Assembly (NCBI GenBank): GCA_903868145.1
Contig: CAIPTY010000071.1
Coordinates: 1-64,000, forward strand
From: an uncultured Desulfuromonadales bacterium
GTDB taxonomy: Bacteria > Desulfobacterota > Desulfuromonadia > Geobacterales > Pseudopelobacteraceae
Direction of reading: 5' to 3'
DNA: 64,000 nt
Shown: one piece after another, positions 1 to 64,000 of the stretch
How the letters are laid out: each line of letters opens with the position of its first letter
Position numbering within the stretch: position 1 is the stretch's first letter
Notes under the pieces: generated by a model
Told to the model about the DNA's origin: nothing
The model's database searches: none
The model's input: only the letters and a program-made list of their open reading frames with translations
Translations under genes and position numbers: made by a program

Positions 1-136
1 AATTTCAAAAAAACGGATATTTTTTGCAATCTCCTCAATGCGTTTGATTCCTGGATTATGGCGCTCAATATGTCCGACCTGGAGCGCACAGTTTTTTTGG
101 CGGCTTACGAAATAGAGGTGCTGAGATTCTGGAACA

Positions 137-142
<6 letters not shown>
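1..142 (+). pseudogene. Tail fragment resembling a DUF559-type nuclease
   Basis: Frame 1 is open from the window edge to a stop at 181. Codons at 76-141 read DLERTVFLAAYEIEVLRFWN and then NE. This resembles the C-terminal end of DUF559 (Vsr-like) nucleases, where an RFWNNE-like stretch precedes the last helix. After base 141 the frame becomes nonsense, and the plausible continuation moves to the ExbD-like frame. Bases 1-75 match nothing I recognise. On the minus strand they read HIERHNPGIKRIEEIAK, faintly like the end of an XRE helix-turn-helix. The family call rests on a short motif only, so treat this as a gene fragment of uncertain identity. Confidence 0.35.
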
Positions 143-969
<827 letters not shown>

Positions 970-987
970 TTATGTATGGTCTGTTAA

Positions 988-1275
988 TTATTCTACAACT
1001 GCGAGGAGGTCGTCCTCACGCATCATAAGGTAATCCTCACCATCAACCTTGACTTCCGTGCCGGCATACTTGCCGAACAGAACCGTATCACCCACTTTTA
1101 CGTCCAGCGGCAGAACCTTGCCGTCCTCAGTCTTCTTGCCGTTACCGGCGGCCACGATCTCGCCACGCTGCGGCTTCTCTTTGGCTGTTTCAGGGATAAA
1201 AAGCCCCCCAGCAGTCTTGGTTTCTTCTTCGACCCTCTTGACGAGGATGCGGTCCTGAAGCGGTCTTAATTTCAT
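988..1275 (-). CDS. groES: Co-chaperonin GroES (10 kDa)
   Basis: This 95-residue protein begins [18 protein letters not shown], has the mobile loop around [17 protein letters not shown], and ends [14 protein letters not shown]. It is typical in length and sequence for the heptameric lid that caps GroEL during protein folding in the cytoplasm. The ATG at 1275 is chosen because AAAGGAG lies at 1284-1290. An upstream in-frame start at 1332 would add 19 residues read from the leader and overlap the CIRCE element, so it is rejected. It is the first gene of a groESL operon whose second gene is broken. Confidence 0.97.
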
Positions 1276-1325
1276 CGGTACTTCTCCTTTCGTATGGATG
1301 ACTTCTGTGTAAAGTCGAGATGAAT

Positions 1326-1352
1326 TTAGCACTCAAACTTGATGAGTGCTAA
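1326..1352 (-). promoter_or_regulatory. CIRCE operator (HrcA-binding inverted repeat)
   Basis: TTAGCACTC, a 9-base spacer and GAGTGCTAA form a perfect CIRCE element. It lies between the groES promoter and its ribosome site, in the leader of the mRNA. In known systems HrcA binds here and represses groESL until heat stress. hrcA is not in the window. Confidence 0.97.
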
Positions 1353-1361
1353 CTGAGGGTG

Positions 1362-1390
1362 AATATAAACAGCGCCCTTTCAAAAATCAA
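1362..1390 (-). promoter_or_regulatory. Sigma-70-type promoter of groES
   Basis: Read on the minus strand, TTGATT (1385-1390) and TATATT (1362-1367) are separated by exactly 17 bases. The CIRCE element begins 9 bases downstream of the -10 box, the usual arrangement for HrcA-controlled groESL promoters. Confidence 0.8.
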
Positions 1391-1480
1391 GGGGGAAAAG
1401 CCAAAAAAATATAGCGCAGTATTTTGTCTTTGACTTTCAGGCAGTTGCTTGATACAAATCCCGCACAATTGTTTTACCTG

Positions 1481-1645
1481 TCAACGGTCTGGTGCCGTGC
1501 CCCGCCAGGCATGGTTAAAAGGGAAGAGGGTTAAAATCCCACGCTGTCCCGCAACTGTAAGGGAGTACCGAATTCGCACAATGCCACTGGGAAGATCCGG
1601 GAAGGCGCGGACAAGGGATGATCCCCAAGCCAGGAAACCTGCCAT
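1481..1645 (+). promoter_or_regulatory. Cobalamin (AdoCbl) riboswitch
   Basis: The leader contains the conserved blocks of the B12 riboswitch in order: GGTGCCGTGC near 1491, TTAAAAGGGAA near 1515, a CGCTGTCCCGCAACTGTAA block at 1542-1560, GCCACTGGGAAG near 1583, and the B12 box AGCCAGGAAACCTGCC at 1627-1642. It precedes cobU by about 120 bases and is followed by a terminator hairpin. This suggests that adenosylcobalamin stops transcription of the cobamide-assembly genes before cobU. Confidence 0.95.
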
Positions 1646-1708
1646 TCCGATGCTTTCTGGAACCTCCGTGGAAAGAGGCGCCGAAGCCGGATATGCTGCC
1701 GAAGCTTC

Positions 1709-1747
1709 GAGCCCTTGTTCCTCAGCGGATAAGGGCTCTTTCTATTT
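1709..1747 (+). terminator. Rho-independent terminator of the riboswitch
   Basis: GAGCCCTT (1709-1716) and AAGGGCTC (1731-1738) form an 8-bp stem with a 14-base loop. It is followed by a T-rich stretch (TTTCTATTT) and lies just upstream of the cobU ribosome site. It is the likely expression platform of the preceding B12 riboswitch. Confidence 0.8.
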
Positions 1748-1761
1748 CTGGAGGTGTGTAT

Positions 1762-2295
1762 ATGGCACAGACAATCTTCATCACCGGCGGCGCACGCAGC
1801 GGCAAAAGTCTCCACGCCGAGCGAACTGCCCTGAGATTCGGAGCGCCGCTCTGTTATCTGGCGACAGCTCAACCCCTGGACATGGAAATGGGCGAACGCA
1901 TCGAGCAGCACCAGAACCGTCGCGGTGATGCCTGGCAGACCCTCGAAGAACATTTACATCTGACCCAGGCACTGGCGCGCTGTGATGGTTCGTATCGGGC
2001 TGTTCTGGTGGATTGTCTGACGCTCTGGATTTCCAATCTACTGCTGCGCTACGAAGACTCGGGCGAGGATGCCGCTGAAAGGATTCTGGACGATGTGCAC
2101 CGCCTGACCGCAACCCTGCACGATATGCGTACGCCGGTCATACTGGTGTCCAACGAAGTCGGCATGGGGATTGTGCCGGACAACAGACTGGGACGGATCT
2201 TCCGGGACATCGCCGGACAGGCCAACCAGATTCTGGCCACTGGTGCCGACGAAGTCTGGCTGGTTGCCTGCGGCATACCGCTCAAGCTGAAATAA
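1762..2295 (+). CDS. cobU: Adenosylcobinamide kinase / adenosylcobinamide-phosphate guanylyltransferase
   Basis: CobU phosphorylates adenosylcobinamide and then transfers GMP to make adenosylcobinamide-GDP, the acceptor for the lower ligand. The 177-residue protein has the P-loop GGARSGKS near residues 9-16. A histidine in the [10 protein letters not shown] segment sits where the guanylylated His lies in characterised CobU. It also has [10 protein letters not shown] and [10 protein letters not shown] motifs. The start at 1762 has GGAGGTG at 1750-1756. It is the first gene behind the B12 riboswitch, and cobT follows after 16 bases. Confidence 0.96.
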
Positions 2296-2311
2296 CCTGC
2301 CGAGGATGTAT

Positions 2312-3361
2312 ATGGACAATCTAAAGAAAACAGTGGAACGTATCAAACCGGTCGATGCAAATCTGCTGGCCCAGGCTCAGAGGAGGCTGGACAACAAAAC
2401 CAAACCTCCCGGTTCACTGGGCAGACTGGAAGAATTCGGTCGCCGCATGCTTGCCATCAGTGGCTGCTCTGATCCGGATACATCAAAAAAGGTCATCTTC
2501 ACCTTTGCCGGCGACCACGGCATTGTGGAGGAAGGCATCTCACTCTACCCCCGGGAAGTCACCACCCAGATGGTGCTGAACTTCCTGCGCGGAGGAGCCG
2601 GAGTCAATGTTCTGGCTCGCCATGCCGGAGCGGAAGTGCGGGTGGTCGATGTGGGGGTTGCCTTTGACTTTGATGAAGCCCCCGGCTTGATCCGCCGCAA
2701 AGTGGCGTACGGCACGCGAAACTTCACCAAAGGCCCGGCCATGACCCGTGACGAGATGCTCACCGCCCTGCAGGTGGGTATTGATCTGGCTGATCAATGC
2801 AAAACCGAAGGTGTTGGTCTCGTCGGAACCGGCGAGATGGGCATCGGCAACACAACTCCATCCTCGGCCATCATTGCGGCCATATCCGGCTTGAGCGTGA
2901 GAGAACTGACCCATCGGGGCACAGGCATCAATGATGAAGCCCTGGAGAAAAAGGTTCGCGTTATCGAGCAGGGTTTGGCCCTGAATCGGCCAAATGGGAC
3001 GGATCCGCTGGATGTGCTGACAAAAGTTGGCGGGCTGGAAATTGCCGCCATTGCCGGGTTGGTGCTGGGCTGCGCCGCCAACTCGCTGCCGGTGGTTATT
3101 GACGGTTTCATTTCCACCGCTGGTGCGCTGATTGCCTCGGAACTGCACCCAAATGTGCGGGACTACATCTTTGCCGCCCACCGTTCCGTTGAGATCGGCC
3201 ACCGCTCCATGCTGGAGAGAATCGGACTTGAACCGATCCTGGACTTGAACCTGCGACTGGGTGAAGGAACCGGTGCGGCTCTGGCCATGACGCTTATTGA
3301 GGCCGGGGTGAAGATTCTCAAGGAGATGGCGACGTTTGATGAGGCGGGGGTAACGCACTAA
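2312..3361 (+). CDS. cobT: Nicotinate-nucleotide--dimethylbenzimidazole phosphoribosyltransferase
   Basis: CobT activates the benzimidazole lower ligand by moving phosphoribose from nicotinate mononucleotide onto it. The 349-residue protein has the substrate loop [12 protein letters not shown] near residue 35, the FAGDHGI segment, the GEMGIGNTT motif near residue 174, and LGEGTGAAL near the C-terminus with the catalytic glutamate. The second ATG (2312) is preferred over 2306 because GAGG at 2302-2305 then has a normal 6-base spacing. It follows cobU directly. In related operons cobS would come next, but here a toxin-antitoxin/nuclease segment intervenes. Confidence 0.96.
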
Positions 3362-3410
3362 CACATCGGCAACGCTTTGTACGATACGAAAAACTTGAAT
3401 TTCTAACATT

Positions 3411-3440
3411 ATACGTATAACGTATTTCAATAATACGTAT
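3411..3440 (+). promoter_or_regulatory. Candidate operator of the toxin-antitoxin pair
   Basis: The palindrome ATACGTAT occurs twice, at 3411-3418 and 3433-3440, 22 bases apart (two helical turns), just upstream of the antitoxin ribosome site AGAGGAG. Paired palindromes of this kind are typical binding sites for ribbon-helix-helix antitoxins that repress their own operon. The role is inferred from position and symmetry. Confidence 0.5.
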
Positions 3441-3458
3441 AGCAGAGGAGATATCGCC

Positions 3459-3704
3459 ATGAACGCAAAGCTGACGCTCAGTCTTGACCGGGACATAATC
3501 GAGCAGGCAAAAGAGTTTGCCGGTAGCCGGCATACAAGCCTTTCCAAACTTATTGAGGGATACCTTCGACAGACGACCGGCTCAAGCGATGTATCAAATC
3601 CGACAACACCCTTGGTTGCAAAGCTTTCCGGTGTACTTGATGCGCGGAAATTGGGCGATGATAAAAGCGATTACGGTGATTTTCTCGCGGACAAATATCG
3701 ATGA
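3459..3704 (+). CDS. Antitoxin of a VapBC-like pair (DUF6364/ribbon-helix-helix type)
   Basis: The 81-residue protein begins MNAKLTLSLDRDIIEQAKEF and continues with a helix-turn-helix-like SRHTSLSKLIEGYLRQ. This is a short strand and two helices, as in DNA-binding ribbon-helix-helix antitoxins of the DUF6364 type. The charged, probably flexible C-terminus (DYGDFLADKYR) would wrap around the toxin. AGAGGAG at 3443-3449 supports the start. Its last codon overlaps the toxin start by four bases (ATGA), as in most such pairs. It lies inside the cob operon and has no metabolic link to it, so it is probably an acquired module. Confidence 0.8.
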   Translation: MNAKLTLSLDRDIIEQAKEFAGSRHTSLSKLIEGYLRQTTGSSDVSNPTTPLVAKLSGVLDARKLGDDKSDYGDFLADKYR

Positions 3705-4114
3705 AACCGCTGCTGTTTGTGGATACGGACATCGTTCTCGACCTGCTTGCACGCCGCGAACCTTTTTACAAGGCTGCGGCACGTCTTTTTTCCCGTGCCG
3801 AGACCGGTGATATTTCCCTGGCTGTATCGTCGCTGACCTTTGCCAATCTCTTTTACATTTTGAGAAAACAGGTTTCCTCAAAACATGCGCTTGAGGTGCT
3901 GCGCAATTTCAAGCGGCTTGTGACTGTTCTTGCTGTGGACGACGCTACCGTTGAGCAGGCTCTGCACGCCGGATTCAACGATTTTGAGGATGCAATACAG
4001 TATCATGCTGCGCAGCATGCCGGTTGTTCCAAGTTGCTGACTCGCAACGGACGGCATTACCGCAAAGCTGAGATGGCCATTGAGACAGCTGATCTGTATT
4101 GCTCATCCAACTGA
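3701..4114 (+). CDS. PIN-domain ribonuclease toxin (VapC-like)
   Basis: The 137-residue PIN protein carries the expected acidic residues: D in FVDTDIVLDLLARREPF near residue 8, E/D positions in the central helices, and D in NDFEDAIQYHAA near residue 94. PIN toxins are Mg-dependent endoribonucleases that cleave tRNA or rRNA when the antitoxin is degraded. It is translationally coupled to the upstream antitoxin. The sub-family (DUF6364-linked PIN) is inferred from the partner, and the RNA target cannot be told from sequence. Confidence 0.85.
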   Translation: MKPLLFVDTDIVLDLLARREPFYKAAARLFSRAETGDISLAVSSLTFANLFYILRKQVSSKHALEVLRNFKRLVTVLAVDDATVEQALHAGFNDFEDAIQYHAAQHAGCSKLLTRNGRHYRKAEMAIETADLYCSSN

Positions 4115-4188
4115 AAACCGTAACAATTGGCAACCTCACTTATCTGTCTGTAGAATATTCACCAGTTAAAGGTTCCGTTTTGGTAGAC

Positions 4189-4220
4189 CACCGGTTCACG
4201 CGCACGCCCGCGAACCGGTG
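4189..4220. repeat. Perfect 9-bp inverted repeat between the toxin and GIY-YIG genes
   Basis: CACCGGTTC (4189-4197) and GAACCGGTG (4212-4220) form a perfect hairpin with a 14-base GC-rich loop. No T-run follows on either strand, so a simple terminator is unlikely. It lies 36 bases upstream of the GIY-YIG gene and could be a regulatory hairpin or a scar of the insertion. Confidence 0.5.
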
Positions 4221-4255
4221 AATAACAAGTTGTACAGAAAAAGGAAACAAGACAA

Positions 4256-5005
4256 ATGGACACGCCTCTTCCAGCAAATATCCCTCCGGAAGTTGCTCAC
4301 CATCTAGGTTACTACGTTTACCTATACATAGACCCAAGGACAGGAAATCCGTTCTATGTCGGTAAGGGACAAGGACAGCGAGCTCTGTCGCACCTGAGCG
4401 CTGAAGGCGAGTCACGGAAGGCACGAATTCTTGCGGAGTTGAAGCAGCTTGGCATCAATCCGCAGATTGACATTCTCGCTCATGCTTTACCAAACGAGGA
4501 GACGGCATTTCGGATTGAGGCTGCCATCATCGACTTATTTGGCCTTGATGCCTTGTCGAATGCCGTTCGTGGTTGGCAAAGCATTCAACTGGGCCGCATG
4601 CATCTAAAAGAACTGGTGACATATTACGCTGCTACGCCTGTGGACATTGATGATCCTGTGTTACTTATCCGCATTAACAAACTGTACCGCCACAGTATGT
4701 CAGCTACAGAATTATATGAGGCGACCAGAGGCGTTTGGAAGCTCGGAGAACGGCGAGAAAAGGCGGAATTTGCTTTTGCAGTTTTTGAGGGTGTTGTACG
4801 AGAAGTTTATGAAATTTACTCTTGGCACCCTGCTGGGTCACAACATTATGAGTCCAGGTCAGCCGATGACGTGACACTCAAGGGGCGGTGGGAATTCAGG
4901 GGACAAGTTGCTTTAGACAAAATCAGGAGTAAATACGTAGACCGTTCCGTCAAAAAATATCTGCCGCCGACAGCTCAGAATCCAATCGCATATGTGAACG
5001 TATGA
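4256..5005 (+). CDS. GIY-YIG nuclease-domain protein (LEM-3-like type)
   Basis: Residues 14-110 form a GIY-YIG nuclease domain. YYVYLYIDPRTGNPFYVGKG carries the paired YVY and YVG motifs, followed by basic residues (QGQRALSHL) and the acidic EETAFRIEAAIIDLFG helix with a likely catalytic glutamate. The C-terminal 130 residues hold an aromatic, charged domain (TRGVWKLGERREKAEFAF, VYEIYSWHPAG) that I do not recognise. Such proteins are found as single accessory genes, and the substrate is unknown. It sits between the PIN toxin and cobS, flanked by inverted repeats. An AAAAAGGAAAC ribosome site supports the start. A defence or mobile-element role is possible but not shown. Confidence 0.75.
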   Translation: MDTPLPANIPPEVAHHLGYYVYLYIDPRTGNPFYVGKGQGQRALSHLSAEGESRKARILAELKQLGINPQIDILAHALPNEETAFRIEAAIIDLFGLDALSNAVRGWQSIQLGRMHLKELVTYYAATPVDIDDPVLLIRINKLYRHSMSATELYEATRGVWKLGERREKAEFAFAVFEGVVREVYEIYSWHPAGSQHYESRSADDVTLKGRWEFRGQVALDKIRSKYVDRSVKKYLPPTAQNPIAYVNV

Positions 5006-5007
5006 GT

Positions 5008-5071
5008 GTACAACCAGCGGCGACAGCGGTCTCCGCTGACGCTCCGCCGCTGGCGCCTTGAGACGTTATCG
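5008..5071 (+). repeat. Nested inverted repeat after the GIY-YIG gene (possible degenerate attC)
   Basis: CCAGCGGCG (5014-5022) pairs with CGCCGCTGG (5045-5053). Inside them CAGCGG-TCT-CCGCTG (5024-5038) forms a second stem. The block is bounded by GTACAAC (5008-5014) and CGTTATCG (5064-5071), which recall the RYYYAAC/GTTRRRY ends of integron attC sites but match them imperfectly. It follows the stop codon of the GIY-YIG gene directly. It could equally be a plain terminator-like stem. Confidence 0.4.
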
Positions 5072-5116
5072 CAAGCACCGGCACCTGATTACTGAACACC
5101 AAAATCCACTTATCAG

Positions 5117-5878
5117 TTGAATGTCATGCGCCTCTACCTGATTGCCTTACAATTCCTGACCATCATCCCCCTTCCCTTCGACACCCGCTGTCAGAAGGGG
5201 GATCTGGGGCGTGCCTCGGCCTTTTTCCCACTGGTGGGGCTGACGATTGGCGGTCTGCTGGTCGGCCTGAACTGGCTGATCGAGCCCTGGTTGAGCCGCC
5301 CGCTGACCGCCGCCCTGCTGATCACGTTCCTGGCAGCGATCACCGGAGGCCTGCACCTGGACGGTCTGGCCGATGTCTGCGACGGCCTGGCGGCACGGGG
5401 AAACCGTGAGCGCTTTCTGGCGGTAATGAAGGATTCCCATATCGGAGCGCTGGGAGCTGTCGGACTGGTGCTGGGTTTGCTGCTGAAATGGCAGGCTTTG
5501 GTAGCGGTTCCATCCGCGATAACCTGGCAGGTGTTGCTGCTCTTTCCCATACTGGGGCGCTGTGCCCAGGTGCTTGCTCTGGGTGGAGCACAACACGCCC
5601 GCCAGGACGGCATCGGCGCAGCCATTATCCAGGGCATGGGCACCGGGCACCTGCTTGTGGCACTTGCTGTGACCGTTGCGGGCTGCCTGATACTGCTGCC
5701 GGTCACGGCCATGATTGCGCTGACCGCCGTCTGTGCAGTCACGCTGATGGTCAAGGGCTATTTCCAACATCGCCTGGGGGGACTGACCGGCGACATTGTC
5801 GGCTGCATCAACGAACTTGCTGAGATAACCGCCCTGATCGTGCTGTCTGTCAATAACCCCGAGCTACCCCATCTTTGA
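5117..5878 (+). CDS. cobS: Adenosylcobinamide-GDP ribazoletransferase
   Basis: CobS is the membrane enzyme that joins adenosylcobinamide-GDP to the activated lower ligand, the last step of cobamide assembly. The 253-residue protein opens MRLYLIALQFLTIIPLP, has the conserved GGLHLDGLADVCDGL motif near residue 77 with catalytic acidic residues, and has KDSHIGALGAV. Five or more hydrophobic helices follow, and GGLTGDIVGCINELAE lies near the end. The start may be 5117 or 5126, and neither has a good ribosome site. The gene therefore seems to have lost its original upstream context when the toxin-antitoxin/nuclease segment entered between cobT and cobS. bzaF follows 16 bases later. Confidence 0.95.
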   Translation: MNVMRLYLIALQFLTIIPLPFDTRCQKGDLGRASAFFPLVGLTIGGLLVGLNWLIEPWLSRPLTAALLITFLAAITGGLHLDGLADVCDGLAARGNRERFLAVMKDSHIGALGAVGLVLGLLLKWQALVAVPSAITWQVLLLFPILGRCAQVLALGGAQHARQDGIGAAIIQGMGTGHLLVALAVTVAGCLILLPVTAMIALTAVCAVTLMVKGYFQHRLGGLTGDIVGCINELAEITALIVLSVNNPELPHL

Positions 5879-5894
5879 TCTCAAGGAGAAACGC

Positions 5895-7205
5895 ATGCTG
5901 ACCCAGATTGAATCCGCCCGCCAGGGCATAATAACCGCGCAGATGCAGAGCGTAGCTGACAAAGAGCAGCTTGATGCCGGATATATCCTCCGCATGGTGG
6001 CGGAAGGCAAGATCGTCATCCCCTGGAACCATAACCGCAAACCTTCACGCATTTCCGGCATCGGTAAGGGCCTCTCCACCAAGGTCAATGCTTCCATTGG
6101 AACGTCCTCTGACATCGTCGATTACGGAGCGGAGGTCAGGAAGGCACTGGTTGCCCAGGAAGCTGGGGCTGACACGCTGATGGAACTCTCCGTAGGAGGC
6201 GATCTGGACCGGGTACGCCGCGAAGTCATCGCCGCCGTGGAACTACCGGTGGGCAATGTGCCTCTCTATCAGGCTTTCTGCGAGGCCGCTCGCAAATACG
6301 GCGATCCCAACAGGCTGGACGAGGAGTTGCTCTTCGACCTGATCGAACGGCAGTGCGCCGATGGAATGGCCTTCATGGCGGTGCACTGCGGCATCAATCT
6401 CTGCACCATCGAGCGGCTGCGCAAACAGGGATACCGCTACGGCGGACTGGTCAGCAAGGGGGGGGTCAGCATGGTGGCCTGGATGCTGGCCAACAACCGT
6501 GAGAACCCGCTCTACGAGAAGTTCGACCGGGTAGTCTCGATCCTCAAGAAGTACGACACCGTATTGTCGCTCGGCAACGGTCTGCGGGCCGGGGCAATTC
6601 ACGATTCCTCCGACCGGGCCCAGATCCAGGAACTGCTCTTCAACTGCGAACTGGCCGAGATCGGGCGTGACATGGGCTGCCAGATGCTGGTGGAAGGACC
6701 GGGTCATGTGCCGCTGGATGAGATCGAGGGTAACATCCAGTTGCAGAAACGCATGAGCGGCGGGGCGCCCTACTACATGCTCGGACCGATCACCACCGAT
6801 GTTGCCCCCGGCTTCGACCACATCACCGCCGCCATCGGCGCGGCCCAGTCCAGCCGCTTCGGGGCCGATCTGATCTGCTATATCACCCCGGCCGAGCATC
6901 TGGCGCTGCCGACCGAGGATGATGTCCGCATGGGGGTCAAGGCCGCTAAAATAGCCGCCTATATTGGCGACATGAATAAATATCCGGAAAAGGGGCGTGA
7001 GCGTGACAAGGAGATGTCCAAGGCCCGCCGCGACCTGAACTGGGACAAACAGTTTGAGCTGGCGCTTTACCCGGAGGACGCCCGTGCCATACGCGCCAGC
7101 CGGACGCCGGAGGATGAGGATACCTGCACCATGTGCGGTGATTTCTGCGCCTCGCGGGGGGCGGGAAAACTGTTTTCCGGTGATTTGAAGGGTGACAGGA
7201 TCTGA
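5895..7205 (+). CDS. bzaF: ThiC paralog, probable 5-hydroxybenzimidazole synthase BzaF
   Basis: The 436-residue radical-SAM protein belongs to the ThiC family (NASIGTSSDIVD, DTLMELSVGGDLD, VEGPGHVPLDEI, MLGPITTDVAPGFDH). ThiC and BzaF both start from aminoimidazole ribotide. ThiC makes the thiamine pyrimidine, whereas BzaF makes 5-hydroxybenzimidazole, the lower ligand of anaerobic cobamides. I choose BzaF from context, because the gene directly follows cobS in a B12-riboswitch operon and has no TPP riboswitch (only 16 bases upstream). The C-terminal cluster motif is CTMCGDFC (CX2CX3C), one residue shorter than the CX2CX4C usual in ThiC. AAGGAG precedes the start. ThiC activity cannot be excluded from sequence alone. 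Confidence 0.72.
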   Translation: MLTQIESARQGIITAQMQSVADKEQLDAGYILRMVAEGKIVIPWNHNRKPSRISGIGKGLSTKVNASIGTSSDIVDYGAEVRKALVAQEAGADTLMELSVGGDLDRVRREVIAAVELPVGNVPLYQAFCEAARKYGDPNRLDEELLFDLIERQCADGMAFMAVHCGINLCTIERLRKQGYRYGGLVSKGGVSMVAWMLANNRENPLYEKFDRVVSILKKYDTVLSLGNGLRAGAIHDSSDRAQIQELLFNCELAEIGRDMGCQMLVEGPGHVPLDEIEGNIQLQKRMSGGAPYYMLGPITTDVAPGFDHITAAIGAAQSSRFGADLICYITPAEHLALPTEDDVRMGVKAAKIAAYIGDMNKYPEKGRERDKEMSKARRDLNWDKQFELALYPEDARAIRASRTPEDEDTCTMCGDFCASRGAGKLFSGDLKGDRI

Positions 7206-7234
7206 CGGAATATTATTGGCCGCCCGATTTGTTC

Positions 7235-7262
7235 TTGACGGTTCAACCGTTAATGCTATACG
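7235..7262 (+). promoter_or_regulatory. Candidate promoter of bcp
   Basis: TTGACG (7235-7240) and TATACG (7257-7262) are separated by 16 bases, 40 bases upstream of the bcp start. A small inverted repeat, GACGGTT-CA-AACCGTT-like, overlaps the spacer. The promoter is a prediction from consensus only. Confidence 0.45.
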
Positions 7263-7301
7263 TGGATTCAATCAGACTGATACTGCAAATGGAGGAAATT
7301 C

Positions 7302-7763
7302 ATGTCACTGGAAGGAAAAAAAGCCCCAGATTTCTGTCTTGAGGGGAGCGATGGCTCACGCCACAGCTTGCAGCAGTATGCGGGTAAAACCGTTGTGATC
7401 TATTTCTACCCCAGGGACAACACACCCGGATGCACCAAGGAAGCCTGCGGTTTCCGGGATCATCACGGCGAACTGGCCGACAAAGGCATCGTCGTTCTGG
7501 GTGTCAGCAAGGACAGCGTCGCTTCGCACGGCAAATTTATCGGCAGCTACAACCTGCCGTTCGTGCTGCTGTCAGACCCGGATACCGCCATGATGCAGGC
7601 ATATGGCGCATTCGGCGAAAAGGTCATGTATGGCAAGAAAACCACCGGCACGATCCGCTCCACCGTCATCATCGACCCGGACGGCACCGTTTCGAAACAG
7701 TGGGCGAAAGTAGCCAAGGCCGAGCAGCACCCGGATCAGGTGCTGGAGTATCTGCGAGGGTGA
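7302..7763 (+). CDS. bcp: Thiol peroxidase, AhpC/TSA-type peroxiredoxin Bcp
   Basis: This 153-residue peroxiredoxin reduces hydrogen and organic peroxides with electrons from thioredoxin. The peroxidatic cysteine is Cys44 in NTPGCTKE. A second cysteine at 49 (EACGF) is the resolving residue of atypical 2-Cys (BCP/PrxQ) enzymes. IRSTVIIDPDGTV is also typical. A strong GGAGG site (7291) precedes the start. It is monocistronic and convergent with hpt, with 22 bases between stop codons. Confidence 0.95.
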   Translation: MSLEGKKAPDFCLEGSDGSRHSLQQYAGKTVVIYFYPRDNTPGCTKEACGFRDHHGELADKGIVVLGVSKDSVASHGKFIGSYNLPFVLLSDPDTAMMQAYGAFGEKVMYGKKTTGTIRSTVIIDPDGTVSKQWAKVAKAEQHPDQVLEYLRG

Positions 7764-7785
7764 ATCCGCAAGAGGTGCGTTTTTG

Positions 7786-8337
7786 TCAGGTCTCCTGCAC
7801 GGCGTAAATACCGGGTGCGTTACGCCAGTATCCCTTGTAATCCAGCCCGTAGCCAAACAGGAAGCGGTCGCCAACCTCGATGCCTGAGAAATCGGCCCGC
7901 ATGCCGGGCGTGACCTTACGCAGATGCAGTTTTTCCACCAGCGCCGCCATCAGAACCTGTGCCGCACCCTGCTGGCGACAATAGTCGGCAATGGCGGCCA
8001 GCGTAACCCCTTCATCCAGAATATCATCCAGAAGCAGCACCGTCCTGCCCTGCAGGTTGAGTTGCGGCCTGACCGTCCAGTGCAGGTTACTGCCGTTCTT
8101 TTTGTGTCCGTAGCGGGTGGCGTGAACGTAGTCAACCTCCAGCGGAAATACCAGCCTGGTCAGAAGTTGGCCGGTAAAGATCAGACCGCCGTTCATGACG
8201 CAGAGCAGCACCGGGCATGAGCCTTTCAACCGTCCGCTGATCTCCTGCGCCATCCTGTCTATGGCGACTTCAACCTCGGCCCCTGTGACCAGAAGATCAG
8301 CTTCGTTAAATATCCTGTTCGCTTCTGCAACGGTCAT
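7786..8337 (-). CDS. hpt: Hypoxanthine-guanine phosphoribosyltransferase
   Basis: The 183-residue type-I phosphoribosyltransferase has the PRPP loop VLLLDDILDEGVTLAAI near residue 100 and the early VMNGGLIFTGQLLTRL loop. It salvages hypoxanthine and/or guanine with PRPP. The start overlaps the prmC stop by four bases, and its ribosome site (AAAGGAGATC) lies inside the prmC coding end. The two are therefore co-transcribed and probably coupled. Substrate choice among purines cannot be read from the sequence. Confidence 0.93.
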   Translation of the reverse strand: MTVAEANRIFNEADLLVTGAEVEVAIDRMAQEISGRLKGSCPVLLCVMNGGLIFTGQLLTRLVFPLEVDYVHATRYGHKKNGSNLHWTVRPQLNLQGRTVLLLDDILDEGVTLAAIADYCRQQGAAQVLMAALVEKLHLRKVTPGMRADFSGIEVGDRFLFGYGLDYKGYWRNAPGIYAVQET

Positions 8338-9197
8338 GTGATCTCCTTTCGTTGCGCGCCCACAACCCGTTCGATGCCGCCCGGATCGCGTGCCGTAAAC
8401 GCTTCGCCATAGTGTGGAATCGAGCGGAAAAGCGCCGCCACCTCAGCCGCCTGCCCCACTCCCACCTCCAACAGCACCCAGCCACCCGGATTCAGGCATT
8501 GCACAGCCCCCGGAATCAAGGCACGGTAAAAGTCCAGGCCGTCCAGGCCCCCGTCAAGGGCGCTGCGGGGATCGTATTCCCGCACCTCCGGTTCCAGGGC
8601 GGCGATCCCGCTTCGGGGAATATACGGAGGATTCGAGACAATCAGGTCAAAGCAACGCCCGGCCACGGGTTCAAGCAGAGAACCCGATAGAAACTCCATG
8701 ACGACGCCATGCCTCTCCGCATTTCTGCGCGCCACGGCCAGCGCATTCCCGGATATATCCGAAACAGTGACGGCGGCAGTCGGCAGACTGCGTGCAAGCG
8801 TCACGGCAATGCAGCCGCTGCCGGTTCCCACATCAAGGACCGTGAGTGCCTGCGGCATCCGCTCCAGCGCTTCCCCCGCCAGGGTTTCAGTATCGGGACG
8901 GGGAATGAGTACATCCGGCGTTACTTCAAAATCCAGGCCGCAGAATTCCTGAGTGCCCAGGATATGTTGAAGCGGTTCCCGCCTGCCACGACGGGCAACC
9001 ATGGCACGATAGGCAGAAAGTTCCGCACCGTTCAGCGGTTTTTCAAAATTGAGGTACAAACCGACCCGATCCAGCCCCGTTGCGGCACATAAAAGCCACT
9101 CTGCCTCACGCCTGGCATTATCAACTCCCTTGCCAGCCAGAAATTCCCTGGTCCAGTCAAGGACTTTCAAGGTTGTCCATATCTCAGGTTGAGTCAT
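8334..9197 (-). CDS. prmC: Peptide chain release factor N5-glutamine methyltransferase
   Basis: PrmC methylates the glutamine of the GGQ motif in release factors. The 287-residue protein has an N-terminal helical domain for release-factor recognition and the SAM-binding VLDVGTGSGCIAVTLA near residue 121. The catalytic NPPY lies in DLIVSNPPYIPRSG near residue 190. EPEVREYDPRSALDGG is also typical of the family. An AAGGAAT site supports the start at 9197. In many genomes it follows prfA, but here upstream lies a 219-base gap and the baeR-like gene, so it heads a two-gene unit with hpt. Confidence 0.96.
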   Translation of the reverse strand: MTQPEIWTTLKVLDWTREFLAGKGVDNARREAEWLLCAATGLDRVGLYLNFEKPLNGAELSAYRAMVARRGRREPLQHILGTQEFCGLDFEVTPDVLIPRPDTETLAGEALERMPQALTVLDVGTGSGCIAVTLARSLPTAAVTVSDISGNALAVARRNAERHGVVMEFLSGSLLEPVAGRCFDLIVSNPPYIPRSGIAALEPEVREYDPRSALDGGLDGLDFYRALIPGAVQCLNPGGWVLLEVGVGQAAEVAALFRSIPHYGEAFTARDPGGIERVVGAQRKEIT

Positions 9198-9416
9198 GCT
9201 GAAATTCCTTGTGCGATTCTTTCCGAGAACTTGACCCTAAACCGTTACCCTTTGGCGAGCATCAATAACTATCCAGCCTAAACCCCGCTGGAAATGAGGA
9301 TAATAAGGGGGATGCGCTACAAACACAATACACTTGATCTATGGGCGGTACAAAACTCTCAGCCGATTCACTCCGGAAACCTCGTCAGGAGGCAGATGTA
9401 CTCGAAATACCGGGGT

Positions 9417-10091
9417 CTATTGTGGATCGTATTTATAGCCGACACCATAGACGGAATGGATGACTTCGATATCCGGAGACACGCAGGCGATCTTCCTGCG
9501 CAGGTTTTTGATGTGGCTGTCGATGGTTCGATCGCTGACTATACGCTGATCGGGATAAATATGATCCATGAGTTGCTCGCGACCATAGATCCGTCCCGGG
9601 TTTGCTGAAAGAAATTCCAACAGGTTGAATTCAACTACCGTCAACTCCAGTTCCTGACCGCGCAGGATCGCCAGCAGGCGGTTCTCATCCAGTTGAAGCA
9701 CAGGGGGTACAATTGATGGCAGCTGTTCGGAGCTTCTCCGCAGAACCGCCTTGACACGTGCTACCACCTCTCGCGGACTGAACGGTTTGCAGATATAATC
9801 ATCGGCCCCGAGTTCAAGACCGAGCAATCGATCAATCTCCTCAATACGGGCGGTAACCATGATAATCGGAACGGATGAAAATGATCGGATATCCTTGCAG
9901 ATATCCACCCCGTTTCGCCCCGGCAGCATCAGGTCGAGCAGGATCAGGGCGGGCATCCTTTCCCGAATCCGCGGCAGTACCTCAAGCCCGTTTTCCAGGC
10001 ATTCCGCTTCATATCCCGCTTGTTGCAGATAATTGCTCATGAGTCTGGCAAGTTTCGGTTCATCTTCGACAATCAATACAGGGCTGTTCAT
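9417..10091 (-). CDS. baeR: OmpR/PhoB-family response regulator, BaeR-like
   Basis: The 224-residue regulator has a receiver domain (phospho-acceptor Asp53 in LILLDLMLPG, Lys in YICKPFSPRE) and a winged-helix C-terminus (VVEFNLLEFLSANPG, RTIDSHIKNLRRKI, HSVYGVGYKYDPQ). It overlaps the upstream kinase gene by four bases. The BaeR assignment rests on the BaeS-like kinase and on the divergent Spy-type chaperone, a classic BaeR target. The receiver and DNA-binding domains alone do not identify the regulon. Confidence 0.85.
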   Translation of the reverse strand: MNSPVLIVEDEPKLARLMSNYLQQAGYEAECLENGLEVLPRIRERMPALILLDLMLPGRNGVDICKDIRSFSSVPIIMVTARIEEIDRLLGLELGADDYICKPFSPREVVARVKAVLRRSSEQLPSIVPPVLQLDENRLLAILRGQELELTVVEFNLLEFLSANPGRIYGREQLMDHIYPDQRIVSDRTIDSHIKNLRRKIACVSPDIEVIHSVYGVGYKYDPQ

Positions 10092-11530
10092 TGCTTTCTC
10101 CCAAGTGCTGGCAGGGTTATCCGTATCCAGACCCCGCCGTGTGGTGAATGGAGCGCTTCAATGGCACCCTCATGGGCCTCGACGATCTTGCGGCAAATTG
10201 CAAGTCCGAGTCCCGCACCACCGGATGCCCTGTTGCGTGACCCTTCGACACGATAGAGGCGCACAAACAGCTTCTTCCGCTCTTCTTCGGTAACCCCGGG
10301 TTCACTATCCCTGAAATCAACTGTCACAGCACCCTGCGCTGTTTCAAGTGTAATGTCGAGCGTGCCGCCGGAATCCGTATAACTCAGGGAATTATTCAAT
10401 AGATTGCCGAAGAGCTGCGCCAGTCGTTCGGTATCGGCGAAAACAAAAACAGGGTCATGCGGGAGCAGGACGTTGAGTGTCAGTTCTTTTTCTGCAAATT
10501 TAGACTGCGAACGGTTGATCGCTGCGGTCAGGATATCCGACAAATTTGCGTAGTCTTTCCGGTATGCAAGCGCTCCGACATCGGAAAGCGCCAATTGGTA
10601 CAGATCGTCGACCAGTCTGTTAAGCCGGAAAACCTCAACCTGAAGTGAGGTGATGGATTCGAGCGAGAGATCCTGAAGGCCGTCCTGAATGGCCTCAATC
10701 TCGCCTCCCAGAATCGCAAGCGGCGTCCGCAGTTCATGGGAGATATCGGCCACAAACTGCCGCCGGGCCTGCTCGTTCTTGTCGAGACTCAGCGCCAGGG
10801 CGTTAAAGTCGCGGGAAAGGTGTCCAAATTCGTCATCTGAGTCAACGGGCACCCGTATATCATACTGCCCGGATGAGAGATGACCGGTGGCGGCAGCCAG
10901 TTTCCTGAGCGGACGAACCAGAAGACGGGCCAGCGGGAGTGAAATTGCGGCAGCAACGAGCAGCATGATTGCCGCCACAAGACCAAAAAACACCCTCTGT
11001 TCCTTGACAAACTTCAGTTGGTGGTTCTCGGAAAGAAACTTACTCGGAAGCAGTCCGAGATAGCCTACTACCTTTCCTTTGTCTTTAATCGGCTTATAGA
11101 GCTCGATGCCTCCAGCATTTCCGGTACCGAAAACGGGATTTCGTCTGGCATCCAGCACAATAATGCGCCTCTCCAGGCGAAAGAAACGTCTATTAGGGTT
11201 GGCATCCGGAGAAGGGGGAGGCTGTTCCAGCCTGGATTCATTGGCCACCGGGGGGTGGGGAGGCATGGAACTTTCAGCAATGGTTTCACCGATTAACTGG
11301 GATACCGTTTCGGGCGATGCCTGAATGAATCCCCACCCTTTCGATGCACCATACGCTTTTCCCAGCTTTGCCGCCAGGCGTTCAATGCGGTTTTGTTCGA
11401 GCTGGTTCACATACCTCAGAAAACCGCGATCCATGCTCCATTGCATGATCAGAAACATGAACAGAACTACGATTGCATTGGCTGCGAGGATAGCCAGAAA
11501 AACCCTGTGCGTTACGTTCAGTCTCATCAT
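10088..11530 (-). CDS. baeS: Sensor histidine kinase, BaeS-like
   Basis: The protein starts MMRLNVTHRVFLAILAANAI with a first membrane helix. It then has a periplasmic segment including a BaeS-like ERLAAKLGKAYGASKGWGFI region, a second helix near residues 180-205, HAMP, the H-box FVADISHELRTPLAILGG, an N-box (NLLNNSLSYTDSGG) and G-boxes (GAGLGLAI). It would sense envelope stress and phosphorylate the coupled regulator. A TTG further upstream (11566) could add 12 residues, but I prefer one of the ATGs at 11530/11527 because membrane entry begins there. No strong ribosome site is visible for either. Confidence 0.87.
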   Translation of the reverse strand: MMRLNVTHRVFLAILAANAIVVLFMFLIMQWSMDRGFLRYVNQLEQNRIERLAAKLGKAYGASKGWGFIQASPETVSQLIGETIAESSMPPHPPVANESRLEQPPPSPDANPNRRFFRLERRIIVLDARRNPVFGTGNAGGIELYKPIKDKGKVVGYLGLLPSKFLSENHQLKFVKEQRVFFGLVAAIMLLVAAAISLPLARLLVRPLRKLAAATGHLSSGQYDIRVPVDSDDEFGHLSRDFNALALSLDKNEQARRQFVADISHELRTPLAILGGEIEAIQDGLQDLSLESITSLQVEVFRLNRLVDDLYQLALSDVGALAYRKDYANLSDILTAAINRSQSKFAEKELTLNVLLPHDPVFVFADTERLAQLFGNLLNNSLSYTDSGGTLDITLETAQGAVTVDFRDSEPGVTEEERKKLFVRLYRVEGSRNRASGGAGLGLAICRKIVEAHEGAIEALHSPHGGVWIRITLPALGRKQ

Positions 11531-11619
11531 CTCGGAACCCGCTTGCGGCAGTAATTGACTTTTCAATCTGTCAGCATCGTATTTTGCTTTTTAAAAAATG
11601 GAAAGGGTGATTCGTGGCT

Positions 11620-11656
11620 ATGGAGAAAAATCCACAATCACTCCATATTCACTCCA
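11620..11656. promoter_or_regulatory. Candidate BaeR-type binding region
   Basis: TTTTTCTCCAT reads on the minus strand at 11620-11630, and the 8-mer TCACTCCA repeats at 11638-11645 and 11649-11656 on the plus strand, exactly 11 bases apart. As I recall, the E. coli BaeR box is TTTTTCTCCATDATTGGC. OmpR-family regulators bind direct repeats about 10-11 bases apart. The site sits between baeS and the divergent envelope genes, so it could serve both. Confidence 0.5.
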
Positions 11657-11759
11657 CAATTATGCTGTAGGTTGTAATCAAGAAAACGGCGACGTCATCA
11701 GCAGGTTCGAAAAAATTTCATCAGTGCCGGATTATATCCGGCGAGACCGGAGGATCACA

Positions 11760-12095
11760 ATGAACAGGACACTTCGCCTACTCGTTACATTCGTTGCTAT
11801 TGCTCTTCTCTCACCACTGGCGGCTGACGCATATGGGCCACATGGCTACTATCGGGGCGGCATTTGGATAGACCCCTGGTGGGTGGCTCCCTCCCCCTAT
11901 TATTCGGCTCCCCGGGTGATCGTGGAACGGCCTGCCACTGAATATTACGTGCAACCGGCCCCGCAGCAACCGGAAGAGCCGGCCTACTGGTATTACTGCA
12001 GGAGACCTGAAGGGTACTATCCCTATATAAAACAGTGCCCTGACGGATGGATGAAGGTCGTTCCGACTCCTCCATCACAAAGACAGGAGAAATAG
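11760..12095 (+). CDS. Exported Tyr/Pro-rich protein of unknown function
   Basis: The 111-residue protein has a cleavable signal peptide (RTLRLLVTFVAIALLSPLAADA). The mature part is rich in Tyr, Pro and Trp, including YGPHGYYRGG, WWVAPSPYY and a C-terminal YYCRRPEGYYPYIKQCPDGW with two cysteines. Short exported proteins ending in this Tyr-Pro-Cys pattern are common beside glycine-zipper proteins, and their role is unknown. I choose the ATG at 11760 because GGAGG precedes it and the signal peptide starts there. It heads the set diverging from baeSR, with the next gene only three bases away. Confidence 0.7.
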   Translation: MNRTLRLLVTFVAIALLSPLAADAYGPHGYYRGGIWIDPWWVAPSPYYSAPRVIVERPATEYYVQPAPQQPEEPAYWYYCRRPEGYYPYIKQCPDGWMKVVPTPPSQRQEK

Positions 12096-12098
12096 ACC

Positions 12099-12695
12099 AT
12101 GTTCAGAAACGTCATTAAATCATTCTTCTCCATCTCTCTACTTGCCCTGTCTGCCTGCGCAACGGTTCCGACAGGTCCGAGCGTGACGGTGATTCCTGCA
12201 TCGGGGAAACCGTTTGAAGTCTTTGCCCAGGAAGATGCCTCCTGCAGACGATGGGCTGAGCAGCAGACCGGCCTCACACCGCAGGAGACCATGGATAAAA
12301 ACACCGCCACCGGTGCAATCGCCGGCACGGCGCTTGGCGCAGGCGCAGGTGCACTCATAGGTTCGGCGTCAGGTCATGCCGGAGCTGGAGCGCTTATCGG
12401 CGCCGCCAGCGGGTTGCTTGTCGGAACCGCGGCGGGAGCAAACTCAGGCCAGATATACGGTCGAGAAGCTCAACGACGCTACGATAGTGTGTATCTGCAA
12501 TGCATGTATGCCAACGGCAATCAGATTCCCGGAAGAATAAGAAGGGCGAGACGAATCTATTCCAGCTATGATCTTGCGCCGCCACCGCCGCCGATTGTCC
12601 GATCACAATCCAGTGAGTCTATCCCCTCGCCTCCGCCGGGCGCCACTCCCCAGACACCTCCCGAGCTGCTTGAGAGAAAAGGGGGGATGCGGTAG
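12099..12695 (+). CDS. Glycine-zipper outer-membrane lipoprotein
   Basis: The signal peptide ends in a lipobox (LLALSACATV), so the protein is probably lipidated at Cys19. Residues 70-110 contain a glycine zipper (GAIAGTALGAGAGALIGSASG and repeats) that would insert in or pack against a membrane. The C-terminus is Pro-rich (APPPPPIVRS, PSPPPGATPQTPP). Glycine-zipper lipoproteins of this kind (SlyB/YMGG-like) help keep the outer membrane stable under stress. It lies three bases after the Tyr/Pro-rich gene, consistent with a BaeSR-controlled envelope unit. Confidence 0.75.
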   Translation: MFRNVIKSFFSISLLALSACATVPTGPSVTVIPASGKPFEVFAQEDASCRRWAEQQTGLTPQETMDKNTATGAIAGTALGAGAGALIGSASGHAGAGALIGAASGLLVGTAAGANSGQIYGREAQRRYDSVYLQCMYANGNQIPGRIRRARRIYSSYDLAPPPPPIVRSQSSESIPSPPPGATPQTPPELLERKGGMR

Positions 12696-12773
12696 AAAGC
12701 GTTGAATAACAGACAGATGGATCACGGAAACTAAAGAGAAAACTTACCCGCAATATAAAAAAGGAGAATCTGC

Positions 12774-13265
12774 ATGAAAACCGGATTACGTATTCTGAGT
12801 CTGACAGCTTTAGGTATTGCAAGCTTTGCAACGCTTGTACTCGCTGATACCGTAACACATGCTTCCACCCCCGCTGCCCGGCAGTCCACGGACGGATTCA
12901 AAGAAAACCACGACAAGAAAATGGCTGCCAGGGCCGCCCTGCTCGGCCTTACAGACACCCAGCAAACCAGGATAAAATCAATTGTAACGGCCTCCCGCGA
13001 AGCCAATGCACCGCTTCGCCTGAAACTCGCCGATAATCGGAAGCAGATCAGGGAACTTTCCCGTGCCGTTCCGTTTGATGAAGCCGCTGTCCGGGCACTT
13101 ATTGCCGGGGGCGAGTCACTTCGAACTGAGCTTGCCATATCAAGGATCAAGGTCAGGAATCAGATCCAGACGGTTCTGACCCCCGAACAGCAGGCAAAGG
13201 CACAACAGCTGCGTCAGCTTTCTCCCAATAAACATCGTGTATTGCACCGGGATGGCGAGATGTGA
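12774..13265 (+). CDS. Spy/CpxP-family periplasmic chaperone
   Basis: The 163-residue exported protein has a signal peptide ending VLADTVTHA and two LTxxQ motifs: LGLTDTQQTRIKSI near residue 55 and VLTPEQQAKAQQL near residue 140. These are the hallmark of the Spy/CpxP fold, a cradle-shaped, ATP-independent periplasmic chaperone that protects proteins during envelope stress. AAGGAG precedes the start. In enterobacteria spy is a main BaeSR target, and here the gene is divergent from a BaeSR-like pair, which strengthens both calls. I do not give it a gene name because Spy and CpxP cannot be separated here. Confidence 0.82.
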   Translation: MKTGLRILSLTALGIASFATLVLADTVTHASTPAARQSTDGFKENHDKKMAARAALLGLTDTQQTRIKSIVTASREANAPLRLKLADNRKQIRELSRAVPFDEAAVRALIAGGESLRTELAISRIKVRNQIQTVLTPEQQAKAQQLRQLSPNKHRVLHRDGEM

Positions 13266-13329
13266 TATTCGGTCTACGCACGTTTATGAGAATGAACGAT
13301 TTTCAGCATACATCTGAATTGGAGACACC

Positions 13330-14826
13330 ATGAGGAAAATGATCATCCTGTTTGTCGCGCTATGTTCATCTTTACTTGCTCTGCCGGTTTTTGCAGCTCA
13401 GGTCCGGGTCTATGTAACCGACATGAACGCCATCGGCGTCCAGAACAGGGACGAGATGAAAACCACACTCCAGACGCTGCTTGCGTCACGTCTGAACGGC
13501 GACAGCATCCTGACGGTTGGGAACATTACAGAAGCGGATGCAGTTGTCAGCGGAACCTATATTGTAATCGGCTCGGCCTACAGTTTTGACGCCATGGCCA
13601 AAACAACCGGCGGGACTACTCTTGGTCGGGCCTTCATACAGGGGGAGGCCTCAGAGGAATTGATTCAGGCAGTGGGCAAGCTGGCTGAGAAACTCTCGGC
13701 TGAGGTGCGCAAGGCGTATGCCACCGGGGTGGCTGCGACTGAAGCCCCTCGCACTGCTGCGCCCACTCAGGCACGTGCCGCGAGCAGCCAGTCCGGCGTA
13801 CAGCGTGTGCAGGAAGGTGACATCGTAAAGCCCGAGCGGTTTGTCAAAGGTGGCGTAAGCGGACTGGTCAGTAAGCGCCTGCCCGGAGCGGCCAATCTGT
13901 TGGCCGTGGGGGCAACCATGCCCGACGGTACCAGGCAGGTATTTCTGGCACAGAATAACCGGCTACAGTACTTCATCCAGGGCGAAGAGACCAAGCTGAT
14001 TGCCAGCGCCGATTTCAAAGCCAACGAGAAGATCATAGCCCTCGATGTAGTCGATGTTAACGGAGATGGAAACAAGGCTATCTATGTCACGGTCGCCAAA
14101 AATGACGATCTTGCATCACAGATCTGGGAAGTCAGAAAGGATAAGCTGACCCGTATCGCTTCCGACCTCCCGTATTATTTCAGAGCCATAGCATTGGCCG
14201 GCGGCCCCTTGAAACTGTACGCCCAGGAGTCGGGCAGGGGCGACGACGACTACTACGGGAATGTTTTTGAAGCCACCAGAAGCGGAAACACGATAAAGAA
14301 AGGCAGGACCTTGTCCCTGCCCCGCTATGGCAGCATCTTCTCCTTTAACCAGTTTCGCAACAAGGACGGAGAGCTGATGACCATTGTGATAAATCCGGAT
14401 GGCTACCTGATCGTCTACAATCCGGAAATGAAAGAGCTCTGGCGCAGCAACGACGCCTTCGGGTCATCGGCGCTTTATTTTCAGAAAACCGATGATAAGA
14501 ATGCCCGGATTTCCAATGACCGTTCTCGTTGGATATTCCTGAAACAGCGCATTCAGGTAACCTCAAAGAATGATATTCTGATCGGGAAGAATGACGGCAT
14601 GTTTGTCATCGGCAATGCGCGGAATTACAAGCGTGGGGCCGTCTATAACTTTTCCTGGGACGGTTCAAGCCTGGAAGAGGTGTGGCGTACCAAGGACACC
14701 CAGAACTACATGCCGGATTACTGGTACGACGAACCCCGAAACGAGCTGTTGATTCTGCAGATGCCCCAGAAACCGGGGCCATTTGAAGAAGGCTCTGCAT
14801 CTCTGGCGATAAAGAAGGTGGAATAG
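13330..14826 (+). CDS. Exported VCBS/FG-GAP-like repeat protein
   Basis: The 498-residue protein has a signal peptide (IILFVALCSSLLALPVFAAQ). Residues 24-125 are an alpha/beta domain that may bind periplasmic partners (it looks LpoB/TolB-N-like in spacing, which is weak evidence). A low-complexity Ala/Thr linker follows. The C-terminal 330 residues have the pattern of a beta-propeller with integrin-like calcium loops, such as DVVDVNGDGNKAIYV near 240 and NFSWDGSSLEEVWRT near 440. GGAG near 13320 supports the start. It follows the Spy-type gene by 64 bases and may belong to the same envelope group. The function is unknown. Confidence 0.65.
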   Translation: MRKMIILFVALCSSLLALPVFAAQVRVYVTDMNAIGVQNRDEMKTTLQTLLASRLNGDSILTVGNITEADAVVSGTYIVIGSAYSFDAMAKTTGGTTLGRAFIQGEASEELIQAVGKLAEKLSAEVRKAYATGVAATEAPRTAAPTQARAASSQSGVQRVQEGDIVKPERFVKGGVSGLVSKRLPGAANLLAVGATMPDGTRQVFLAQNNRLQYFIQGEETKLIASADFKANEKIIALDVVDVNGDGNKAIYVTVAKNDDLASQIWEVRKDKLTRIASDLPYYFRAIALAGGPLKLYAQESGRGDDDYYGNVFEATRSGNTIKKGRTLSLPRYGSIFSFNQFRNKDGELMTIVINPDGYLIVYNPEMKELWRSNDAFGSSALYFQKTDDKNARISNDRSRWIFLKQRIQVTSKNDILIGKNDGMFVIGNARNYKRGAVYNFSWDGSSLEEVWRTKDTQNYMPDYWYDEPRNELLILQMPQKPGPFEEGSASLAIKKVE

Positions 14827-14949
14827 AAGGTCGCCAAGGTGATTATATTCATCGGAAAACTCGGCAAACCGTTTGCTTGACAAGATGGGATGATCTGACG
14901 GGGCTGGTTTCTCACCATCCCAGTTGATATTTTGAATGGAGCAGCTTGA

Positions 14950-15357
14950 ATGCAACTATTAAAGTGGAGCACGGATCTTGAACTGGGATTGGAGGATATC
15001 GACCATCAGCATAAACAGCTGATTAATATGATAAATGAGTTAAGCTTAGCCATTGAATATGCTCAATCCAATTCTGTCACCCTTGCTATCGTGGACAGAT
15101 TGCAAGGGTACGCCCTGACACACTTTAAAGCCGAGGAGGAAATATTCTCAAAATACAATTATACCGACAGGGCAGGCCATGATTCAGAACATGAAAAGTT
15201 CAACGAGTCGATAAAATATATCCGAAGGCAATGTGAATTGATTGATACGCCAATGTCAGCCAGGATTCGGGACTTTCTGCTTGCTTGGCTAGGCAATCAC
15301 ATAATGACCAAGGACAAGGAATATAAGAGTTTTATTGACAAAATGCCTGTTCAATAA
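14950..15357 (+). CDS. Bacteriohemerythrin
   Basis: The 135-residue single-domain hemerythrin has the full di-iron ligand set: WSTDLELGLEDIDHQHKQL near residue 21, HFKAEEEIF near residue 58, HDSEHEKF near residues 76-80, and HIMTKDKEYKSF near residue 117. It would bind O2 reversibly, for storage, delivery or detoxification. That fits an anaerobe that meets oxygen. A separate promoter is likely in the 123-base upstream gap, but none is clear. The copy number elsewhere in the genome is unknown. Confidence 0.93.
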   Translation: MQLLKWSTDLELGLEDIDHQHKQLINMINELSLAIEYAQSNSVTLAIVDRLQGYALTHFKAEEEIFSKYNYTDRAGHDSEHEKFNESIKYIRRQCELIDTPMSARIRDFLLAWLGNHIMTKDKEYKSFIDKMPVQ

Positions 15358-15463
15358 GCTCTCGATTCCCGAAAACGCCAAACAGGATAAATATTATCCT
15401 TTATGTTCTTTACGAATTACCGATATAGTATTCATGTTAGACATCTAAATGGAGGTCACTCTT

Positions 15464-15679
15464 ATGATAGCACCCGTATCAGGAACGCCAGCAACGAATG
15501 TAACACCACCGGCTCCCGCAGCGGCAGAAGCCAAAACCCTACAACAGGTAGCCAGTAAAGACCAGGTAAACGTTTCCAAGCTGGCTCAAAAGCTGGCCTC
15601 TGATGGTGACACTCAAGCTCAAGAGGTCAAGGAGAGTGGTGCAGAACGGGCAACTGAAACGGCAAGAAGTAAAGCGTAA
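15464..15679 (+). CDS. Small Ala-rich protein of unknown function
   Basis: The 71-residue product (MIAPVSGTPATNVTPPAPAA and onward) is rich in Ala, Thr, Gln and Lys. It has a Pro/Ala N-terminus and a probable amphipathic helix (DQVNVSKLAQKLASDG), then a charged tail. No signal peptide, membrane segment or metal motif is seen. The 15464 start is chosen because GGAGG lies 8 bases before it; an ATG at 15449 would overlap that site. A terminator-like hairpin follows, which supports a real transcript. The Val-Ser-Leu-Ala helix slightly resembles small motility-associated proteins, but this is not enough to name it. Confidence 0.5.
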   Translation: MIAPVSGTPATNVTPPAPAAAEAKTLQQVASKDQVNVSKLAQKLASDGDTQAQEVKESGAERATETARSKA

Positions 15680-15708
15680 TTCTGTAAAGAAGAGACAGGT
15701 CGTGCAGA

Positions 15709-15747
15709 AAAGGGGGATGGCGAGACACGCTTTCCCCCTTTCTACAG
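15709..15747 (+). terminator. Terminator-like hairpin
   Basis: AAAGGGGGA (15709-15717) pairs with TCCCCCTTT (15733-15741) over a 15-base loop, with a few Ts after it. It lies between the small Ala-rich gene and the alpha/beta hydrolase gene. Confidence 0.6.
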
Positions 15748-15772
15748 ATAGATTGGAGAATTACAGACAATA

Positions 15773-16612
15773 ATGGCCAGCCTGACAACGCGCCTGATAC
15801 AAAAACGATTGCCCCGGAAAATGGTTGTGGGAATTATTTTTTCTTCCATACTCATTCTTATTTCGATTGCAGGTTCATCTGGAGCGGCATGCGAGAAAGA
15901 GGACTTTGAAACAAGAGTATCAGGAAACTCCCAATGCCTTTTGATGAGACGTTACGGCTCAACGCATCCGGACTCCATGGTTGTATGGATTCACGGCAAC
16001 GTATCTTCGGGAGGTCCTGCCAATTACCATTTTCCCATCGCTCAAAAGTTTGCGGCCAATTTTACTCCCGGCAGCATTATGTCCGTAGCGCTTGTACGCC
16101 CGGGTTACCCGGATGGCAGCGGGAATTATTCAACCGGTTATGACAAAGATCGTGCCGATAATTGGCCACGGGAAGTCATCGCCGAAGTAGGTGCGGCGAT
16201 CGAAAAACTCCGGATAAAATACAAGCCAATGAATTTGATACTTGTCGGACATTCGGGAGGTGCGGCAACAGTAGCCGTACTTTTAGGCATGAAACCAAAG
16301 TTGGCCGAATCGGCGGTATTAGTCTCTTGCCCCTGCGATCTGATTGCATGGCGGATGGGGAGACGAGGGCCACCTTGGAGTAGCGAAAATCCGATGCTCT
16401 GGATTGATGATGTGCCTGCGACAACCAGGGTTATTGCACTGACAGGCACAGGTGATACCACAACATCACCGGCTGTAGCTGAAGGTTATATTGAGGAATT
16501 GAAAGCACGTGGTAACGATGCCGTTTTTCAAACCATCCCCGACGTAAAACATAAAGAGGCGCTGGGAACAACAGCAGTGTTAGAAGCGATTACCAGACTT
16601 ATACCGCAGTAA
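15773..16612 (+). CDS. Exported alpha/beta hydrolase
   Basis: The 279-residue protein starts with a basic region and a hydrophobic signal (MVVGIIFSSILILISIAGSS). It then has an alpha/beta hydrolase fold: VVWIHGNVSSGGP (HG oxyanion region), the nucleophile elbow LVGHSGGAA near residue 160, an acid in LTGTGDTTTSP near residue 228 and a His in PDVKHKEALG near residue 262. It probably acts in the periplasm. The substrate is not evident; esterases and small-molecule peptidases share this layout. The ribosome site at 15773 is weak, and an internal ATG at 15821 is possible. It is convergent with the lipase of the eut unit. Confidence 0.7.
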   Translation: MASLTTRLIQKRLPRKMVVGIIFSSILILISIAGSSGAACEKEDFETRVSGNSQCLLMRRYGSTHPDSMVVWIHGNVSSGGPANYHFPIAQKFAANFTPGSIMSVALVRPGYPDGSGNYSTGYDKDRADNWPREVIAEVGAAIEKLRIKYKPMNLILVGHSGGAATVAVLLGMKPKLAESAVLVSCPCDLIAWRMGRRGPPWSSENPMLWIDDVPATTRVIALTGTGDTTTSPAVAEGYIEELKARGNDAVFQTIPDVKHKEALGTTAVLEAITRLIPQ

Positions 16613-16627
16613 AAGATGAATCCTGAT

Positions 16628-16699
16628 GGGGCGGGTGTTTTTAAAACAGCCCCCATAAACACCCCTGTAATAAATCCGGTGGCCCGCTTTTTCAGCGGG
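16628..16699. terminator. Convergent terminator region between two hydrolase genes
   Basis: Two hairpins lie between the converging genes. One is centred on TGTTTT-T-AAAACA and flanked by GGGGC (16628-16632) and GCCCC (16649-16653). The other is CCCGC (16683-16687) with GCGGG (16695-16699), followed on the plus strand by TTATT. The second abuts the stop codon of the minus-strand lipase gene. Confidence 0.45.
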
Positions 16700-17674
16700 T
16701 TATTGCCAGGTCTCTCTGCCGTACGGCAATGGTTTTCCGTGATCCGTTATCCAGGCTGCGATGTCCGCCATGGGTTTTTCTCTCTGAAGATCCCGCAGCA
16801 GCATGTGGTAACCGTCGTCGTAGAAGAGCTTCCGGGTTGTTTCAGGCATCTTGTCCATCATCTTGAGGGTCGGTTCTTTCGGAATGACCTGATCGTTTTT
16901 GCCGTACAGCACCAGGGTGGGTAACTGTAGTCTCGCCGACTGCGCCAGTGCTGCATCCATCAGGTTGGTGAGGCCGTACATGGCGTCAACCCGAGTGGCT
17001 TTGATAATGAGTGGGTCGCGCCCCAGATCCCGCAGCATTTCGATATTATCTGACGGCTTTATTTTCAGACTCTTGCCTGTCAGCTCCAGCCACGGGAGGG
17101 TATGGGAGGTAACGGCGAGCAGCCAGCGCTGGTACCAGGGCATGGATTCCCGCGCCCAGACTGCCGGTGCAACCAGAATAACGCCATCGACTGGCGGTGG
17201 GTTGCTTCCGGTCATGGCGACGATGGTGATGGCCCCGCCCATGCTCTCACCCAGCGCATAGAGCGGAATACCGGGGTGCCGCTTGCGAAGCTCCCGTACA
17301 AAGCTGGTGAGGTCGTTCGTGTATGCCTCGCTGCCCGACCAGAGTCCGTGCCCCGGCGCAGCGCCAAACCCTCGCTGATCATATGCATAGCAGGCGATAC
17401 CCTGTCTGTTCAGGTAGGCTCCCGTATAGGTGAAGGCCGTGTTGCGGTCATTGAAGCCGTGCAGTGCAACGATGACGGCCATGATGGGGCGATCCACCGG
17501 CAACCAGCTGCGTACCGGCAAGACTGCACCGTCAGCGGTGATAAAGCGCTCCGGTTCCAGTCTCGGCTCTCCGACTGTTTTTCCGGGGGGATTGACGACC
17601 GGCAGACATGCCGACAAGAGCAGCAGAATCACTACCAGCAGGCCCATTATGGAGATATGTCTCCGTCGGCGCAT
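16700..17674 (-). CDS. Lipoprotein alpha/beta hydrolase, monoacylglycerol lipase-like
   Basis: The protein begins MRRRRHISIMGLLVVILLLL and ends its signal in a lipobox (LLSACLPVV), so it is probably anchored in a membrane. It has VIVALHGFNDRNTAF, the nucleophile elbow ALGESMGGAITI, a catalytic Asp in LVLYGKNDQVIP and a His in DDGYHMLLRD. This is the lysophospholipase/monoacylglycerol lipase pattern. The ATG at 17674 shares one base with the eutBC stop (TGATG), so the genes are translationally coupled. An earlier ATG at 17693-17695 lacks a ribosome site. It could release fatty acids from phospholipid and feed the neighbouring ethanolamine enzyme, but that link is only inferred. Confidence 0.8.
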   Translation of the reverse strand: MRRRRHISIMGLLVVILLLLSACLPVVNPPGKTVGEPRLEPERFITADGAVLPVRSWLPVDRPIMAVIVALHGFNDRNTAFTYTGAYLNRQGIACYAYDQRGFGAAPGHGLWSGSEAYTNDLTSFVRELRKRHPGIPLYALGESMGGAITIVAMTGSNPPPVDGVILVAPAVWARESMPWYQRWLLAVTSHTLPWLELTGKSLKIKPSDNIEMLRDLGRDPLIIKATRVDAMYGLTNLMDAALAQSARLQLPTLVLYGKNDQVIPKEPTLKMMDKMPETTRKLFYDDGYHMLLRDLQREKPMADIAAWITDHGKPLPYGRETWQ

Positions 17675-19797
17675 CAAAGCGCGACTCCGGAGCATGTGTG
17701 TTCGACCATACGCTTGACACAGGTCAGAATATTGTCAACAGCGACTTCGGCGGCTTTCCCCCGGGGATGAATACTGCAGATCGCTGTTGTCAGCGAATGA
17801 TCCATCTCCGGACTCCAGAGAGATTTTCCGGTTACATCTTTTCCGTACGTCAGGTACGCAGAAAGCTGATTAAATCCAGTCCCCGGCCTTTCACCGATAA
17901 AATGAATCAGAACCTCCGGATTAAGCAACTGAGCCACATGATAGCCTGCCCGGACGCGACCGTTCTTGATGACGACATCAACATGACTGGCTTGGAATCC
18001 CCCCTCCTGTAGCGACCATCTCAATTTGGGAAGGATGTTGCGCAGGTTTTCATTCACTGCATCCGCGTTGAGGCCATCGGATGTGACAAACTGAATCAAC
18101 GGCGTCACCGCGCGCCCGGTGGAGAAACGCATAAGTTCGTTGACTCCACTTTCATTGATCAGCTCCCCTGAATCAGGGTGGGAGAGATAGTCCTCCCGGT
18201 CTGCCGCGTTTGTTGCCACATTGATACGACACGGACAACAGTCCCGAATGACAGCGGCATCAAGCGTGGCGTACAAGGCGCGTCGCGCATGCCGGTACAA
18301 TGATTCAAGCCGCGTGGAGACAGAGATCGGTCCAGAAGAATCCGCACCAAAACCGTAGCCAAGGTCGCACCCTTTTTCCTGCAAAGCGGCGATCTTCTTG
18401 AGCCCTTCTGCTGTGAGTTCATCAACGTACCTGGTATCGCCCCCCTCTTTCATATAACGGGCATAGAGACTGGCTGTCTTTTCTGCAGAGCCAGTAACTT
18501 TAACCTCGGAGTCAAGGACACCGAGAACGGTGAGCCGATTCTGCATGGCGCTTGAAATCTGTTTGTGTACCTTGGTACGAAGACGCGGATGATCCCGGTA
18601 CGACGTTGTCAGGTAGCCGAGCATGGGGTCGGCATTCCCGGCAACGGCCATGAGATATGAGGGAGCCGCCATACTCACAATGCTCTCGGCAAGGAACTTC
18701 AGCTCGGATGGGGTTATGCCCATATGGAATGTCGAGCAGACGTCGAGCCCCATGGTAATGCCGTGCAGTTTTGCCATGACGGTATCCTCCAGACAGGCTC
18801 GCATAAGCTGCGAACCGGTCCGGAACACCTCCGGGCCGATGAAACCGGCAACATCGTTGACGATCATCCATTTGCCTTGACACTGCTGCCGTACGTAGCG
18901 GGCAAGACCGTAACAGCGTGACTCCAGCGTCACCATATCGACCCCTTCTGCCGACCTGTTAGTGACCTCCGATCCCTGACCCGTTTCAAAATAGAGACCG
19001 TCAAAGCCTTTTGATAGCTCCACCAGCCCTTCGACATCGACCCCCAGCATGCCGACCAGAGCTCTCGAGGTACCGGCAAGACTCTGAAAACCGACGTCAA
19101 CCCTTGTCAGGGAACGGGCAGCAGACTGTTTTGCCATGTCCGAGAGTACACAGTAACGGGTCGGGAGTTGCAACCGTTCGACTATGCTCTGCAGCAGTTG
19201 TTCAGTCCGAACGATAGTTTCGATATCGTCACTGGCGGGATTGAGCCCGATTATGACGTCGCCGCAGCCGTAGATAAGACCTTCAAGGACGGAAAGGAGG
19301 ATTTCGTCTTCGCTGTCACCGGGGCTGTTCGGCTGGATGCGGCTGCCGAAATGCTGCGCAGAGCCGACAACAACAGAACCGTGCGAATTTTTGTCCGGCA
19401 GAATGTTGAAGATTGAACGGGAGACCTGGCTCAGTTCGTCATTATTCATGGTCTTGACGAGCGCCGCGATGACTTCACTTGGTAGACCGTCGGAATATTT
19501 GCTTACCCATGCAGCACAGGTTGTACCGGTCAGAATCGCCTTTAGCTCCCCAATGGCAAGGCAGGATATTTCGTTCAGCAACCGCCTGTTGATCGATCGG
19601 CTCAGAGCCTCTGAAACAGCGTCTTCAACAAAAACCAGCTTCGCAATGTCGCCGATCTTCATGGCAGTGATCTCTTGCTTTGCATCCTTCCTGATGACGT
19701 TGTCACCGGTTCCGCCGACCGGAAGATCGCCCTCCTTGAATTCGTTGGCTCTTGAAAATATGAGCTTTGCTGTCTCACTGTCCATCTGTCTCACCAC
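17674..19797 (-). CDS. eutBC: Ethanolamine ammonia-lyase, EutB-EutC fused in one chain
   Basis: The 707-residue protein covers both subunits of AdoCbl-dependent ethanolamine ammonia-lyase, which turns ethanolamine into acetaldehyde and ammonia. Residues 1-450 match the EutB barrel (GCGDVIIGLNPASDD, LYFETGQGSEVTN, MGLDVCSTFHMGI, PMLGYLTTSYRDHP). Residues 460-705 match EutC (RRALYATLDAA, VIKNGRVRAGYHVAQLL, IHFIGERPGTGFNQLSAYLTYG). In most bacteria these are two proteins, so the fusion is unusual. A GTG start at 19797 with GGGAG 9 bases upstream is better than the ATG at 19785. No EutA reactivase, EutH permease or microcompartment genes are nearby. It depends on the cobamide made by genes such as those at 1.7-7.2 kb. 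Confidence 0.9.
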   Translation of the reverse strand: MVRQMDSETAKLIFSRANEFKEGDLPVGGTGDNVIRKDAKQEITAMKIGDIAKLVFVEDAVSEALSRSINRRLLNEISCLAIGELKAILTGTTCAAWVSKYSDGLPSEVIAALVKTMNNDELSQVSRSIFNILPDKNSHGSVVVGSAQHFGSRIQPNSPGDSEDEILLSVLEGLIYGCGDVIIGLNPASDDIETIVRTEQLLQSIVERLQLPTRYCVLSDMAKQSAARSLTRVDVGFQSLAGTSRALVGMLGVDVEGLVELSKGFDGLYFETGQGSEVTNRSAEGVDMVTLESRCYGLARYVRQQCQGKWMIVNDVAGFIGPEVFRTGSQLMRACLEDTVMAKLHGITMGLDVCSTFHMGITPSELKFLAESIVSMAAPSYLMAVAGNADPMLGYLTTSYRDHPRLRTKVHKQISSAMQNRLTVLGVLDSEVKVTGSAEKTASLYARYMKEGGDTRYVDELTAEGLKKIAALQEKGCDLGYGFGADSSGPISVSTRLESLYRHARRALYATLDAAVIRDCCPCRINVATNAADREDYLSHPDSGELINESGVNELMRFSTGRAVTPLIQFVTSDGLNADAVNENLRNILPKLRWSLQEGGFQASHVDVVIKNGRVRAGYHVAQLLNPEVLIHFIGERPGTGFNQLSAYLTYGKDVTGKSLWSPEMDHSLTTAICSIHPRGKAAEVAVDNILTCVKRMVEHTCSGVAL

Positions 19798-19895
19798 GTT
19801 TGGGTTCTCCCGGAGACCAAAGCAAACGAACGGGTTTAGCAGGCAGGCTGAATTTGTGCAGAGAGCCTGAATTGAATCAACAGGCCTCGATTCTC

Positions 19896-20195
19896 CTACT
19901 CGGGATTTGGGGGCTCTGTGATTTTTGTAATTCTTTTTTCCGGGTCACCATACTCAGGATAATACGTGTACGTGATGGTAATCTGTTTTTTCGCATTTTG
20001 AAAACTCAGCAATTCATCCTCAAAATCCCGGACGTTGGTAATCAGGTTGAGAATATTTATGTCATTTCCCGTTTTTATTTTAATTTTGCCATCGCCGGGT
20101 CGTCTCGCTTCAAAGCTGAGAATTGTTCCGCTCATCTGACCTGTGCAGCCCAAAATAGCGAGACAAATCACACACAACAAAGCCCGTTTTAACAT
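19896..20195 (-). CDS. Small lipoprotein of unknown function
   Basis: The 99-residue protein has a signal ending in LAILGCTGQ, a lipobox with Cys near residue 17. The mature part (KIKIKTGNDINILNLITNVR, then YTYYPEYGDPEKRITKI) is probably mostly strand and has no recognised motif. AGGACTC precedes the start. It stands alone between eutBC and the DUF2786 gene. Confidence 0.6.
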   Translation of the reverse strand: MLKRALLCVICLAILGCTGQMSGTILSFEARRPGDGKIKIKTGNDINILNLITNVRDFEDELLSFQNAKKQITITYTYYPEYGDPEKRITKITEPPNPE

Positions 20196-20315
20196 CAGAG
20201 TCCTCCATGATGAGCAAAAATATATTTTACCGCCATAGCCTGGACGTCAGTATCGTAATCTTGACCAGATCATTTTACAACTGATACCCCTAAAAATCTC
20301 TTTCCGCACGCAGCA

Positions 20316-21020
20316 TTATCGGGGCAGCATCCTCTCTGCGTGAACCCCACCGGCGATCCCCTTGTGAATCCCGATCTCTCTGCCATCCGCCTGGCCTTTA
20401 CCGTAGGCATCGGCGTTGATGTAACTCTTACGGCTCCGTACCGTTCGCAGATTGCCAAGTTCGGTCATAGTCTGCCTGATCAACCCCTCCTTGACGGGAA
20501 CAAGTGCCGTGCTCGTTATAGGTGTCTGAATCTTCTGCTCGCGAAGCCGGGCGGATATGGTGCTCGCCGCTCCAAGGAGGTACGATTGTTTGAGAAGCTC
20601 CCGATTCCTCCCGGTGAAGCGCCCATTGACGTGGTGCTTCATGTAGCTGCCGCAGAGCTTTCTGACGACCCGCTGCAGGTACGAGAAGGTATATGAGGCA
20701 ACCTGAACATCAGCACCAACACCAATGAAGATCATGCGTCCGGTTGCCGGGTAATGTACCGTCTGACAATCGAAAGCGGTGCTGACTCCTCCGAACAGGA
20801 GGCGCAACCATTTTGAGAGTACCTTCGGGACGGTCGTTTCGATCTTGTCCGCCTTGTCCGGTCTCTGTGTGGTGTCAATGTCGGCCATGGCCAGGTTGTG
20901 TTCAGAGAGAAGCCGGTGAGCGTGTGCAGCGGCAAGAGCAGCTTCGTGTTCGTTCGAGCTTTGAGCCAGGGCCAGCAGTTTTTTTATTTTCTCGATGATC
21001 GGCGGGGTATTGTTTATCAT
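20316..21020 (-). CDS. DUF2786 domain protein
   Basis: The 234-residue protein begins with the DUF2786 motif: IIEKIKKLLALAQSSNEHEA, then AAHAHRLLSEHNLAMADID. This is a helical unit often found in phage and plasmid proteins. A second region (WLRLLFGGVSTAFDCQTVH, YLQRVVRKLCGSYMKHH) matches the DUF7168-like part that often follows it. The C-terminus is basic (RTVRSRKSYINADAYGKGQADGR). No biochemical function is known. The phage/plasmid distribution and isolated position suggest acquisition. It is not obviously co-transcribed with its neighbours. Confidence 0.7.
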   Translation of the reverse strand: MINNTPPIIEKIKKLLALAQSSNEHEAALAAAHAHRLLSEHNLAMADIDTTQRPDKADKIETTVPKVLSKWLRLLFGGVSTAFDCQTVHYPATGRMIFIGVGADVQVASYTFSYLQRVVRKLCGSYMKHHVNGRFTGRNRELLKQSYLLGAASTISARLREQKIQTPITSTALVPVKEGLIRQTMTELGNLRTVRSRKSYINADAYGKGQADGREIGIHKGIAGGVHAERMLPR

Positions 21021-21049
21021 GGTGTCAGTTCCATTATTCCTCGCCAGCC

Positions 21050-23317
21050 CTATTCACCAACCGTCCAGTCATAGCTGCTGTAGACTTTGGTATTCCGGCT
21101 GCCGTATTCGCCCTTTGCTTCGATCACGGTACTGGAACCCGGAACGGGAATCACCATTTTCTTATCCAGATTATCTTTCATCTGGCCAATCGCAGAGAGA
21201 AAAATACTGAGATCTTCGATAAAATAATCATCACTTATGTGCGGATAGGTCTTACCGGACATTTCGTTACTCCCCTGACACTGGACTTTCCAGGCCACAC
21301 CGGTAAGCTTGGGATGCAGATCTTTAGCCAGGCCACGGTCTGTCACCCGGCAGGCTGAGGTCATGACCATGTCATAGGTATGGTTTTTTGTGTTTGCAAG
21401 TTTGTAGCGGACCGACTGCTGCGCACCGATCTGCATCGGAAAGAGACTCCCCTTCAGCTCATCGATACTCTCGATGACTCCGTTGCTCCCGCTTTTGGTA
21501 GTAAAACCCAGGTTCAGGACATTTCCGCATAAGTAACTGGTTGAAGTGGCAAGATCCGAGTAGCTGTAGGTATTATTCATGGCATAACACTTGTCTCCAA
21601 GCGGCATGAATTCCTTTTTTTCCGAGGAATCCGTGGGTTTCGGAGTTGCCAGGGTTCTGCTCTTTGATCCGGTGTATTGAAGTTGCGACGTGGAGTGTGA
21701 GGTGACGCTGATCGGGCGGGGGCGCGGCAAGTTTCGATAGGCCTCAGAGCTCTCGAGAGTCTTCCAGACCGTCTCGCTCACCGTAAAGGGAAGTACAGGG
21801 CGTGTCGGAGTGCGACGATATTCTTCTTCCTTCTGGCGTGCCAGCTCCACATGGCGGCCGTTGGGATACTTCTCGAGATAGCCCCGCATGGCAGCGCTGG
21901 TGGATGAGGCCAGTGCATTCTTCCATTGTGTCTCCTCTTCACGAACGGCTGTCTCTGTTTTCAGTCTGCTCAATCGCGAGGGTATGAGTGCCGCATATTT
22001 TCCGGACGGATACCGGTTGATATAGTTCTGGTATGCCGTTTCACTATTGTCACGTTCGGCGTCCGCCCATGCCTCCTGCTCTTTTTTCACCTCTGCGGCC
22101 GTCGCCTCGTCGTCAAACTTCTTGAGCCTCGCCCGAGCCAGGGCCAGGTATCGGCCCTTGGGATACTGGATCAGATAAACCTTGTAATCGTCCCTGAGCC
22201 CGCCGCCATCCACGGCCTTCCAGAGTGATGCTTCATTATCATCAGAGCCGCCGGGCGACGCTGGCGGGACCGGGTTCTGTGCCGGCCTGCTCGCCTCCAG
22301 CGGCCTTCTGCCCTTGAGTTTGGCAATCTTTACCTTTGCCTGGGACGCATGCCGCCCTTTCGGATACTGCTTCAGATACTCCCTGAATACAGCCGCATCG
22401 TCACTATCAGCGATTTCCACCCACAAATCCTCCTCGATCTGCGATGCGGTGCGTACAGCAGGCGCTTTCACGTCCGGTGGTGCAATCCTGCTCCCGGTTG
22501 CAGCCGGTCGCCCTTCGCCCCTGCGAAAATAAAACGTACCCAGGGATTGATCGTAAAGTGCGGGCACCTGCTCATGCCCGACGGTTTTTGCCATCTCCAC
22601 AACCTCTTCCCGGACGCTTCTCAGCACCTCGCTGACCGATACACCCTGCCTCTCCATTTCCTTCAGGAAAATACGGGTGAAGACACCGTTGGGGTTCGTG
22701 TCATTATTGCCCAGCCGATCGAGCGCCTGTTGACCTGTTCCGGCAGAATAGAGCACCATCTGCCCGGTTGCCGCCGTGGTCGGCGCAAGGCCGCGTCCGC
22801 CGATGGCCCGGCCCGTCTGCTTGAACGGGTTGTTCCGGCAGGCATCGACAATCGCCAGCGTAAAGCGGGCCTTCTGTTCCTGCAGATCGTCCAGCACCCT
22901 CTGCAAGGGCACCGCATCGTCCTTGACCTGCTCCTCACTGTCACTCCGGATATCCACCGGTAGCAGATAGTTGGAAGCAGCCAACTGAACGCCGTGGCCG
23001 GAGTAGTAGAAGACCGCCTCGTCCCCTCCGCTCACCTGTGATTTGAAGGTGCGCAGTGACGCTTTCAATGTGCTGAGATCGGTATCCAGCCTGAGGGTGA
23101 CTTGGAAACCGGCCTGCTCCAGCGCCCTGGCTATGGAGCGGGCATCGGCCCGTGCGTTGTTCAGCGCCTGCAAGCTTTTGTAACTGTCGTTACCTATGAC
23201 CAGCGCAACACGTTTGCCGCTCGTGGAATGCACCGCAAGGCCGCGATTATCTGCCGCCAGAACCGAGCTCTGGATGAAAAACAACGAGATTGTCACAACG
23301 AGCAAAAGGTGTTGCAT
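21050..23317 (-). CDS. Secreted caspase-like (metacaspase/peptidase C14) protein with four YPxG repeats
   Basis: After a signal peptide (MQHLLLVVTISLFFIQSSVL) residues 30-240 form a caspase-fold domain: RVALVIGNDSYKSLQALNNA, the catalytic His in VFYYSGHGVQL and the catalytic Cys in AIVDACRNNPF. Residues about 295-520 hold four copies of a module of the form W...A...YL..YPxGRHA.LA...L. The C-terminal 200 residues are beta-rich and unrecognised. The ATG at 23317 is preferred over 23377 because GGGAGAAGC precedes it and the signal begins there. Both dyad residues are present, so it may be an active arginine/lysine-specific protease in the periplasm. The target and partners are unknown. Confidence 0.82.
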   Translation of the reverse strand: MQHLLLVVTISLFFIQSSVLAADNRGLAVHSTSGKRVALVIGNDSYKSLQALNNARADARSIARALEQAGFQVTLRLDTDLSTLKASLRTFKSQVSGGDEAVFYYSGHGVQLAASNYLLPVDIRSDSEEQVKDDAVPLQRVLDDLQEQKARFTLAIVDACRNNPFKQTGRAIGGRGLAPTTAATGQMVLYSAGTGQQALDRLGNNDTNPNGVFTRIFLKEMERQGVSVSEVLRSVREEVVEMAKTVGHEQVPALYDQSLGTFYFRRGEGRPAATGSRIAPPDVKAPAVRTASQIEEDLWVEIADSDDAAVFREYLKQYPKGRHASQAKVKIAKLKGRRPLEASRPAQNPVPPASPGGSDDNEASLWKAVDGGGLRDDYKVYLIQYPKGRYLALARARLKKFDDEATAAEVKKEQEAWADAERDNSETAYQNYINRYPSGKYAALIPSRLSRLKTETAVREEETQWKNALASSTSAAMRGYLEKYPNGRHVELARQKEEEYRRTPTRPVLPFTVSETVWKTLESSEAYRNLPRPRPISVTSHSTSQLQYTGSKSRTLATPKPTDSSEKKEFMPLGDKCYAMNNTYSYSDLATSTSYLCGNVLNLGFTTKSGSNGVIESIDELKGSLFPMQIGAQQSVRYKLANTKNHTYDMVMTSACRVTDRGLAKDLHPKLTGVAWKVQCQGSNEMSGKTYPHISDDYFIEDLSIFLSAIGQMKDNLDKKMVIPVPGSSTVIEAKGEYGSRNTKVYSSYDWTVGE

Positions 23318-23378
23318 GATGCTTCTCCCCCATTCAAACGGGTTAGGGACTGGAAACGTATTCATTTGGGAGTTCAAT

Positions 23379-24596
<1,218 letters not shown>

Positions 24597-24615
24597 AATT
24601 CAAACTCCTGAAGCA

Positions 24616-24718
24616 TTTCACCACTGAGACACGGAGACACTGAGAAAACCGGAACATTTAACCTTAAAAAAAGATTTTTTTCCTGATTCTACTCCGTGTC
24701 TCTGTGTCTCCGTGATGG
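24616..24718. repeat. Inverted-repeat element (103 bp) of the CACAGAGACACGGAG family
   Basis: The left arm (24616-24648) contains CACTGAGACACGGAGACACTG. The right arm (24691-24718) contains CTCCGTGTCTCTGTGTCTCC, its near reverse complement. About 42 AT-rich bases lie between them. It fills the ymdB-tyrS gap and has no coding capacity. The same arm motif recurs near 50.79 and at 54.29-54.43 kb, so this is a dispersed miniature element. Confidence 0.75.
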
Positions 24719-24729
24719 ATTTTGATCTG

Positions 24730-25515
24730 TTAGCAGCTCATATTTATTCGTTCAATGCTGACCGCCTTGCCGCTTGTCTCATCCACCCCGACGACCACTC
24801 CGTTCAGGCGGATATCCTTTTTGGCCACCTCAAACTTGGCCGGCAACTGGTTCAGAAATTTGCGGATCGTCTCTTCCTTGCCCATGCCGATCACGGAATC
24901 GAAACTGCCGGTCATGCCGGCATCGGTCATGAAGGCGGTGCCCTGGGTCAGGATCCGCTCGTCCGCTGTCTGGACATGTGTGTGGGTGCCGATCAGGGCA
25001 GTGACCCGGCCATCCAGATACCAGCCAAGGGCCGATTTTTCAGACGTGGCTTCGGCATGGAAATCCACGAAGACGATCTGCGTCTCCTGTTTCAGCCTTT
25101 CGATTTCACGGTCTGCGGTTCGGAAGGGGCATTCCAGATTTTTCAGATAGATCCTTCCCTCCAGGTTGAGTACCGCGATTTTTACCCCGCCGGGGGTCGA
25201 AAACAGCATGCTGCCGCGACCGGGAACCCCTTCGACATAATTGGCGGGCCGGATGATGCGCGGGTCGGCCAGAATCAGGGAAACCTGCTCCTTCTTGTCC
25301 CAGATGTGGTTGCCGCTGGTGAGGCAATGAACTCCCATTTTAAAGAGTTCGCTGGCGACATCAACCGTCAGGCCGAATCCACCGGCGGCATTTTCAGCGT
25401 TGGCAATGACCATGTCGATGGCATGCCGGTCCACCAGGCGGTCAAGCTCCCGTGAAAGAGCCTGACGCCCCGGTTTTCCGACTACATCACCTATAAACAG
25501 AATTTTAACGGGCAT
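24730..25515 (-). CDS. ymdB: YmdB-family metallophosphoesterase
   Basis: This 261-residue member of the TIGR00282 family hydrolyses 2',3'-cyclic nucleotide monophosphates in characterised homologues. Metal ligands are visible in [47 protein letters not shown] and [13 protein letters not shown]. The ATG at 25515 overlaps the rny stop by 11 bases, and an upstream start at 25536 would only add residues read from rny. RNase Y and YmdB adjacency is widely conserved, which suggests linked RNA turnover. No separate ribosome site is visible. Confidence 0.93.
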
Positions 25516-27073
25516 ACTCAATTGCGCGGGTTTCACGGATCACATTAACCTTGATCTGCCCCGGATAGGTCATCTCCGCCTCGATCTTTTTGGCGATGTC
25601 GCGGGCCATGATCACGGCGGTCTCATCCGTAACCTGATCGCTGGAAACCATCACGCGGATCTCCCGACCGGCCTGAATGGCAAAGGAGTTGGTCACACCG
25701 CCGAATGATGTTGCGATGCGCTCCAGGTCTTCCAGGCGCTTGACGTAGGTCTCCATCATCTCACGCCGCGCTCCGGGGCGGGCTCCGGACAGGGCATCGG
25801 CCGCCTGAACCAGAATCGCCAGCACCGTGGACGGTTTCTCGTCTTCGTGATGAGCCATGATGGCATGCACGATTTTCGGGGACTCACCGTATTTGCGGGC
25901 CAGCTCGGCGCCGATAACGGCATGGGAACCCTCGACCTCGTGGTCGACGGCCTTGCCCAGATCGTGCAGCAGGCCGGCACGTTTGGCCTGTTTGACGTTG
26001 ACCCCCAGCTCGGCAGCCATGATGCCGCACAGAAAGGCCACTTCCAGCGAATGCTGGTAGACATTCTGGGTGTAGGAGGTACGATATTTCAGGCGGCCGA
26101 TCAGCTTGAGCACCTCGGGATGGATACCGTGAACGCCAAGATCGAAGGCGGCCTGCTCCCCGGCTTCCTTGATGGATTGCTCAACCTCTTCAGTGGACTT
26201 GGCAACCACCTCTTCGATACGACCGGGATGGATGCGGCCATCTGCCAGAAGCTTTTCCAGTGACAGGCGGGCCACTTCACGGCGCACCGGGTTGAATCCC
26301 GAGAGGATGACCGCTTCGGGGGTATCGTCGATGATCAGGTCGATGCCGGTTGCAGCCTCAAGCGCACGGATGTTGCGCCCCTCGCGACCGATGATGCGCC
26401 CTTTCATCTCGTCGGACGGCAGCGGCACGACTGAGACCGTGCGTTCGGCGACATATTCACCGGCATAGCGCTGGATGGCCAGCGCCATGATATCGCGTGC
26501 TTTTTTATCGGCTGTCTCACGTGCTTCCTCTTCAATCTGTTTGATGATTTTGGCCGCGTCGTGCTTGGCCTCGTCCTCCATGACGTTCATCAGCTCTTTC
26601 TTTGCCTCTGCGGCTGACATGCCGGATATGCTCTCCAGCTTGGCTTTCTGGACATCGGCTGCCTTTTTCAGATCTTCTTCCCGCTGGCCAAGAGCCTGCT
26701 CCTTGGTGGAAATGGTCTGTTCTTTTTTGAGGATATCAAGCTCTTTCTGGTCGAACAGCGCCACCTTCTTGTCGAGATTTTCTTCTTTCTGGAGCAGTCG
26801 TTTTTCCAGTCCCAGAAGATCCTTCTTTTTTTCCGTCATCTCCCGCTCATGCCCGGCCTTGGCTTCAAGAGCAGCATCCTTGGCCTGGAGTTCGGCTTCC
26901 TTGGTGATGGTGTCGGCTTCCCGGCGGGCATCGTCGATCATTTTGCTTGCCAGCTCTTCAGCCTGACGCACAATGGTGCCGGAATCCTTTCTGTTCATCC
27001 TGCTACCGGCGAAATAGGCACCGATAGCTGCCACCAGAGCACTTACAATCACAACTACAAAAGTCACGTCCAT
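25505..27073 (-). CDS. rny: Ribonuclease Y
   Basis: This 522-residue membrane-anchored endoribonuclease begins mRNA decay. It has an N-terminal membrane helix ([20 protein letters not shown]), a long coiled coil (residues 30-200, rich in Lys/Glu/Ala), a KH domain ([17 protein letters not shown]) and an HD domain with metal ligands in [18 protein letters not shown]. It ends EYAR as usual. The ATG at 27073 has GAGGAGG upstream and begins at the membrane helix; extensions further upstream run into fau. fau ends one base before this start. Confidence 0.97.
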
Positions 27074-27074
27074 A

Positions 27075-27686
27075 TCAATAACCTCCTCTATGTGAATCCG
27101 GGCCCTCATAATGGCACCGGTTACTTCCGCAATGGATGATCCTCCGGTCGGTGACCAGGATTTCCATCCGTATGTCATGCCGCTCGACGGGGATCGCCCC
27201 CTCAATCAGCTGAAAATCGTGGCATAGCCCTATCAGATGCGCCTTTCTGTGGGGATGCTGGAGAAAACGGTCGTAGAAACCCCTGCCATAGCCGATGCGA
27301 TGTCCGGCGCAATCAAAAACCACGCCCGGCACAACGATCAGATCCGGTTTATCAGCCAGATGGTCATTGCCGGTGGGGCGTGGCTCCGGGATGCCGAAAC
27401 ACCCCTCGGAGAGACAGCTTGATCCCTCTATCTGGCGAAAGACCATCCGGTCACCGGTGACAGCGGGATACAGAACTCGCTTGCCTGTCGCCAATGAAGC
27501 GTCCCGGAGAGCCGACGTATCTGTTTCGTTACGGGTCGGTGCATACAGCGCAACGCAATCCGCCTTGGAAAACTCTTCAAGGGAGAGTAGATGTTCCTGA
27601 GCCATCAGGCTGGACTCGTGCCACTCTTCGTGGCTGAGAGCCCCCCGCCGGGCCAGTACCTGCTGACGGAGCGACTGTTTGGGCAT
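27075..27686 (-). CDS. fau: 5-formyltetrahydrofolate cyclo-ligase
   Basis: The 203-residue ATP-dependent enzyme returns 5-formyl-THF to the folate pool as 5,10-methenyl-THF. The conserved C-terminal [11 protein letters not shown] and the earlier [15 protein letters not shown] are present, with [18 protein letters not shown] between them. The gene follows the probable 6S RNA and zapA, an arrangement shared with many proteobacteria. Its last codons contain the rny ribosome site. The C-terminal [13 protein letters not shown] is probably just lineage-specific. Confidence 0.92.
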
Positions 27687-27720
27687 ACTGTCCCTTTACA
27701 GGACGCAAAAATGAAGTGCT

Positions 27721-27900
27721 GGCCGGGAAATGGGCCGGGAGGTCAATCAGGGAGGGTGAAAGTGCGGAATGGCTCGCAACTGCCGCGGAATGAGCTGTAT
27801 TCTCTGGTTCCTCTGTGCCCGAGCGATTCCTTCCTTTCCGGTGATGGATATATTCTGCGGTCTTCAGATATCCGTAAACAGGGGCGACATTCCGGCCGAG
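27721..27900 (-). ncRNA. ssrS: Probable 6S RNA
   Basis: The 286-base gap between zapA and fau is the classic place for ssrS. On the minus strand, GGCCGGAATG near 27888-27897 can pair with CATTTCCCGGCC at 27721-27732. This closes a structure of about 180 nt, the usual 6S length. The middle contains an open region and an imperfect long hairpin (CTCGGGCACAGAGGAACC near its centre). 6S RNA binds the sigma-70 holoenzyme in stationary phase. The call rests on synteny, length and the closing stem, and the ends are approximate. Confidence 0.58.
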
Positions 27901-27972
27901 CCTGTCGGGATCGATTATTGCTGCGAATATATGATCAAGTCTCCCTGAAGAGACCGTATAACCAGAACACTA

Positions 27973-28245
27973 TCAAAACGCTTCAAGCTTCTCGATCAAA
28001 CCCTGCAGACGGGAATCCATGGCGCGATCCGCCTCCCGCCCTGTGCGAAGTTCCAACAACTCTTCGGCGGTGTTAAGCAGTGCAAGGGTCAGAACGAGCT
28101 GAGCGTCACCGCTCTTGAGAGCGGCACCTATTTCCCGAAGCCTGCCGTTGACAAATGACTCAACCGCCCGGACCTGCTCAACCGACGACGAGCTTTTGAC
28201 CGAAATCTCCCGCCCCATGACGGAAACCTGCCGGGTGGCCTTCAT
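27973..28245 (-). CDS. zapA: Cell division protein ZapA
   Basis: The 90-residue cytoplasmic protein binds FtsZ and bundles its filaments. It has the ZapA pattern: an N-terminal strand (RQVSVMGREISVKS), a helix with VNGRLREIG, and the long coiled-coil helix LTLALLNTAEELLELR. It sits between zapB and the probable 6S RNA, a conserved division/RNA locus. Confidence 0.9.
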   Translation of the reverse strand: MKATRQVSVMGREISVKSSSSVEQVRAVESFVNGRLREIGAALKSGDAQLVLTLALLNTAEELLELRTGREADRAMDSRLQGLIEKLEAF

Positions 28246-28308
28246 GGGTTGGCACGCCTACGGGCACATATCACCGGCATCATCGCGGAAAGGTCTCCGT
28301 ATCCAGCA

Positions 28309-28485
28309 TCAAATTCCTTCAAGTTTACCCAGGATGGCATCAACACGGGATTTGAGGCCTTCCCGCTCGTTCTGGAGGCGTTGATTTTCATCACCCAGAC
28401 GGATGTTCTCGTCCTTGAGGGCTGTGTACTTGTCAACCAGTATGCTGATTTTGTTTTCAAGTGTTGCAAAGAGTTCCTGATTCAT
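28309..28485 (-). CDS. zapB: Cell division protein ZapB-like coiled coil
   Basis: The 58-residue protein is almost one coiled coil (LFATLENKISILVDKYTALK, then DENQRLQNEREGLKSRVDAI). Its length and pattern match ZapB, which links ZapA-FtsZ rings to the chromosome. The ATG at 28485 has AAAGGAAACAG upstream; the open frame before it (to 28725) has no coding character. It lies 63 bases upstream of zapA, and the pairing of the two genes supports the call. Confidence 0.82.
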   Translation of the reverse strand: MNQELFATLENKISILVDKYTALKDENIRLGDENQRLQNEREGLKSRVDAILGKLEGI

Positions 28486-28603
28486 GGGTTCTGTTTCCTT
28501 TCGAGGGGGATCACTATAGCCAGATACAGCAGAGAAGTCAATCCCCAATTGTGCGGAATCGCGGGATTCACCGGTTTTACGGCGCCTGGGATGCGTTACG
28601 TTG

Positions 28604-29827
28604 TCAGACCTGGAAGAGGGCATCCGCAAACTCCCGGGGATCGAAGTCGCGCAGGTCTGCGATTGATTCCCCGATACCGATGTAGCGAACGGGCAGCGCA
28701 AATTCATGGCTGACCGCCACCACAATTCCCCCCTTGGCCGTGCCGTCCAGTTTGGTCAGGGCGATACCGGTCACTCCGGCCGCCTCCTTGAAGAGCCGCG
28801 CCTGGGAGACTGCGTTCTGGCCGGTGGCGGCATCCACCACCAGCAGTGTTTCGTGTGGCGCTCCGGGAATTTCCCGATCGATGACCCGGCGGATTTTCTT
28901 CATTTCCTCCATCAGGTTGACCTTGGTATGCAGCCGTCCTGCAGTATCGACGATCAGGATATCCACGCCACGGGCAACGGCAGCCTTGCAGGCATCAAAG
29001 ACCACAGCCGAGGGGTCGGCCCCCTCCTTATGCCGGATCACGTCAACACCGGAACGATCGCCCCAGGCCACCAGTTGCTCGGAGGCGGCGGCGCGGAATG
29101 TGTCGGCAGCGGCCAGCAGTACCTTTTTACCGTCGGCGGTGAAGCGCGATGCCAGCTTGCCGATGGTAGTGGTTTTTCCGACGCCGTTGACACCGATCAC
29201 CAGCAGGACGAAGGGATGCTGCCCCGACATATCCAGCAGGGAGTGATGGGCCGTCAGCCGAGCCAGTATTTCGTCCTTCAGAGCGGTACGCAGCGCCGCC
29301 CCGTCTTTCAGCTCATTTCGACCCAGGCGCTGCTCCATGGTGCGAATCAGCTCCACAGATGTTGCGACGCCAATATCGGAGGTGATCAGGATCTCTTCCA
29401 GCTCCTCCAGGGTGTCGGCATCAATCGTTTTTTTCCCCAGCAGCAGGGTATCGATGCGCCCGACCAATCCGTCGGCCGTCCTCTTCAAACCTGATTTCAG
29501 GCGCTCAAAGAAACCGGGCTGGGGTACGATCGGTTCCTCCGGAACAATGTGCTGCACATCTTCAGGTGGCTCACCTGAAGGCTGCTCCGATGATTCATCC
29601 GGCGCCATCGGCTGCTCATGTTCAACAGGCGGCTCTACCGGCAGTGGCAGTCTGTCTGCTTCTGCCCGGACGACTTCCGGTGATGGGTGCTCTATGGGTA
29701 AAGCCGTTTCTACAGGTTCGTCCGAAAGTACATACCGGGTGCTGGCGGACTGGGTTTCATCCGCCTCGATACCGGTCATTCTGTCAACCAGAATATAGAA
29801 GAGGTTTTTACGGACTTTGGGTTTCAT
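28604..29827 (-). CDS. ftsY: Signal recognition particle receptor FtsY
   Basis: The 407-residue SRP receptor GTPase has an acidic, Pro/Glu-rich A domain (residues about 20-115), then the NG domain: [16 protein letters not shown], the P-loop [51 protein letters not shown] and the final [17 protein letters not shown]. It brings nascent membrane proteins to SecYEG. The ATG at 29827 has AAAAGGAG upstream and shares one base with the stop of the roadblock gene (TGATG). Confidence 0.96.
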
Positions 29828-30183
29828 CAGAACTCCTTTTTCAGATGGGCAACCGTGATGCGGAAATGATACAGTGCAAGGGCGGCCGGACACTCTCGTT
29901 CAACATTCAGCACCAGTGAATATTCCCGGTCAATGCAGCCGACGATCAGATGCCCCCCGCTGGCAGTCACCAGCACGTCGCTGATCTCACCGCCATTGCC
30001 GCTGCTGTACAGTTTTTTGAGCTGCGCCAGGATGATCCCCGTATGAGCGCCGACAAACCTCAGATCGTAGGGGTCGCAGTGACAGAACTCCTGTACCGCC
30101 TCACCCTCCCAGTCCACAATGATAGCGCCGATCGAATGCGGCACATTTTCTGCCAGCGACTTCAGAATACTTTGATATGGCAT
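29827..30183 (-). CDS. Roadblock/LC7-domain protein
   Basis: The 118-residue protein has the roadblock fold: an N-terminal helix (ILKSLAENVPHSIGAIIVDW), the strand SDVLVTASGGHLIVGCIDRE and the last helix. Bacterial roadblock proteins often partner MglA-type GTPases as activating proteins. Here the neighbour is the SRP GTPase FtsY, coupled through a TGATG overlap, with smc upstream (38 bases). No MglA-like gene is in the window. The role is unknown. Confidence 0.8.
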   Translation of the reverse strand: MPYQSILKSLAENVPHSIGAIIVDWEGEAVQEFCHCDPYDLRFVGAHTGIILAQLKKLYSSGNGGEISDVLVTASGGHLIVGCIDREYSLVLNVERECPAALALYHFRITVAHLKKEF

Positions 30184-30220
30184 ACATTCTCTCCTGCCGC
30201 GCTCTCCATCGCGTGGAAAT

Positions 30221-33200
30221 TCAGTGCAGTCTCACCGATACAACCCTGGACGCGCCCGGCTCCTCCATGGTTATGCCGTAGAGCGTATCGGCAACCTGCA
30301 TGGTGGCCTTGTTATGCGTTATGATAATGAACTGGGAAATGGCGCTCATCTCGCGCACCATCTCGTTAAAACGCCCGATGTTGGCGTCGTCAAGCGGCGC
30401 GTCCACCTCGTCCAGCAGGCAGAAAGGGGTCGGTTTGATCAGGAAGATCGAGAAGATCAGGGCGACCGCCGTCAGTGCCTTCTCTCCGCCAGAGAGCAGG
30501 GTCACGTTCTGCAGCTTCTTGCCCGGCGGCTGGACGATGATATCGATGCCGGTTTCAAGCAGGTCATCCTCGTTAGTCAGCCTCAGTTCGGCCCGTCCGC
30601 CGCAGAAGAGGCGCGGAAAGACCTCCTGGAAGGTTCTGTTGACCAGGTCGTAGGTTTCCTGGAAGCGCTGGCGGGTAGTGCGGTTGATGCGCTGGATAGC
30701 CTGCTGCAGGCTGCGCAGCGACTCCTCCAGGTCATCCTTCTGGGATGTCAGAAAGCTGAAACGTTCTTCCATGCCTGCACATTCATCGATCGCCATCAGA
30801 TTGACCTCGCCCATGTCGCCCAGCAATCGCTGCAGCTCCCGTTGACGGATCTGGCTGACAGCATCGTCAAAATCGGCCCGATCCAGCCTGACCAGGGCTT
30901 CATCCATGGTAATGCGGCTTTTTTCCAGCAGTCCGTGCTCCAGATGTCCGGCCTGCATGTCAAGGGTGGAGAAGCGCAGATTGAGCTCCGACTGTGATTG
31001 GCGTAGGGCCTCGGTGTCCTCACGACTCTTCTTCTCCTGAGACTCGGCCGCGGCCAGGGCGCTGACAGCGGTCTCGTAGGCAGACCGCACATCGGCCAGT
31101 CGGGATTCAGCCTCGATCTGCCGCCGCACCAAAGCTTCCAGACGCTCGGTACCTGCGTCAATGGACGCATGAAGTTCCGCCCGCTCCGTCATCCCCTTCT
31201 CCGTGTCGCAGCGATCCGAGGTCATGCGGCGCACAAGTTCCTCCGTCTGGCGTTCCAGGTCGGAAATACCCCGCAGATGGGCTTCATGCTGCTCGCGGAG
31301 GGTAGCCACCTGTACCCGTATGGTGGTGACCCGTTCGCGGGCGGCACCCAGCCGGTCATGACCGGTCTCCAGTTCTGCCCTGAGACGGGCGACTTCCTGT
31401 TCCAGTACCTGTGAACTGTTGCACGTCGCTGTCAGACCTTCGGCCGCCAGTTTCAGCTCGGCCTCCAGTGAGCCGTGCTCCTCAACAAGCTGTTCCGCCT
31501 CCAGCGTCACAATCGCCTGCCGTTCCTCAAGGCGGGCTATGTCATCCATCCTCTGCTGGTGATCCTTGCAGAGCCCGGTGAGTCTGAGCTCGGACTGATG
31601 CCGGAGTGTCCCGGTGTTCTTCAATTCAGCGGAAAGCTCCTGCATCTGGCGCTCAAGCTCGTCACGCTGTTTCCCGCATTCGACGACATTCCGCTCCAGC
31701 TCGGCGACCAGTTCGTCCAGCTCCCTGATTTCCCGCTTCTTGTGTATAAAGCCCTTCTGCATCTGCTCAGCCGAACCGCCGCTGACAAAGCCGCCACGGG
31801 TGACCATATCGCCGGCTCTGGTGACAAACGAAAGACCGGGATGCTGGCAACCCAACGCGATAGCCTGTTCAACGTCTTCCACCAGCATGACATCACCCAG
31901 TATCTGATCTATCAAAGCTGCGCACGGTCCGGATACCCGCACCTGCCCGATGAGCGGAACTGTCCCTGCCAGGGCTGAAGAGGGCGGCGGATTGTAATCG
32001 CGTGGCAGTGCCAGACCAACACGCCCGCCGTTGCTGGTTCTCAAATACGCCAGCGACCGTATGGCGTCAGCATCACTTGAACAGACTACACACTGCAACT
32101 GCTCCGCAAGAACCGCCTCAACAGCCGCTTCCAGTTCCGGAGCGGTCTCGATGGCATCAGCCAGAAGTCCACGGAGACCGCCGCTTAATTCCCCTGCGTT
32201 CATGAGGTTCCTGACACCCTGGCCGTACCCGGCGAACTGCTCCTCCAGCTCACGCAGCGAATGCAGGCGCGAAGTGGAGCGATTCAGCCCGTCCCGTGCG
32301 GTCTGCCGGTCTTTCTCCGCATCGGACAGTCGCAACACCAGTTCCTGCTCGCAGACCTTCAGACGTTCCGCTTCGGACTGCAGCCTCTCCTGATCCTGCC
32401 GGGCAGCCATGATTTCGCTCTCCAGCAATGTCAGCCGCTGCCGTGCAGTATCCCGATCCGCGGCAAGCTGTTCTCTTTCGCGCTGATGCCGCTCCATCCG
32501 CTCATTCACAGCGGACAGCCGTTTCTGGGCGTTCTCCTGGCGGCTCTTGAACTGAGCCGATTCCGCCAGTACCGTAAACAGCTCTTTACGCCGCCCTTCC
32601 AGCATCCGGTTAACTTCTTCTTCCCCCTGCAGGCAACCGCTCAGATCCGCTTCGGCCTTCTGCAACAGCTCGTCCATCTCCACAGATGTGCCGGACGACG
32701 TATCACGCCGTAATTCAAGCAGTTCTTTCCGGTCAGCGCACTCCTTCAGGCGCTTCCCCAGTTCTCCTGCCTCGGATTCCAGCCGTACCAGGCGACCTTC
32801 CAGTGCAGCCAGTTCCTTTCGCTGGAATTCAAGCGCGTTCTCGGCCGTTCCGAACTCGCCCCTTACACGGTAGATCTCCTCCTGGGAAACAGTCAGCAGC
32901 CTTTCTGCCTCCGCCAGCTCCAGGCGGGTCTGTGCCATCCGGCTCTCCGCCAGTACAGATTCCGCGCTGGCTTCGCGAAAGCGGTCATTCAGCTCAGCCA
33001 GCCGCCGCTCTGCCAACCCCCGTTGCATAAGTGTCTCGCGGTATTCCCGTGCCGTGAAAAGCAGCTCGATTTCACGCAGCTCGTCTCGGACCTCCCGAAA
33101 TTTTTCAGCCTTTTTAGCCTGGCGCTGCAACGACGACAGCTGACGCCGGATCTCTCCCAGCACGTCTGCCAGTCGGGCCAGATTCTGACGTGTTGATTCG

Positions 33201-33751
33201 ATCTTCTTCAGTGCCAGCAGTTTGCGTGACTTGAATTTGGTGACGCCGGCCGCCTCTTCGATCAGGAAACGGCGTTCCTCAGGTCGCGAATGCAGGATCT
33301 GCCCTATCTTGCCCTGCTCGATGACCGAGTAGGCCCGCGTCCCGACGCCGGTATCCATGAACAGTTCGGTGATATCCAGCAAGCGGCAGGGGGTTTTGTT
33401 GATCAGGTAGTCGCTCTCGCCGTCGCGGTAGAGCCGGCGGGTAAGCTGGATCTCGGCGTAGTCCACATATTTGGCGGGTGCCCGGCCATCCTCGGTGGAA
33501 AAAATCAGCGAGACCTCGGCAAGACCAAGCGGCCGACGGGTCTCGCTGCCGGCAAAGATCACGTCCTCCATGGATTTACCGCGCAGGTGTTTCGCGGACT
33601 GCTCTCCCATGCACCAGCGGATGGCATCCACGATATTGGACTTGCCGCAACCGTTGGGGCCGACCACGCCAGTCACCCCCTGTTGGAAGTCCAGCACAAC
33701 CTTGTCAGCAAAAGATTTAAAACCTGATATTTCGAGTCGCTTGATTTTCAT
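30221..33751 (-). CDS. smc: Chromosome partition protein SMC
   Basis: The 1176-residue ATPase has the usual five-part layout: N-terminal Walker A (VVGPNGCGKSNIVDAIRW), the first coiled coil (residues about 170-500), the hinge (about 510-670, FAGYGQGVRNLMNAGELSGG), the second coiled coil (about 670-1020), and the C-terminal signature LLSGGEKALTAVAL with Walker B (PFCLLDEVDAPLDDANI). It compacts and helps segregate the chromosome with ScpA/ScpB. It leads the unit smc-roadblock-ftsY. The complete length shows no truncation. Confidence 0.98.
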   Translation of the reverse strand: MKIKRLEISGFKSFADKVVLDFQQGVTGVVGPNGCGKSNIVDAIRWCMGEQSAKHLRGKSMEDVIFAGSETRRPLGLAEVSLIFSTEDGRAPAKYVDYAEIQLTRRLYRDGESDYLINKTPCRLLDITELFMDTGVGTRAYSVIEQGKIGQILHSRPEERRFLIEEAAGVTKFKSRKLLALKKIESTRQNLARLADVLGEIRRQLSSLQRQAKKAEKFREVRDELREIELLFTAREYRETLMQRGLAERRLAELNDRFREASAESVLAESRMAQTRLELAEAERLLTVSQEEIYRVRGEFGTAENALEFQRKELAALEGRLVRLESEAGELGKRLKECADRKELLELRRDTSSGTSVEMDELLQKAEADLSGCLQGEEEVNRMLEGRRKELFTVLAESAQFKSRQENAQKRLSAVNERMERHQREREQLAADRDTARQRLTLLESEIMAARQDQERLQSEAERLKVCEQELVLRLSDAEKDRQTARDGLNRSTSRLHSLRELEEQFAGYGQGVRNLMNAGELSGGLRGLLADAIETAPELEAAVEAVLAEQLQCVVCSSDADAIRSLAYLRTSNGGRVGLALPRDYNPPPSSALAGTVPLIGQVRVSGPCAALIDQILGDVMLVEDVEQAIALGCQHPGLSFVTRAGDMVTRGGFVSGGSAEQMQKGFIHKKREIRELDELVAELERNVVECGKQRDELERQMQELSAELKNTGTLRHQSELRLTGLCKDHQQRMDDIARLEERQAIVTLEAEQLVEEHGSLEAELKLAAEGLTATCNSSQVLEQEVARLRAELETGHDRLGAARERVTTIRVQVATLREQHEAHLRGISDLERQTEELVRRMTSDRCDTEKGMTERAELHASIDAGTERLEALVRRQIEAESRLADVRSAYETAVSALAAAESQEKKSREDTEALRQSQSELNLRFSTLDMQAGHLEHGLLEKSRITMDEALVRLDRADFDDAVSQIRQRELQRLLGDMGEVNLMAIDECAGMEERFSFLTSQKDDLEESLRSLQQAIQRINRTTRQRFQETYDLVNRTFQEVFPRLFCGGRAELRLTNEDDLLETGIDIIVQPPGKKLQNVTLLSGGEKALTAVALIFSIFLIKPTPFCLLDEVDAPLDDANIGRFNEMVREMSAISQFIIITHNKATMQVADTLYGITMEEPGASRVVSVRLH

Positions 33752-33798
33752 GGTGTTATGGTGATGGCTGGATAGCTATTTTATCAGTGAGTCTGTGT

Positions 33799-34152
33799 AT
33801 GACGCCCCCTGACTGCAGAGACGCCACCAAGCCGAGAATAGTAACCATTCGCGACCTGTATCGTCAATACATTTCGGACCGCCCGCTCCATTCCATGGGC
33901 AAAATGCAACATCATGCAGAGCTGACATCGTGGTTGCTGTGTCTGAAATACCTTGACGGGCTGGAACAGGACAAGTTAGTGGAGGGTAAACTTGGGGGTA
34001 AAGCGTACACCTTTATTCTCGATGAGGCGTACCGCTGTGAGAGTTGGGCGGTACGCAAGACAGCAGACGGTAAATTCGACCACAACAAGGCACTGATCAA
34101 ACTTACAAGAGTATCAAACAGAATTTCCAACGTGCGGCTCGACCCTCTGTAG
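33799..34152 (+). pseudogene. Remnant of a type I restriction methyltransferase (HsdM N-terminus)
   Basis: The protein (about 117 codons) has SWLLCLKYLDGLEQDKLVEG, then YTFILDEAYRCESWAVRK and DGKFDHNKAL. These match the N-terminal helical domain of HsdM-type N6-adenine methyltransferases, in which LLFLKYLDD, ILDEAYRWSSWA-like and DHN-AL stretches are typical. The match stops at about residue 102 (DHNKAL), and the frame then ends after unrelated residues. No catalytic NPPF or SAM domain and no hsdS/hsdR gene follow. It looks like a decayed restriction-modification gene between smc and phoR. Confidence 0.65.
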
Positions 34153-34167
34153 TTCAGAATTGACCGT

Positions 34168-35925
34168 TCACGCCTTCCTCAAAGTGAATGAGAACATTGA
34201 TCCCTTGCCCGGCTCGCTTGTAACGGAAACAGCACCACCGTGAAGCTGAACGATATGTTTCACAATGGCAAGGCCGAGCCCGGTGCCCCCCTGCTCGCGG
34301 GTTCTGGCCTCATCCACCCGGTAAAAACGCTCAAAGATGCGCGGCAGGTCTTTGAAGGGAATGCCGATGCCGGTGTCTGCGATCGAAACCCTGACAAATT
34401 CGCCGTCATCCTCCGTAAACAGGCGGACGGTTCCCCCTTCGGAGGTATACTTGATAGCGTTTTCCAGCAGATTGACCACCACCTGTTCGAGACGCCCCTG
34501 ATCGGCCATGACACGCGGTAGAGAACCGCTGACGGACTCATTGAGTATGGCGATATTTTTTTCAGCAGCATGCTCCTGAAGCAGCACACAGGCCTTGGCT
34601 ATTGTCCTGGCAATATCCAGGGGATTAAGCTCGATCATTGCATCTTTTGTTTCAAGGCTCGACAGCGTAAGGATATCGTTAATCAGGTTGGTCAGGCGAT
34701 CCGAGTGGTTGGAGATGATCTCCACGAAACGTAAGGCACGAGCCGGGTCGGATTCCAGAGCGCCATCCAGCAGGGTCTCGGCGTAACCTTTGATGACCGT
34801 CACCGGTGTGCGCAGTTCGTGGGAGACGTTGGCGACAAAATCCCTGCGCATGTTTTCGGCCTTTTTCAGATCGGTGATGTCGTGGAATACCGCGACGATT
34901 CCCTGTCTGAAACCATTGACATTCAGCGGCACCCAGTGCGTCAGCAGGATTATATCCTTCGGCTCGATGGAAATCTCACGCACCAGCTCATTAACATCAG
35001 GTTTGCCAAGCTCATTTGAAGCTTCAAGCAGGTCGGGATGGCGCGAGATCTCCACCAGTTTTTTCCCTTCCACCTCGCCGGAGATGGAGAACAGACGCCT
35101 AAATGCAGGGTTGACGAGCGTGATGACGCCTTCGGGAGATGTTACCATGACACCTTCACCCATGCTGCGCAGGATGGTATCCAGCCGCTGCTTTTCTGCT
35201 GAAAGACGCTGCACCTGTTCTTCGATACGCTCTGACATTTCATTAAGCACAGTGGCCAGCATGCCGATCTCATCCCTGGACACCACCGGAATCTTTGATG
35301 TATTGCCATTTTTGCCGATGTGAGCGGCGGCAGCAGCCATGTCACGCAACGGCTTGGAGGTCAGATTGGAGAGAATATAGCTGAACAGCAGCGCAATCAG
35401 GATGGTAACGGCTGCTGCCCCGCCGACCAGCCCATGCAGGGCATTGCGGGTAGACGCCAGGTACTCAAGCGGCACGGCAAGACGAATGATGCCGCCGGTT
35501 GCTCCACTGCCGTACGTGGCGGCGGAGTAGAGCATCGATGTTCGCACGGTGTCCGAGTAGCGCAGGGCCGTTCCAATGCCGTTTTTGAGCGCTTCCTGTA
35601 CCTCGGGGCGATGCAGATGATTTTCCACACCCGCCAGGCGTTCCTGCCCCAGATCCGAATCCCCGATAACCGTGCCGTCAGGTGCAATCAGGGTAACTCT
35701 GGCCTTGATGACGGTGCCGATCGATTTGGCAAGCTGCTGGGGCGATGTAACCTTTTCGTCACGTACCACAAGCAGTCGCGCCAACTGGGACTGGCTGGCC
35801 AGGTTGGCCCTGCTCTCCTCGATCATCCCCTTTTGCAGGGAGTGGCTGAAATAGATATAAAAACTTCCGGTAACCATCGTGACCAGAAAGATGTAGGACA
35901 ACGTAAGTTTGGCTCGAAATCCCAT
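34168..35925 (-). CDS. phoR: Phosphate-type sensor histidine kinase PhoR
   Basis: The 585-residue kinase has a first membrane helix (residues 5-27), a periplasmic domain of about 135 residues, a second helix (about 165-190), HAMP, a PAS domain (residues 245-350, GVITLVNPAFRRLFSI), the H-box FVANVSHELRTPVTVIKGYAET and an ATPase (NLLENAIKYTSEGG, GGTGLGLAIVKHIV). PhoR normally keeps PhoB phosphorylated when phosphate is scarce. It follows the regulator gene with two bases between them. The name is inferred from the PAS-kinase layout and the PhoB-like partner, because no pst/phoU genes adjoin it. Confidence 0.82.
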   Translation of the reverse strand: MGFRAKLTLSYIFLVTMVTGSFYIYFSHSLQKGMIEESRANLASQSQLARLLVVRDEKVTSPQQLAKSIGTVIKARVTLIAPDGTVIGDSDLGQERLAGVENHLHRPEVQEALKNGIGTALRYSDTVRTSMLYSAATYGSGATGGIIRLAVPLEYLASTRNALHGLVGGAAAVTILIALLFSYILSNLTSKPLRDMAAAAAHIGKNGNTSKIPVVSRDEIGMLATVLNEMSERIEEQVQRLSAEKQRLDTILRSMGEGVMVTSPEGVITLVNPAFRRLFSISGEVEGKKLVEISRHPDLLEASNELGKPDVNELVREISIEPKDIILLTHWVPLNVNGFRQGIVAVFHDITDLKKAENMRRDFVANVSHELRTPVTVIKGYAETLLDGALESDPARALRFVEIISNHSDRLTNLINDILTLSSLETKDAMIELNPLDIARTIAKACVLLQEHAAEKNIAILNESVSGSLPRVMADQGRLEQVVVNLLENAIKYTSEGGTVRLFTEDDGEFVRVSIADTGIGIPFKDLPRIFERFYRVDEARTREQGGTGLGLAIVKHIVQLHGGAVSVTSEPGKGSMFSFTLRKA

Positions 35926-35927
35926 GG

Positions 35928-36611
35928 TTACACCTCGATCTTGTAGCCGAAACCGCGAACAGTTTTGATGACATCACCCGGAGCGCCCAACTTTCCGCGC
36001 AGACGGGTTACATGCGTGTCAACGGTTCTGGTATCCCCGGCATTGTTGTAGCTCCAGACATTCTGCAGCAGTTTTTCACGGCTCTGCACACACCCGATTT
36101 TTTCAGCCAGAAAAAGCAGCAGCTTGAACTCCGTGCTGGTCAGTTCTATCTCGATTCCGGCGCTTTTCACCAGATGACGCTGCTTGTCGATGACGATGTC
36201 TCCCATCGAAATGAGATCAAGCGGCAGCGTTTGCGCTTCATACTCAAAGCGCCTCATCACGGCCTTGACCCGCAGGGATACCTCACGCATGGAGAACGGT
36301 TTGACGATGTAGTCGTCTGCCCCCACTTCAAAGCCGACAACGCGGTCGATTTCATCCCCTTTCGCCGTGATCATGATGATCGGGATGTGAGCGGTGCGCT
36401 GATCCTTGCGAAGCGCCTTGCAGACCTCGGTCCCCAGCAGTCCGGGCAGCATCAGGTCCAGCAGGATCAGATCCGGCAGAAGCGTCAAGGCCAGTTCCAG
36501 CCCCTGTTTGCCATCGTAGATGCAGGTTGAGGCATATCCTTCTTTCTCAAGATTGAACGCCAGCAATTCAGCCAGATCCTTTTCGTCCTCGATAATCAAT
36601 ACTTTCTTCAT
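35928..36611 (-). CDS. phoB: PhoB-like response regulator
   Basis: The 227-residue protein has a receiver (acidic EDE pocket, Asp52 in LILLDLMLPG, Lys in YIVKPFSMRE) and an OmpR-type winged helix (LTSTEFKLLLFLAEK, RTVDTHVTRLRGKL, VRGFGYKIEV). MKKVLIIEDEKDLAELLAF is the typical opening, and the ATG at 36611 has AGGAG upstream; the longer frame above it has no support. The PhoB name rests on the adjacent PhoR-like kinase and a possible Pho-box upstream. Confidence 0.85.
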   Translation of the reverse strand: MKKVLIIEDEKDLAELLAFNLEKEGYASTCIYDGKQGLELALTLLPDLILLDLMLPGLLGTEVCKALRKDQRTAHIPIIMITAKGDEIDRVVGFEVGADDYIVKPFSMREVSLRVKAVMRRFEYEAQTLPLDLISMGDIVIDKQRHLVKSAGIEIELTSTEFKLLLFLAEKIGCVQSREKLLQNVWSYNNAGDTRTVDTHVTRLRGKLGAPGDVIKTVRGFGYKIEV

Positions 36612-36686
36612 CGATTGGTCTCCTGACCAGAGTACGCGATTGTCCCGATACTGATAGTCTCTGTCGATTGTATGTAACATAATTTT

Positions 36687-36704
36687 GTTACAAGCACGTT
36701 ACAG
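36687..36704 (-). promoter_or_regulatory. Possible Pho box upstream of phoB
   Basis: On the minus strand CTGTAAC (36698-36704) and TTGTAAC (36687-36693) are repeated exactly 11 bases apart, like the two half-sites of a Pho box (CTGTCAT-type repeats). They lie about 76-93 bases upstream of the phoB start. Autoregulation is an inference. Confidence 0.4.
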
Positions 36705-36840
36705 ACAGATAAAGATTGTGTAGAAACTGCATTCGCTCGAACTGTCATGTCAACAAAATTCACAAAGATTTTATCTGATCTCAACCTGATTGTAATACTG
36801 ATTCTCTATACTGGGGAAAAATATGAGGAGGAATGGTGTG

Positions 36841-37023
36841 ATGAAAATAAGACTCAACGAAGATTATTACTTCTGGTGCTGCGACTGGTGCGACACCGAA
36901 AATCTGGTGCTCTGGACAAGAGTTCAGGATGGGACCTACTGCGGCGCCTGTCACCGCCCCATGATCATACCTGAAAGGAGTGGCGCCGTCACTCACGGTA
37001 CGATTACAGCGGGCTTGTGTTGA
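36841..37023 (+). CDS. Small zinc-ribbon-like protein
   Basis: The 60-residue protein (MKIRLNEDYYFWCCDWCDTE and onward) has two cysteine pairs: CCDWC near residue 14 and YCGAC near residue 33. This is a compact zinc-ribbon layout with intervening strands (ENLVLWTRVQDGTY). The ATG at 36841 has AGGAGG 9 bases upstream; an ATG at 36823 overlaps that site. It sits alone, divergent from phoB. Such tiny ribbons often bind nucleic acid or proteins, and no function can be assigned. A GC-rich stem (GGCGGG/CCCGCC) follows it. Confidence 0.6.
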   Translation: MKIRLNEDYYFWCCDWCDTENLVLWTRVQDGTYCGACHRPMIIPERSGAVTHGTITAGLC

Positions 37024-37110
37024 AGCTGGCGGGGCGATACTCACACCGGATCCCGCCACTCATGATCGAATCAACGCAGTAAAAAGGACCGGAATTTCTG
37101 CATAAGCGGC

Positions 37111-39618
37111 TTACTCCAGCTCCTTTTTCCAGAGTTCCACTTTCTTCTGGTATTCGCCCAGCAGTTTCTGGGCGGCCTTATGGTCTTTGGCCTCGGCCAC
37201 AACGTGAATGTACGGCGTATACTGATCGGGAAGCACCAGTACCCAATCGTCACCCTCATGCACCTTTATCCCGTCTATGAAGGTCGCCTCCTTTTCAAGG
37301 CTGTCCTCGCTCATCTTGCGCATGATGCCCCCCTTCATCTCCCAGGCACTGGATATGCTGACCTGCAGGAAGGCGCGATGAGGCACATCGGCCAGAACCT
37401 TTGAAAAGGGGATACCGGTGGAGGCCCCCAGCTCAATCAGGCGGGCAATCGCAAACATGCCGTCAAACGAAGCCTGAAACTGCGGGAAGGCGAAACGCCC
37501 ATCCGTGGAACCGGCAAGAATGACTTCAGAGGAACTGGCCGCTTCCAGCATGGCACGATCGCTGTTTTTAGTACGGGTGACCTGGCAGCGCTTCTGGCTG
37601 GCCATGGTTTCGATGCTTGATGGAGCCTGAACCGGTACGGCCACGATCCCCCTCTGGCCGCTTTTGAGCGACAGCAGGGTCACCAGAGAGAGCAATTCTA
37701 TGCCATCCAGAATATGGCCGGTTTCGTCCAGCAGTGCAATGGCTTCGCTGCTGGGATCAAGCCAGAAACCGGCCTGCGCGGTCAGTGAACTGACAATTTT
37801 GGAGAGCTGTTCCAGCCCCTCCTTCCGGTTCTTTGTTTTTTTCGATCCGCGCCCTTCGTCAACGTATGCGTTCAGGGCTATCACACTGCAACCGAGTTCG
37901 TTGAGAATCAGCGGCAGAATCTGGCTCGCCGGTGAAAAATTAAAATCGACAACGACCGTCCAGGAGGCCTTCTTGACCACGTCCTTGTCTATGGCGCGCA
38001 GGAAACCTTCACGGTAGAAATCAAGCACATTGTTGATATCCGTAATGGCGCCCGGCTCGCTGTGATGGGCGCGGCGGAAGTTCTCCTTGTAATAGATCCG
38101 CTCCACATTCTTGGCCATGCCGCTGGAGAAGTCCAGGCCGTCTCCATCCAGAAAGATCAGCTCCATGGCGGCCGGGTCATCCTGGGCCTGCCGGAAGTGG
38201 AATCCGCCCACCTCACCGAAGGTCTTGAGCTTGTACCGCAACATGGGCAGTGCGGTCATCTTCATGTCACGCACGTTGACGCCGGCCGAAAGGATGCCAC
38301 CCACAAAACAGCGCTTGAGCATGCGCGAAGCCAGATTTGAATCGCGGCCCCCAAGGACAAAGCTCCCTTTGGGCAGGGTGGTGCCATATGCACAGCCCAG
38401 CTTGGCGACGAATTCCGGAGTGAGTTCCACATTGGAGAGCCCTTTTATCATGGCCCCCTCAAAGAGCGACTTCTTCCATTTCTCCCCCCAGATCAGATTG
38501 GCGGTAACCGTTGAACCGGGTTCGATCATCTTGCGCGGCCAGATTTTCACATCGGCCTTGATGATCGATTCGTCTCCGATGGAGGTATTGTCGGCAACGA
38601 TGACACCCTCTTCCAGTACAGCTCCCTGACCGACACGCACGTTGGAGCAGATGACGCTGTCGGTTATCTTTGCGCCCTTCTTGATATAGGCGTTGTCCCA
38701 GATGACACATCGGTTGAGTTTGACTCCCGCCTCGATGGTGCAGTTACGACCGACGACCGAATCCTTGATACGCACATCCCCCAGGATCTGGGTATTGTCC
38801 CCGACTACAACTGTGCCCTCCAGACCCGATGGCGCCTCCAGATTCACATCCGCTCCGATGCGCAGATCCTTGCCGACATAATCCTGCTTAGGCTCATCAA
38901 TCTTCAGGTTGACCCTGCCCTTGAAGATGTCGTGGTGAGCCTCGCGGTAGGAATCGGTGTTGCCGATGTCACGCCAGTAGCCTTTGGCCGGGTAGCCGAA
39001 CAGAGCATCATTATTGGCCAGCATCCGTGGAAAGAGGTCCTGGGAAAAGTCGAAGTTTTCACCATCGGGGATGTAGGAGAGTATTTCCGGTTCAAGCACG
39101 TAAATACCGGTATTGATCGTATCCGAAATGACCTCGCCCCAGCCCGGTTTCTCAAGAAACTGGGTGATGCGCTTCTCCTTGTCGGTGATGACAACACCGA
39201 ACTGGAGCGGGTCCTTGACCGAGGTCAGGGTGATGGTCGCCTTGGCCTGATTGTCGGCATGAAAATCCAGCACCTTTTTGAGGTTGAAGTCTGTCAGCAG
39301 GTCACCGCTGATCACCAGAAAACGCTCATCCAGATATTTTTCTGCCGCCTTGACGGCCCCTGCCGTACCCATATCCTGCAACGGTGTGACGTATGTGATC
39401 CTTACACCGAAATCCGAACCGTCCCGGAAGAATTTTTTGATGATTTCCGGTTGATGGTACAGCAGCATCACCAGGTCGGTGATATCATGTTTTTTGAGAA
39501 GCTCTACGATGTGGAGCATGATCGGCCGGTTAAACAGCGGAATCATTGGCTTGGGCATGCTGCTGGTGAGCGGCTGGATGCGGGTGCCAAAACCGCCTGC
39601 CATGATGACTGCTTTCAT
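37111..39618 (-). CDS. Sugar nucleotidyltransferase fused to a phosphomannomutase-like domain
   Basis: Residues 1-235 are a nucleotidyltransferase (MKAVIMAGGFGTRIQPLTSS, KPMIPLFNRP, DMGTAGAVKAAE, ISGDLLTDF), as in mannose-1-phosphate guanylyltransferases. Residues 250-370 are left-handed beta-helix repeats. Residues 385-830 have the phosphoglucomutase/phosphomannomutase fold (LPKGSFVLGGRDSNLASRML, VVVDFNFSPAS, IFLDGDGLDFSS). The mutase catalytic serine loop (TASHNP-type) is not seen; the corresponding stretch reads GGFHFRQAQDDPAAMEL. That half may therefore be a regulatory or inactive domain. It probably makes GDP-mannose or a similar sugar nucleotide for glycans. AAGGAG precedes the start. 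Confidence 0.85.
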   Translation of the reverse strand: MKAVIMAGGFGTRIQPLTSSMPKPMIPLFNRPIMLHIVELLKKHDITDLVMLLYHQPEIIKKFFRDGSDFGVRITYVTPLQDMGTAGAVKAAEKYLDERFLVISGDLLTDFNLKKVLDFHADNQAKATITLTSVKDPLQFGVVITDKEKRITQFLEKPGWGEVISDTINTGIYVLEPEILSYIPDGENFDFSQDLFPRMLANNDALFGYPAKGYWRDIGNTDSYREAHHDIFKGRVNLKIDEPKQDYVGKDLRIGADVNLEAPSGLEGTVVVGDNTQILGDVRIKDSVVGRNCTIEAGVKLNRCVIWDNAYIKKGAKITDSVICSNVRVGQGAVLEEGVIVADNTSIGDESIIKADVKIWPRKMIEPGSTVTANLIWGEKWKKSLFEGAMIKGLSNVELTPEFVAKLGCAYGTTLPKGSFVLGGRDSNLASRMLKRCFVGGILSAGVNVRDMKMTALPMLRYKLKTFGEVGGFHFRQAQDDPAAMELIFLDGDGLDFSSGMAKNVERIYYKENFRRAHHSEPGAITDINNVLDFYREGFLRAIDKDVVKKASWTVVVDFNFSPASQILPLILNELGCSVIALNAYVDEGRGSKKTKNRKEGLEQLSKIVSSLTAQAGFWLDPSSEAIALLDETGHILDGIELLSLVTLLSLKSGQRGIVAVPVQAPSSIETMASQKRCQVTRTKNSDRAMLEAASSSEVILAGSTDGRFAFPQFQASFDGMFAIARLIELGASTGIPFSKVLADVPHRAFLQVSISSAWEMKGGIMRKMSEDSLEKEATFIDGIKVHEGDDWVLVLPDQYTPYIHVVAEAKDHKAAQKLLGEYQKKVELWKKELE

Positions 39619-39643
39619 AGGAGCTCCTTGTTAATACGTTATG

Positions 39644-40024
39644 CTACAGGCCTGCTTTTACCCGCTGCGCCTTCTTTGCCAGAACCCGGACTATCTCCTG
39701 CTTCAGCTCCGTCAGATCCCCGGACTTAACCACATAACCGTCTGCCAGCCAGGCCGAGAAGTCGTCCTTGTAGCAGGAGAAGGCCGAACAGAGGATCACC
39801 GGCATGTCATGTCGTTCCTTGACCAGCTTCTGCAACAGTTCGATGCCGCTTTCGTTTTTGAGCTTGATATCCAGCACGGCCAGATCAAAGGCGCCATCCT
39901 GTAGTTTTATATTCGCCTCGGCTATACTGGCGGCCGTTACAACCTCGTGCCCTTCATCGGCCAGTTCTTCCGCATACAACAGGCGGATATTGGCTTCATC
40001 ATCCACGACAAGCAATCTGCTCAT
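39644..40024 (-). CDS. Single-domain response regulator
   Basis: The 126-residue CheY-like receiver has the acidic pocket VVDDEAN, the phospho-acceptor Asp52 in LAVLDIKLKN, Ser in ILCSAF and Lys in GYVVKSGD. It has no output domain, so it acts by protein contacts or in a phosphorelay. It overlaps the kinase gene by four bases (ATGA), which indicates a pair. The downstream target is unknown. Confidence 0.88.
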   Translation of the reverse strand: MSRLLVVDDEANIRLLYAEELADEGHEVVTAASIAEANIKLQDGAFDLAVLDIKLKNESGIELLQKLVKERHDMPVILCSAFSCYKDDFSAWLADGYVVKSGDLTELKQEIVRVLAKKAQRVKAGL

Positions 40025-41670
40025 GACTCTTCCTCCTTCTGGGTTGGGAGTGTGATCATATAGGTTATGCCACCCTCCGGCGGAGCAATTACAACAAACG
40101 GGAGCCCCTGTTTATCCAGCATGGTCCGGCATAATGCCAAGCCAAGGCCTGTGCCCATGTCATGGGTAATGGCAAAGGGTGTAAGCAGGGCATCAAGTTC
40201 ATCCTGGGATACCTTGCGCTGGCTGTCCTCGATGCGCAACTGAATGGAGCCGTCATGACCGGTGGCAGTAATCCTGACTATCTCTCCGCTACGCCCATCG
40301 ATGTCACTGACTATCAGGGTACGCACGCAGTACGAAACCTGCTTGAGGTCAATATAAGCCAGCGGAAGGGTGATCTCCGGCTCAAAATGACACTCGCAGG
40401 CTCTCTGGATGAGCAGCTCCTGGACATCCCTGACGGAAGTCTCCACCATCTGGTTCACATCCCAGAAGTCCCGGGTCGGGTAGAGAGAATCCGAATAGTT
40501 CAGGATTTCATCCAGGACACCCTCCAACTGGCGCGTCTCGCTGACAATGGACTCGATGAAGTCCCGTTTTGGATCTGAGGGAGGGGTGTTCTTGAGGATG
40601 GAGCGGGCAAACCCTCCAATGATCATCAGCGGGTTGCGGATGGAGTGGGCAATGCTGGAGGTAATGCGCCCCACCAGAGCCATTTTTTCCATCCTGACGA
40701 TCAGCTCCTGCTGCTCCTTCAGCTTGTTGCCGGCTTCGGTGATACGACTGAGCTCCACCTGCAGACGGTCGTACAGGGATGCGCGTTCGATGGCAAAGGC
40801 AACCGGGAACGTGAACGTCTCCAGCGAATGCATGTCATTTTCGGAGATCCGGCGATGGGTGATGCAGTTATCGGCAATGATCAGTCCCACACGACGATTG
40901 CGGGAATGGAGGGGCATCAGCAGAAAGGTATCAACTCCCAGCAGGTGTGCCAAACCCGCGGTGACATTCGGGTTGTGGAAGGCATCCTCGATCAGGATCG
41001 GGTGTTTGTCTTCCAGCGCCCTGATGAGGAGGTGATCAGTTGATGATATGGGTACGGAAAGCTGTTCCAGGATGTCATGAAATTTGGCACGTTCGGAGGA
41101 GAGTTTATTCTGGCGGAAGTTCTGAGCCAGCGTCTGGAGGTCCATGTCATTACAGGCTATTTCATTCCAGACCTGGCTGGCCTCTTCATAGTTCCGCGGG
41201 CCGATTGCCAGGTACCCCTTGAGGATGGCATGTTCACGGTCGGTCAGCAGTAGAAAGGCTCGGTTCATGCCGAAACCCTTGCCGGCGGTTATGGCTGTCA
41301 GTGCGACCGACAGTACCTCTTCCAGATCGACGGAACTCTGTAGAACCGAACCCAGCTCATGCAGGAAGCGGACTTCGAGGGTCTTGTTGTCAAGAAAGCT
41401 GACCAGAGACTGGATCTGGTTTTTCTGAAGCCGGTATTCGTCATGCAACATACCGAACACGTCGGCCAGGGGGTGCCTGCTCTCGCGAAAATGCTGCAGA
41501 TCCCGCGAAAAGTTGGCACAGTCACAGCATTTTTCAAGGATACGGCGTTGCCGGGATGCGAGCAGATCCTCGTCCCCTTCCCGGATATTCGGGCAATCGC
41601 CCATTGCGATAGCATCCCTGTCCCAGCAGCATTCCCAGTCCAAAGCAGCTCCTTCTACGGAATCAGTCAT
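40021..41670 (-). CDS. Soluble GAF-domain sensor histidine kinase
   Basis: The 549-residue protein has no membrane helix. Residues 1-60 hold several cysteines (WECCWDRD, ILEKCCDCANF) that could bind a metal or act as redox sensors. A coiled coil leads to a GAF domain (about 105-310, LLTDREHAILKGYLAIGP, PLHSRNRRVGLIIAD). Then come the H-box ITSSIAHSIRNPLMIIGGFA and an ATPase (MGTGLGLALCRTML). The acidic residue usual after the catalytic His is Ser here (HSIRNP). It is coupled to the single-domain regulator. The cysteine-rich N-terminus may sense redox or metals, which is an inference. Confidence 0.85.
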   Translation of the reverse strand: MTDSVEGAALDWECCWDRDAIAMGDCPNIREGDEDLLASRQRRILEKCCDCANFSRDLQHFRESRHPLADVFGMLHDEYRLQKNQIQSLVSFLDNKTLEVRFLHELGSVLQSSVDLEEVLSVALTAITAGKGFGMNRAFLLLTDREHAILKGYLAIGPRNYEEASQVWNEIACNDMDLQTLAQNFRQNKLSSERAKFHDILEQLSVPISSTDHLLIRALEDKHPILIEDAFHNPNVTAGLAHLLGVDTFLLMPLHSRNRRVGLIIADNCITHRRISENDMHSLETFTFPVAFAIERASLYDRLQVELSRITEAGNKLKEQQELIVRMEKMALVGRITSSIAHSIRNPLMIIGGFARSILKNTPPSDPKRDFIESIVSETRQLEGVLDEILNYSDSLYPTRDFWDVNQMVETSVRDVQELLIQRACECHFEPEITLPLAYIDLKQVSYCVRTLIVSDIDGRSGEIVRITATGHDGSIQLRIEDSQRKVSQDELDALLTPFAITHDMGTGLGLALCRTMLDKQGLPFVVIAPPEGGITYMITLPTQKEEES

Positions 41671-41738
41671 GGAAATAAGTATATCAGCGAATCAGGTCAG
41701 TGCAAGTCACAGAGTGCATTCCGGCAACCTTCACATCA

Positions 41739-43220
41739 TTATTTCACGTTCCAGGTAGTTCCCTGTGCCGAATCCAGCAGATGAACGCCCTGCGCCAGCA
41801 ACAGATCGCGGATCTCATCACCGCGCCTGAAGTTTTTCGCCGTACGGGCTTCCGCGCGCTCGGCTATCAGGCGTTCGATCTCAACCGGCGTGATGCTCAT
41901 ATTAACCGCCTTGGCGCTTTTGATCCCATCGAGCCACTCCACCGGTCGCCGGTTGAAAAGCCCCAGCACGGTTCCCGCTTCGGCAAAAAGATTGCGAACA
42001 CGTGCCAGTAGTGACAAGGCCAGAGGCCCGAACTCCCTGGACTCGGCCAGGAACCTGTTGGTGGCCCGCACCGTTTCAAACAACACCCCCATTGACAGGG
42101 CGGTATTGAAATCATCATCCATGGCTTCGCAGAATCGGGGGATCGCCTGATCCACCTTTTCGCGCAATTCCCGACCGGCCTCCGGCAGGGTTTCCGGCGC
42201 CGGAAGGTCTATGGATGAAGGCTGTGCCGTCAAGGCATCATCAACGGCCGCCAGACACGTGTACATCCGCTCCAGTCCGGTCTGCGCCTCATCCAGATTC
42301 TGGTCGGAGAAATCGATCGGTGAGCGGTAATGGGCGGAAAGGATCAGGAAGCGCAGCGTCTCGGGATCATATTTTTCCAGCACCGTGCGGATAGTGAAAA
42401 AGTTGCCCAGCGACTTGCTCATTTTTTCGGCGTTGATATTGACAAAGCCGTTATGCAGCCAGTAGCGGACAAACTGGCAGCCGTTGGCGGCTTCGGACTG
42501 GGCGATCTCGTTTTCATGGTGCGGAAAGATCAGGTCTCTGCCACCGCCGTGGAAATCGAAAGTTTTCCCCAGGAACTCCATGCTCATGGCCGAACATTCG
42601 ATGTGCCACCCCGGACGACCCTTGCCCCAGGGTGAATCCCAGGAGGGCTCACCCGGTTTGGAAGATTTCCAGAGAGCAAAGTCCATGGGATTGTTCTTCT
42701 TCTCCCCCACCTCGACCCGCGCCCCGGCCTGCATCTCGTCCATGGTTCGCCCGGAGAGTTTGAGATACTCCGGAAAGGTATCCACGGCGTAGTACACATC
42801 ACCTTCCGATTGATACGCGTGCCCCTTGGCCATCAGGGTTTCGATTATGGTTATGATTCCGCCGATGTGATCGGTGGCCTTGGGTTCTACGGTGGGTCTG
42901 GCCAGTCCCAGGCGCTCCATGTCCTCGTCAAATGCCTTGATGTAGCGATCGGCAATGACGCGGTAGTCGACGGATTCCTGGTTGGCTCGTCTGATGATCT
43001 TGTCGTCAATGTCTGTGTAGTTGCGCACATATGTGACATCATATCCGACATATTTCAGGTAACGGAAGATGATGTCGAAGACGATGTTGGCCCGGGCGTG
43101 GCCGATGTGGCAGTAGTCATAGACGGTTACCCCGCAGACGTACATGCCGACCTTGCCGGGTGTCTGCGGGACAAAAGTTTCCTTCTCTCCCGAAAGCGTG
43201 TTGTAGACGCGCAAAGCCAT
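41739..43220 (-). CDS. cysS: Cysteinyl-tRNA synthetase
   Basis: The 493-residue class-I enzyme attaches cysteine to tRNA-Cys. It has the zinc-ligand region [20 protein letters not shown] with the HIGH-type motif, [26 protein letters not shown] and the KMSKS motif [11 protein letters not shown]. The C-terminal anticodon-binding helices are present. The ATG at 43220 ([10 protein letters not shown]) has GGGAG upstream; longer reading adds 37 residues without homology. It is single, convergent with nothing, and lies downstream of the MFS gene. Confidence 0.97.
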
Positions 43221-43302
43221 AAGCGGACTCCCTGCATGAAGAATTGCGGCCATTGTGCCCGTTTTTACCGTGGAAGGCAAGCGGGGAAACACAGCCGGGA
43301 TA

Positions 43303-44559
43303 TCAGGCTTTTTCCCAGTAGTCCCGGGCAAAGAGAAACAGCACGATGGCTATGGCCAGACAAACCACCGGGAGGAGGAAGGCGGCATGGAAGGCCGACG
43401 GCGGCGAACCTGCCGCAGTGTGTCCATATGAACCGACAATGATCCCCATCAACTGCTGGGTAGACGCAGCTCCCATCAATACGAAGAAGTTAAGTGATGT
43501 CAGAGCCGTCCCCACAATCCTGATCGGGAACATGGAGCGGATAATGGGATAGATCATCACACCGCTGGATACCGCAAGGCCGATGGCAAAGAACACTGCC
43601 GTCAGAAGCGGCAGCGGTATATTCTCAGCCCACCCCAGGAAAGCGGTCATGAGCAGCATCAGAGCGAGCTGACCGGCCAGCAGGGTCTTTTTGTATGACC
43701 GGAAAACGCGCCGGGCTATGCTGTCGGTCACGGTGCTGCCGCAGATGAAGCCGAGCGAGGTGAACATCAGAAGCTGTCCCGTTTCAGCTCGGGAAAGGCG
43801 CAGCACCTCCATCAGGTACGGGCCTCCCCAGAGCCCTTGCAACGCCAGATAGCTTCCGTACCAGGCAAAGGCGATGATCCCCAGCAGCCAGAAATCCCGG
43901 CAGCCGAAGATATCCCCCCAGGCGGCCATCATCCCGCTACGCTCTCCCTCCGAATCAGGGATGGTGTGGGACAGGGGAATCTGTGGGCGGTCCCGTACCA
44001 CTGCATAGACCACAATGGTAATCAGGATCTGCAGGAAACCGGCCGCCAGAAATGACGACCGCCAGCCGAAAGCAGCTACAGCCAGCGCCAGAGGAGCCGT
44101 ACCGGCCAGATTACCAAGATTGCCGACCGCCACCATGAACCCGGAGACCCGCCCGAACTCCCGCTTGTCGAACCAATGACTGAATATGGTGAAGGTGGCC
44201 ATCAGCACTGAGGCGGTACCGATCCCGATCAGTGTGCGGGCAAGCATGGCGCTGGCAAGGCTGTTTGACTGGGAAAAGAGTATTCCCCCGCCTGCGGTCA
44301 GGATGCCGCTGACGCTGATCACCAGACGGCCTCCCAGCCTGTCGATCATTGGTCCCAATGGAATCTGGGCCGCCGCGTAGACGTAGAAGAGGATGCCTGC
44401 CAGCGAACCGAGCTGCTGTGGCGTAAGCTGCAGCTCACGCGAGATGTCGCCTGCGACCACCGCCAGAGACACCCGGTAGAAGTAGACCATGATGTAGATC
44501 AGCGCCAGGACGGCGAAGAGCGTCCAGCGGCGGCGATTCAGGGAAAATCCCTTATCCAT
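43303..44559 (-). CDS. Major facilitator superfamily transporter
   Basis: The 418-residue protein has 12 predicted membrane helices and MFS signatures: an acidic/Arg loop after helix 2 ([14 protein letters not shown]), [17 protein letters not shown] in the middle, and a second-half loop ([11 protein letters not shown]). Its opening [19 protein letters not shown] resembles phosphate/organic anion symporters of the OFA/ACS type. The start overlaps the upstream kinase stop by 8 bases (ATGGATAA), so it is probably co-transcribed with that kinase-regulator pair. The substrate is unknown. Confidence 0.82.
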
Positions 44560-45742
44560 GGGGTGTGTCGACTGCCGCTGCCTTCTGCCGTACCGGCAGC
44601 GCAACGGTGAATGTCGCCCCCTGACCCGGCTCACCGGCAACCCGGATGTCTCCGCCGTGATCCTTGACAATACCGTATGAAACAGCCAGCCCAAGACCGG
44701 TTCCCCGCGGCTTCGTGCTGAAAAACGGTGTGAACAGTTTCTCGCGCACGTCTGCCGGGATACCCGGGCCGCTGTCGCCGATAGTGGTCAGGCAGTATCC
44801 CGCTTCCCGGTCTGCCTCAGTGGTAACCGTAAGCGTGCCGCCCGTCTCCATCGCCTGGAGGCTGTTGACGATCAGATTGGTAAACACCTGTCTCAGTTGA
44901 TCTCCGTCGCCTTCAATTTCACAGCCAGCGGCATGATACTCCCGCTCGATACGGTATCCGTCCAGCGGGATCTGGTGGCCAATCTGGTCGAGGATGTCAT
45001 CCAGCAGCGTTTCAACGGTAAGAGTCCGGACAACCATCTGCTTCGTTCCGGCAAAGGTCAGCAGGTTTGACACAATCCGTTCCACCCGCCCTACCTGCTT
45101 GATGATGATTTCAACCTCGGAGCGGTCCGAGTCGTTCAGGTGCGCCGACATCTCCAGCAATTCGGCATTTCCGCGGATAATCGCCATCGGATTGTTGATC
45201 TCATGGGCTACGCCCGATGCCAGCATACCCACAACCACAAGCCGTTCTGCACGGGCAAGCTCCTGCTGGGCCACCAGCAGCCACTGGGTTTTTTCCTCCA
45301 GTTGGGCTGTGCGCCTGGCAACCTTTTCCTCCAGAGTCCGGTTCAGCAGCATGATCTCCTCTTCCCGTTCGATGAGACGATGCTTCATGATGTTGAATTC
45401 TTCCGCCATGACGGATATTTCGTCATGTCCGCCCACAACAATATCCGGGATATGCTCCCCGAGCGCCAGCAGGCGTGCACCCTCTTCCACCGCCTTGATC
45501 GGGCGGGCCAGACTGGAACCGAGCCAGGCCGAAAGGCATACGCCAATCAGCGTCACAAACAGCAGAATCGCCGAGAAAGTGATGTGAATCCGGGAGCGCA
45601 GCCCGAAAAACTGCAGTTCGGGTATCCCGAGGTAGAGTGCCAGGACACCAATTACCCAGAAGATGACAACCGCAGTCACCAGAGGCGCGAGTGTCGCCGC
45701 CGTCAGCTTGAAACGGATGGAATAGCGCAGGTATTGCCTCAC
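44552..45742 (-). CDS. NtrB-like membrane sensor histidine kinase
   Basis: The 396-residue kinase has two close membrane helices (residues about 17-38 and 46-72) with almost no periplasmic loop. HAMP and a coiled coil follow (VMAEEFNIMKHRLIEREEEI), then the H-box GVAHEINNPMAIIRGNAELLE, an N-box (NLIVNSLQAMETGG) and G-boxes (RGTGLGLAVSYGIV). It overlaps the NtrC-type regulator gene by four bases, so it is very likely its partner. With so little outside the membrane, it may sense membrane or cytoplasmic state. The divergent hydrogenase operon makes hydrogen or redox state a possible input, which is inferred. Confidence 0.87.
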   Translation of the reverse strand: MRQYLRYSIRFKLTAATLAPLVTAVVIFWVIGVLALYLGIPELQFFGLRSRIHITFSAILLFVTLIGVCLSAWLGSSLARPIKAVEEGARLLALGEHIPDIVVGGHDEISVMAEEFNIMKHRLIEREEEIMLLNRTLEEKVARRTAQLEEKTQWLLVAQQELARAERLVVVGMLASGVAHEINNPMAIIRGNAELLEMSAHLNDSDRSEVEIIIKQVGRVERIVSNLLTFAGTKQMVVRTLTVETLLDDILDQIGHQIPLDGYRIEREYHAAGCEIEGDGDQLRQVFTNLIVNSLQAMETGGTLTVTTEADREAGYCLTTIGDSGPGIPADVREKLFTPFFSTKPRGTGLGLAVSYGIVKDHGGDIRVAGEPGQGATFTVALPVRQKAAAVDTPHG

Positions 45743-47109
45743 GCAGTGCTCCTTTCCATCAGGCTGTATTCGGCGATCTTGCGGTCAAGGGTTTTACGCG
45801 AGATGCCGAGAATCTCTGCGGAGCGACTTTTGTTGAGGCCGGTTTCCTTCAGGATTGAGGTGATATGCTGTCTCTCGATCTCATCCAGGGCAACCAGGTG
45901 CGTGGTCTCCTTCAATGCGGGAATGGGCTCCCGGCGTGCGCCCAGCGGCAGCAGGCCGATGGTGATTACAGTACCGCGGGCAAGAATCACCGCCCGCTCC
46001 ATTACATTTTCCAGCTCCCGCACATTGCCCGGCCAGTCGTACTGCATCAAGACCTGCACGGCATCGTCGTCAATGTCGAGCACCCCTTTTTTCATGCGCC
46101 GGGCGGAGGCTTTCAGGAAATGGCGTGCCAGCGGTTCGATATCATCGCGCCGCTCACGCAGCGGGGGAAGGTTGATGGAGATAACGTTCAGGCGGTAGTA
46201 CAGATCCTCCCGGAAACGCCCCTCCCTGACCTCGTTCATCAGATCCTTGTTGGTGGCCGCCACAAAGCGCACATCCACCTTGCGGGTGCGGGTCGAGCCG
46301 AGGACGATGAAATCCTTCTCCTGAGTGACCCGCAGCAGTTTTGCCTGTACCGCCGGACTGACATCACCGATCTCGTCCAGAAACAGCGTGCCGCCGTCGG
46401 CTTCTTCGAGAAGCCCCTTCTGGTTCATGACCGCACCGGTGAAGGCACCTCGCACATGACCGAACAACTGGCTTTCCAGCAGGGTATCGGACAGCACGGC
46501 ACAGTTAAGCGATACGAACGGTTTGTCCCGGCGAGGACTGTTGCGGTGCAGCGCCCCGGCGATCAACTCTTTTCCGGTGCCGGATTCCCCCATGACGAGG
46601 ATATTGGCATCGCTTTCGGCCACCTGAAGCGTCAGGTCGTAGACCTCGCGGAACTGCCGGCTGCGAAAGATGATGGCATCCGCTCCCCCGACTCCTCGCT
46701 GCATTCCCTCGCGCAGCAGTCGGTTCTCCCTGGCCAGACGGCGATGGTCAAGCAGCCGTTCCAGCATGCCCAGCAGCTTCTCCTTGGGGAACGGTTTGGT
46801 GATGTAATCGTAGGCACCCTGCCTGATGGCGCTGATGGCGTCATCGATCGTTCCATGGGCGGTCATGATTACAACCGGAGTTTCCGGCCAGCGCTTGTTG
46901 AGACGCTCAAGCATCTGCAAACCGTCAATATCCGGCATGCGCACATCCTGGAGGATCACATCACACGGCATGGTGGCAGCGGATTCCAGTCGCATCATCA
47001 GATCTGAACCACGGGGAAAGGTTTCGACCGTATAACCGGTGGCTTGCAGCAGTTTATCAAGATAACGGAGGATTTCCGGCTCGTCGTCACAGATGAAAAT
47101 TCTTGGCAT
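45739..47109 (-). CDS. NtrC-family sigma-54-dependent response regulator
   Basis: The protein has a receiver (Asp55 in VILQDVRMPD, Lys in YITKPFPKEK), an AAA+ domain (Walker A GESGTGKELIAGALH, the sigma-54 contact loop VRGAFTGAVM, Walker B ADGGTLFLDEIGD) and a Fis-type DNA-binding end (LNKSRSAEILGISRKTLDRK). The ATG at 47109 is preferred; an ATG at 47121 lies too close to AAAAAGG to be spaced well. It faces the hybO operon across a gap that contains a perfect sigma-54 promoter, so it is the natural activator of that operon. A HoxA/HydG-like role fits. Confidence 0.9.
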   Translation of the reverse strand: MPRIFICDDEPEILRYLDKLLQATGYTVETFPRGSDLMMRLESAATMPCDVILQDVRMPDIDGLQMLERLNKRWPETPVVIMTAHGTIDDAISAIRQGAYDYITKPFPKEKLLGMLERLLDHRRLARENRLLREGMQRGVGGADAIIFRSRQFREVYDLTLQVAESDANILVMGESGTGKELIAGALHRNSPRRDKPFVSLNCAVLSDTLLESQLFGHVRGAFTGAVMNQKGLLEEADGGTLFLDEIGDVSPAVQAKLLRVTQEKDFIVLGSTRTRKVDVRFVAATNKDLMNEVREGRFREDLYYRLNVISINLPPLRERRDDIEPLARHFLKASARRMKKGVLDIDDDAVQVLMQYDWPGNVRELENVMERAVILARGTVITIGLLPLGARREPIPALKETTHLVALDEIERQHITSILKETGLNKSRSAEILGISRKTLDRKIAEYSLMERSTA

Positions 47110-47433
47110 GGGGGTACGCATCCTTTTTATTCAATGCTACCACAGCACCTTCAGCGCGAGTTTTTGATAGGCGGCAAAAGTGCTGTCACGGGAGATCAGG
47201 GGCTGTTTATGGTAATAGCCGGCCGGGACAAAAAGATACAGCACAAGACAAAAAGAAGCAATGTAGTTTCTTTCTGGTGCGTATCTAATTCCGTAAAGAA
47301 AACAACGTAACGGGATTTATCAGCAGGTTACACGTCTCTTTCCGCAAAACAGGACTTGGCACGCCTGTTGCCGTATACAGCAGGATTTCCTCAACACATT
47401 CAGAAACAAAACATATATCAAGCGGAGGATTGT
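47110..47433 (+). promoter_or_regulatory. Regulatory gap between the NtrC-type regulator and hybO, with a sigma-54 promoter
   Basis: This 324-base gap has no gene. At 47357-47371 it reads TGGCAC-GCCTG-TTGC, a perfect -24/-12 promoter (GG at 47358, GC at 47370, 10 bases between). The hybO start lies about 62 bases downstream. AT-rich stretches upstream (47200-47320) could carry activator and IHF sites, but I cannot define them. The opposite strand would hold the promoter of the regulator gene, which is not clear. Confidence 0.8.
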
Positions 47434-48546
47434 ATGGGTAAGAATGAGCTGTTCCCCAGCGTGACCCGTCGGGAGTTCATCAAAACATGCGTGACAGTCT
47501 CGGCCATGCTGGGGCTGCCGTTCGGCATGGTCAGCAAGGTGGCGGCTGCGGCGCAGAAAAGTGACGGTCGCCCGGCGGTTATCTGGCTGCACTTTCAGGA
47601 GTGTACCGGTTGTTCGGAGTCGTTGTTGAGATCGTCCCACCCTACCGTTGCCAACCTGATCCTTGACATGATTTCCCTGGACTATCACGAAACGCTGATG
47701 GCCGGTTCCGGGCATCAGGCCGAGAAATCGCTGCACGATTCAATGACTGCCAACAAGGGGAAATACATTCTGGTGGTGGAAGGCGCAATTCCAACCAAAG
47801 ACAACGGCATCTACTGCAAGGTGGCCGGAAAGACCGCCCTGGAATCGTTGCGCAAAGCGGCTGAAGGGGCCGCCGCCATCATCTCAATCGGCACCTGCGC
47901 CAGCTACGGCGGTATCCAGTCCGTCGGGCCGAATCCGACCGGCGCTGTCGGTGTGCACGATATCGTCAAGGACAAACCGATCATCAACCTCCCCGGCTGC
48001 CCCCCCAATCCCTACAATTTCCTCTCCACCGTCCTGTATTACGTGACGTTCAAGAAGCTGCCCGAACTGGACAAAATGGGGCGTCCGATGTTTGCATATG
48101 GCCGCAAGATTCATGAACATTGCGAACGCCGCGCCCACTTTGATGCCGGTCGCTTTGCCAAGGCCTTTGGCGACCCGACCCACGCCGAGGGATACTGCCT
48201 GTACAAGCTGGGCTGCAAAGGGCCGGCGACATACGCCAACTGCTCGGTACTCAAGTTCAACGACGGTGTCGCCTGGCCGGTCGGTATCGGCCATCCCTGT
48301 ATCGGCTGTACCGAGCCGGACCTGCTCTTCAAGACCGCAATTTCCGACAAGGTTCAGATCCATGAGCCGACTCCGTTCGACAGCTACGCGCCGGTCGATC
48401 TGAAAGACAAGGGCAAGGGGCCTGACCCGCTGACCACCGGTTTCATCGGCCTGGCAGCCGGTGCTGCCATCGGTGCGGGAGTTATGATGGCGAAGAAACT
48501 CCCGGACGGTTCCGGGAAGGGGGATGAGCATGGGAAATCCGAGTAG
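47434..48546 (+). CDS. hybO: Uptake [NiFe] hydrogenase, small subunit (HybO type)
   Basis: This 370-residue subunit carries the iron-sulfur clusters that take electrons from the NiFe site. It has a Tat signal (TRREFIKTCVTVSAMLGLPF), the proximal-cluster cysteine pair ECTGCSE, IGTCASYGGIQSV and NLPGCPPNPY. The medial/distal cysteines lie in YCLYKLGCKG, TYANCSV and HPCIGCTEPD. A C-terminal hydrophobic anchor ends it (FIGLAAGAAIGAGVMMAKK). GGAGG precedes the start at 47434. The order small-FeS-NrfD-large-protease equals E. coli hybOABCD and Geobacter hybSABLP. Confidence 0.95.
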   Translation: MGKNELFPSVTRREFIKTCVTVSAMLGLPFGMVSKVAAAAQKSDGRPAVIWLHFQECTGCSESLLRSSHPTVANLILDMISLDYHETLMAGSGHQAEKSLHDSMTANKGKYILVVEGAIPTKDNGIYCKVAGKTALESLRKAAEGAAAIISIGTCASYGGIQSVGPNPTGAVGVHDIVKDKPIINLPGCPPNPYNFLSTVLYYVTFKKLPELDKMGRPMFAYGRKIHEHCERRAHFDAGRFAKAFGDPTHAEGYCLYKLGCKGPATYANCSVLKFNDGVAWPVGIGHPCIGCTEPDLLFKTAISDKVQIHEPTPFDSYAPVDLKDKGKGPDPLTTGFIGLAAGAAIGAGVMMAKKLPDGSGKGDEHGKSE

Positions 48547-49477
48547 GCGCCAGTTTCTCAAGCTCATTGGCACAACCGGTGCGGCCCTTCTGGTGGGAAA
48601 GGGAGAGGCGGCAGCCTCTTCAGAGACCCATCAGGTCAGCAACGAGACGCTCGGCATGCTCTATGACGCCACCAAATGTGTCGGATGCAAGGCCTGCATG
48701 TCCGCCTGCAAGCGGGTCAACAGCGATTACGGCAGCCTGTCGTACGAACAGGCGAAGTTCGACAGCGATGCCCTCTGGGACGCGCCGCAGGATCTGACCG
48801 GCAGCACCCGCACCCTGATCAAGCTCTTTAAAGAGTCCGGTAGGCAGTGGTCATACGTCAAGTACTCCTGCATGCATTGCCAGAAGCCCTCCTGCGTTTC
48901 GGTCTGCCCGGTCAGCGCCATGACTCGTGACACGCACACCGGCACCGTCGATTACAACAAGGACACCTGTATCGGCTGCCGCTACTGTCAGATTGCCTGT
49001 GCGTTTAACATCCCCAAGTTCCAGTGGGACAAGGCCATCCCCCAGATCGTAAAGTGCGACCTGTGCAAAAACACCAATCTGCTCAAAAAAGGCATCACAG
49101 CCTGTGCAGAAACCTGTCCGGTCGGGGCAATCATGTTCGGCAAGCGCAAGGATCTGCTGGCGGAAGCCAGGAAGCGTCTGCAGGAGAATCCGGGCAGATA
49201 CGTCAATCACATTTACGGAGAAAAAGAGGTGGGGGGTACCAATCACCTCTATCTGGCCGCCATGCCATTCAACAAGCTGGGGTTGCCTATCCTGAAGGAA
49301 AATGCACCGGCCGAATTCTCCGAGAAGATCCAGCACACCATCTACAAAGGTTTTATTGCGCCGGTGGCCCTGTACAGCACCCTCTGTTTTGTTGCGATAA
49401 GGAACATGAAGAAGCATGGGGCTGAAGACAAGGACTCAAAAAGCGGTACTGAAGGACATGGGGAGGGGAGCAAATGA
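48530..49477 (+). CDS. hybA: Periplasmic four-cluster ferredoxin HybA
   Basis: The 315-residue protein has a Tat signal (SRRQFLKLIGTTGAALLV) and four cysteine groups: CVGCKACMSACKR, CMHCQKPSCVSVCPVSAM, CIGCRYCQIACAF and CDLCKNTNLL...CAETCPVGAI. These hold four [4Fe-4S] clusters. A C-terminal helix (GFIAPVALYSTLCFVAIRN) may anchor it. It passes electrons from the hydrogenase to HybB. The ATG at 48530 is spaced 6 bases from AAGGGGG; the ATG at 48524 lies directly on it. It overlaps the end of hybO. Confidence 0.93.
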   Translation: MGNPSRRQFLKLIGTTGAALLVGKGEAAASSETHQVSNETLGMLYDATKCVGCKACMSACKRVNSDYGSLSYEQAKFDSDALWDAPQDLTGSTRTLIKLFKESGRQWSYVKYSCMHCQKPSCVSVCPVSAMTRDTHTGTVDYNKDTCIGCRYCQIACAFNIPKFQWDKAIPQIVKCDLCKNTNLLKKGITACAETCPVGAIMFGKRKDLLAEARKRLQENPGRYVNHIYGEKEVGGTNHLYLAAMPFNKLGLPILKENAPAEFSEKIQHTIYKGFIAPVALYSTLCFVAIRNMKKHGAEDKDSKSGTEGHGEGSK

Positions 49478-50763
49478 GTCACGACGAGTATCAAATCCAC
49501 CGTGCAAAGATACTGACCCCGTCATTCATCGTCCTGCTGGTGCTGACCCTGATCGGTTTCTTTCTGATCGGAGTACGATTCGTCAAGGGGATCGGCGCTG
49601 TTTCCAACATGAGTGACGGTTACCCCTGGGGCATCTGGATCACCTATGACGTTGCAACCGGCACCGCCATCGCCTGCGGCGGCTATGCCATGGCGATTCT
49701 GATCTACATCAGAAACCGCATGCACTATCACCCCATGATCCGCTCGGCTATCCTGACCAGCATGTTCGGTTATGGTCTGGCCGGGTTTTCGGTCATGGTC
49801 GATGTGGGTCGTCCCTGGAACGCCTACAATTTCTTCATACCCTCAAAGTGGCAGGTAAATTCGGCCATGTTCGAAGTTGCGCTGTGCGTCATGGCCTACA
49901 CGACCGTTCTGCTGCTGGAGTTCCTGCCGGCGGTGCTGACAACGCTGGAAAAGACGGAATGGAAAACACTCCAGCTGTTTATGGATCGCCTGCACCACTA
50001 TACCGGCATCAAGCGCCCGGAGCGGATGGACGAGCGACTGGAGGCGGTCAAGGATCTCGGTGCCTGGCTGAAACCACGACTTGACAAGGTACTGATCTTT
50101 GTCATCGTACTCGGCATCACCCTGCCGACCATGCATCAGTCGTCGCTCGGCTCATTGCTCCTGATTGCATCCACCAAACTCCACCCGCTCTGGCATACCG
50201 GCTTTCTGCCGCTGCTGTTCCTGATCAACTGCATGTTCATCGGCTACTCCATTGCCATCCTGGAATCGGTCATCTCCTGTTATGCCTTCAAACGACCCTA
50301 CGAAACAAAGGAGCTGTCCGGCATGGCCAGCATCATTCCCTGGCTGACGGTTATCTGGCTCAGCGTTGTCATAGGCGATCTGGCCTGGCGCGGGCAGTTA
50401 GGAACCGCCCTGGCATTCGATTTTTACTCCGGATTCTTTCTGCTGGAGTTCTGCCTGGTTGCCGGCGGTTCATTACTGATGTTCAGCGGGAAAAAACGGC
50501 AATCGATACGCTGGCTGTTCGTTTCGGCAGCGCTGATTGTTCTCGGCGGGGCCCTGTACCGCTTCAACGTGTACCTGATCGGCTTCAATCCGGGTAAGGG
50601 ATGGCACTACTTCCCGGCACTGGCCGAACTGCTGATCACCGTCGGCATCGTGGCCTTTGAAATCCTCGGTTACCAGGTGCTGGTGAAGATCCTGCCGGTT
50701 CTGCCGAAGCTGCATACACGGCAGCAGCTGGATGAAACACATGCTTTGGTAGAAAAAGCGTAA
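49474..50763 (+). CDS. hybB: NrfD/HybB-family quinone-interacting membrane subunit
   Basis: The 429-residue protein has about ten hydrophobic helices (for example SFIVLLVLTLIGFFLIGVRF) and the conserved DGYPWGIWITYDVATGTAIA with GYGLAGFSVMVDVGRPWN. NrfD-type subunits carry no cofactor but bind menaquinone and link periplasmic electron carriers to the quinone pool. It overlaps hybA by four bases. With HybO, HybA and HybC it would let H2 oxidation reduce quinone, or run in reverse. Confidence 0.94.
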   Translation: MSHDEYQIHRAKILTPSFIVLLVLTLIGFFLIGVRFVKGIGAVSNMSDGYPWGIWITYDVATGTAIACGGYAMAILIYIRNRMHYHPMIRSAILTSMFGYGLAGFSVMVDVGRPWNAYNFFIPSKWQVNSAMFEVALCVMAYTTVLLLEFLPAVLTTLEKTEWKTLQLFMDRLHHYTGIKRPERMDERLEAVKDLGAWLKPRLDKVLIFVIVLGITLPTMHQSSLGSLLLIASTKLHPLWHTGFLPLLFLINCMFIGYSIAILESVISCYAFKRPYETKELSGMASIIPWLTVIWLSVVIGDLAWRGQLGTALAFDFYSGFFLLEFCLVAGGSLLMFSGKKRQSIRWLFVSAALIVLGGALYRFNVYLIGFNPGKGWHYFPALAELLITVGIVAFEILGYQVLVKILPVLPKLHTRQQLDETHALVEKA

Positions 50764-50778
50764 GGTATTATAAGCCTT

Positions 50779-50813
50779 CCACAGCGTCACTCCCTGTGTC
50801 TCTGTGGTGAAAA
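50779..50813. repeat. Single arm of the CACAGAGACACGGAG repeat family
   Basis: CTCCCTGTGTCTCTGTGGTG lies at 50790-50809, and CCACAG/CTGTGG pairs across the site (50779-50784 and 50802-50807). It sits in the 85-base hybB-hybC gap, just before the hybC ribosome site. It matches the arms of the elements at 24.6 and 54.3 kb, but no second arm is nearby. Confidence 0.6.
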
Positions 50814-50848
50814 TACTTTTTATCACAATCAACCCGGAGGAATCATAC

Positions 50849-52528
50849 ATGGCTCGAATTACTCTTGACCCGGTCACCCGAATCGAAGGGCATCTGAGAA
50901 TTGATGTGGAAGTAAATGGCGGCGCGGTCACCAATGCCTGGTCGTCAGCCCAGATGTGGCGTGGTATCGAAACAATCCTGCAGGGGCGTCCGCCGGAGGA
51001 TGCCTGGATCTATGCCCAGCGCTTCTGCGGTGTCTGTACAACGGTGCACGCCATCTCGTCGATCCGCTCGGTAGAGCATGCGCTCGGAGTGGAAGTGCCG
51101 CTCAACGCCCAGTATATCCGTAATATGATCATGGCACAGCACTCGGTACAGGATCATATCGTTCATTTTTACCATTTGTCGGCTCTCGACTGGGTCGATG
51201 TGGTCTCGGCCCTCAAGGCGGATCCCAAGAAAACCGCCCAGCTTGCCCAGAGCATTTCCGACTGGTCCGGCAACAGCGAGACCGAGTTCAAGGCTGTTCA
51301 GGCCAAGCTGCAATCATTTGTGGAAACCGGACGACTCGGCATCTTCTCATCCGGTTACTGGGGGCATCCGGCCATGAAACTGCCGCCGGAAGCCAATCTG
51401 ATGGCGGTGGCCCATTACCTGAAAGCACTGGACTATCAGCGCAAGGCGGCTCAAGTCGGAGCGATTCTGGGGGGCAAAAACCCGCATATCCAGAACTTGT
51501 GCGTGGGTGGTGTCGCCACTGCCATCAATATGGAAAACCTGGCAACCATCAACATGGAGAGAATTGCCGCCCTGCGCGCCCTGATGGAAGAGACCCGTGA
51601 ATTTGTCCAGAAGGTCTACTACCCGGACATGCTGGCCATCGCTGCAGCCTACAAAGAGTGGTTCAAATACGGCAAGGGCGTTGTCAATTATCTGGCTGTT
51701 CCTGAAATGCCGGAAGATACGAAAAACACCAAATTCGCCCTGCCGGGCGGCATCATTGCAAACGGCGATATAAAGGGAGCCCGCATCATCGGCAATCATC
51801 AGGATGAGTCGCTGATTACCAACATCAGGGAAAACGTGGCGCACGCCTGGTATGAGGGGGACAAAAGCCTGCACCCCTGGGACGGCGAGACCAGACCGAA
51901 GTACACAGATTTTCAGGATAACGGCAAATATTCCTGGTGCAAGGCCCCGCGTCTGGACGGTAAACCGGTTCAGGTCGGCCCGCCGGCACAACTCTTTGCA
52001 GCATATGCCGGCGGCAATCAGAAGGTCAAAAAGCTGGTGGACGACAGTTGCGCCAGGATCGGCATCGGCGTGGGTGATCTGCATTCCACCATGGGGCGCC
52101 TCGGAGCCCGCGCCATCCGCGCCCACCTGATGGCTGACTACTCGCTGGAATATCTGGACAAACTGGTGGAAAACATCGGCAAGGGTGATAAATCCTACGC
52201 CAACCATACCGAGATTCCGAAGGGTGAATACCGGGGGGTCGGCTTCCACGAAGCACCGCGCGGCACGCTGTCCCACTGGATCGTCATCAAGGACCGGAAG
52301 ATCAAAAACTATCAGGCGGTGGTGCCTTCCACCTGGAACGCCTCACCCCGCGATGAAAAGGGAGCCATGGGGCCCTATGAAGCGTCGCTGATGGGCAATC
52401 CGGTTGCACTGAGCGATAAACCGCTGGAGGTGCTGCGCACTATCCACTCCTTTGACCCCTGCATCGCCTGCGCGGTGCATACCATCGATCCGGCGGGGAA
52501 AGAGATTACGAAAGTGCAGGTGCTGTAA
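50849..52528 (+). CDS. hybC: Uptake [NiFe] hydrogenase, large subunit (HybC type)
   Basis: The 559-residue catalytic subunit binds the NiFe(CN)2CO centre. Its ligands are visible in the N-terminal RFCGVCTTVHA and the C-terminal DPCIACAVH. The 15 residues after the last His (TIDPAGKEITKVQVL) are the cleavable tail removed by the protease HybD after nickel insertion. MARITLDPVTRIEGHLRID is the usual opening, with GGAGG before the 50849 start. The family split (group 1) fits HybC and the operon order. Confidence 0.96.
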   Translation: MARITLDPVTRIEGHLRIDVEVNGGAVTNAWSSAQMWRGIETILQGRPPEDAWIYAQRFCGVCTTVHAISSIRSVEHALGVEVPLNAQYIRNMIMAQHSVQDHIVHFYHLSALDWVDVVSALKADPKKTAQLAQSISDWSGNSETEFKAVQAKLQSFVETGRLGIFSSGYWGHPAMKLPPEANLMAVAHYLKALDYQRKAAQVGAILGGKNPHIQNLCVGGVATAINMENLATINMERIAALRALMEETREFVQKVYYPDMLAIAAAYKEWFKYGKGVVNYLAVPEMPEDTKNTKFALPGGIIANGDIKGARIIGNHQDESLITNIRENVAHAWYEGDKSLHPWDGETRPKYTDFQDNGKYSWCKAPRLDGKPVQVGPPAQLFAAYAGGNQKVKKLVDDSCARIGIGVGDLHSTMGRLGARAIRAHLMADYSLEYLDKLVENIGKGDKSYANHTEIPKGEYRGVGFHEAPRGTLSHWIVIKDRKIKNYQAVVPSTWNASPRDEKGAMGPYEASLMGNPVALSDKPLEVLRTIHSFDPCIACAVHTIDPAGKEITKVQVL

Positions 52529-52550
52529 TGGCGAAAAAGGATTTTGAATC

Positions 52551-53057
52551 ATGAGAACACTTATTTTCGGTGCCGGCAACCTGCTTCTCACGGATGAAGG
52601 TTTCGGTGTGCACTTCATCAATTACCTGCAACAGCATTACCGTTTCCCGGAAGAGGTCGAACTGTATGACGGTGGAACACTCGGCATCATGGTCTCCCAT
52701 ATGCTGGAAGCGGCCGATCATGTCTATCTGGTGGATGTGGTTGATGTCACGGGCGAACCGGGGGATATCTACCGTTACGAGAAGGATGATTTCATGCTGG
52801 GGAGGCTGCCGATCAAGATGTCGCCGCACCAGATCGGCATCCAGGAGGTGCTGGCACTGTCCGAGCTGCGAGACCGCTGTCCGGAAAAGATTTCCCTGTT
52901 CGGGGTGATCCCCCAATCTTACGAGGCAGGAGTTGAACTATCGCCGTTATTGGCGGGCAGGTTGTCAGGTCTGGCTGAACTGGTGGTGGAGGAGTTGAGA
53001 TGCTCGGGGCTGCAGATCCTTGACTACTCCCCCAGTGTGCCCATGGCCCATTCATAG
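52551..53057 (+). CDS. hybD: Hydrogenase maturation protease (HybD type)
   Basis: The 168-residue endopeptidase cleaves the C-terminal tail of the large subunit after nickel is in place. It has the metal-binding GAGNLLLTDEGFGVH near residue 7 (with the conserved Glu), ADHVYLVDVVDVTGEPG with the second Asp, and the His in IKMSPHQIGIQEVL. It ends the hyb operon. Its last 34 bases overlap the converging end of the tolC-like gene. hypA-F are not in the window. Confidence 0.93.
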   Translation: MRTLIFGAGNLLLTDEGFGVHFINYLQQHYRFPEEVELYDGGTLGIMVSHMLEAADHVYLVDVVDVTGEPGDIYRYEKDDFMLGRLPIKMSPHQIGIQEVLALSELRDRCPEKISLFGVIPQSYEAGVELSPLLAGRLSGLAELVVEELRCSGLQILDYSPSVPMAHS

Positions 53058-54436
53058 GTGACCAGCGCCACCCGATAGTCCCGCCGTGCGCGAGCCAGGT
53101 TGCTCCTGGCCTGCAGCAGACTCAACTGGGCATCGTTTACCTCCAGCCTGATCTTCACGCCCAGTTCAAAGCCTTTTTCCACCATCTGCAGCAGCCGTTC
53201 GGCCTGTCTGACCGTTCCGGAAAGCGCCTGGACGATCTCCGACGACTCCCTCACAGAATTTCCCGCATTACGGATTTCCAGCGCGATCGAGTCGGCCAGC
53301 CGGGCATATTCTATCTGTTTCGTACGCGCTTCGCTTCTGGCCTGGGCCGCCCGACCTCTGCTCCGCAACCCGTCAAAAAACGGGAAGCTCAGATAGACTC
53401 CGGCCGACCAGGCGGCACCGTTTCCCTCCCGGCCTGTTCCCGAACTGTTCACATCCAGCCAGTGCCAGCCTGCGGAACCTTTCAGGTCAAGCCGGGGCTT
53501 GTCATCCGCCGCTGCAATGGTAACAAGCTCATCATAGATTCCAATTCGCAGCTTGAGATCGAGCAACTCCGGTCTGCGCTTCAGGGCCAGAGCCAGTGCT
53601 TCGGAATATGCCCTGGGTTGCTCCGGGGAGATATCCAGCGATCCGACCGCATCCACATCCCCGCCTTCCAGCGCCAGCAGGAATCGCAAACGTTCACCGG
53701 CAGTCCGGATCGTATTTGCGGTCCGGATCACATCGGGGCGGGCATTTTCGACCGATACCTCAGCCGCCAGGATATCGTAATCCGTTGCCGTACCCGCGGA
53801 AAATCTGCGCTGGGCCTCATCAAGATGACGTTTTTTCTGGGACAGGTTCTCCACTGCCTGACTGTCGAGCTCCCGGGAGAGCAGGACATCGTAGAAGGCC
53901 GTGGTCACATCCCGGAAAGCTGCCTGACGATAGAGCCTCAACTGCTCGTCCGCCGTCTTGAGCCCGACCTCGGCGGCTCTGATGGCCGCACCGATTTTGC
54001 CCCAGGTGAACAACGGCTGGGAAAGGGTCAGATCAAGCGCGCGACTGTCCTGTCGATACGAATTTCCGCCGAAAAGTGCTCCCTGACTGTCATCGCGGGA
54101 AAATATCGCTGATCCGCTCAGACCGAGTTGCGGCAGGGCGGCAGCGCGCTCCTCGACATACTTTCCCTGCACGTAGCGGGCATATTCTCGAGCCTTTTCG
54201 ATGTCGCGGTTTTTCTCCGTGGCGATGGCGAGTGCCTGGTCAAGAGTCAGAGTGCGGGTTTCGACGGCGTGGACACTGTCTTTCAAAAACATTGAAACAC
54301 AGAGGCACAGAGCGCACAGAGAAATTATTCTTATTTTCCGAATACCAACAGACAGCTTATTGAATGGATTCAAAAGGATATGACTATTATTCTTATAGTT
54401 TTTCTCCGTATCTCTGTGTTGAAAAGCATCACGCAT
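53024..54436 (-). CDS. TolC-family outer membrane efflux protein
   Basis: The 470-residue protein has the TolC pattern: RTLTLDQALAIATEKNRDIE, alternating coiled-coil and strand segments, LDLTLSQPLFTWGKIGAAIR, and the second repeat ending SLLQARSNLARARRDYRVAL. It would form the outer-membrane channel of the RND pump encoded upstream. The ATG at 54436 overlaps the pump stop (ATGCGTGA) with AAGGGAG before it. Residues 4-48 are encoded by an inverted-repeat element, and the hydrophobic IISLCALCLCVSMF from it serves as the signal core before VHA|VE. Without that start there is no signal peptide, because the next ATG is at 54292. Confidence 0.83.
   Translation of the reverse strand: MRDAFQHRDTEKNYKNNSHILLNPFNKLSVGIRKIRIISLCALCLCVSMFLKDSVHAVETRTLTLDQALAIATEKNRDIEKAREYARYVQGKYVEERAAALPQLGLSGSAIFSRDDSQGALFGGNSYRQDSRALDLTLSQPLFTWGKIGAAIRAAEVGLKTADEQLRLYRQAAFRDVTTAFYDVLLSRELDSQAVENLSQKKRHLDEAQRRFSAGTATDYDILAAEVSVENARPDVIRTANTIRTAGERLRFLLALEGGDVDAVGSLDISPEQPRAYSEALALALKRRPELLDLKLRIGIYDELVTIAAADDKPRLDLKGSAGWHWLDVNSSGTGREGNGAAWSAGVYLSFPFFDGLRSRGRAAQARSEARTKQIEYARLADSIALEIRNAGNSVRESSEIVQALSGTVRQAERLLQMVEKGFELGVKIRLEVNDAQLSLLQARSNLARARRDYRVALVTYEWAMGTLGE
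54292..54425. repeat. Inverted-repeat element (134 bp) inside the tolC-like gene
   Basis: The left arm (54292-54324) reads TTGAAACACAGAGGCACAGA and onward. The right arm (54401-54425) reads TTTCTCCGTATCTCTGTGTT and onward, its imperfect reverse complement. The middle is AT-rich. The element lies in frame within codons 4-48 of the tolC-like gene, with an internal ATG exactly at its left edge. It belongs to the same family as the 24.6-kb element. Confidence 0.72.
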
Positions 54437-57400
54437 GTTTTTCTCCCTTCCACTTCCGCTTCAGCCATCCGCCCAGATCATCCATGTAGGTGTACATGAC
54501 CGGCACCACCAGCAGTGTCAGCAATGTCGAAGTCATGAGTCCTCCCACCACGGCGCGGGCCATGGGGGCGCGCATCTCCGCCCCGGCTCCAATGGCCAGA
54601 AAGAGGGGCAGCATGCCGAAGATCATGGCAAGCGTAGTCATGATGATTGGCCGGAGCCTGGTGCGACCGGCCAGGATGACCGCTTCGCGCCTCTCCATAC
54701 CATCCCGTTTCCGCAGCACCTTGGCGTAATCAACCAGCAGGATGGCGTTTTTGGTGACCAGTCCCATCAGCATGATCAGGCCGATCAGGCTCATGATATT
54801 GACCGTATCGCCGGTCAGTTTGAGCATGCCTGCCATGCCAACGATGGAGAGCGGCAGGGACAGCATGATGGCGAACGGTTCGAAGAAGGACTCAAACTGG
54901 GCGGCCAGGATCAGGAAGACAAAGATCACCGCCAGCAGCAGCGACTCTCCCATGTAGCCGAAGGACTCTGCCATATCCTCGGCCTCGCCGGAAAGGTCGA
55001 TGCGATAGCCGGGCGGCATGTTGATCCGTTTGGCAGCCGCGTCCACATGCTTGGCCGCAGTGCCGATGGGAAGATTGTCCAGATTGGCCGAAACCGTCAC
55101 CTGGCGGGCCAGGTCGCGGCGGTTGATCTCGCTGGGAGAGGTGGCGACACGCACCGCAGCCAGACTGGATAGCGGAACCAGTTTGCTTCCGCCAGTGCTC
55201 TTTGGCACAGAAATCTTCAGGTCGCCGACCTGGTCCGTATTCTGGCGCAGACGTTCAGGAAGACGGATCCGGACATCCACGGCATCACCATCCTCATCTT
55301 CGTATGTGCTGACGGCCTCGCCCCCTACCAGCCGCCCCAAGGTACCGACAATGTCGCTGGTGGTCACACCGGCCGAGAGCGCCTTCTCCCGGTCAATTTT
55401 GAGCCGGTATTCGGGGATGTCATGTTCCAGTGTCACCGAAAGATCCACAATCCCCGGCACCTTGTAGAGCTCTTCCTTCAACTTCTGCCCCAACTGTTTG
55501 AGGACAGTCAGATCGTCCCCCTTCAGGTTGACGTTGAGCGGCTTCTGGGCACCGCCGATCTGTCCCACCTCTTCGATGGAGAACGTGATCCCGGCGATGT
55601 TCCGCAAACGCTCGCGCACCACCCGCTGCAGCTCGAACTGTCCCCGTTTACGCTGATTGCGCTCCCTGAGCTTGAGGTAAACCAGGCCATCACGCACGGT
55701 GCCGTTGTCACCTGCGCCGATTGTGGCGTAACTGTGATCGATCTCGGAGATATCCTTCAGGGTTGCCAGGATAGCGTTCAGGCGGTTTCCGGTCTCGGCC
55801 ATGCTGGCGTCCGGGGCGGTTTTGAAGGAGACCTGGAACTCACCTTTGTCATACAGCGCCATAAAGGAGGATTCCAGGGTACTGAAGATCAAGATACCGG
55901 TCACAAAGGCACCCAAAGCCAGCACCATGACAGTTTTTCGATGATCCAGAGCCCAGCCGATGGCTGAGCGGTACCTGTCGGCAGTTGCATCGAACCAGGT
56001 GTTGAAACGTTCCAGCCAGCGGGCCAGCCCTTTGCGTTTGCCCTTCAGATGGATGGACGGATCGTGCCAGCGGGAGGAGAGCATCGGGTCGAGGGTGAAG
56101 GAGACGAACAGCGAGACCAGTACTGCAAAGGCCACGCTGATCCCGAACTGGAAAAAGAAGCGTCCCACGATGCCGCGCATGAAGGCCACCGGGACGAAAA
56201 CCGCCATGATTGAGAGAGACGTGGCAAAGACCGCCATGCCGATCTCGGCGGTACCGAAGCGCGAGGCCTCGAAGTGGTCCTTGCCCATCTCCAGGTGTCG
56301 CACGATATTTTCCCGGACGACGATGGCATCGTCGATCAGCATTCCGATGGCCAGCGACAGCGCCATCAGAGTCATTACGTTGAGAGTCATCCCCATGGCG
56401 TTCATGATGATGTAGCTGGAGATGACCGAGATCGGCAGGGTCACACCGGTAATCACCGTTGAGCGCCAGGAGTTGATGAAGCAGAATACAATCAGCACCG
56501 TCAGGATACCGCCGATAATCAGGGTGGTCTGCACATCCTCCAGGGATTCGCGGGTCATGATGGTGCCGTCACGTACCATGCTCAGCTCGATCCCCGGCGG
56601 CAATTCCTTGCGAACCTTCTCCATGGCCCGCTTGACATTGTCCACCAGTTGAACTTCGTTACCGCCCGACTGTTTGTATATGTCCAGGCCGATGGCCGGT
56701 CGGCCGTTAAGGAGAGCCAGCTTGCGCTGTTCCTCCGTGCCATCGGTGACCTGCGCCACCTCTCCCAGGGTGATGGGGCGGCCATTTCTCTGGGCCACGG
56801 CCATCCGGCGGTACTGCTCGGCCCGCTCCGGCTTGCCGTCGATGCGCATCGGATATTCGGCGGCGCCCTTGGTCAGGCGGCCAAGCGGAGTGTTGGTGTT
56901 CTCCGACTTGATGCCGTTGACCACATCGTTTACTCCGAGAGCCAGACTATCCATCCGCGTCGGATCAAGCTCCACCTGGATTTCGCGCGTCTGGCCACCG
57001 ACCATGTCCACTTTGCCGACTCCGGCCACACTCTCGAAGCGTTTCTTGATCTTCTTCTCAACAAGTATGGTCAATTCACGGGGGGAGATTGCGTCCGATC
57101 TTACCGCCAGCGCCGCCACCGGAGCAGCGTTGAAATCCAGCTTCTGGATGATCGGCTCCTCGATCCCCTGGGGCAGTGTGCCACGGATGGAGCCGATCTT
57201 GCCGCGCACCTCCTGGGCGGCGTCGTTGACCCGCTGCTCCAGTTGGAATTGCACCATCACGGATGAAACACCCTCACGGGAGGTGGAGAAAACATGTTTG
57301 ACCCCGGCGATCTGGTTGACCGATTCCTCGATGCGCTTGGAAACCTCGCGCTCCAAAGTTTCCGGTGATGCGCCGGGAAAGGTGGTCACGATGGAGACCA

Positions 57401-57530
57401 TGGGAAACTCCACGTTGGGGAACATCTCAACCCCCAGCCGTTTGAAGGAGAAGATCCCCAACGTGACCAGCGTCAGCATCATGACCGTGGCAAAAACCGG
57501 GCGTTTTATGGAGAGATCGGAAAGGATCAT
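54429..57530 (-). CDS. RND efflux pump inner-membrane transporter (AcrB/HAE-1 type)
   Basis: The 1033-residue protein has the 12-helix, two-large-loop RND layout. It opens [20 protein letters not shown], has the porter region ([37 protein letters not shown]) and the charged [14 protein letters not shown] pair of Asp in helix 4 needed for proton flow. [20 protein letters not shown] lies in helix 10-11. It is driven by the proton gradient and exports drugs or other toxic compounds. It overlaps the tolC-like start by 8 bases. Its fusion-protein partner lies three genes upstream (59.0-60.1 kb). The substrate is unknown. Confidence 0.93.
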
Positions 57531-57720
57531 GCTATTCCAGTTTCCTTTTGTGGTTCTGCTTCTAAAACCGGGGGATTAATTTTCCCTTGACCGCTTGACA
57601 TGAACTGAGATTCATCCATGCCGTTCTTACAATATTCTTACCGCACAGAAAGCAACTTGCGGCCACAGGAACCAGCCTGAGCGGCACGCGCACCAATACT
57701 GCCCGCAACCTGAAAAAATC

Positions 57721-58176
57721 CTATACCGTTGCCGTATGGCCGATCGGGTACCCTGCACAGCTTCCGGTCAGTTTTTCCCTCATGCTTTCCATCACCGTCT
57801 GCTCGCCACCGAGACCTTCAGCAGCCTTGACGTTAATGGCCAGCGGAAGCAATCCCAGCAGCATGTTCCGCAGATTGCCGCATCCATCCCCGCCACCCAG
57901 CGCCTCCACAATCTTCCGGTTCAATCCCTTGCCGATGGTCACGCCCACCAACTGCTCCAGACGGTCTGCCGCGTGGCGGCACTCGTTCTCGGGGCATTTG
58001 CGGAATTCCGCCTGTGCGGCCTCAATGCTCAGCGACTCACCATTGACCAGCACCTCCATCAGAATGTCATGGTAGATGTCTTTCATGTTGGCAGTCAGGG
58101 CTATGCGGCCATCATCGCGCAGTGAGATGCCATAGCGGATATCACGCTGGAAACGGTCCATCAGGTTGCGGGGCAT
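57721..58176 (-). CDS. DUF2889 protein
   Basis: The 151-residue protein matches the DUF2889 pattern: an N-terminal strand-rich part, IYHDILMEVLVNGESLSIEA (a possible metal His), and CGNLRNMLLGLLPLAINV with a CRHA cysteine-histidine pair. The function is unknown. It starts two bases after the metallo-beta-lactamase-fold gene, and a 190-base gap with no recognised feature separates it from the pump gene. Confidence 0.7.
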   Translation of the reverse strand: MPRNLMDRFQRDIRYGISLRDDGRIALTANMKDIYHDILMEVLVNGESLSIEAAQAEFRKCPENECRHAADRLEQLVGVTIGKGLNRKIVEALGGGDGCGNLRNMLLGLLPLAINVKAAEGLGGEQTVMESMREKLTGSCAGYPIGHTATV

Positions 58177-58178
58177 GG

Positions 58179-58988
58179 CTACTTCCAGACCAGTGTTTCG
58201 CCGACCTTCATCTGGCGCATGATCCCGGCCAGTCCGACCTTTTCCAGCTCAAGCCGGAACTGTTCCGCCGTTCCAGTCAGCGCCGGGTTCGTGCCGAAGT
58301 GCATCGGTACCGCCATCTTCGGCTTGACCAGCTTGACCGCCTGGGCGGCGTCCACCGGCCCCATGGTGAATTTGTCGCCGATACAGACAAGCATCACGTC
58401 AACCTTCGAGGCCAGCGAGGACATGTCGTAGAACAGATCGGTGTCGCCGGTATGATAGATGCGCGGCCCCCCCGCGACCGATATCAGGAAGCCACCGGCA
58501 TGGCCGGCATAGATCGGCCCCTTGTCAGTATCCATGCTGTCACCGTGGACAGCCGAGACAAATTTCACCGAGACCTCCCCATCCAGAAGGCTGAGTCCAC
58601 CGCCAAAACTGCCGGTCATGCCCCTTTCGGCCTGTTTTTCCGGGTATCCCTTGTAGGCCACCAGCGCCTTTTGCAGGTCAAAGGTTGCCACCAGTTTTGC
58701 CCCGGTCCTCCGGGCTATCTCCACCGCGTCCCCGATGTGGTCGCCATGACCGTGGGTGATGAAAATAAGGTCAACTCTGGTGAGCGACTCCAGATCCTTC
58801 TTGCCGTTGGCGGCATTGGCCGGGTTGGTGATCCAGGGATCCACCAGCAGCACCTTACCGGACGGCGTGACCACCCTGAAGGCGGAATGCCCGTACCAGG
58901 TGATCTCGGCCGAAGCCGCAAAAGCGGGCACGGCGCAACACACACACATCAGACACATCATCATGATCCTGAAAATCGGCTTTCTCAT
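58179..58988 (-). CDS. Exported metallo-beta-lactamase-fold hydrolase (UPF0173-like)
   Basis: The 269-residue protein has a signal peptide ([19 protein letters not shown], cut near AFA|AS). The MBL metal site is [11 protein letters not shown], with further ligands in [21 protein letters not shown] and the C-terminal [29 protein letters not shown] is typical of UPF0173/UlaG-like hydrolases. The ATG at 58988 has GGAGG 8 bases upstream; earlier ATGs overlap that site. Most UPF0173 members are cytoplasmic, so export is unusual. The substrate is unknown. It lies between the pump's fusion protein and DUF2889. Confidence 0.82.
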
Positions 58989-59004
58989 CCGGTGTACCTC
59001 CATG

Positions 59005-60144
59005 TTATTTTGGTGTGGCAACGGCCACTTTCTCTCCATCCTTGAGATTGAAGCCTCCGCGAATAACGTACTGCTCCCCCTGTTTCAGTCCTGTGGCCAC
59101 CTCCATCAGTTCCCCATTCAGGGCACCGGCTGTAATATCGCGCCGATGGGCGACGCCCTTTTCAACAACAAACAGGCTTCCGGTTCGTTTTGCCATGTCG
59201 AGCCTGTCGATAGCGCTGCGCGGCACCTGCAGCACAGCGCTGCGCCTGTCGATAACGATGCGCCCCTTTGCAAAAAGGCCGCCCTTGAGGATTTCCGGTT
59301 CATTCCGCACCTCTGCGATTACCTTCAGGGAACGGTCTGCCGTGCTCAGCTCCGGATTGATGAACATGACCGTGCCCAGGAACATCCGCCCCGGCAGTGC
59401 ATCCACAGAGAACTCGAGCGCCTGTCCGGTCTTAACCCTGCCCGAATCAGCGGATGAAACCGTCACCGTCAGGTTGAGCAGCCGGTTGTCCACAATACGG
59501 AAGATCGGCTTGCCGACGGCGGCATCACTGGCCAGGTCACCCACGTTCACATCCCGCAGGGCGACAATCCCATTGAGCGGAGCCACCACCGAGCCCTTTG
59601 CCAGGCGCGCCCTGATCTGGCGCAGCTCTTCATGGGCAACCCCGACCAGCGCACGGGCAGCGTCAACGCGGGTCTTTGATGCTTCATATTCGGTTCTGGC
59701 GTCATCCACGGCCTGCTGGGTTGCCAGGCCCGATTCCTTCAGTTTGAGCATGCGTTCCTGTTCGCGCTCTGCCCGGTTGGCTGCAACCTGAGCCTGGGCC
59801 AAACCTGCTTTTGACGACTTCAGCGATGCTTCGGCCCGCTTGACCAGCGCCTCGGTTTCAGCGATATCGATCTGCGCCAGCGGCTGTCCTTTCCTGACCC
59901 GCACCCATTCGGTAACAAAGACCTGTTTCACCAGTCCCGGTATCTGGGTCTTTACATCGGCAGAGAATTTGGGTTCCAGGCTGCCGGTCACTTCAATGCC
60001 GTCGATCAGCTCCGCAGGTGTTGCTCTGGCAACCTCAACAGCGACGGGGGCTTTGGCTGCCTGCCCCGCACTCTCCTGTCGCGTGCCGCAGCCAGTCAGC
60101 ATGCAGTATATCACCAGCATTGCACACAGATAAACGTGCCTCAT
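59005..60144 (-). CDS. RND efflux membrane fusion lipoprotein
   Basis: The 379-residue protein has a lipobox ([10 protein letters not shown]). It then has the HlyD/AcrA order: a lipoyl half ([17 protein letters not shown]), a coiled-coil hairpin (residues about 105-190, [19 protein letters not shown]), the second lipoyl half ([19 protein letters not shown]), a beta-barrel and a final strand domain. It bridges the pump and the outer-membrane channel. The ATG at 60144 has AAGGGG upstream and begins the signal; the longer frame above it overlaps the ATPase gene. It is the promoter-side gene of the pump cluster. Confidence 0.92.
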
Positions 60145-60182
60145 CCTGTAACCCCTTCTCGGTATGCACTCAATCATTCGAA

Positions 60183-60932
60183 TCAATTTGGAAGCCAGAT
60201 CCCCGCACCCATTGCCATACCGATGTCGCGACACCCGAGGTAATCGCTGTGGATACGAAGCCCGTTTTCTGCTATCGACATGCCGACCTCGACCTTGTGG
60301 AAGGCTTCGTTGCGGCTCCGGTCCGCCACCAGGAGAACGGTGGATTTGATCTGTCGCAGCTTGAGATAAATTTCAGAGATGTTTTTGAGGTTTTCCGGAA
60401 AGAAATCCTCGATGGGATCGAGAACGATCAACTTGCATTTGAAATATTCGCTGAACTGGTGCAGGTAGGCGTAGGTCTTGGTCATGCTGCCGGAGACATC
60501 GACCAGATGCGGCGATACGCCGAAACACTCATCGAACAGGGAAATATGTGTGAGATTGTCCAGGTTCTCGTCGATACGTGCCGAAAGCTCGGGCAGACTT
60601 CTCCACTCCCTGACCAGTCGTTTAAAACGGCGATGACTGTCCTCATCCGTGTCCCGGGCGTTGATGAACAGAACCTTCCCCGGTTGAAGGCAACGGTAGC
60701 GGTCAAGGAATGGCAGGCCGAAGGCCACCGACATGGCCAGTTGAGTCGCCAGCGTGGTCTTGCCGAAAATCTCGCCGGTCTGCAGCGACACCAGGGCATT
60801 GGCGGGAATCAGTTCATCGATCAGGTACTCTTCCGGTCGCGGCGGGACGAACGCGCGTTTCTGCCATTCACTTATGCCCAATTGCTGGGCAAAGGGATTT
60901 TCATCAATTCTCAAGTTGGCTGTGATGGTCAT
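60183..60932 (-). CDS. RepA-like AAA ATPase (AAA_25 type)
   Basis: The 249-residue protein resembles RepA/KaiC-like ATPases. A nucleotide loop reads VSLQTGEIFGKTTLATQLAM, with a Thr where the first Gly of Walker A should be. Walker B is IVLDPIEDFFPE, and AVAFGLPFLDRY and TVLLVADRSRNEAF follow. Such ATPases act in plasmid replication or as regulators; the weak loop makes ATP use uncertain. The ATG at 60932 has AGG 8 bases upstream; the GTG at 60941 overlaps that site. It sits between ahcY (54 bases) and the fusion-protein gene (38 bases). The role is unknown. Confidence 0.7.
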   Translation of the reverse strand: MTITANLRIDENPFAQQLGISEWQKRAFVPPRPEEYLIDELIPANALVSLQTGEIFGKTTLATQLAMSVAFGLPFLDRYRCLQPGKVLFINARDTDEDSHRRFKRLVREWRSLPELSARIDENLDNLTHISLFDECFGVSPHLVDVSGSMTKTYAYLHQFSEYFKCKLIVLDPIEDFFPENLKNISEIYLKLRQIKSTVLLVADRSRNEAFHKVEVGMSIAENGLRIHSDYLGCRDIGMAMGAGIWLPN

Positions 60933-60985
60933 GTTTTGCACCTGTCGGAAAAAAATGGGCGACCCGTGAGGCCGCCCCTATGCAA

Positions 60986-62380
60986 TCAGTATCTGTAATG
61001 TTCCGCCTTATAGGGCCCTGAAACCGGTACCCCGATATAATCGGCCTGCTCTTTGGTCAATTCGGATAACTGGGCGTTCAGCTTCTTCAACTGAAGGCGG
61101 GCCACCTTCTCGTCCAGATGCTTGGGCAGGACATACACCCCGACCGGGTAGTCGGAATTACGGGTGAACAGCTCGATCTGGGCGATGGTCTGGTTGGCAA
61201 AGGAGGAGGACATGACGTAACTGGGGTGGCCGGTGCCGCAGCCCAGATTGACCAGACGCCCTTTGGCCAGCAGGATGATCCGCTTGCCGTCAGGAAAGAT
61301 GACGTGATCCACCTGGGGCTTGATCTCCTCCCACTGGTATTTTTCCAGCGCCGCGACCTCGATCTCGTTGTCGAAGTGTCCGATGTTGCAGACGATGGCC
61401 TGATCCTTCATGGCTGCCATGTGGTCATGGGTGATGACGTGGTAGTTGCCGGTGCAGGTCACGAAGATGTCAGCCTTGTCGGCGGCATACTCCATGGTCA
61501 CCACGCGGTACCCTTCCATGGCGGCCTGCAGGGCGCAGATCGGGTCGACCTCGGTCACCCAGACCTGGGCCGACAGTGCACGCATGGCCTGGGCCGAACC
61601 TTTTCCCACATCGCCGTAGCCGCAGATCAGAGCCACCTTGCCCGCGATCATCACATCGGTGGCACGCTTGATGCCGTCCACCAGCGACTCGCGACAGCCG
61701 TAGAGGTTGTCAAATTTGGACTTGGTAACCGAGTCGTTGACGTTGATGGCCGGGAATTTCAGATCACCCCGCTCATGCATCTGGTACAGGCGGTGTACGC
61801 CTGTGGTGGTCTCTTCCGTCACCCCCTTGACCTGAGCCAGTCGGACAGAGTACCAGGTCGGATCAACGGCCAGCTTGGCCTTGATGGCGGCAAACAGAAT
61901 GGTCTCCTCCTCGGAGCCGGCCTTTGCCAGTACGGAGAGATCCTTCTCGGCCTTCGCGCCCAGGTGCAGTAGCAGGGTGGCATCACCGCCGTCGTCCAGG
62001 ATCATGTTGGAGAAACCGCCGTCGGACCACTCGAAGATGCGGTGGGTGTAATCCCAGTACTGCTCCAGGGTCTCGCCCTTAACGGCAAAGACCGGCACCC
62101 CGCCGGCAGCAATGGCTGCGGCGGCGTGGTCCTGAGTTGAGAATATATTGCAGGAAGCCCAGCGAACTTCTGCCCCCAGGGTGGTCAGAGTCTCGATCAG
62201 CACCGCGGTCTGGATGGTCATATGGAGCGAACCGGTGACTCGGGCGCCTTTGAGCGGCTGTGCGGAGGCAAACTCCTCGCGGATGGCCATCAATCCCGGC
62301 ATCTCGGTCTCGGCGATCCTGATCTCCTTGCGGCCCCAATCGGCCAGTTTAAGGTCTGCTACGATGAAATCCTGTGACAT
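60986..62380 (-). CDS. ahcY: Adenosylhomocysteinase
   Basis: The 464-residue NAD-dependent enzyme splits S-adenosylhomocysteine into adenosine and homocysteine, closing the SAM cycle. It has the substrate-binding [21 protein letters not shown], the NAD loop [20 protein letters not shown] and the C-terminal signature [20 protein letters not shown]...YRY. AAAGGAG lies just before the start. The 74-base leader is too short and lacks the SAH-riboswitch motifs. Many radical-SAM and methylation reactions, for example BzaF, make the cycle important in this organism. Confidence 0.97.
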
Positions 62381-62454
62381 CTAGTTTCTCCTTTTGAGTA
62401 GTGATGTTCAATTATACGTGGATAAGCCGGTGACTGTATCCTATGGTGATGAAG

Positions 62455-64000
62455 CTATCCGACCGAAACCAGCACCAGCCGGAAACCGAATCCATTGTAG
62501 CGGCAGCCGGGGACGCCTCCGTCGCGGTTGGATGACGTGGCGTAGCTTGCGGCGTTGCACCAGCCGCCGCCACGAAAGACGCGATAGAGACCCGTTGAGG
62601 GGCCGGTTGGATCTATAAAGGCATCGGCCGTGTAGTCGCCATGCCAATCCTGGCACCACTCGAAAACATTGCCGTGCATATCGTGCAGCCCCCACGCATT
62701 GGGTTTCTTCTTTCCCACAGGCTGGGTCTGGCTGCCGGAGTTTGCGCTGTACCAGGCATAGTCACCCAGTTGGGACTCGTCATCGCCAAAGCAGTAGATT
62801 CCCGTTGAACCGGCCCGGCAGGCATACTCCCATTCCGCCTCGGTCGGCAGACGATAGCTGCCCTTATTCATGGTGTTCAGGCGCTTGATAAACTCCTGGC
62901 AATCTTCCCACGACACCATCTCCACCGGACGATCCGGATTCTTGAAATGGCTGGGGTTGGTGCCCATCACCGTCTCCCACTGGATCTGGGTTACGGGGTA
63001 CTTGCCCAGATGGAAATCCTTGCTTATTGATACCTGGTGGATCGGGCCGCTGGTTTCATCACCCATCATGAAGATTCCGGCCGGAACCGGACAAAAATCG
63101 AATCGCGCCGGAATAACAGTTTTCCGGCTCTTCGTGACAGTCCGCGTTTTGGTCAGTATCTCGGTTACCGCCTTTTTGAAGAGTCCTCCAGGCTTGATGA
63201 CAACCTTTTCCTGATAGCTTTCCTGCTCATGATATATCTCATCGCGTGTTTTGGAGGATTCCATTGTTATCATGATTGGCAGGCGCTGTGCTCCGGCAAT
63301 CATGTCATCCAGCCGTTGAACGACCGCCAGCATATCCAGCAACGGCCAGCTTTCACCATTTTCCAGAAAGTCCTTAAGCTGCCGGATCGCCTTTAATACG
63401 GTTTCCTCAGGGCTTCGCTCAAGAATCCGTTTTAATTGATCCAGACCCTCACGTATCTTCGGCACCGCCTGGCGATGCTTTTCTTTGCGCATGGCATCCA
63501 GAAAGCTGCGCAGCTTCTCGTCATGCCGCTGAAAATCATCATCACCGGCGGCCTTGATCGTATAGAAACGGTCGACATCAATTGCCTTGCTCAGGAGCGG
63601 CAACGCGGAATCAAGCTCGCCCAGCGCAATACGCACCTTGGCGGCCTGAAACAGTGCCTCGCCCAGATCGGGATTGATAGCCAGAGCCTGCTCCGTATGC
63701 ACAAGTCCTTCCTTCATTTTACCCTGGCAATAGGCCGCCCACCCGGCGGAGAGAAATGCCTGGGCGGCGTGATCGGGATAATCGGTTCTGGCGTACCGGG
63801 CGGCCAGGGCAAAGGATTCCTCAGCATCAGCAAGATCAATCAGCGACATATCGCCATTGACAAAACCGAGCCGGAGAGTCCCCTTCATCTGGTGAAAACG
63901 CCACCCCAGTTTATAACCGGCAGAGGTATGGTCACCGCTGATCGCCTTGTCCAGCGATTCCACGCACTCAAGGTACAGACCCTGGCGGAAGGCGTCGCGA
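62455..64000 (-). CDS. FGE-sulfatase (SUMF1) domain protein with TPR-like N-terminus, partial
   Basis: The frame is open to the window edge, so the 5' end is missing; 63961-63963 (GTG) is not a convincing start because coding continues above it (ADAFRQGLYLECVESL). Residues before 63200 form helical TPR-like repeats (AAQAFLSAGWAAYCQGKMKE, ALAINPDLGEALFQAA) and a coiled coil. The C-terminal 230 residues are a formylglycine-generating-enzyme-like domain: VPAGIFMMGDE, RLPTEAEWEYACRAG, NAWGLHDMHGNVFEW and GGGWCNAASYATSSNR. True formylglycine enzymes need two specific cysteines, which I cannot confirm. Many such domains are non-enzymatic. The upstream missing part may hold an effector domain. Confidence 0.75.
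   Translation of the reverse strand, partial: RDAFRQGLYLECVESLDKAISGDHTSAGYKLGWRFHQMKGTLRLGFVNGDMSLIDLADAEESFALAARYARTDYPDHAAQAFLSAGWAAYCQGKMKEGLVHTEQALAINPDLGEALFQAAKVRIALGELDSALPLLSKAIDVDRFYTIKAAGDDDFQRHDEKLRSFLDAMRKEKHRQAVPKIREGLDQLKRILERSPEETVLKAIRQLKDFLENGESWPLLDMLAVVQRLDDMIAGAQRLPIMITMESSKTRDEIYHEQESYQEKVVIKPGGLFKKAVTEILTKTRTVTKSRKTVIPARFDFCPVPAGIFMMGDETSGPIHQVSISKDFHLGKYPVTQIQWETVMGTNPSHFKNPDRPVEMVSWEDCQEFIKRLNTMNKGSYRLPTEAEWEYACRAGSTGIYCFGDDESQLGDYAWYSANSGSQTQPVGKKKPNAWGLHDMHGNVFEWCQDWHGDYTADAFIDPTGPSTGLYRVFRGGGWCNAASYATSSNRDGGVPGCRYNGFGFRLVLVSVG

Follow-up and report, generated by a model that had tools for sequence, protein, structure and literature searches.

Bacterial caspase homologues have been described with FGE, WD40, TPR and Sel1 domains, and signal peptides have been suspected in them (PMC3501461, PMC3355149, PMC6426788, PMC10907252, PMC8283722, PMC7159879). 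Two of these reports mention fused FGE and repeat domains as well as N-terminal helices that could be signal peptides (PMC3501461, PMC6426788). The extracellular YARHG domain, a predicted helical module of ~70 residues and four helices, also occurs as a fusion with a secreted Bradyrhizobium caspase (PMC3355149). Much of the surveyed discussion of bacterial caspase homologues concerns programmed death.

Here, we describe a caspase-like protein encoded on the reverse strand of a 64,000-nucleotide stretch of DNA from an uncultured Desulfuromonadales bacterium (the window). The protein consists of a signal-like start, a Peptidase_C14 domain, four repeats that we term W-YPxGR, and a C-terminal domain (C-dom) (Table 1). 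With the orthocaspases and metacaspases that carry accessory domains it shares the C14 domain with its His-Cys pair (PMC3501461, PMC6426788); it differs from them in its W-YPxGR unit and C-dom, which stay below every Pfam and NCBIfam cut-off. That bacterial caspases can be exported and carry accessory domains is already known; for the repeat and the tail of this protein, the model libraries searched contain no model. YARHG is not among the Pfam matches listed for the protein at E up to 1. A word search of titles and abstract beginnings in part of the literature, made by name and not by sequence, found neither the W-YPxGR repeat nor C-dom named.

Table 1. Positions in the window of the caspase-like protein, its parts and the genes downstream of it. 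A5 is the caspase alignment; G numbers denote genomes.
Feature	Position	Strand	Basis or remark
Whole ORF, 755 aa	21050..23317	(-)	ATG at 23317, stop at 21050-21052, open over 755 codons; read from sequence
Shine-Dalgarno-like GGGGGAG	23325..23331	(-)	7 nt upstream of the ATG; read from sequence
Signal-peptide-like N-terminus, residues 1-21	23255..23317	(-)	Hydrophobicity
Peptidase_C14 domain, residues 35-259	22541..23215	(-)	Pfam PF00656, E 1.6e-31
Asp58, S1-pocket position	23144..23146	(-)	Aligns with MALT1 Asp; Asp in caspase rows
Catalytic His108	22994..22996	(-)	H in 26/26 caspase rows of A5; motif YYSGHG
Asp158, S1-pocket position	22844..22846	(-)	Aligns with MALT1 Asp; 26/26 caspase rows
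Catalytic Cys160	22838..22840	(-)	C in 26/26 caspase rows of A5; motif VDACRNN
Asp200, S1-pocket position	22718..22720	(-)	Aligns with MALT1 Glu; 26/26 caspase rows
W-YPxGR repeat 1, residues 296-335	22313..22432	(-)	Profile; model helices 291-302, 308-317, 324-336
W-YPxGR repeat 2, residues 363-402	22112..22231	(-)	Profile and model
W-YPxGR repeat 3, residues 414-453	21959..22078	(-)	Profile and model
W-YPxGR repeat 4, residues 462-500	21818..21934	(-)	Profile and model
C-dom, predicted all-beta, residues 503-755 (~250)	21053..21811	(-)	Relatives in G115, G276, G046, weakly G003
First C-dom cysteine pair, C577 + C597	21527..21589	(-)	Both in this protein and G115; both missing in G276
Second C-dom cysteine pair, C656 + C680	21278..21352	(-)	Both in this protein, G276 and both G003 proteins; both missing in G115
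DUF2786/DUF7168 protein	20316-21020	(-)	Phage family phrog_421, 1.6e-48
99-aa ORF	19896-20195	(-)	Lipobox-like LAILGC start; no Pfam/NCBIfam match over cut-off
Fused EutB + EutC (ethanolamine ammonia-lyase large and small chains), 707 aa	17674-19797	(-)	

The catalytic domain resembles MALT1

Among solved proteins, the catalytic domain is closest by sequence and by fold to the paracaspase MALT1. The PF00656 match reaches 110.2 bits against a curated cut-off of 21.4, which places the domain in the C14 family, and covers model positions 1–228 of 233; MALT1 aligns up to residue 274–303 in most rows, ranges that bear on whether the protein is an orthocaspase in the sense of PMC6426788, a prokaryotic p20 lacking p10. 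The closest solved sequences are human and mouse MALT1 (PDB, E 1.1e-09). Comparing the predicted structure with solved folds gives MALT1 3uo8_C as the best match (Z 28.2, rmsd 2.5, 223 residues aligned), followed after MALT1 by caspase-6 with a Z of 24.3, and Foldseek retrieves MALT1 3v4o_A at E 5.1e-15. The caspase-like nature and the intact His-Cys dyad that had been read from the sequence earlier are thus confirmed, with H108 and C160 as the pair. The dyad is intact in all 31 listed homologues, all of them found by their likeness to this caspase domain.

Three acidic residues, Asp58, Asp158 and Asp200, align with acidic residues of MALT1 that we take to line its S1 pocket for a basic P1 residue. 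The Asp58 column of A5 counts 27, as one non-caspase row also shows Asp. Since these positions align with MALT1 and are conserved, and since the dyad is kept, the protein likely cleaves after Arg or Lys. A5 holds 26 caspase rows, with L058 omitted and L015 trimmed, and leaves out L035, L038, L039, L043, L049 and L050 of the 31 homologues (L numbers denote loci). Unlike MALT1, the protein is bacterial and probably exported, and it carries repeats and C-dom instead; Ig and death domains of the MALT1 type gave no Pfam match at E up to 1.

The signal peptide proposed in the earlier note is borne out as a probable export signal. The N-terminus contains the hydrophobic stretch LLLVVTISLFFI followed by VLA/A, with a Kyte-Doolittle mean of 3.06 over 12 residues; against a signal peptide, its n-region, MQH, has no Lys or Arg and hence no positive charge. 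A hydrophobic stretch near the N-terminus is present, at a loose threshold, in 35 of 36 proteins tested, the exception being L043. Judged by this hydrophobicity, the protein is probably exported from the cytoplasm.

Four W-YPxGR repeats are predicted to form an alpha-solenoid

With a profile of 18 units taken from 13 other proteins (omitting L051, which is near L047, and L011, which is near L010), exactly four W-YPxGR units are detected in the protein, with i-Evalues of 8.9e-13 to 7.1e-10 (Z=1000). Their six pairwise local scores range from 54 to 71, whereas 3000 pairs of shuffled units gave a mean of 19.5, an SD of 4.2 and a maximum of 50. The number of copies therefore agrees with the earlier note. 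Its description of the unit needs correction, as the unit measures 40 ungapped residues and not roughly 50, and YPxGR lies at positions 24–28 of 40 (A7 numbering) and not at the end. Of the motifs, YPKGRH, YPSGK and YPNGRH were recovered, and the full set reads YPKGRH, YPKGRY, YPSGKY and YPNGRH. The four repeat tryptophans are spaced 67, 51 and 48 residues apart, and W5, P25 and G27 are invariant across 22 units.

The structure prediction that had been suggested as a check returns a helical solenoid for the repeats and an all-beta fold for C-dom. In the full-length model (28 rows), each unit is predicted as three helices, and the long helices 391–423 and 442–471 join one repeat to the next. 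The pLDDT of the repeat block is 84–97, except in linkers, where it is 34–75 over residues 331–360. The repeats are thus predicted to form an alpha-solenoid, a plausible binding or spacing scaffold. A known family that would explain them was looked for, and none reaches the Pfam or NCBIfam cut-off. The nearest likeness is to periplasmic TPR proteins of the BamD, YbgF and TPR_6 type, with which the repeats share a YP turn and weak profile matches: BamD is linked by sequence at E 0.098 (PDB), and TPR_6 matches one of 22 units at E 0.11, below the TPR cut-off. The W-YPxGR unit differs from these in its 40 residues, three helices and invariant Trp.

Repeats of this type are no peculiarity of the protein, as related caspases with other tails contain them too. 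In its own genome, seven matches with E <1e-13 all lie within three caspase ORFs; two weak ones (8.4e-04, in an ORF that is FecR/TPR-like by eye, and 0.15) come in addition. A search of 271 class genomes yields 25 units at the 1e-05 threshold, spread over 11 genomes: 19 in caspase ORFs (the ORF at L076 judged by eye), three in a 450-aa protein of G115, two in other ORFs (L077, L078) and one at a contig edge (L079). The ORF at L077 (1438-2655, G268) is lipoprotein-like and has a W-YPKG repeat and, by eye, no caspase domain.

Related proteases can keep the catalytic part and exchange the tail

Comparing the protein with its relatives suggests a composite origin. It is 61% identical to an exported caspase of Gallionella (L008) over residues 7–274 and no further, while residues 345–755 are 44% identical to the 450-aa protein of G115. 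In G115, repeats and C-dom make up an ORF of their own, which has a signal-like start and follows a caspase ORF at a distance of 10 bp. The protein thus looks assembled from two sources, a Gallionella-like protease and G115-like repeats with C-dom. In the caspase tree, which leaves out L051 (near L047), its partner is L008 (97/86), and the two fall within a 100/100 group that also holds rows from Steroidobacteraceae, Nevskiaceae, Gammaproteobacteria and Mariprofundaceae; the tool flags this group, among others, for long branches that meet. It stands apart from three paralogues of its own genome (L016, L003, L004).

The same pattern is seen among the relatives, whose tails match FGE-sulfatase, Lcl_C, Sel1-like and PDZ domains in Pfam (PDZ in L042 and L049; Sel1 of L045 and L047 and Lcl_C of L004 lie below the Pfam gathering score). 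Between L016 and L050, an identity of 86% extends over 240 residues and is confined to the caspase domain, and L038 (Lcl_C tail) and L039 (FGE tail) share 77% identity over 309 residues. Tails are also kept, as in L039 and L049 (65% over 522 residues, both FGE), or shared, as between L045 and L028 and between L047 and L045. On the caspase tree, parsimony counts at least 10 tail changes, with 19 of 31 rows labelled, six states and no shuffle control; three of the labels (Sel1 of L045 and L047, Lcl_C of L004) come from the matches below the gathering score. These comparisons suggest that related proteases retain the cutting part and swap the tail. As the catalytic part is kept while tails are exchanged, the site or the timing of cleavage may be set by the tail. 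Several of the tails are of a binding or C-type-lectin type (PDZ, Lcl_C, FGE in Pfam); the fold of Lcl_C is that of C-type lectins, and FGE domains can act as enzymes as well as binders.

We therefore propose, with a probability of about one half, that the protein is a paracaspase-like protease that is exported, cuts specifically after Arg or Lys and is directed by an exchangeable tail. The catalytic domain would be the constant part and the W-YPxGR solenoid an arm or docking scaffold. C-dom, probably held by disulfides, would recognise or anchor to a periplasmic or cell-surface component and would thereby bring the protease to its target or switch it on. Proteins that look exported and combine a MALT1-like core with swapped tails lend themselves to testing whether domain exchange can target a protease. 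G115 provides a natural split of such a protein, so that guidance by the tail could be tested by joining the two halves.

The C-terminal domain

The earlier note had left the last 200 residues unrecognised. No Pfam or NCBIfam model indeed names C-dom, and its length is corrected to about 250 residues. A single-sequence search matches 3 of 277 class genomes; profile A3 matches 5 of 271, namely the protein's own genome, G115, G276, G046 and, weakly, G003 (E 6.2e-04 and 0.035, in two adjacent small ORFs). A phylum sample, which overlaps with the class sample, yields 2 of 395, its own genome and G500. The latter (E 0.007) was rejected as a relative, since inspection by eye shows its ORF to resemble DHH/poly(A)-polymerase proteins. 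The G046 copy stops early, 171 bp before the contig end. In the genomes of loci L008–L012, C-dom is found in none of five, which is weak evidence as these are MAGs. The two adjacent C-dom-like ORFs of G003 (L060, 4741-6283) encode 246 and 255 aa and have signal-like starts.

Modelled alone (6 rows), C-dom is all-beta after two short helices, with a pLDDT of 74.8 and a pTM of 0.69; the pLDDT falls below 60 from about residue 703 onward. The full-length model has a pTM of 0.41 and does not resolve the placement of C-dom relative to the rest. For the C-dom model, Foldseek gives no match with E of 0.001 or below, and the highest probabilities belong to nitrobindin rows with rmsd >8. The best fold match in VIA is 6ntr_D (EipB/DUF1849), with a Z of 7.6, an rmsd of 4.2 and 161 residues aligned, practically level with outer-membrane barrels (Z 7.0–7.1) and followed by YmcC-like proteins (Z 6.5–6.6); EipB/DUF1849 shows no match in sequence. 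Because the best Z is only 7.6, where values <8 may mean only a common arrangement, and because many of the 50 VIA rows listed are outer-membrane barrels, the list indicates a barrel-like, all-beta architecture without assigning a family. In Pfam, the porin family BBP2 is matched by one of six C-dom members (E 0.026) and DUF724 by two of six (best E 0.027).

Of the five cysteines in the mature protein, one is catalytic and four lie in C-dom. The latter are gained or lost pairwise among the relatives, with the equivalent of C597 in G115 one alignment column off, and in the model C577 and C597 lie at matching ends of the neighbouring strands 75–83 and 87–95. Taken from few sequences, this suggests that the pairs form disulfides, hence an oxidising compartment, in line with export.

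A prophage origin of C-dom was rejected (viral_contigs gave eight pattern stretches, none confirmed as a relative), as was a plasmid origin (no relative in plasmids, query P0002). C-dom has no match in PHROGs, where query P0001 gave a weak match of the caspase part to phrog_36966 (7.1e-04) and one to phrog_2939 (0.044).

C-dom could also be the product that the protease sets free. For EACC1-associated caspases with variable C-terminal domains, a release mechanism has been proposed (PMC7159879), and the relatives studied here have the same layout of a constant caspase and exchangeable C-terminal domains. On a signal, the caspase would cut its own Arg/Lys linkers (336–360 and 500–508) and free a C-terminal effector domain. 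Consistent with this, basic residues occur in the linker sequences GRRPLEASRP and YRRTPTRP, and C-dom is encoded by a separate ORF in G115 and stands alone as C-dom-like ORFs in G003. However, the protein scores 68.3 bits with NF047832 against a cut-off of 140, is probably exported, and has tyrS and no EACC1 gene directly upstream. Moreover, the G276 protein lacks a basic pair before C-dom, several known tails are of the binding type, and R-P bonds are poor cleavage sites. We regard such a release as unlikely. EACC1 had no match at E up to 0.001 in the whole genome; the control genomes were silent too.

Against our preferred reading of a tail that aims the protease, C-dom is also present in G276 and, by weak matches, in G003, two genomes in which no caspase is found with the C14 profile, so its role need not depend on a protease. 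The proteins might instead be housekeeping periplasmic proteases in the manner of DegP/HtrA, with tails that read misfolded envelope proteins. PDZ tails in L042 and L049 and the faint fold likeness of C-dom to DUF1849 and YmcC-like proteins fit such envelope quality control, which would need no partner genes. Fold values in that range may, however, reflect a common arrangement only, and the distribution is patchy for a housekeeping function: at E 1e-20 the protein is matched in at least 20 of 271 class genomes (a lower bound, as at most three candidates were scored per genome; G276 through C-dom alone), and G001–G003, of the same genus as the source, have no C14 match. We therefore consider quality control quite improbable.

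Genomic surroundings and distribution

The gene lies 61 bp from tyrS upstream and 29 bp from the DUF2786/DUF7168 gene downstream, which is followed by the 99-aa ORF and the fused eutB-eutC ORF. A conserved operon with tyrS or eutBC was rejected because, in six relatives bearing tyrS, the 3.4–9.2 kb after this gene match neither the caspase nor DUF2786, the 99-aa ORF or eutBC.

The earlier note had suggested a part in self-recognition or stress-induced death, for which we find no support: a Pfam scan of five neighbouring ORFs shows no immunity, toxin, EACC1 or STAND gene. An executioner in such processes or in phage defence would agree with the match to the PADLOC caspase model (E 3.5e-17), with the phage-type family of the neighbouring DUF2786 protein, and with a distribution that is patchy and shuffled and genomes that have several caspase genes, both reminiscent of conflict genes. 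At E up to 1e-05, the C14 profile finds eight matches in the protein's own genome, five in G046, four in G115 and none in G001, G002, G003 or G276. Yet the PADLOC match covers only 163 of 453 positions, the two downstream ORFs scanned have no PADLOC match, and export from the cytoplasm does not suit cytoplasmic executioners. Of the readings weighed here, this one appears the least probable.

An exported protease aimed by its tail, as we favour, could be part of a wider scheme, which we offer as a speculation of rather low probability. The proteins would form an envelope counterpart of EACC1-type systems. With a constant exported paracaspase, an arm of helical repeats and C-terminal sensors that are swapped quickly (C-dom, FGE, Lcl_C, PDZ, Sel1), they would sample ligands outside the cytoplasm and respond by cutting after Arg or Lys, as a reaction to phages, competitors or damage to the envelope.

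In G115 (L015, 140-7793), an Lnb_N protein is flanked by two caspase ORFs that share 79% identity over 568 residues and carry Sel1-like repeats (below the Pfam cut-off); the C-dom protein and a DUF4384 protein come after them. G046 (L052, 4869-10164) has tandem caspase ORFs followed by a lipoprotein-like ORF that is similar to that of G115 by eye. In the protein's own genome (L003/L017), a caspase-Sel1 ORF runs off the contig end beside an ORF that by eye resembles an IS630-like transposase.
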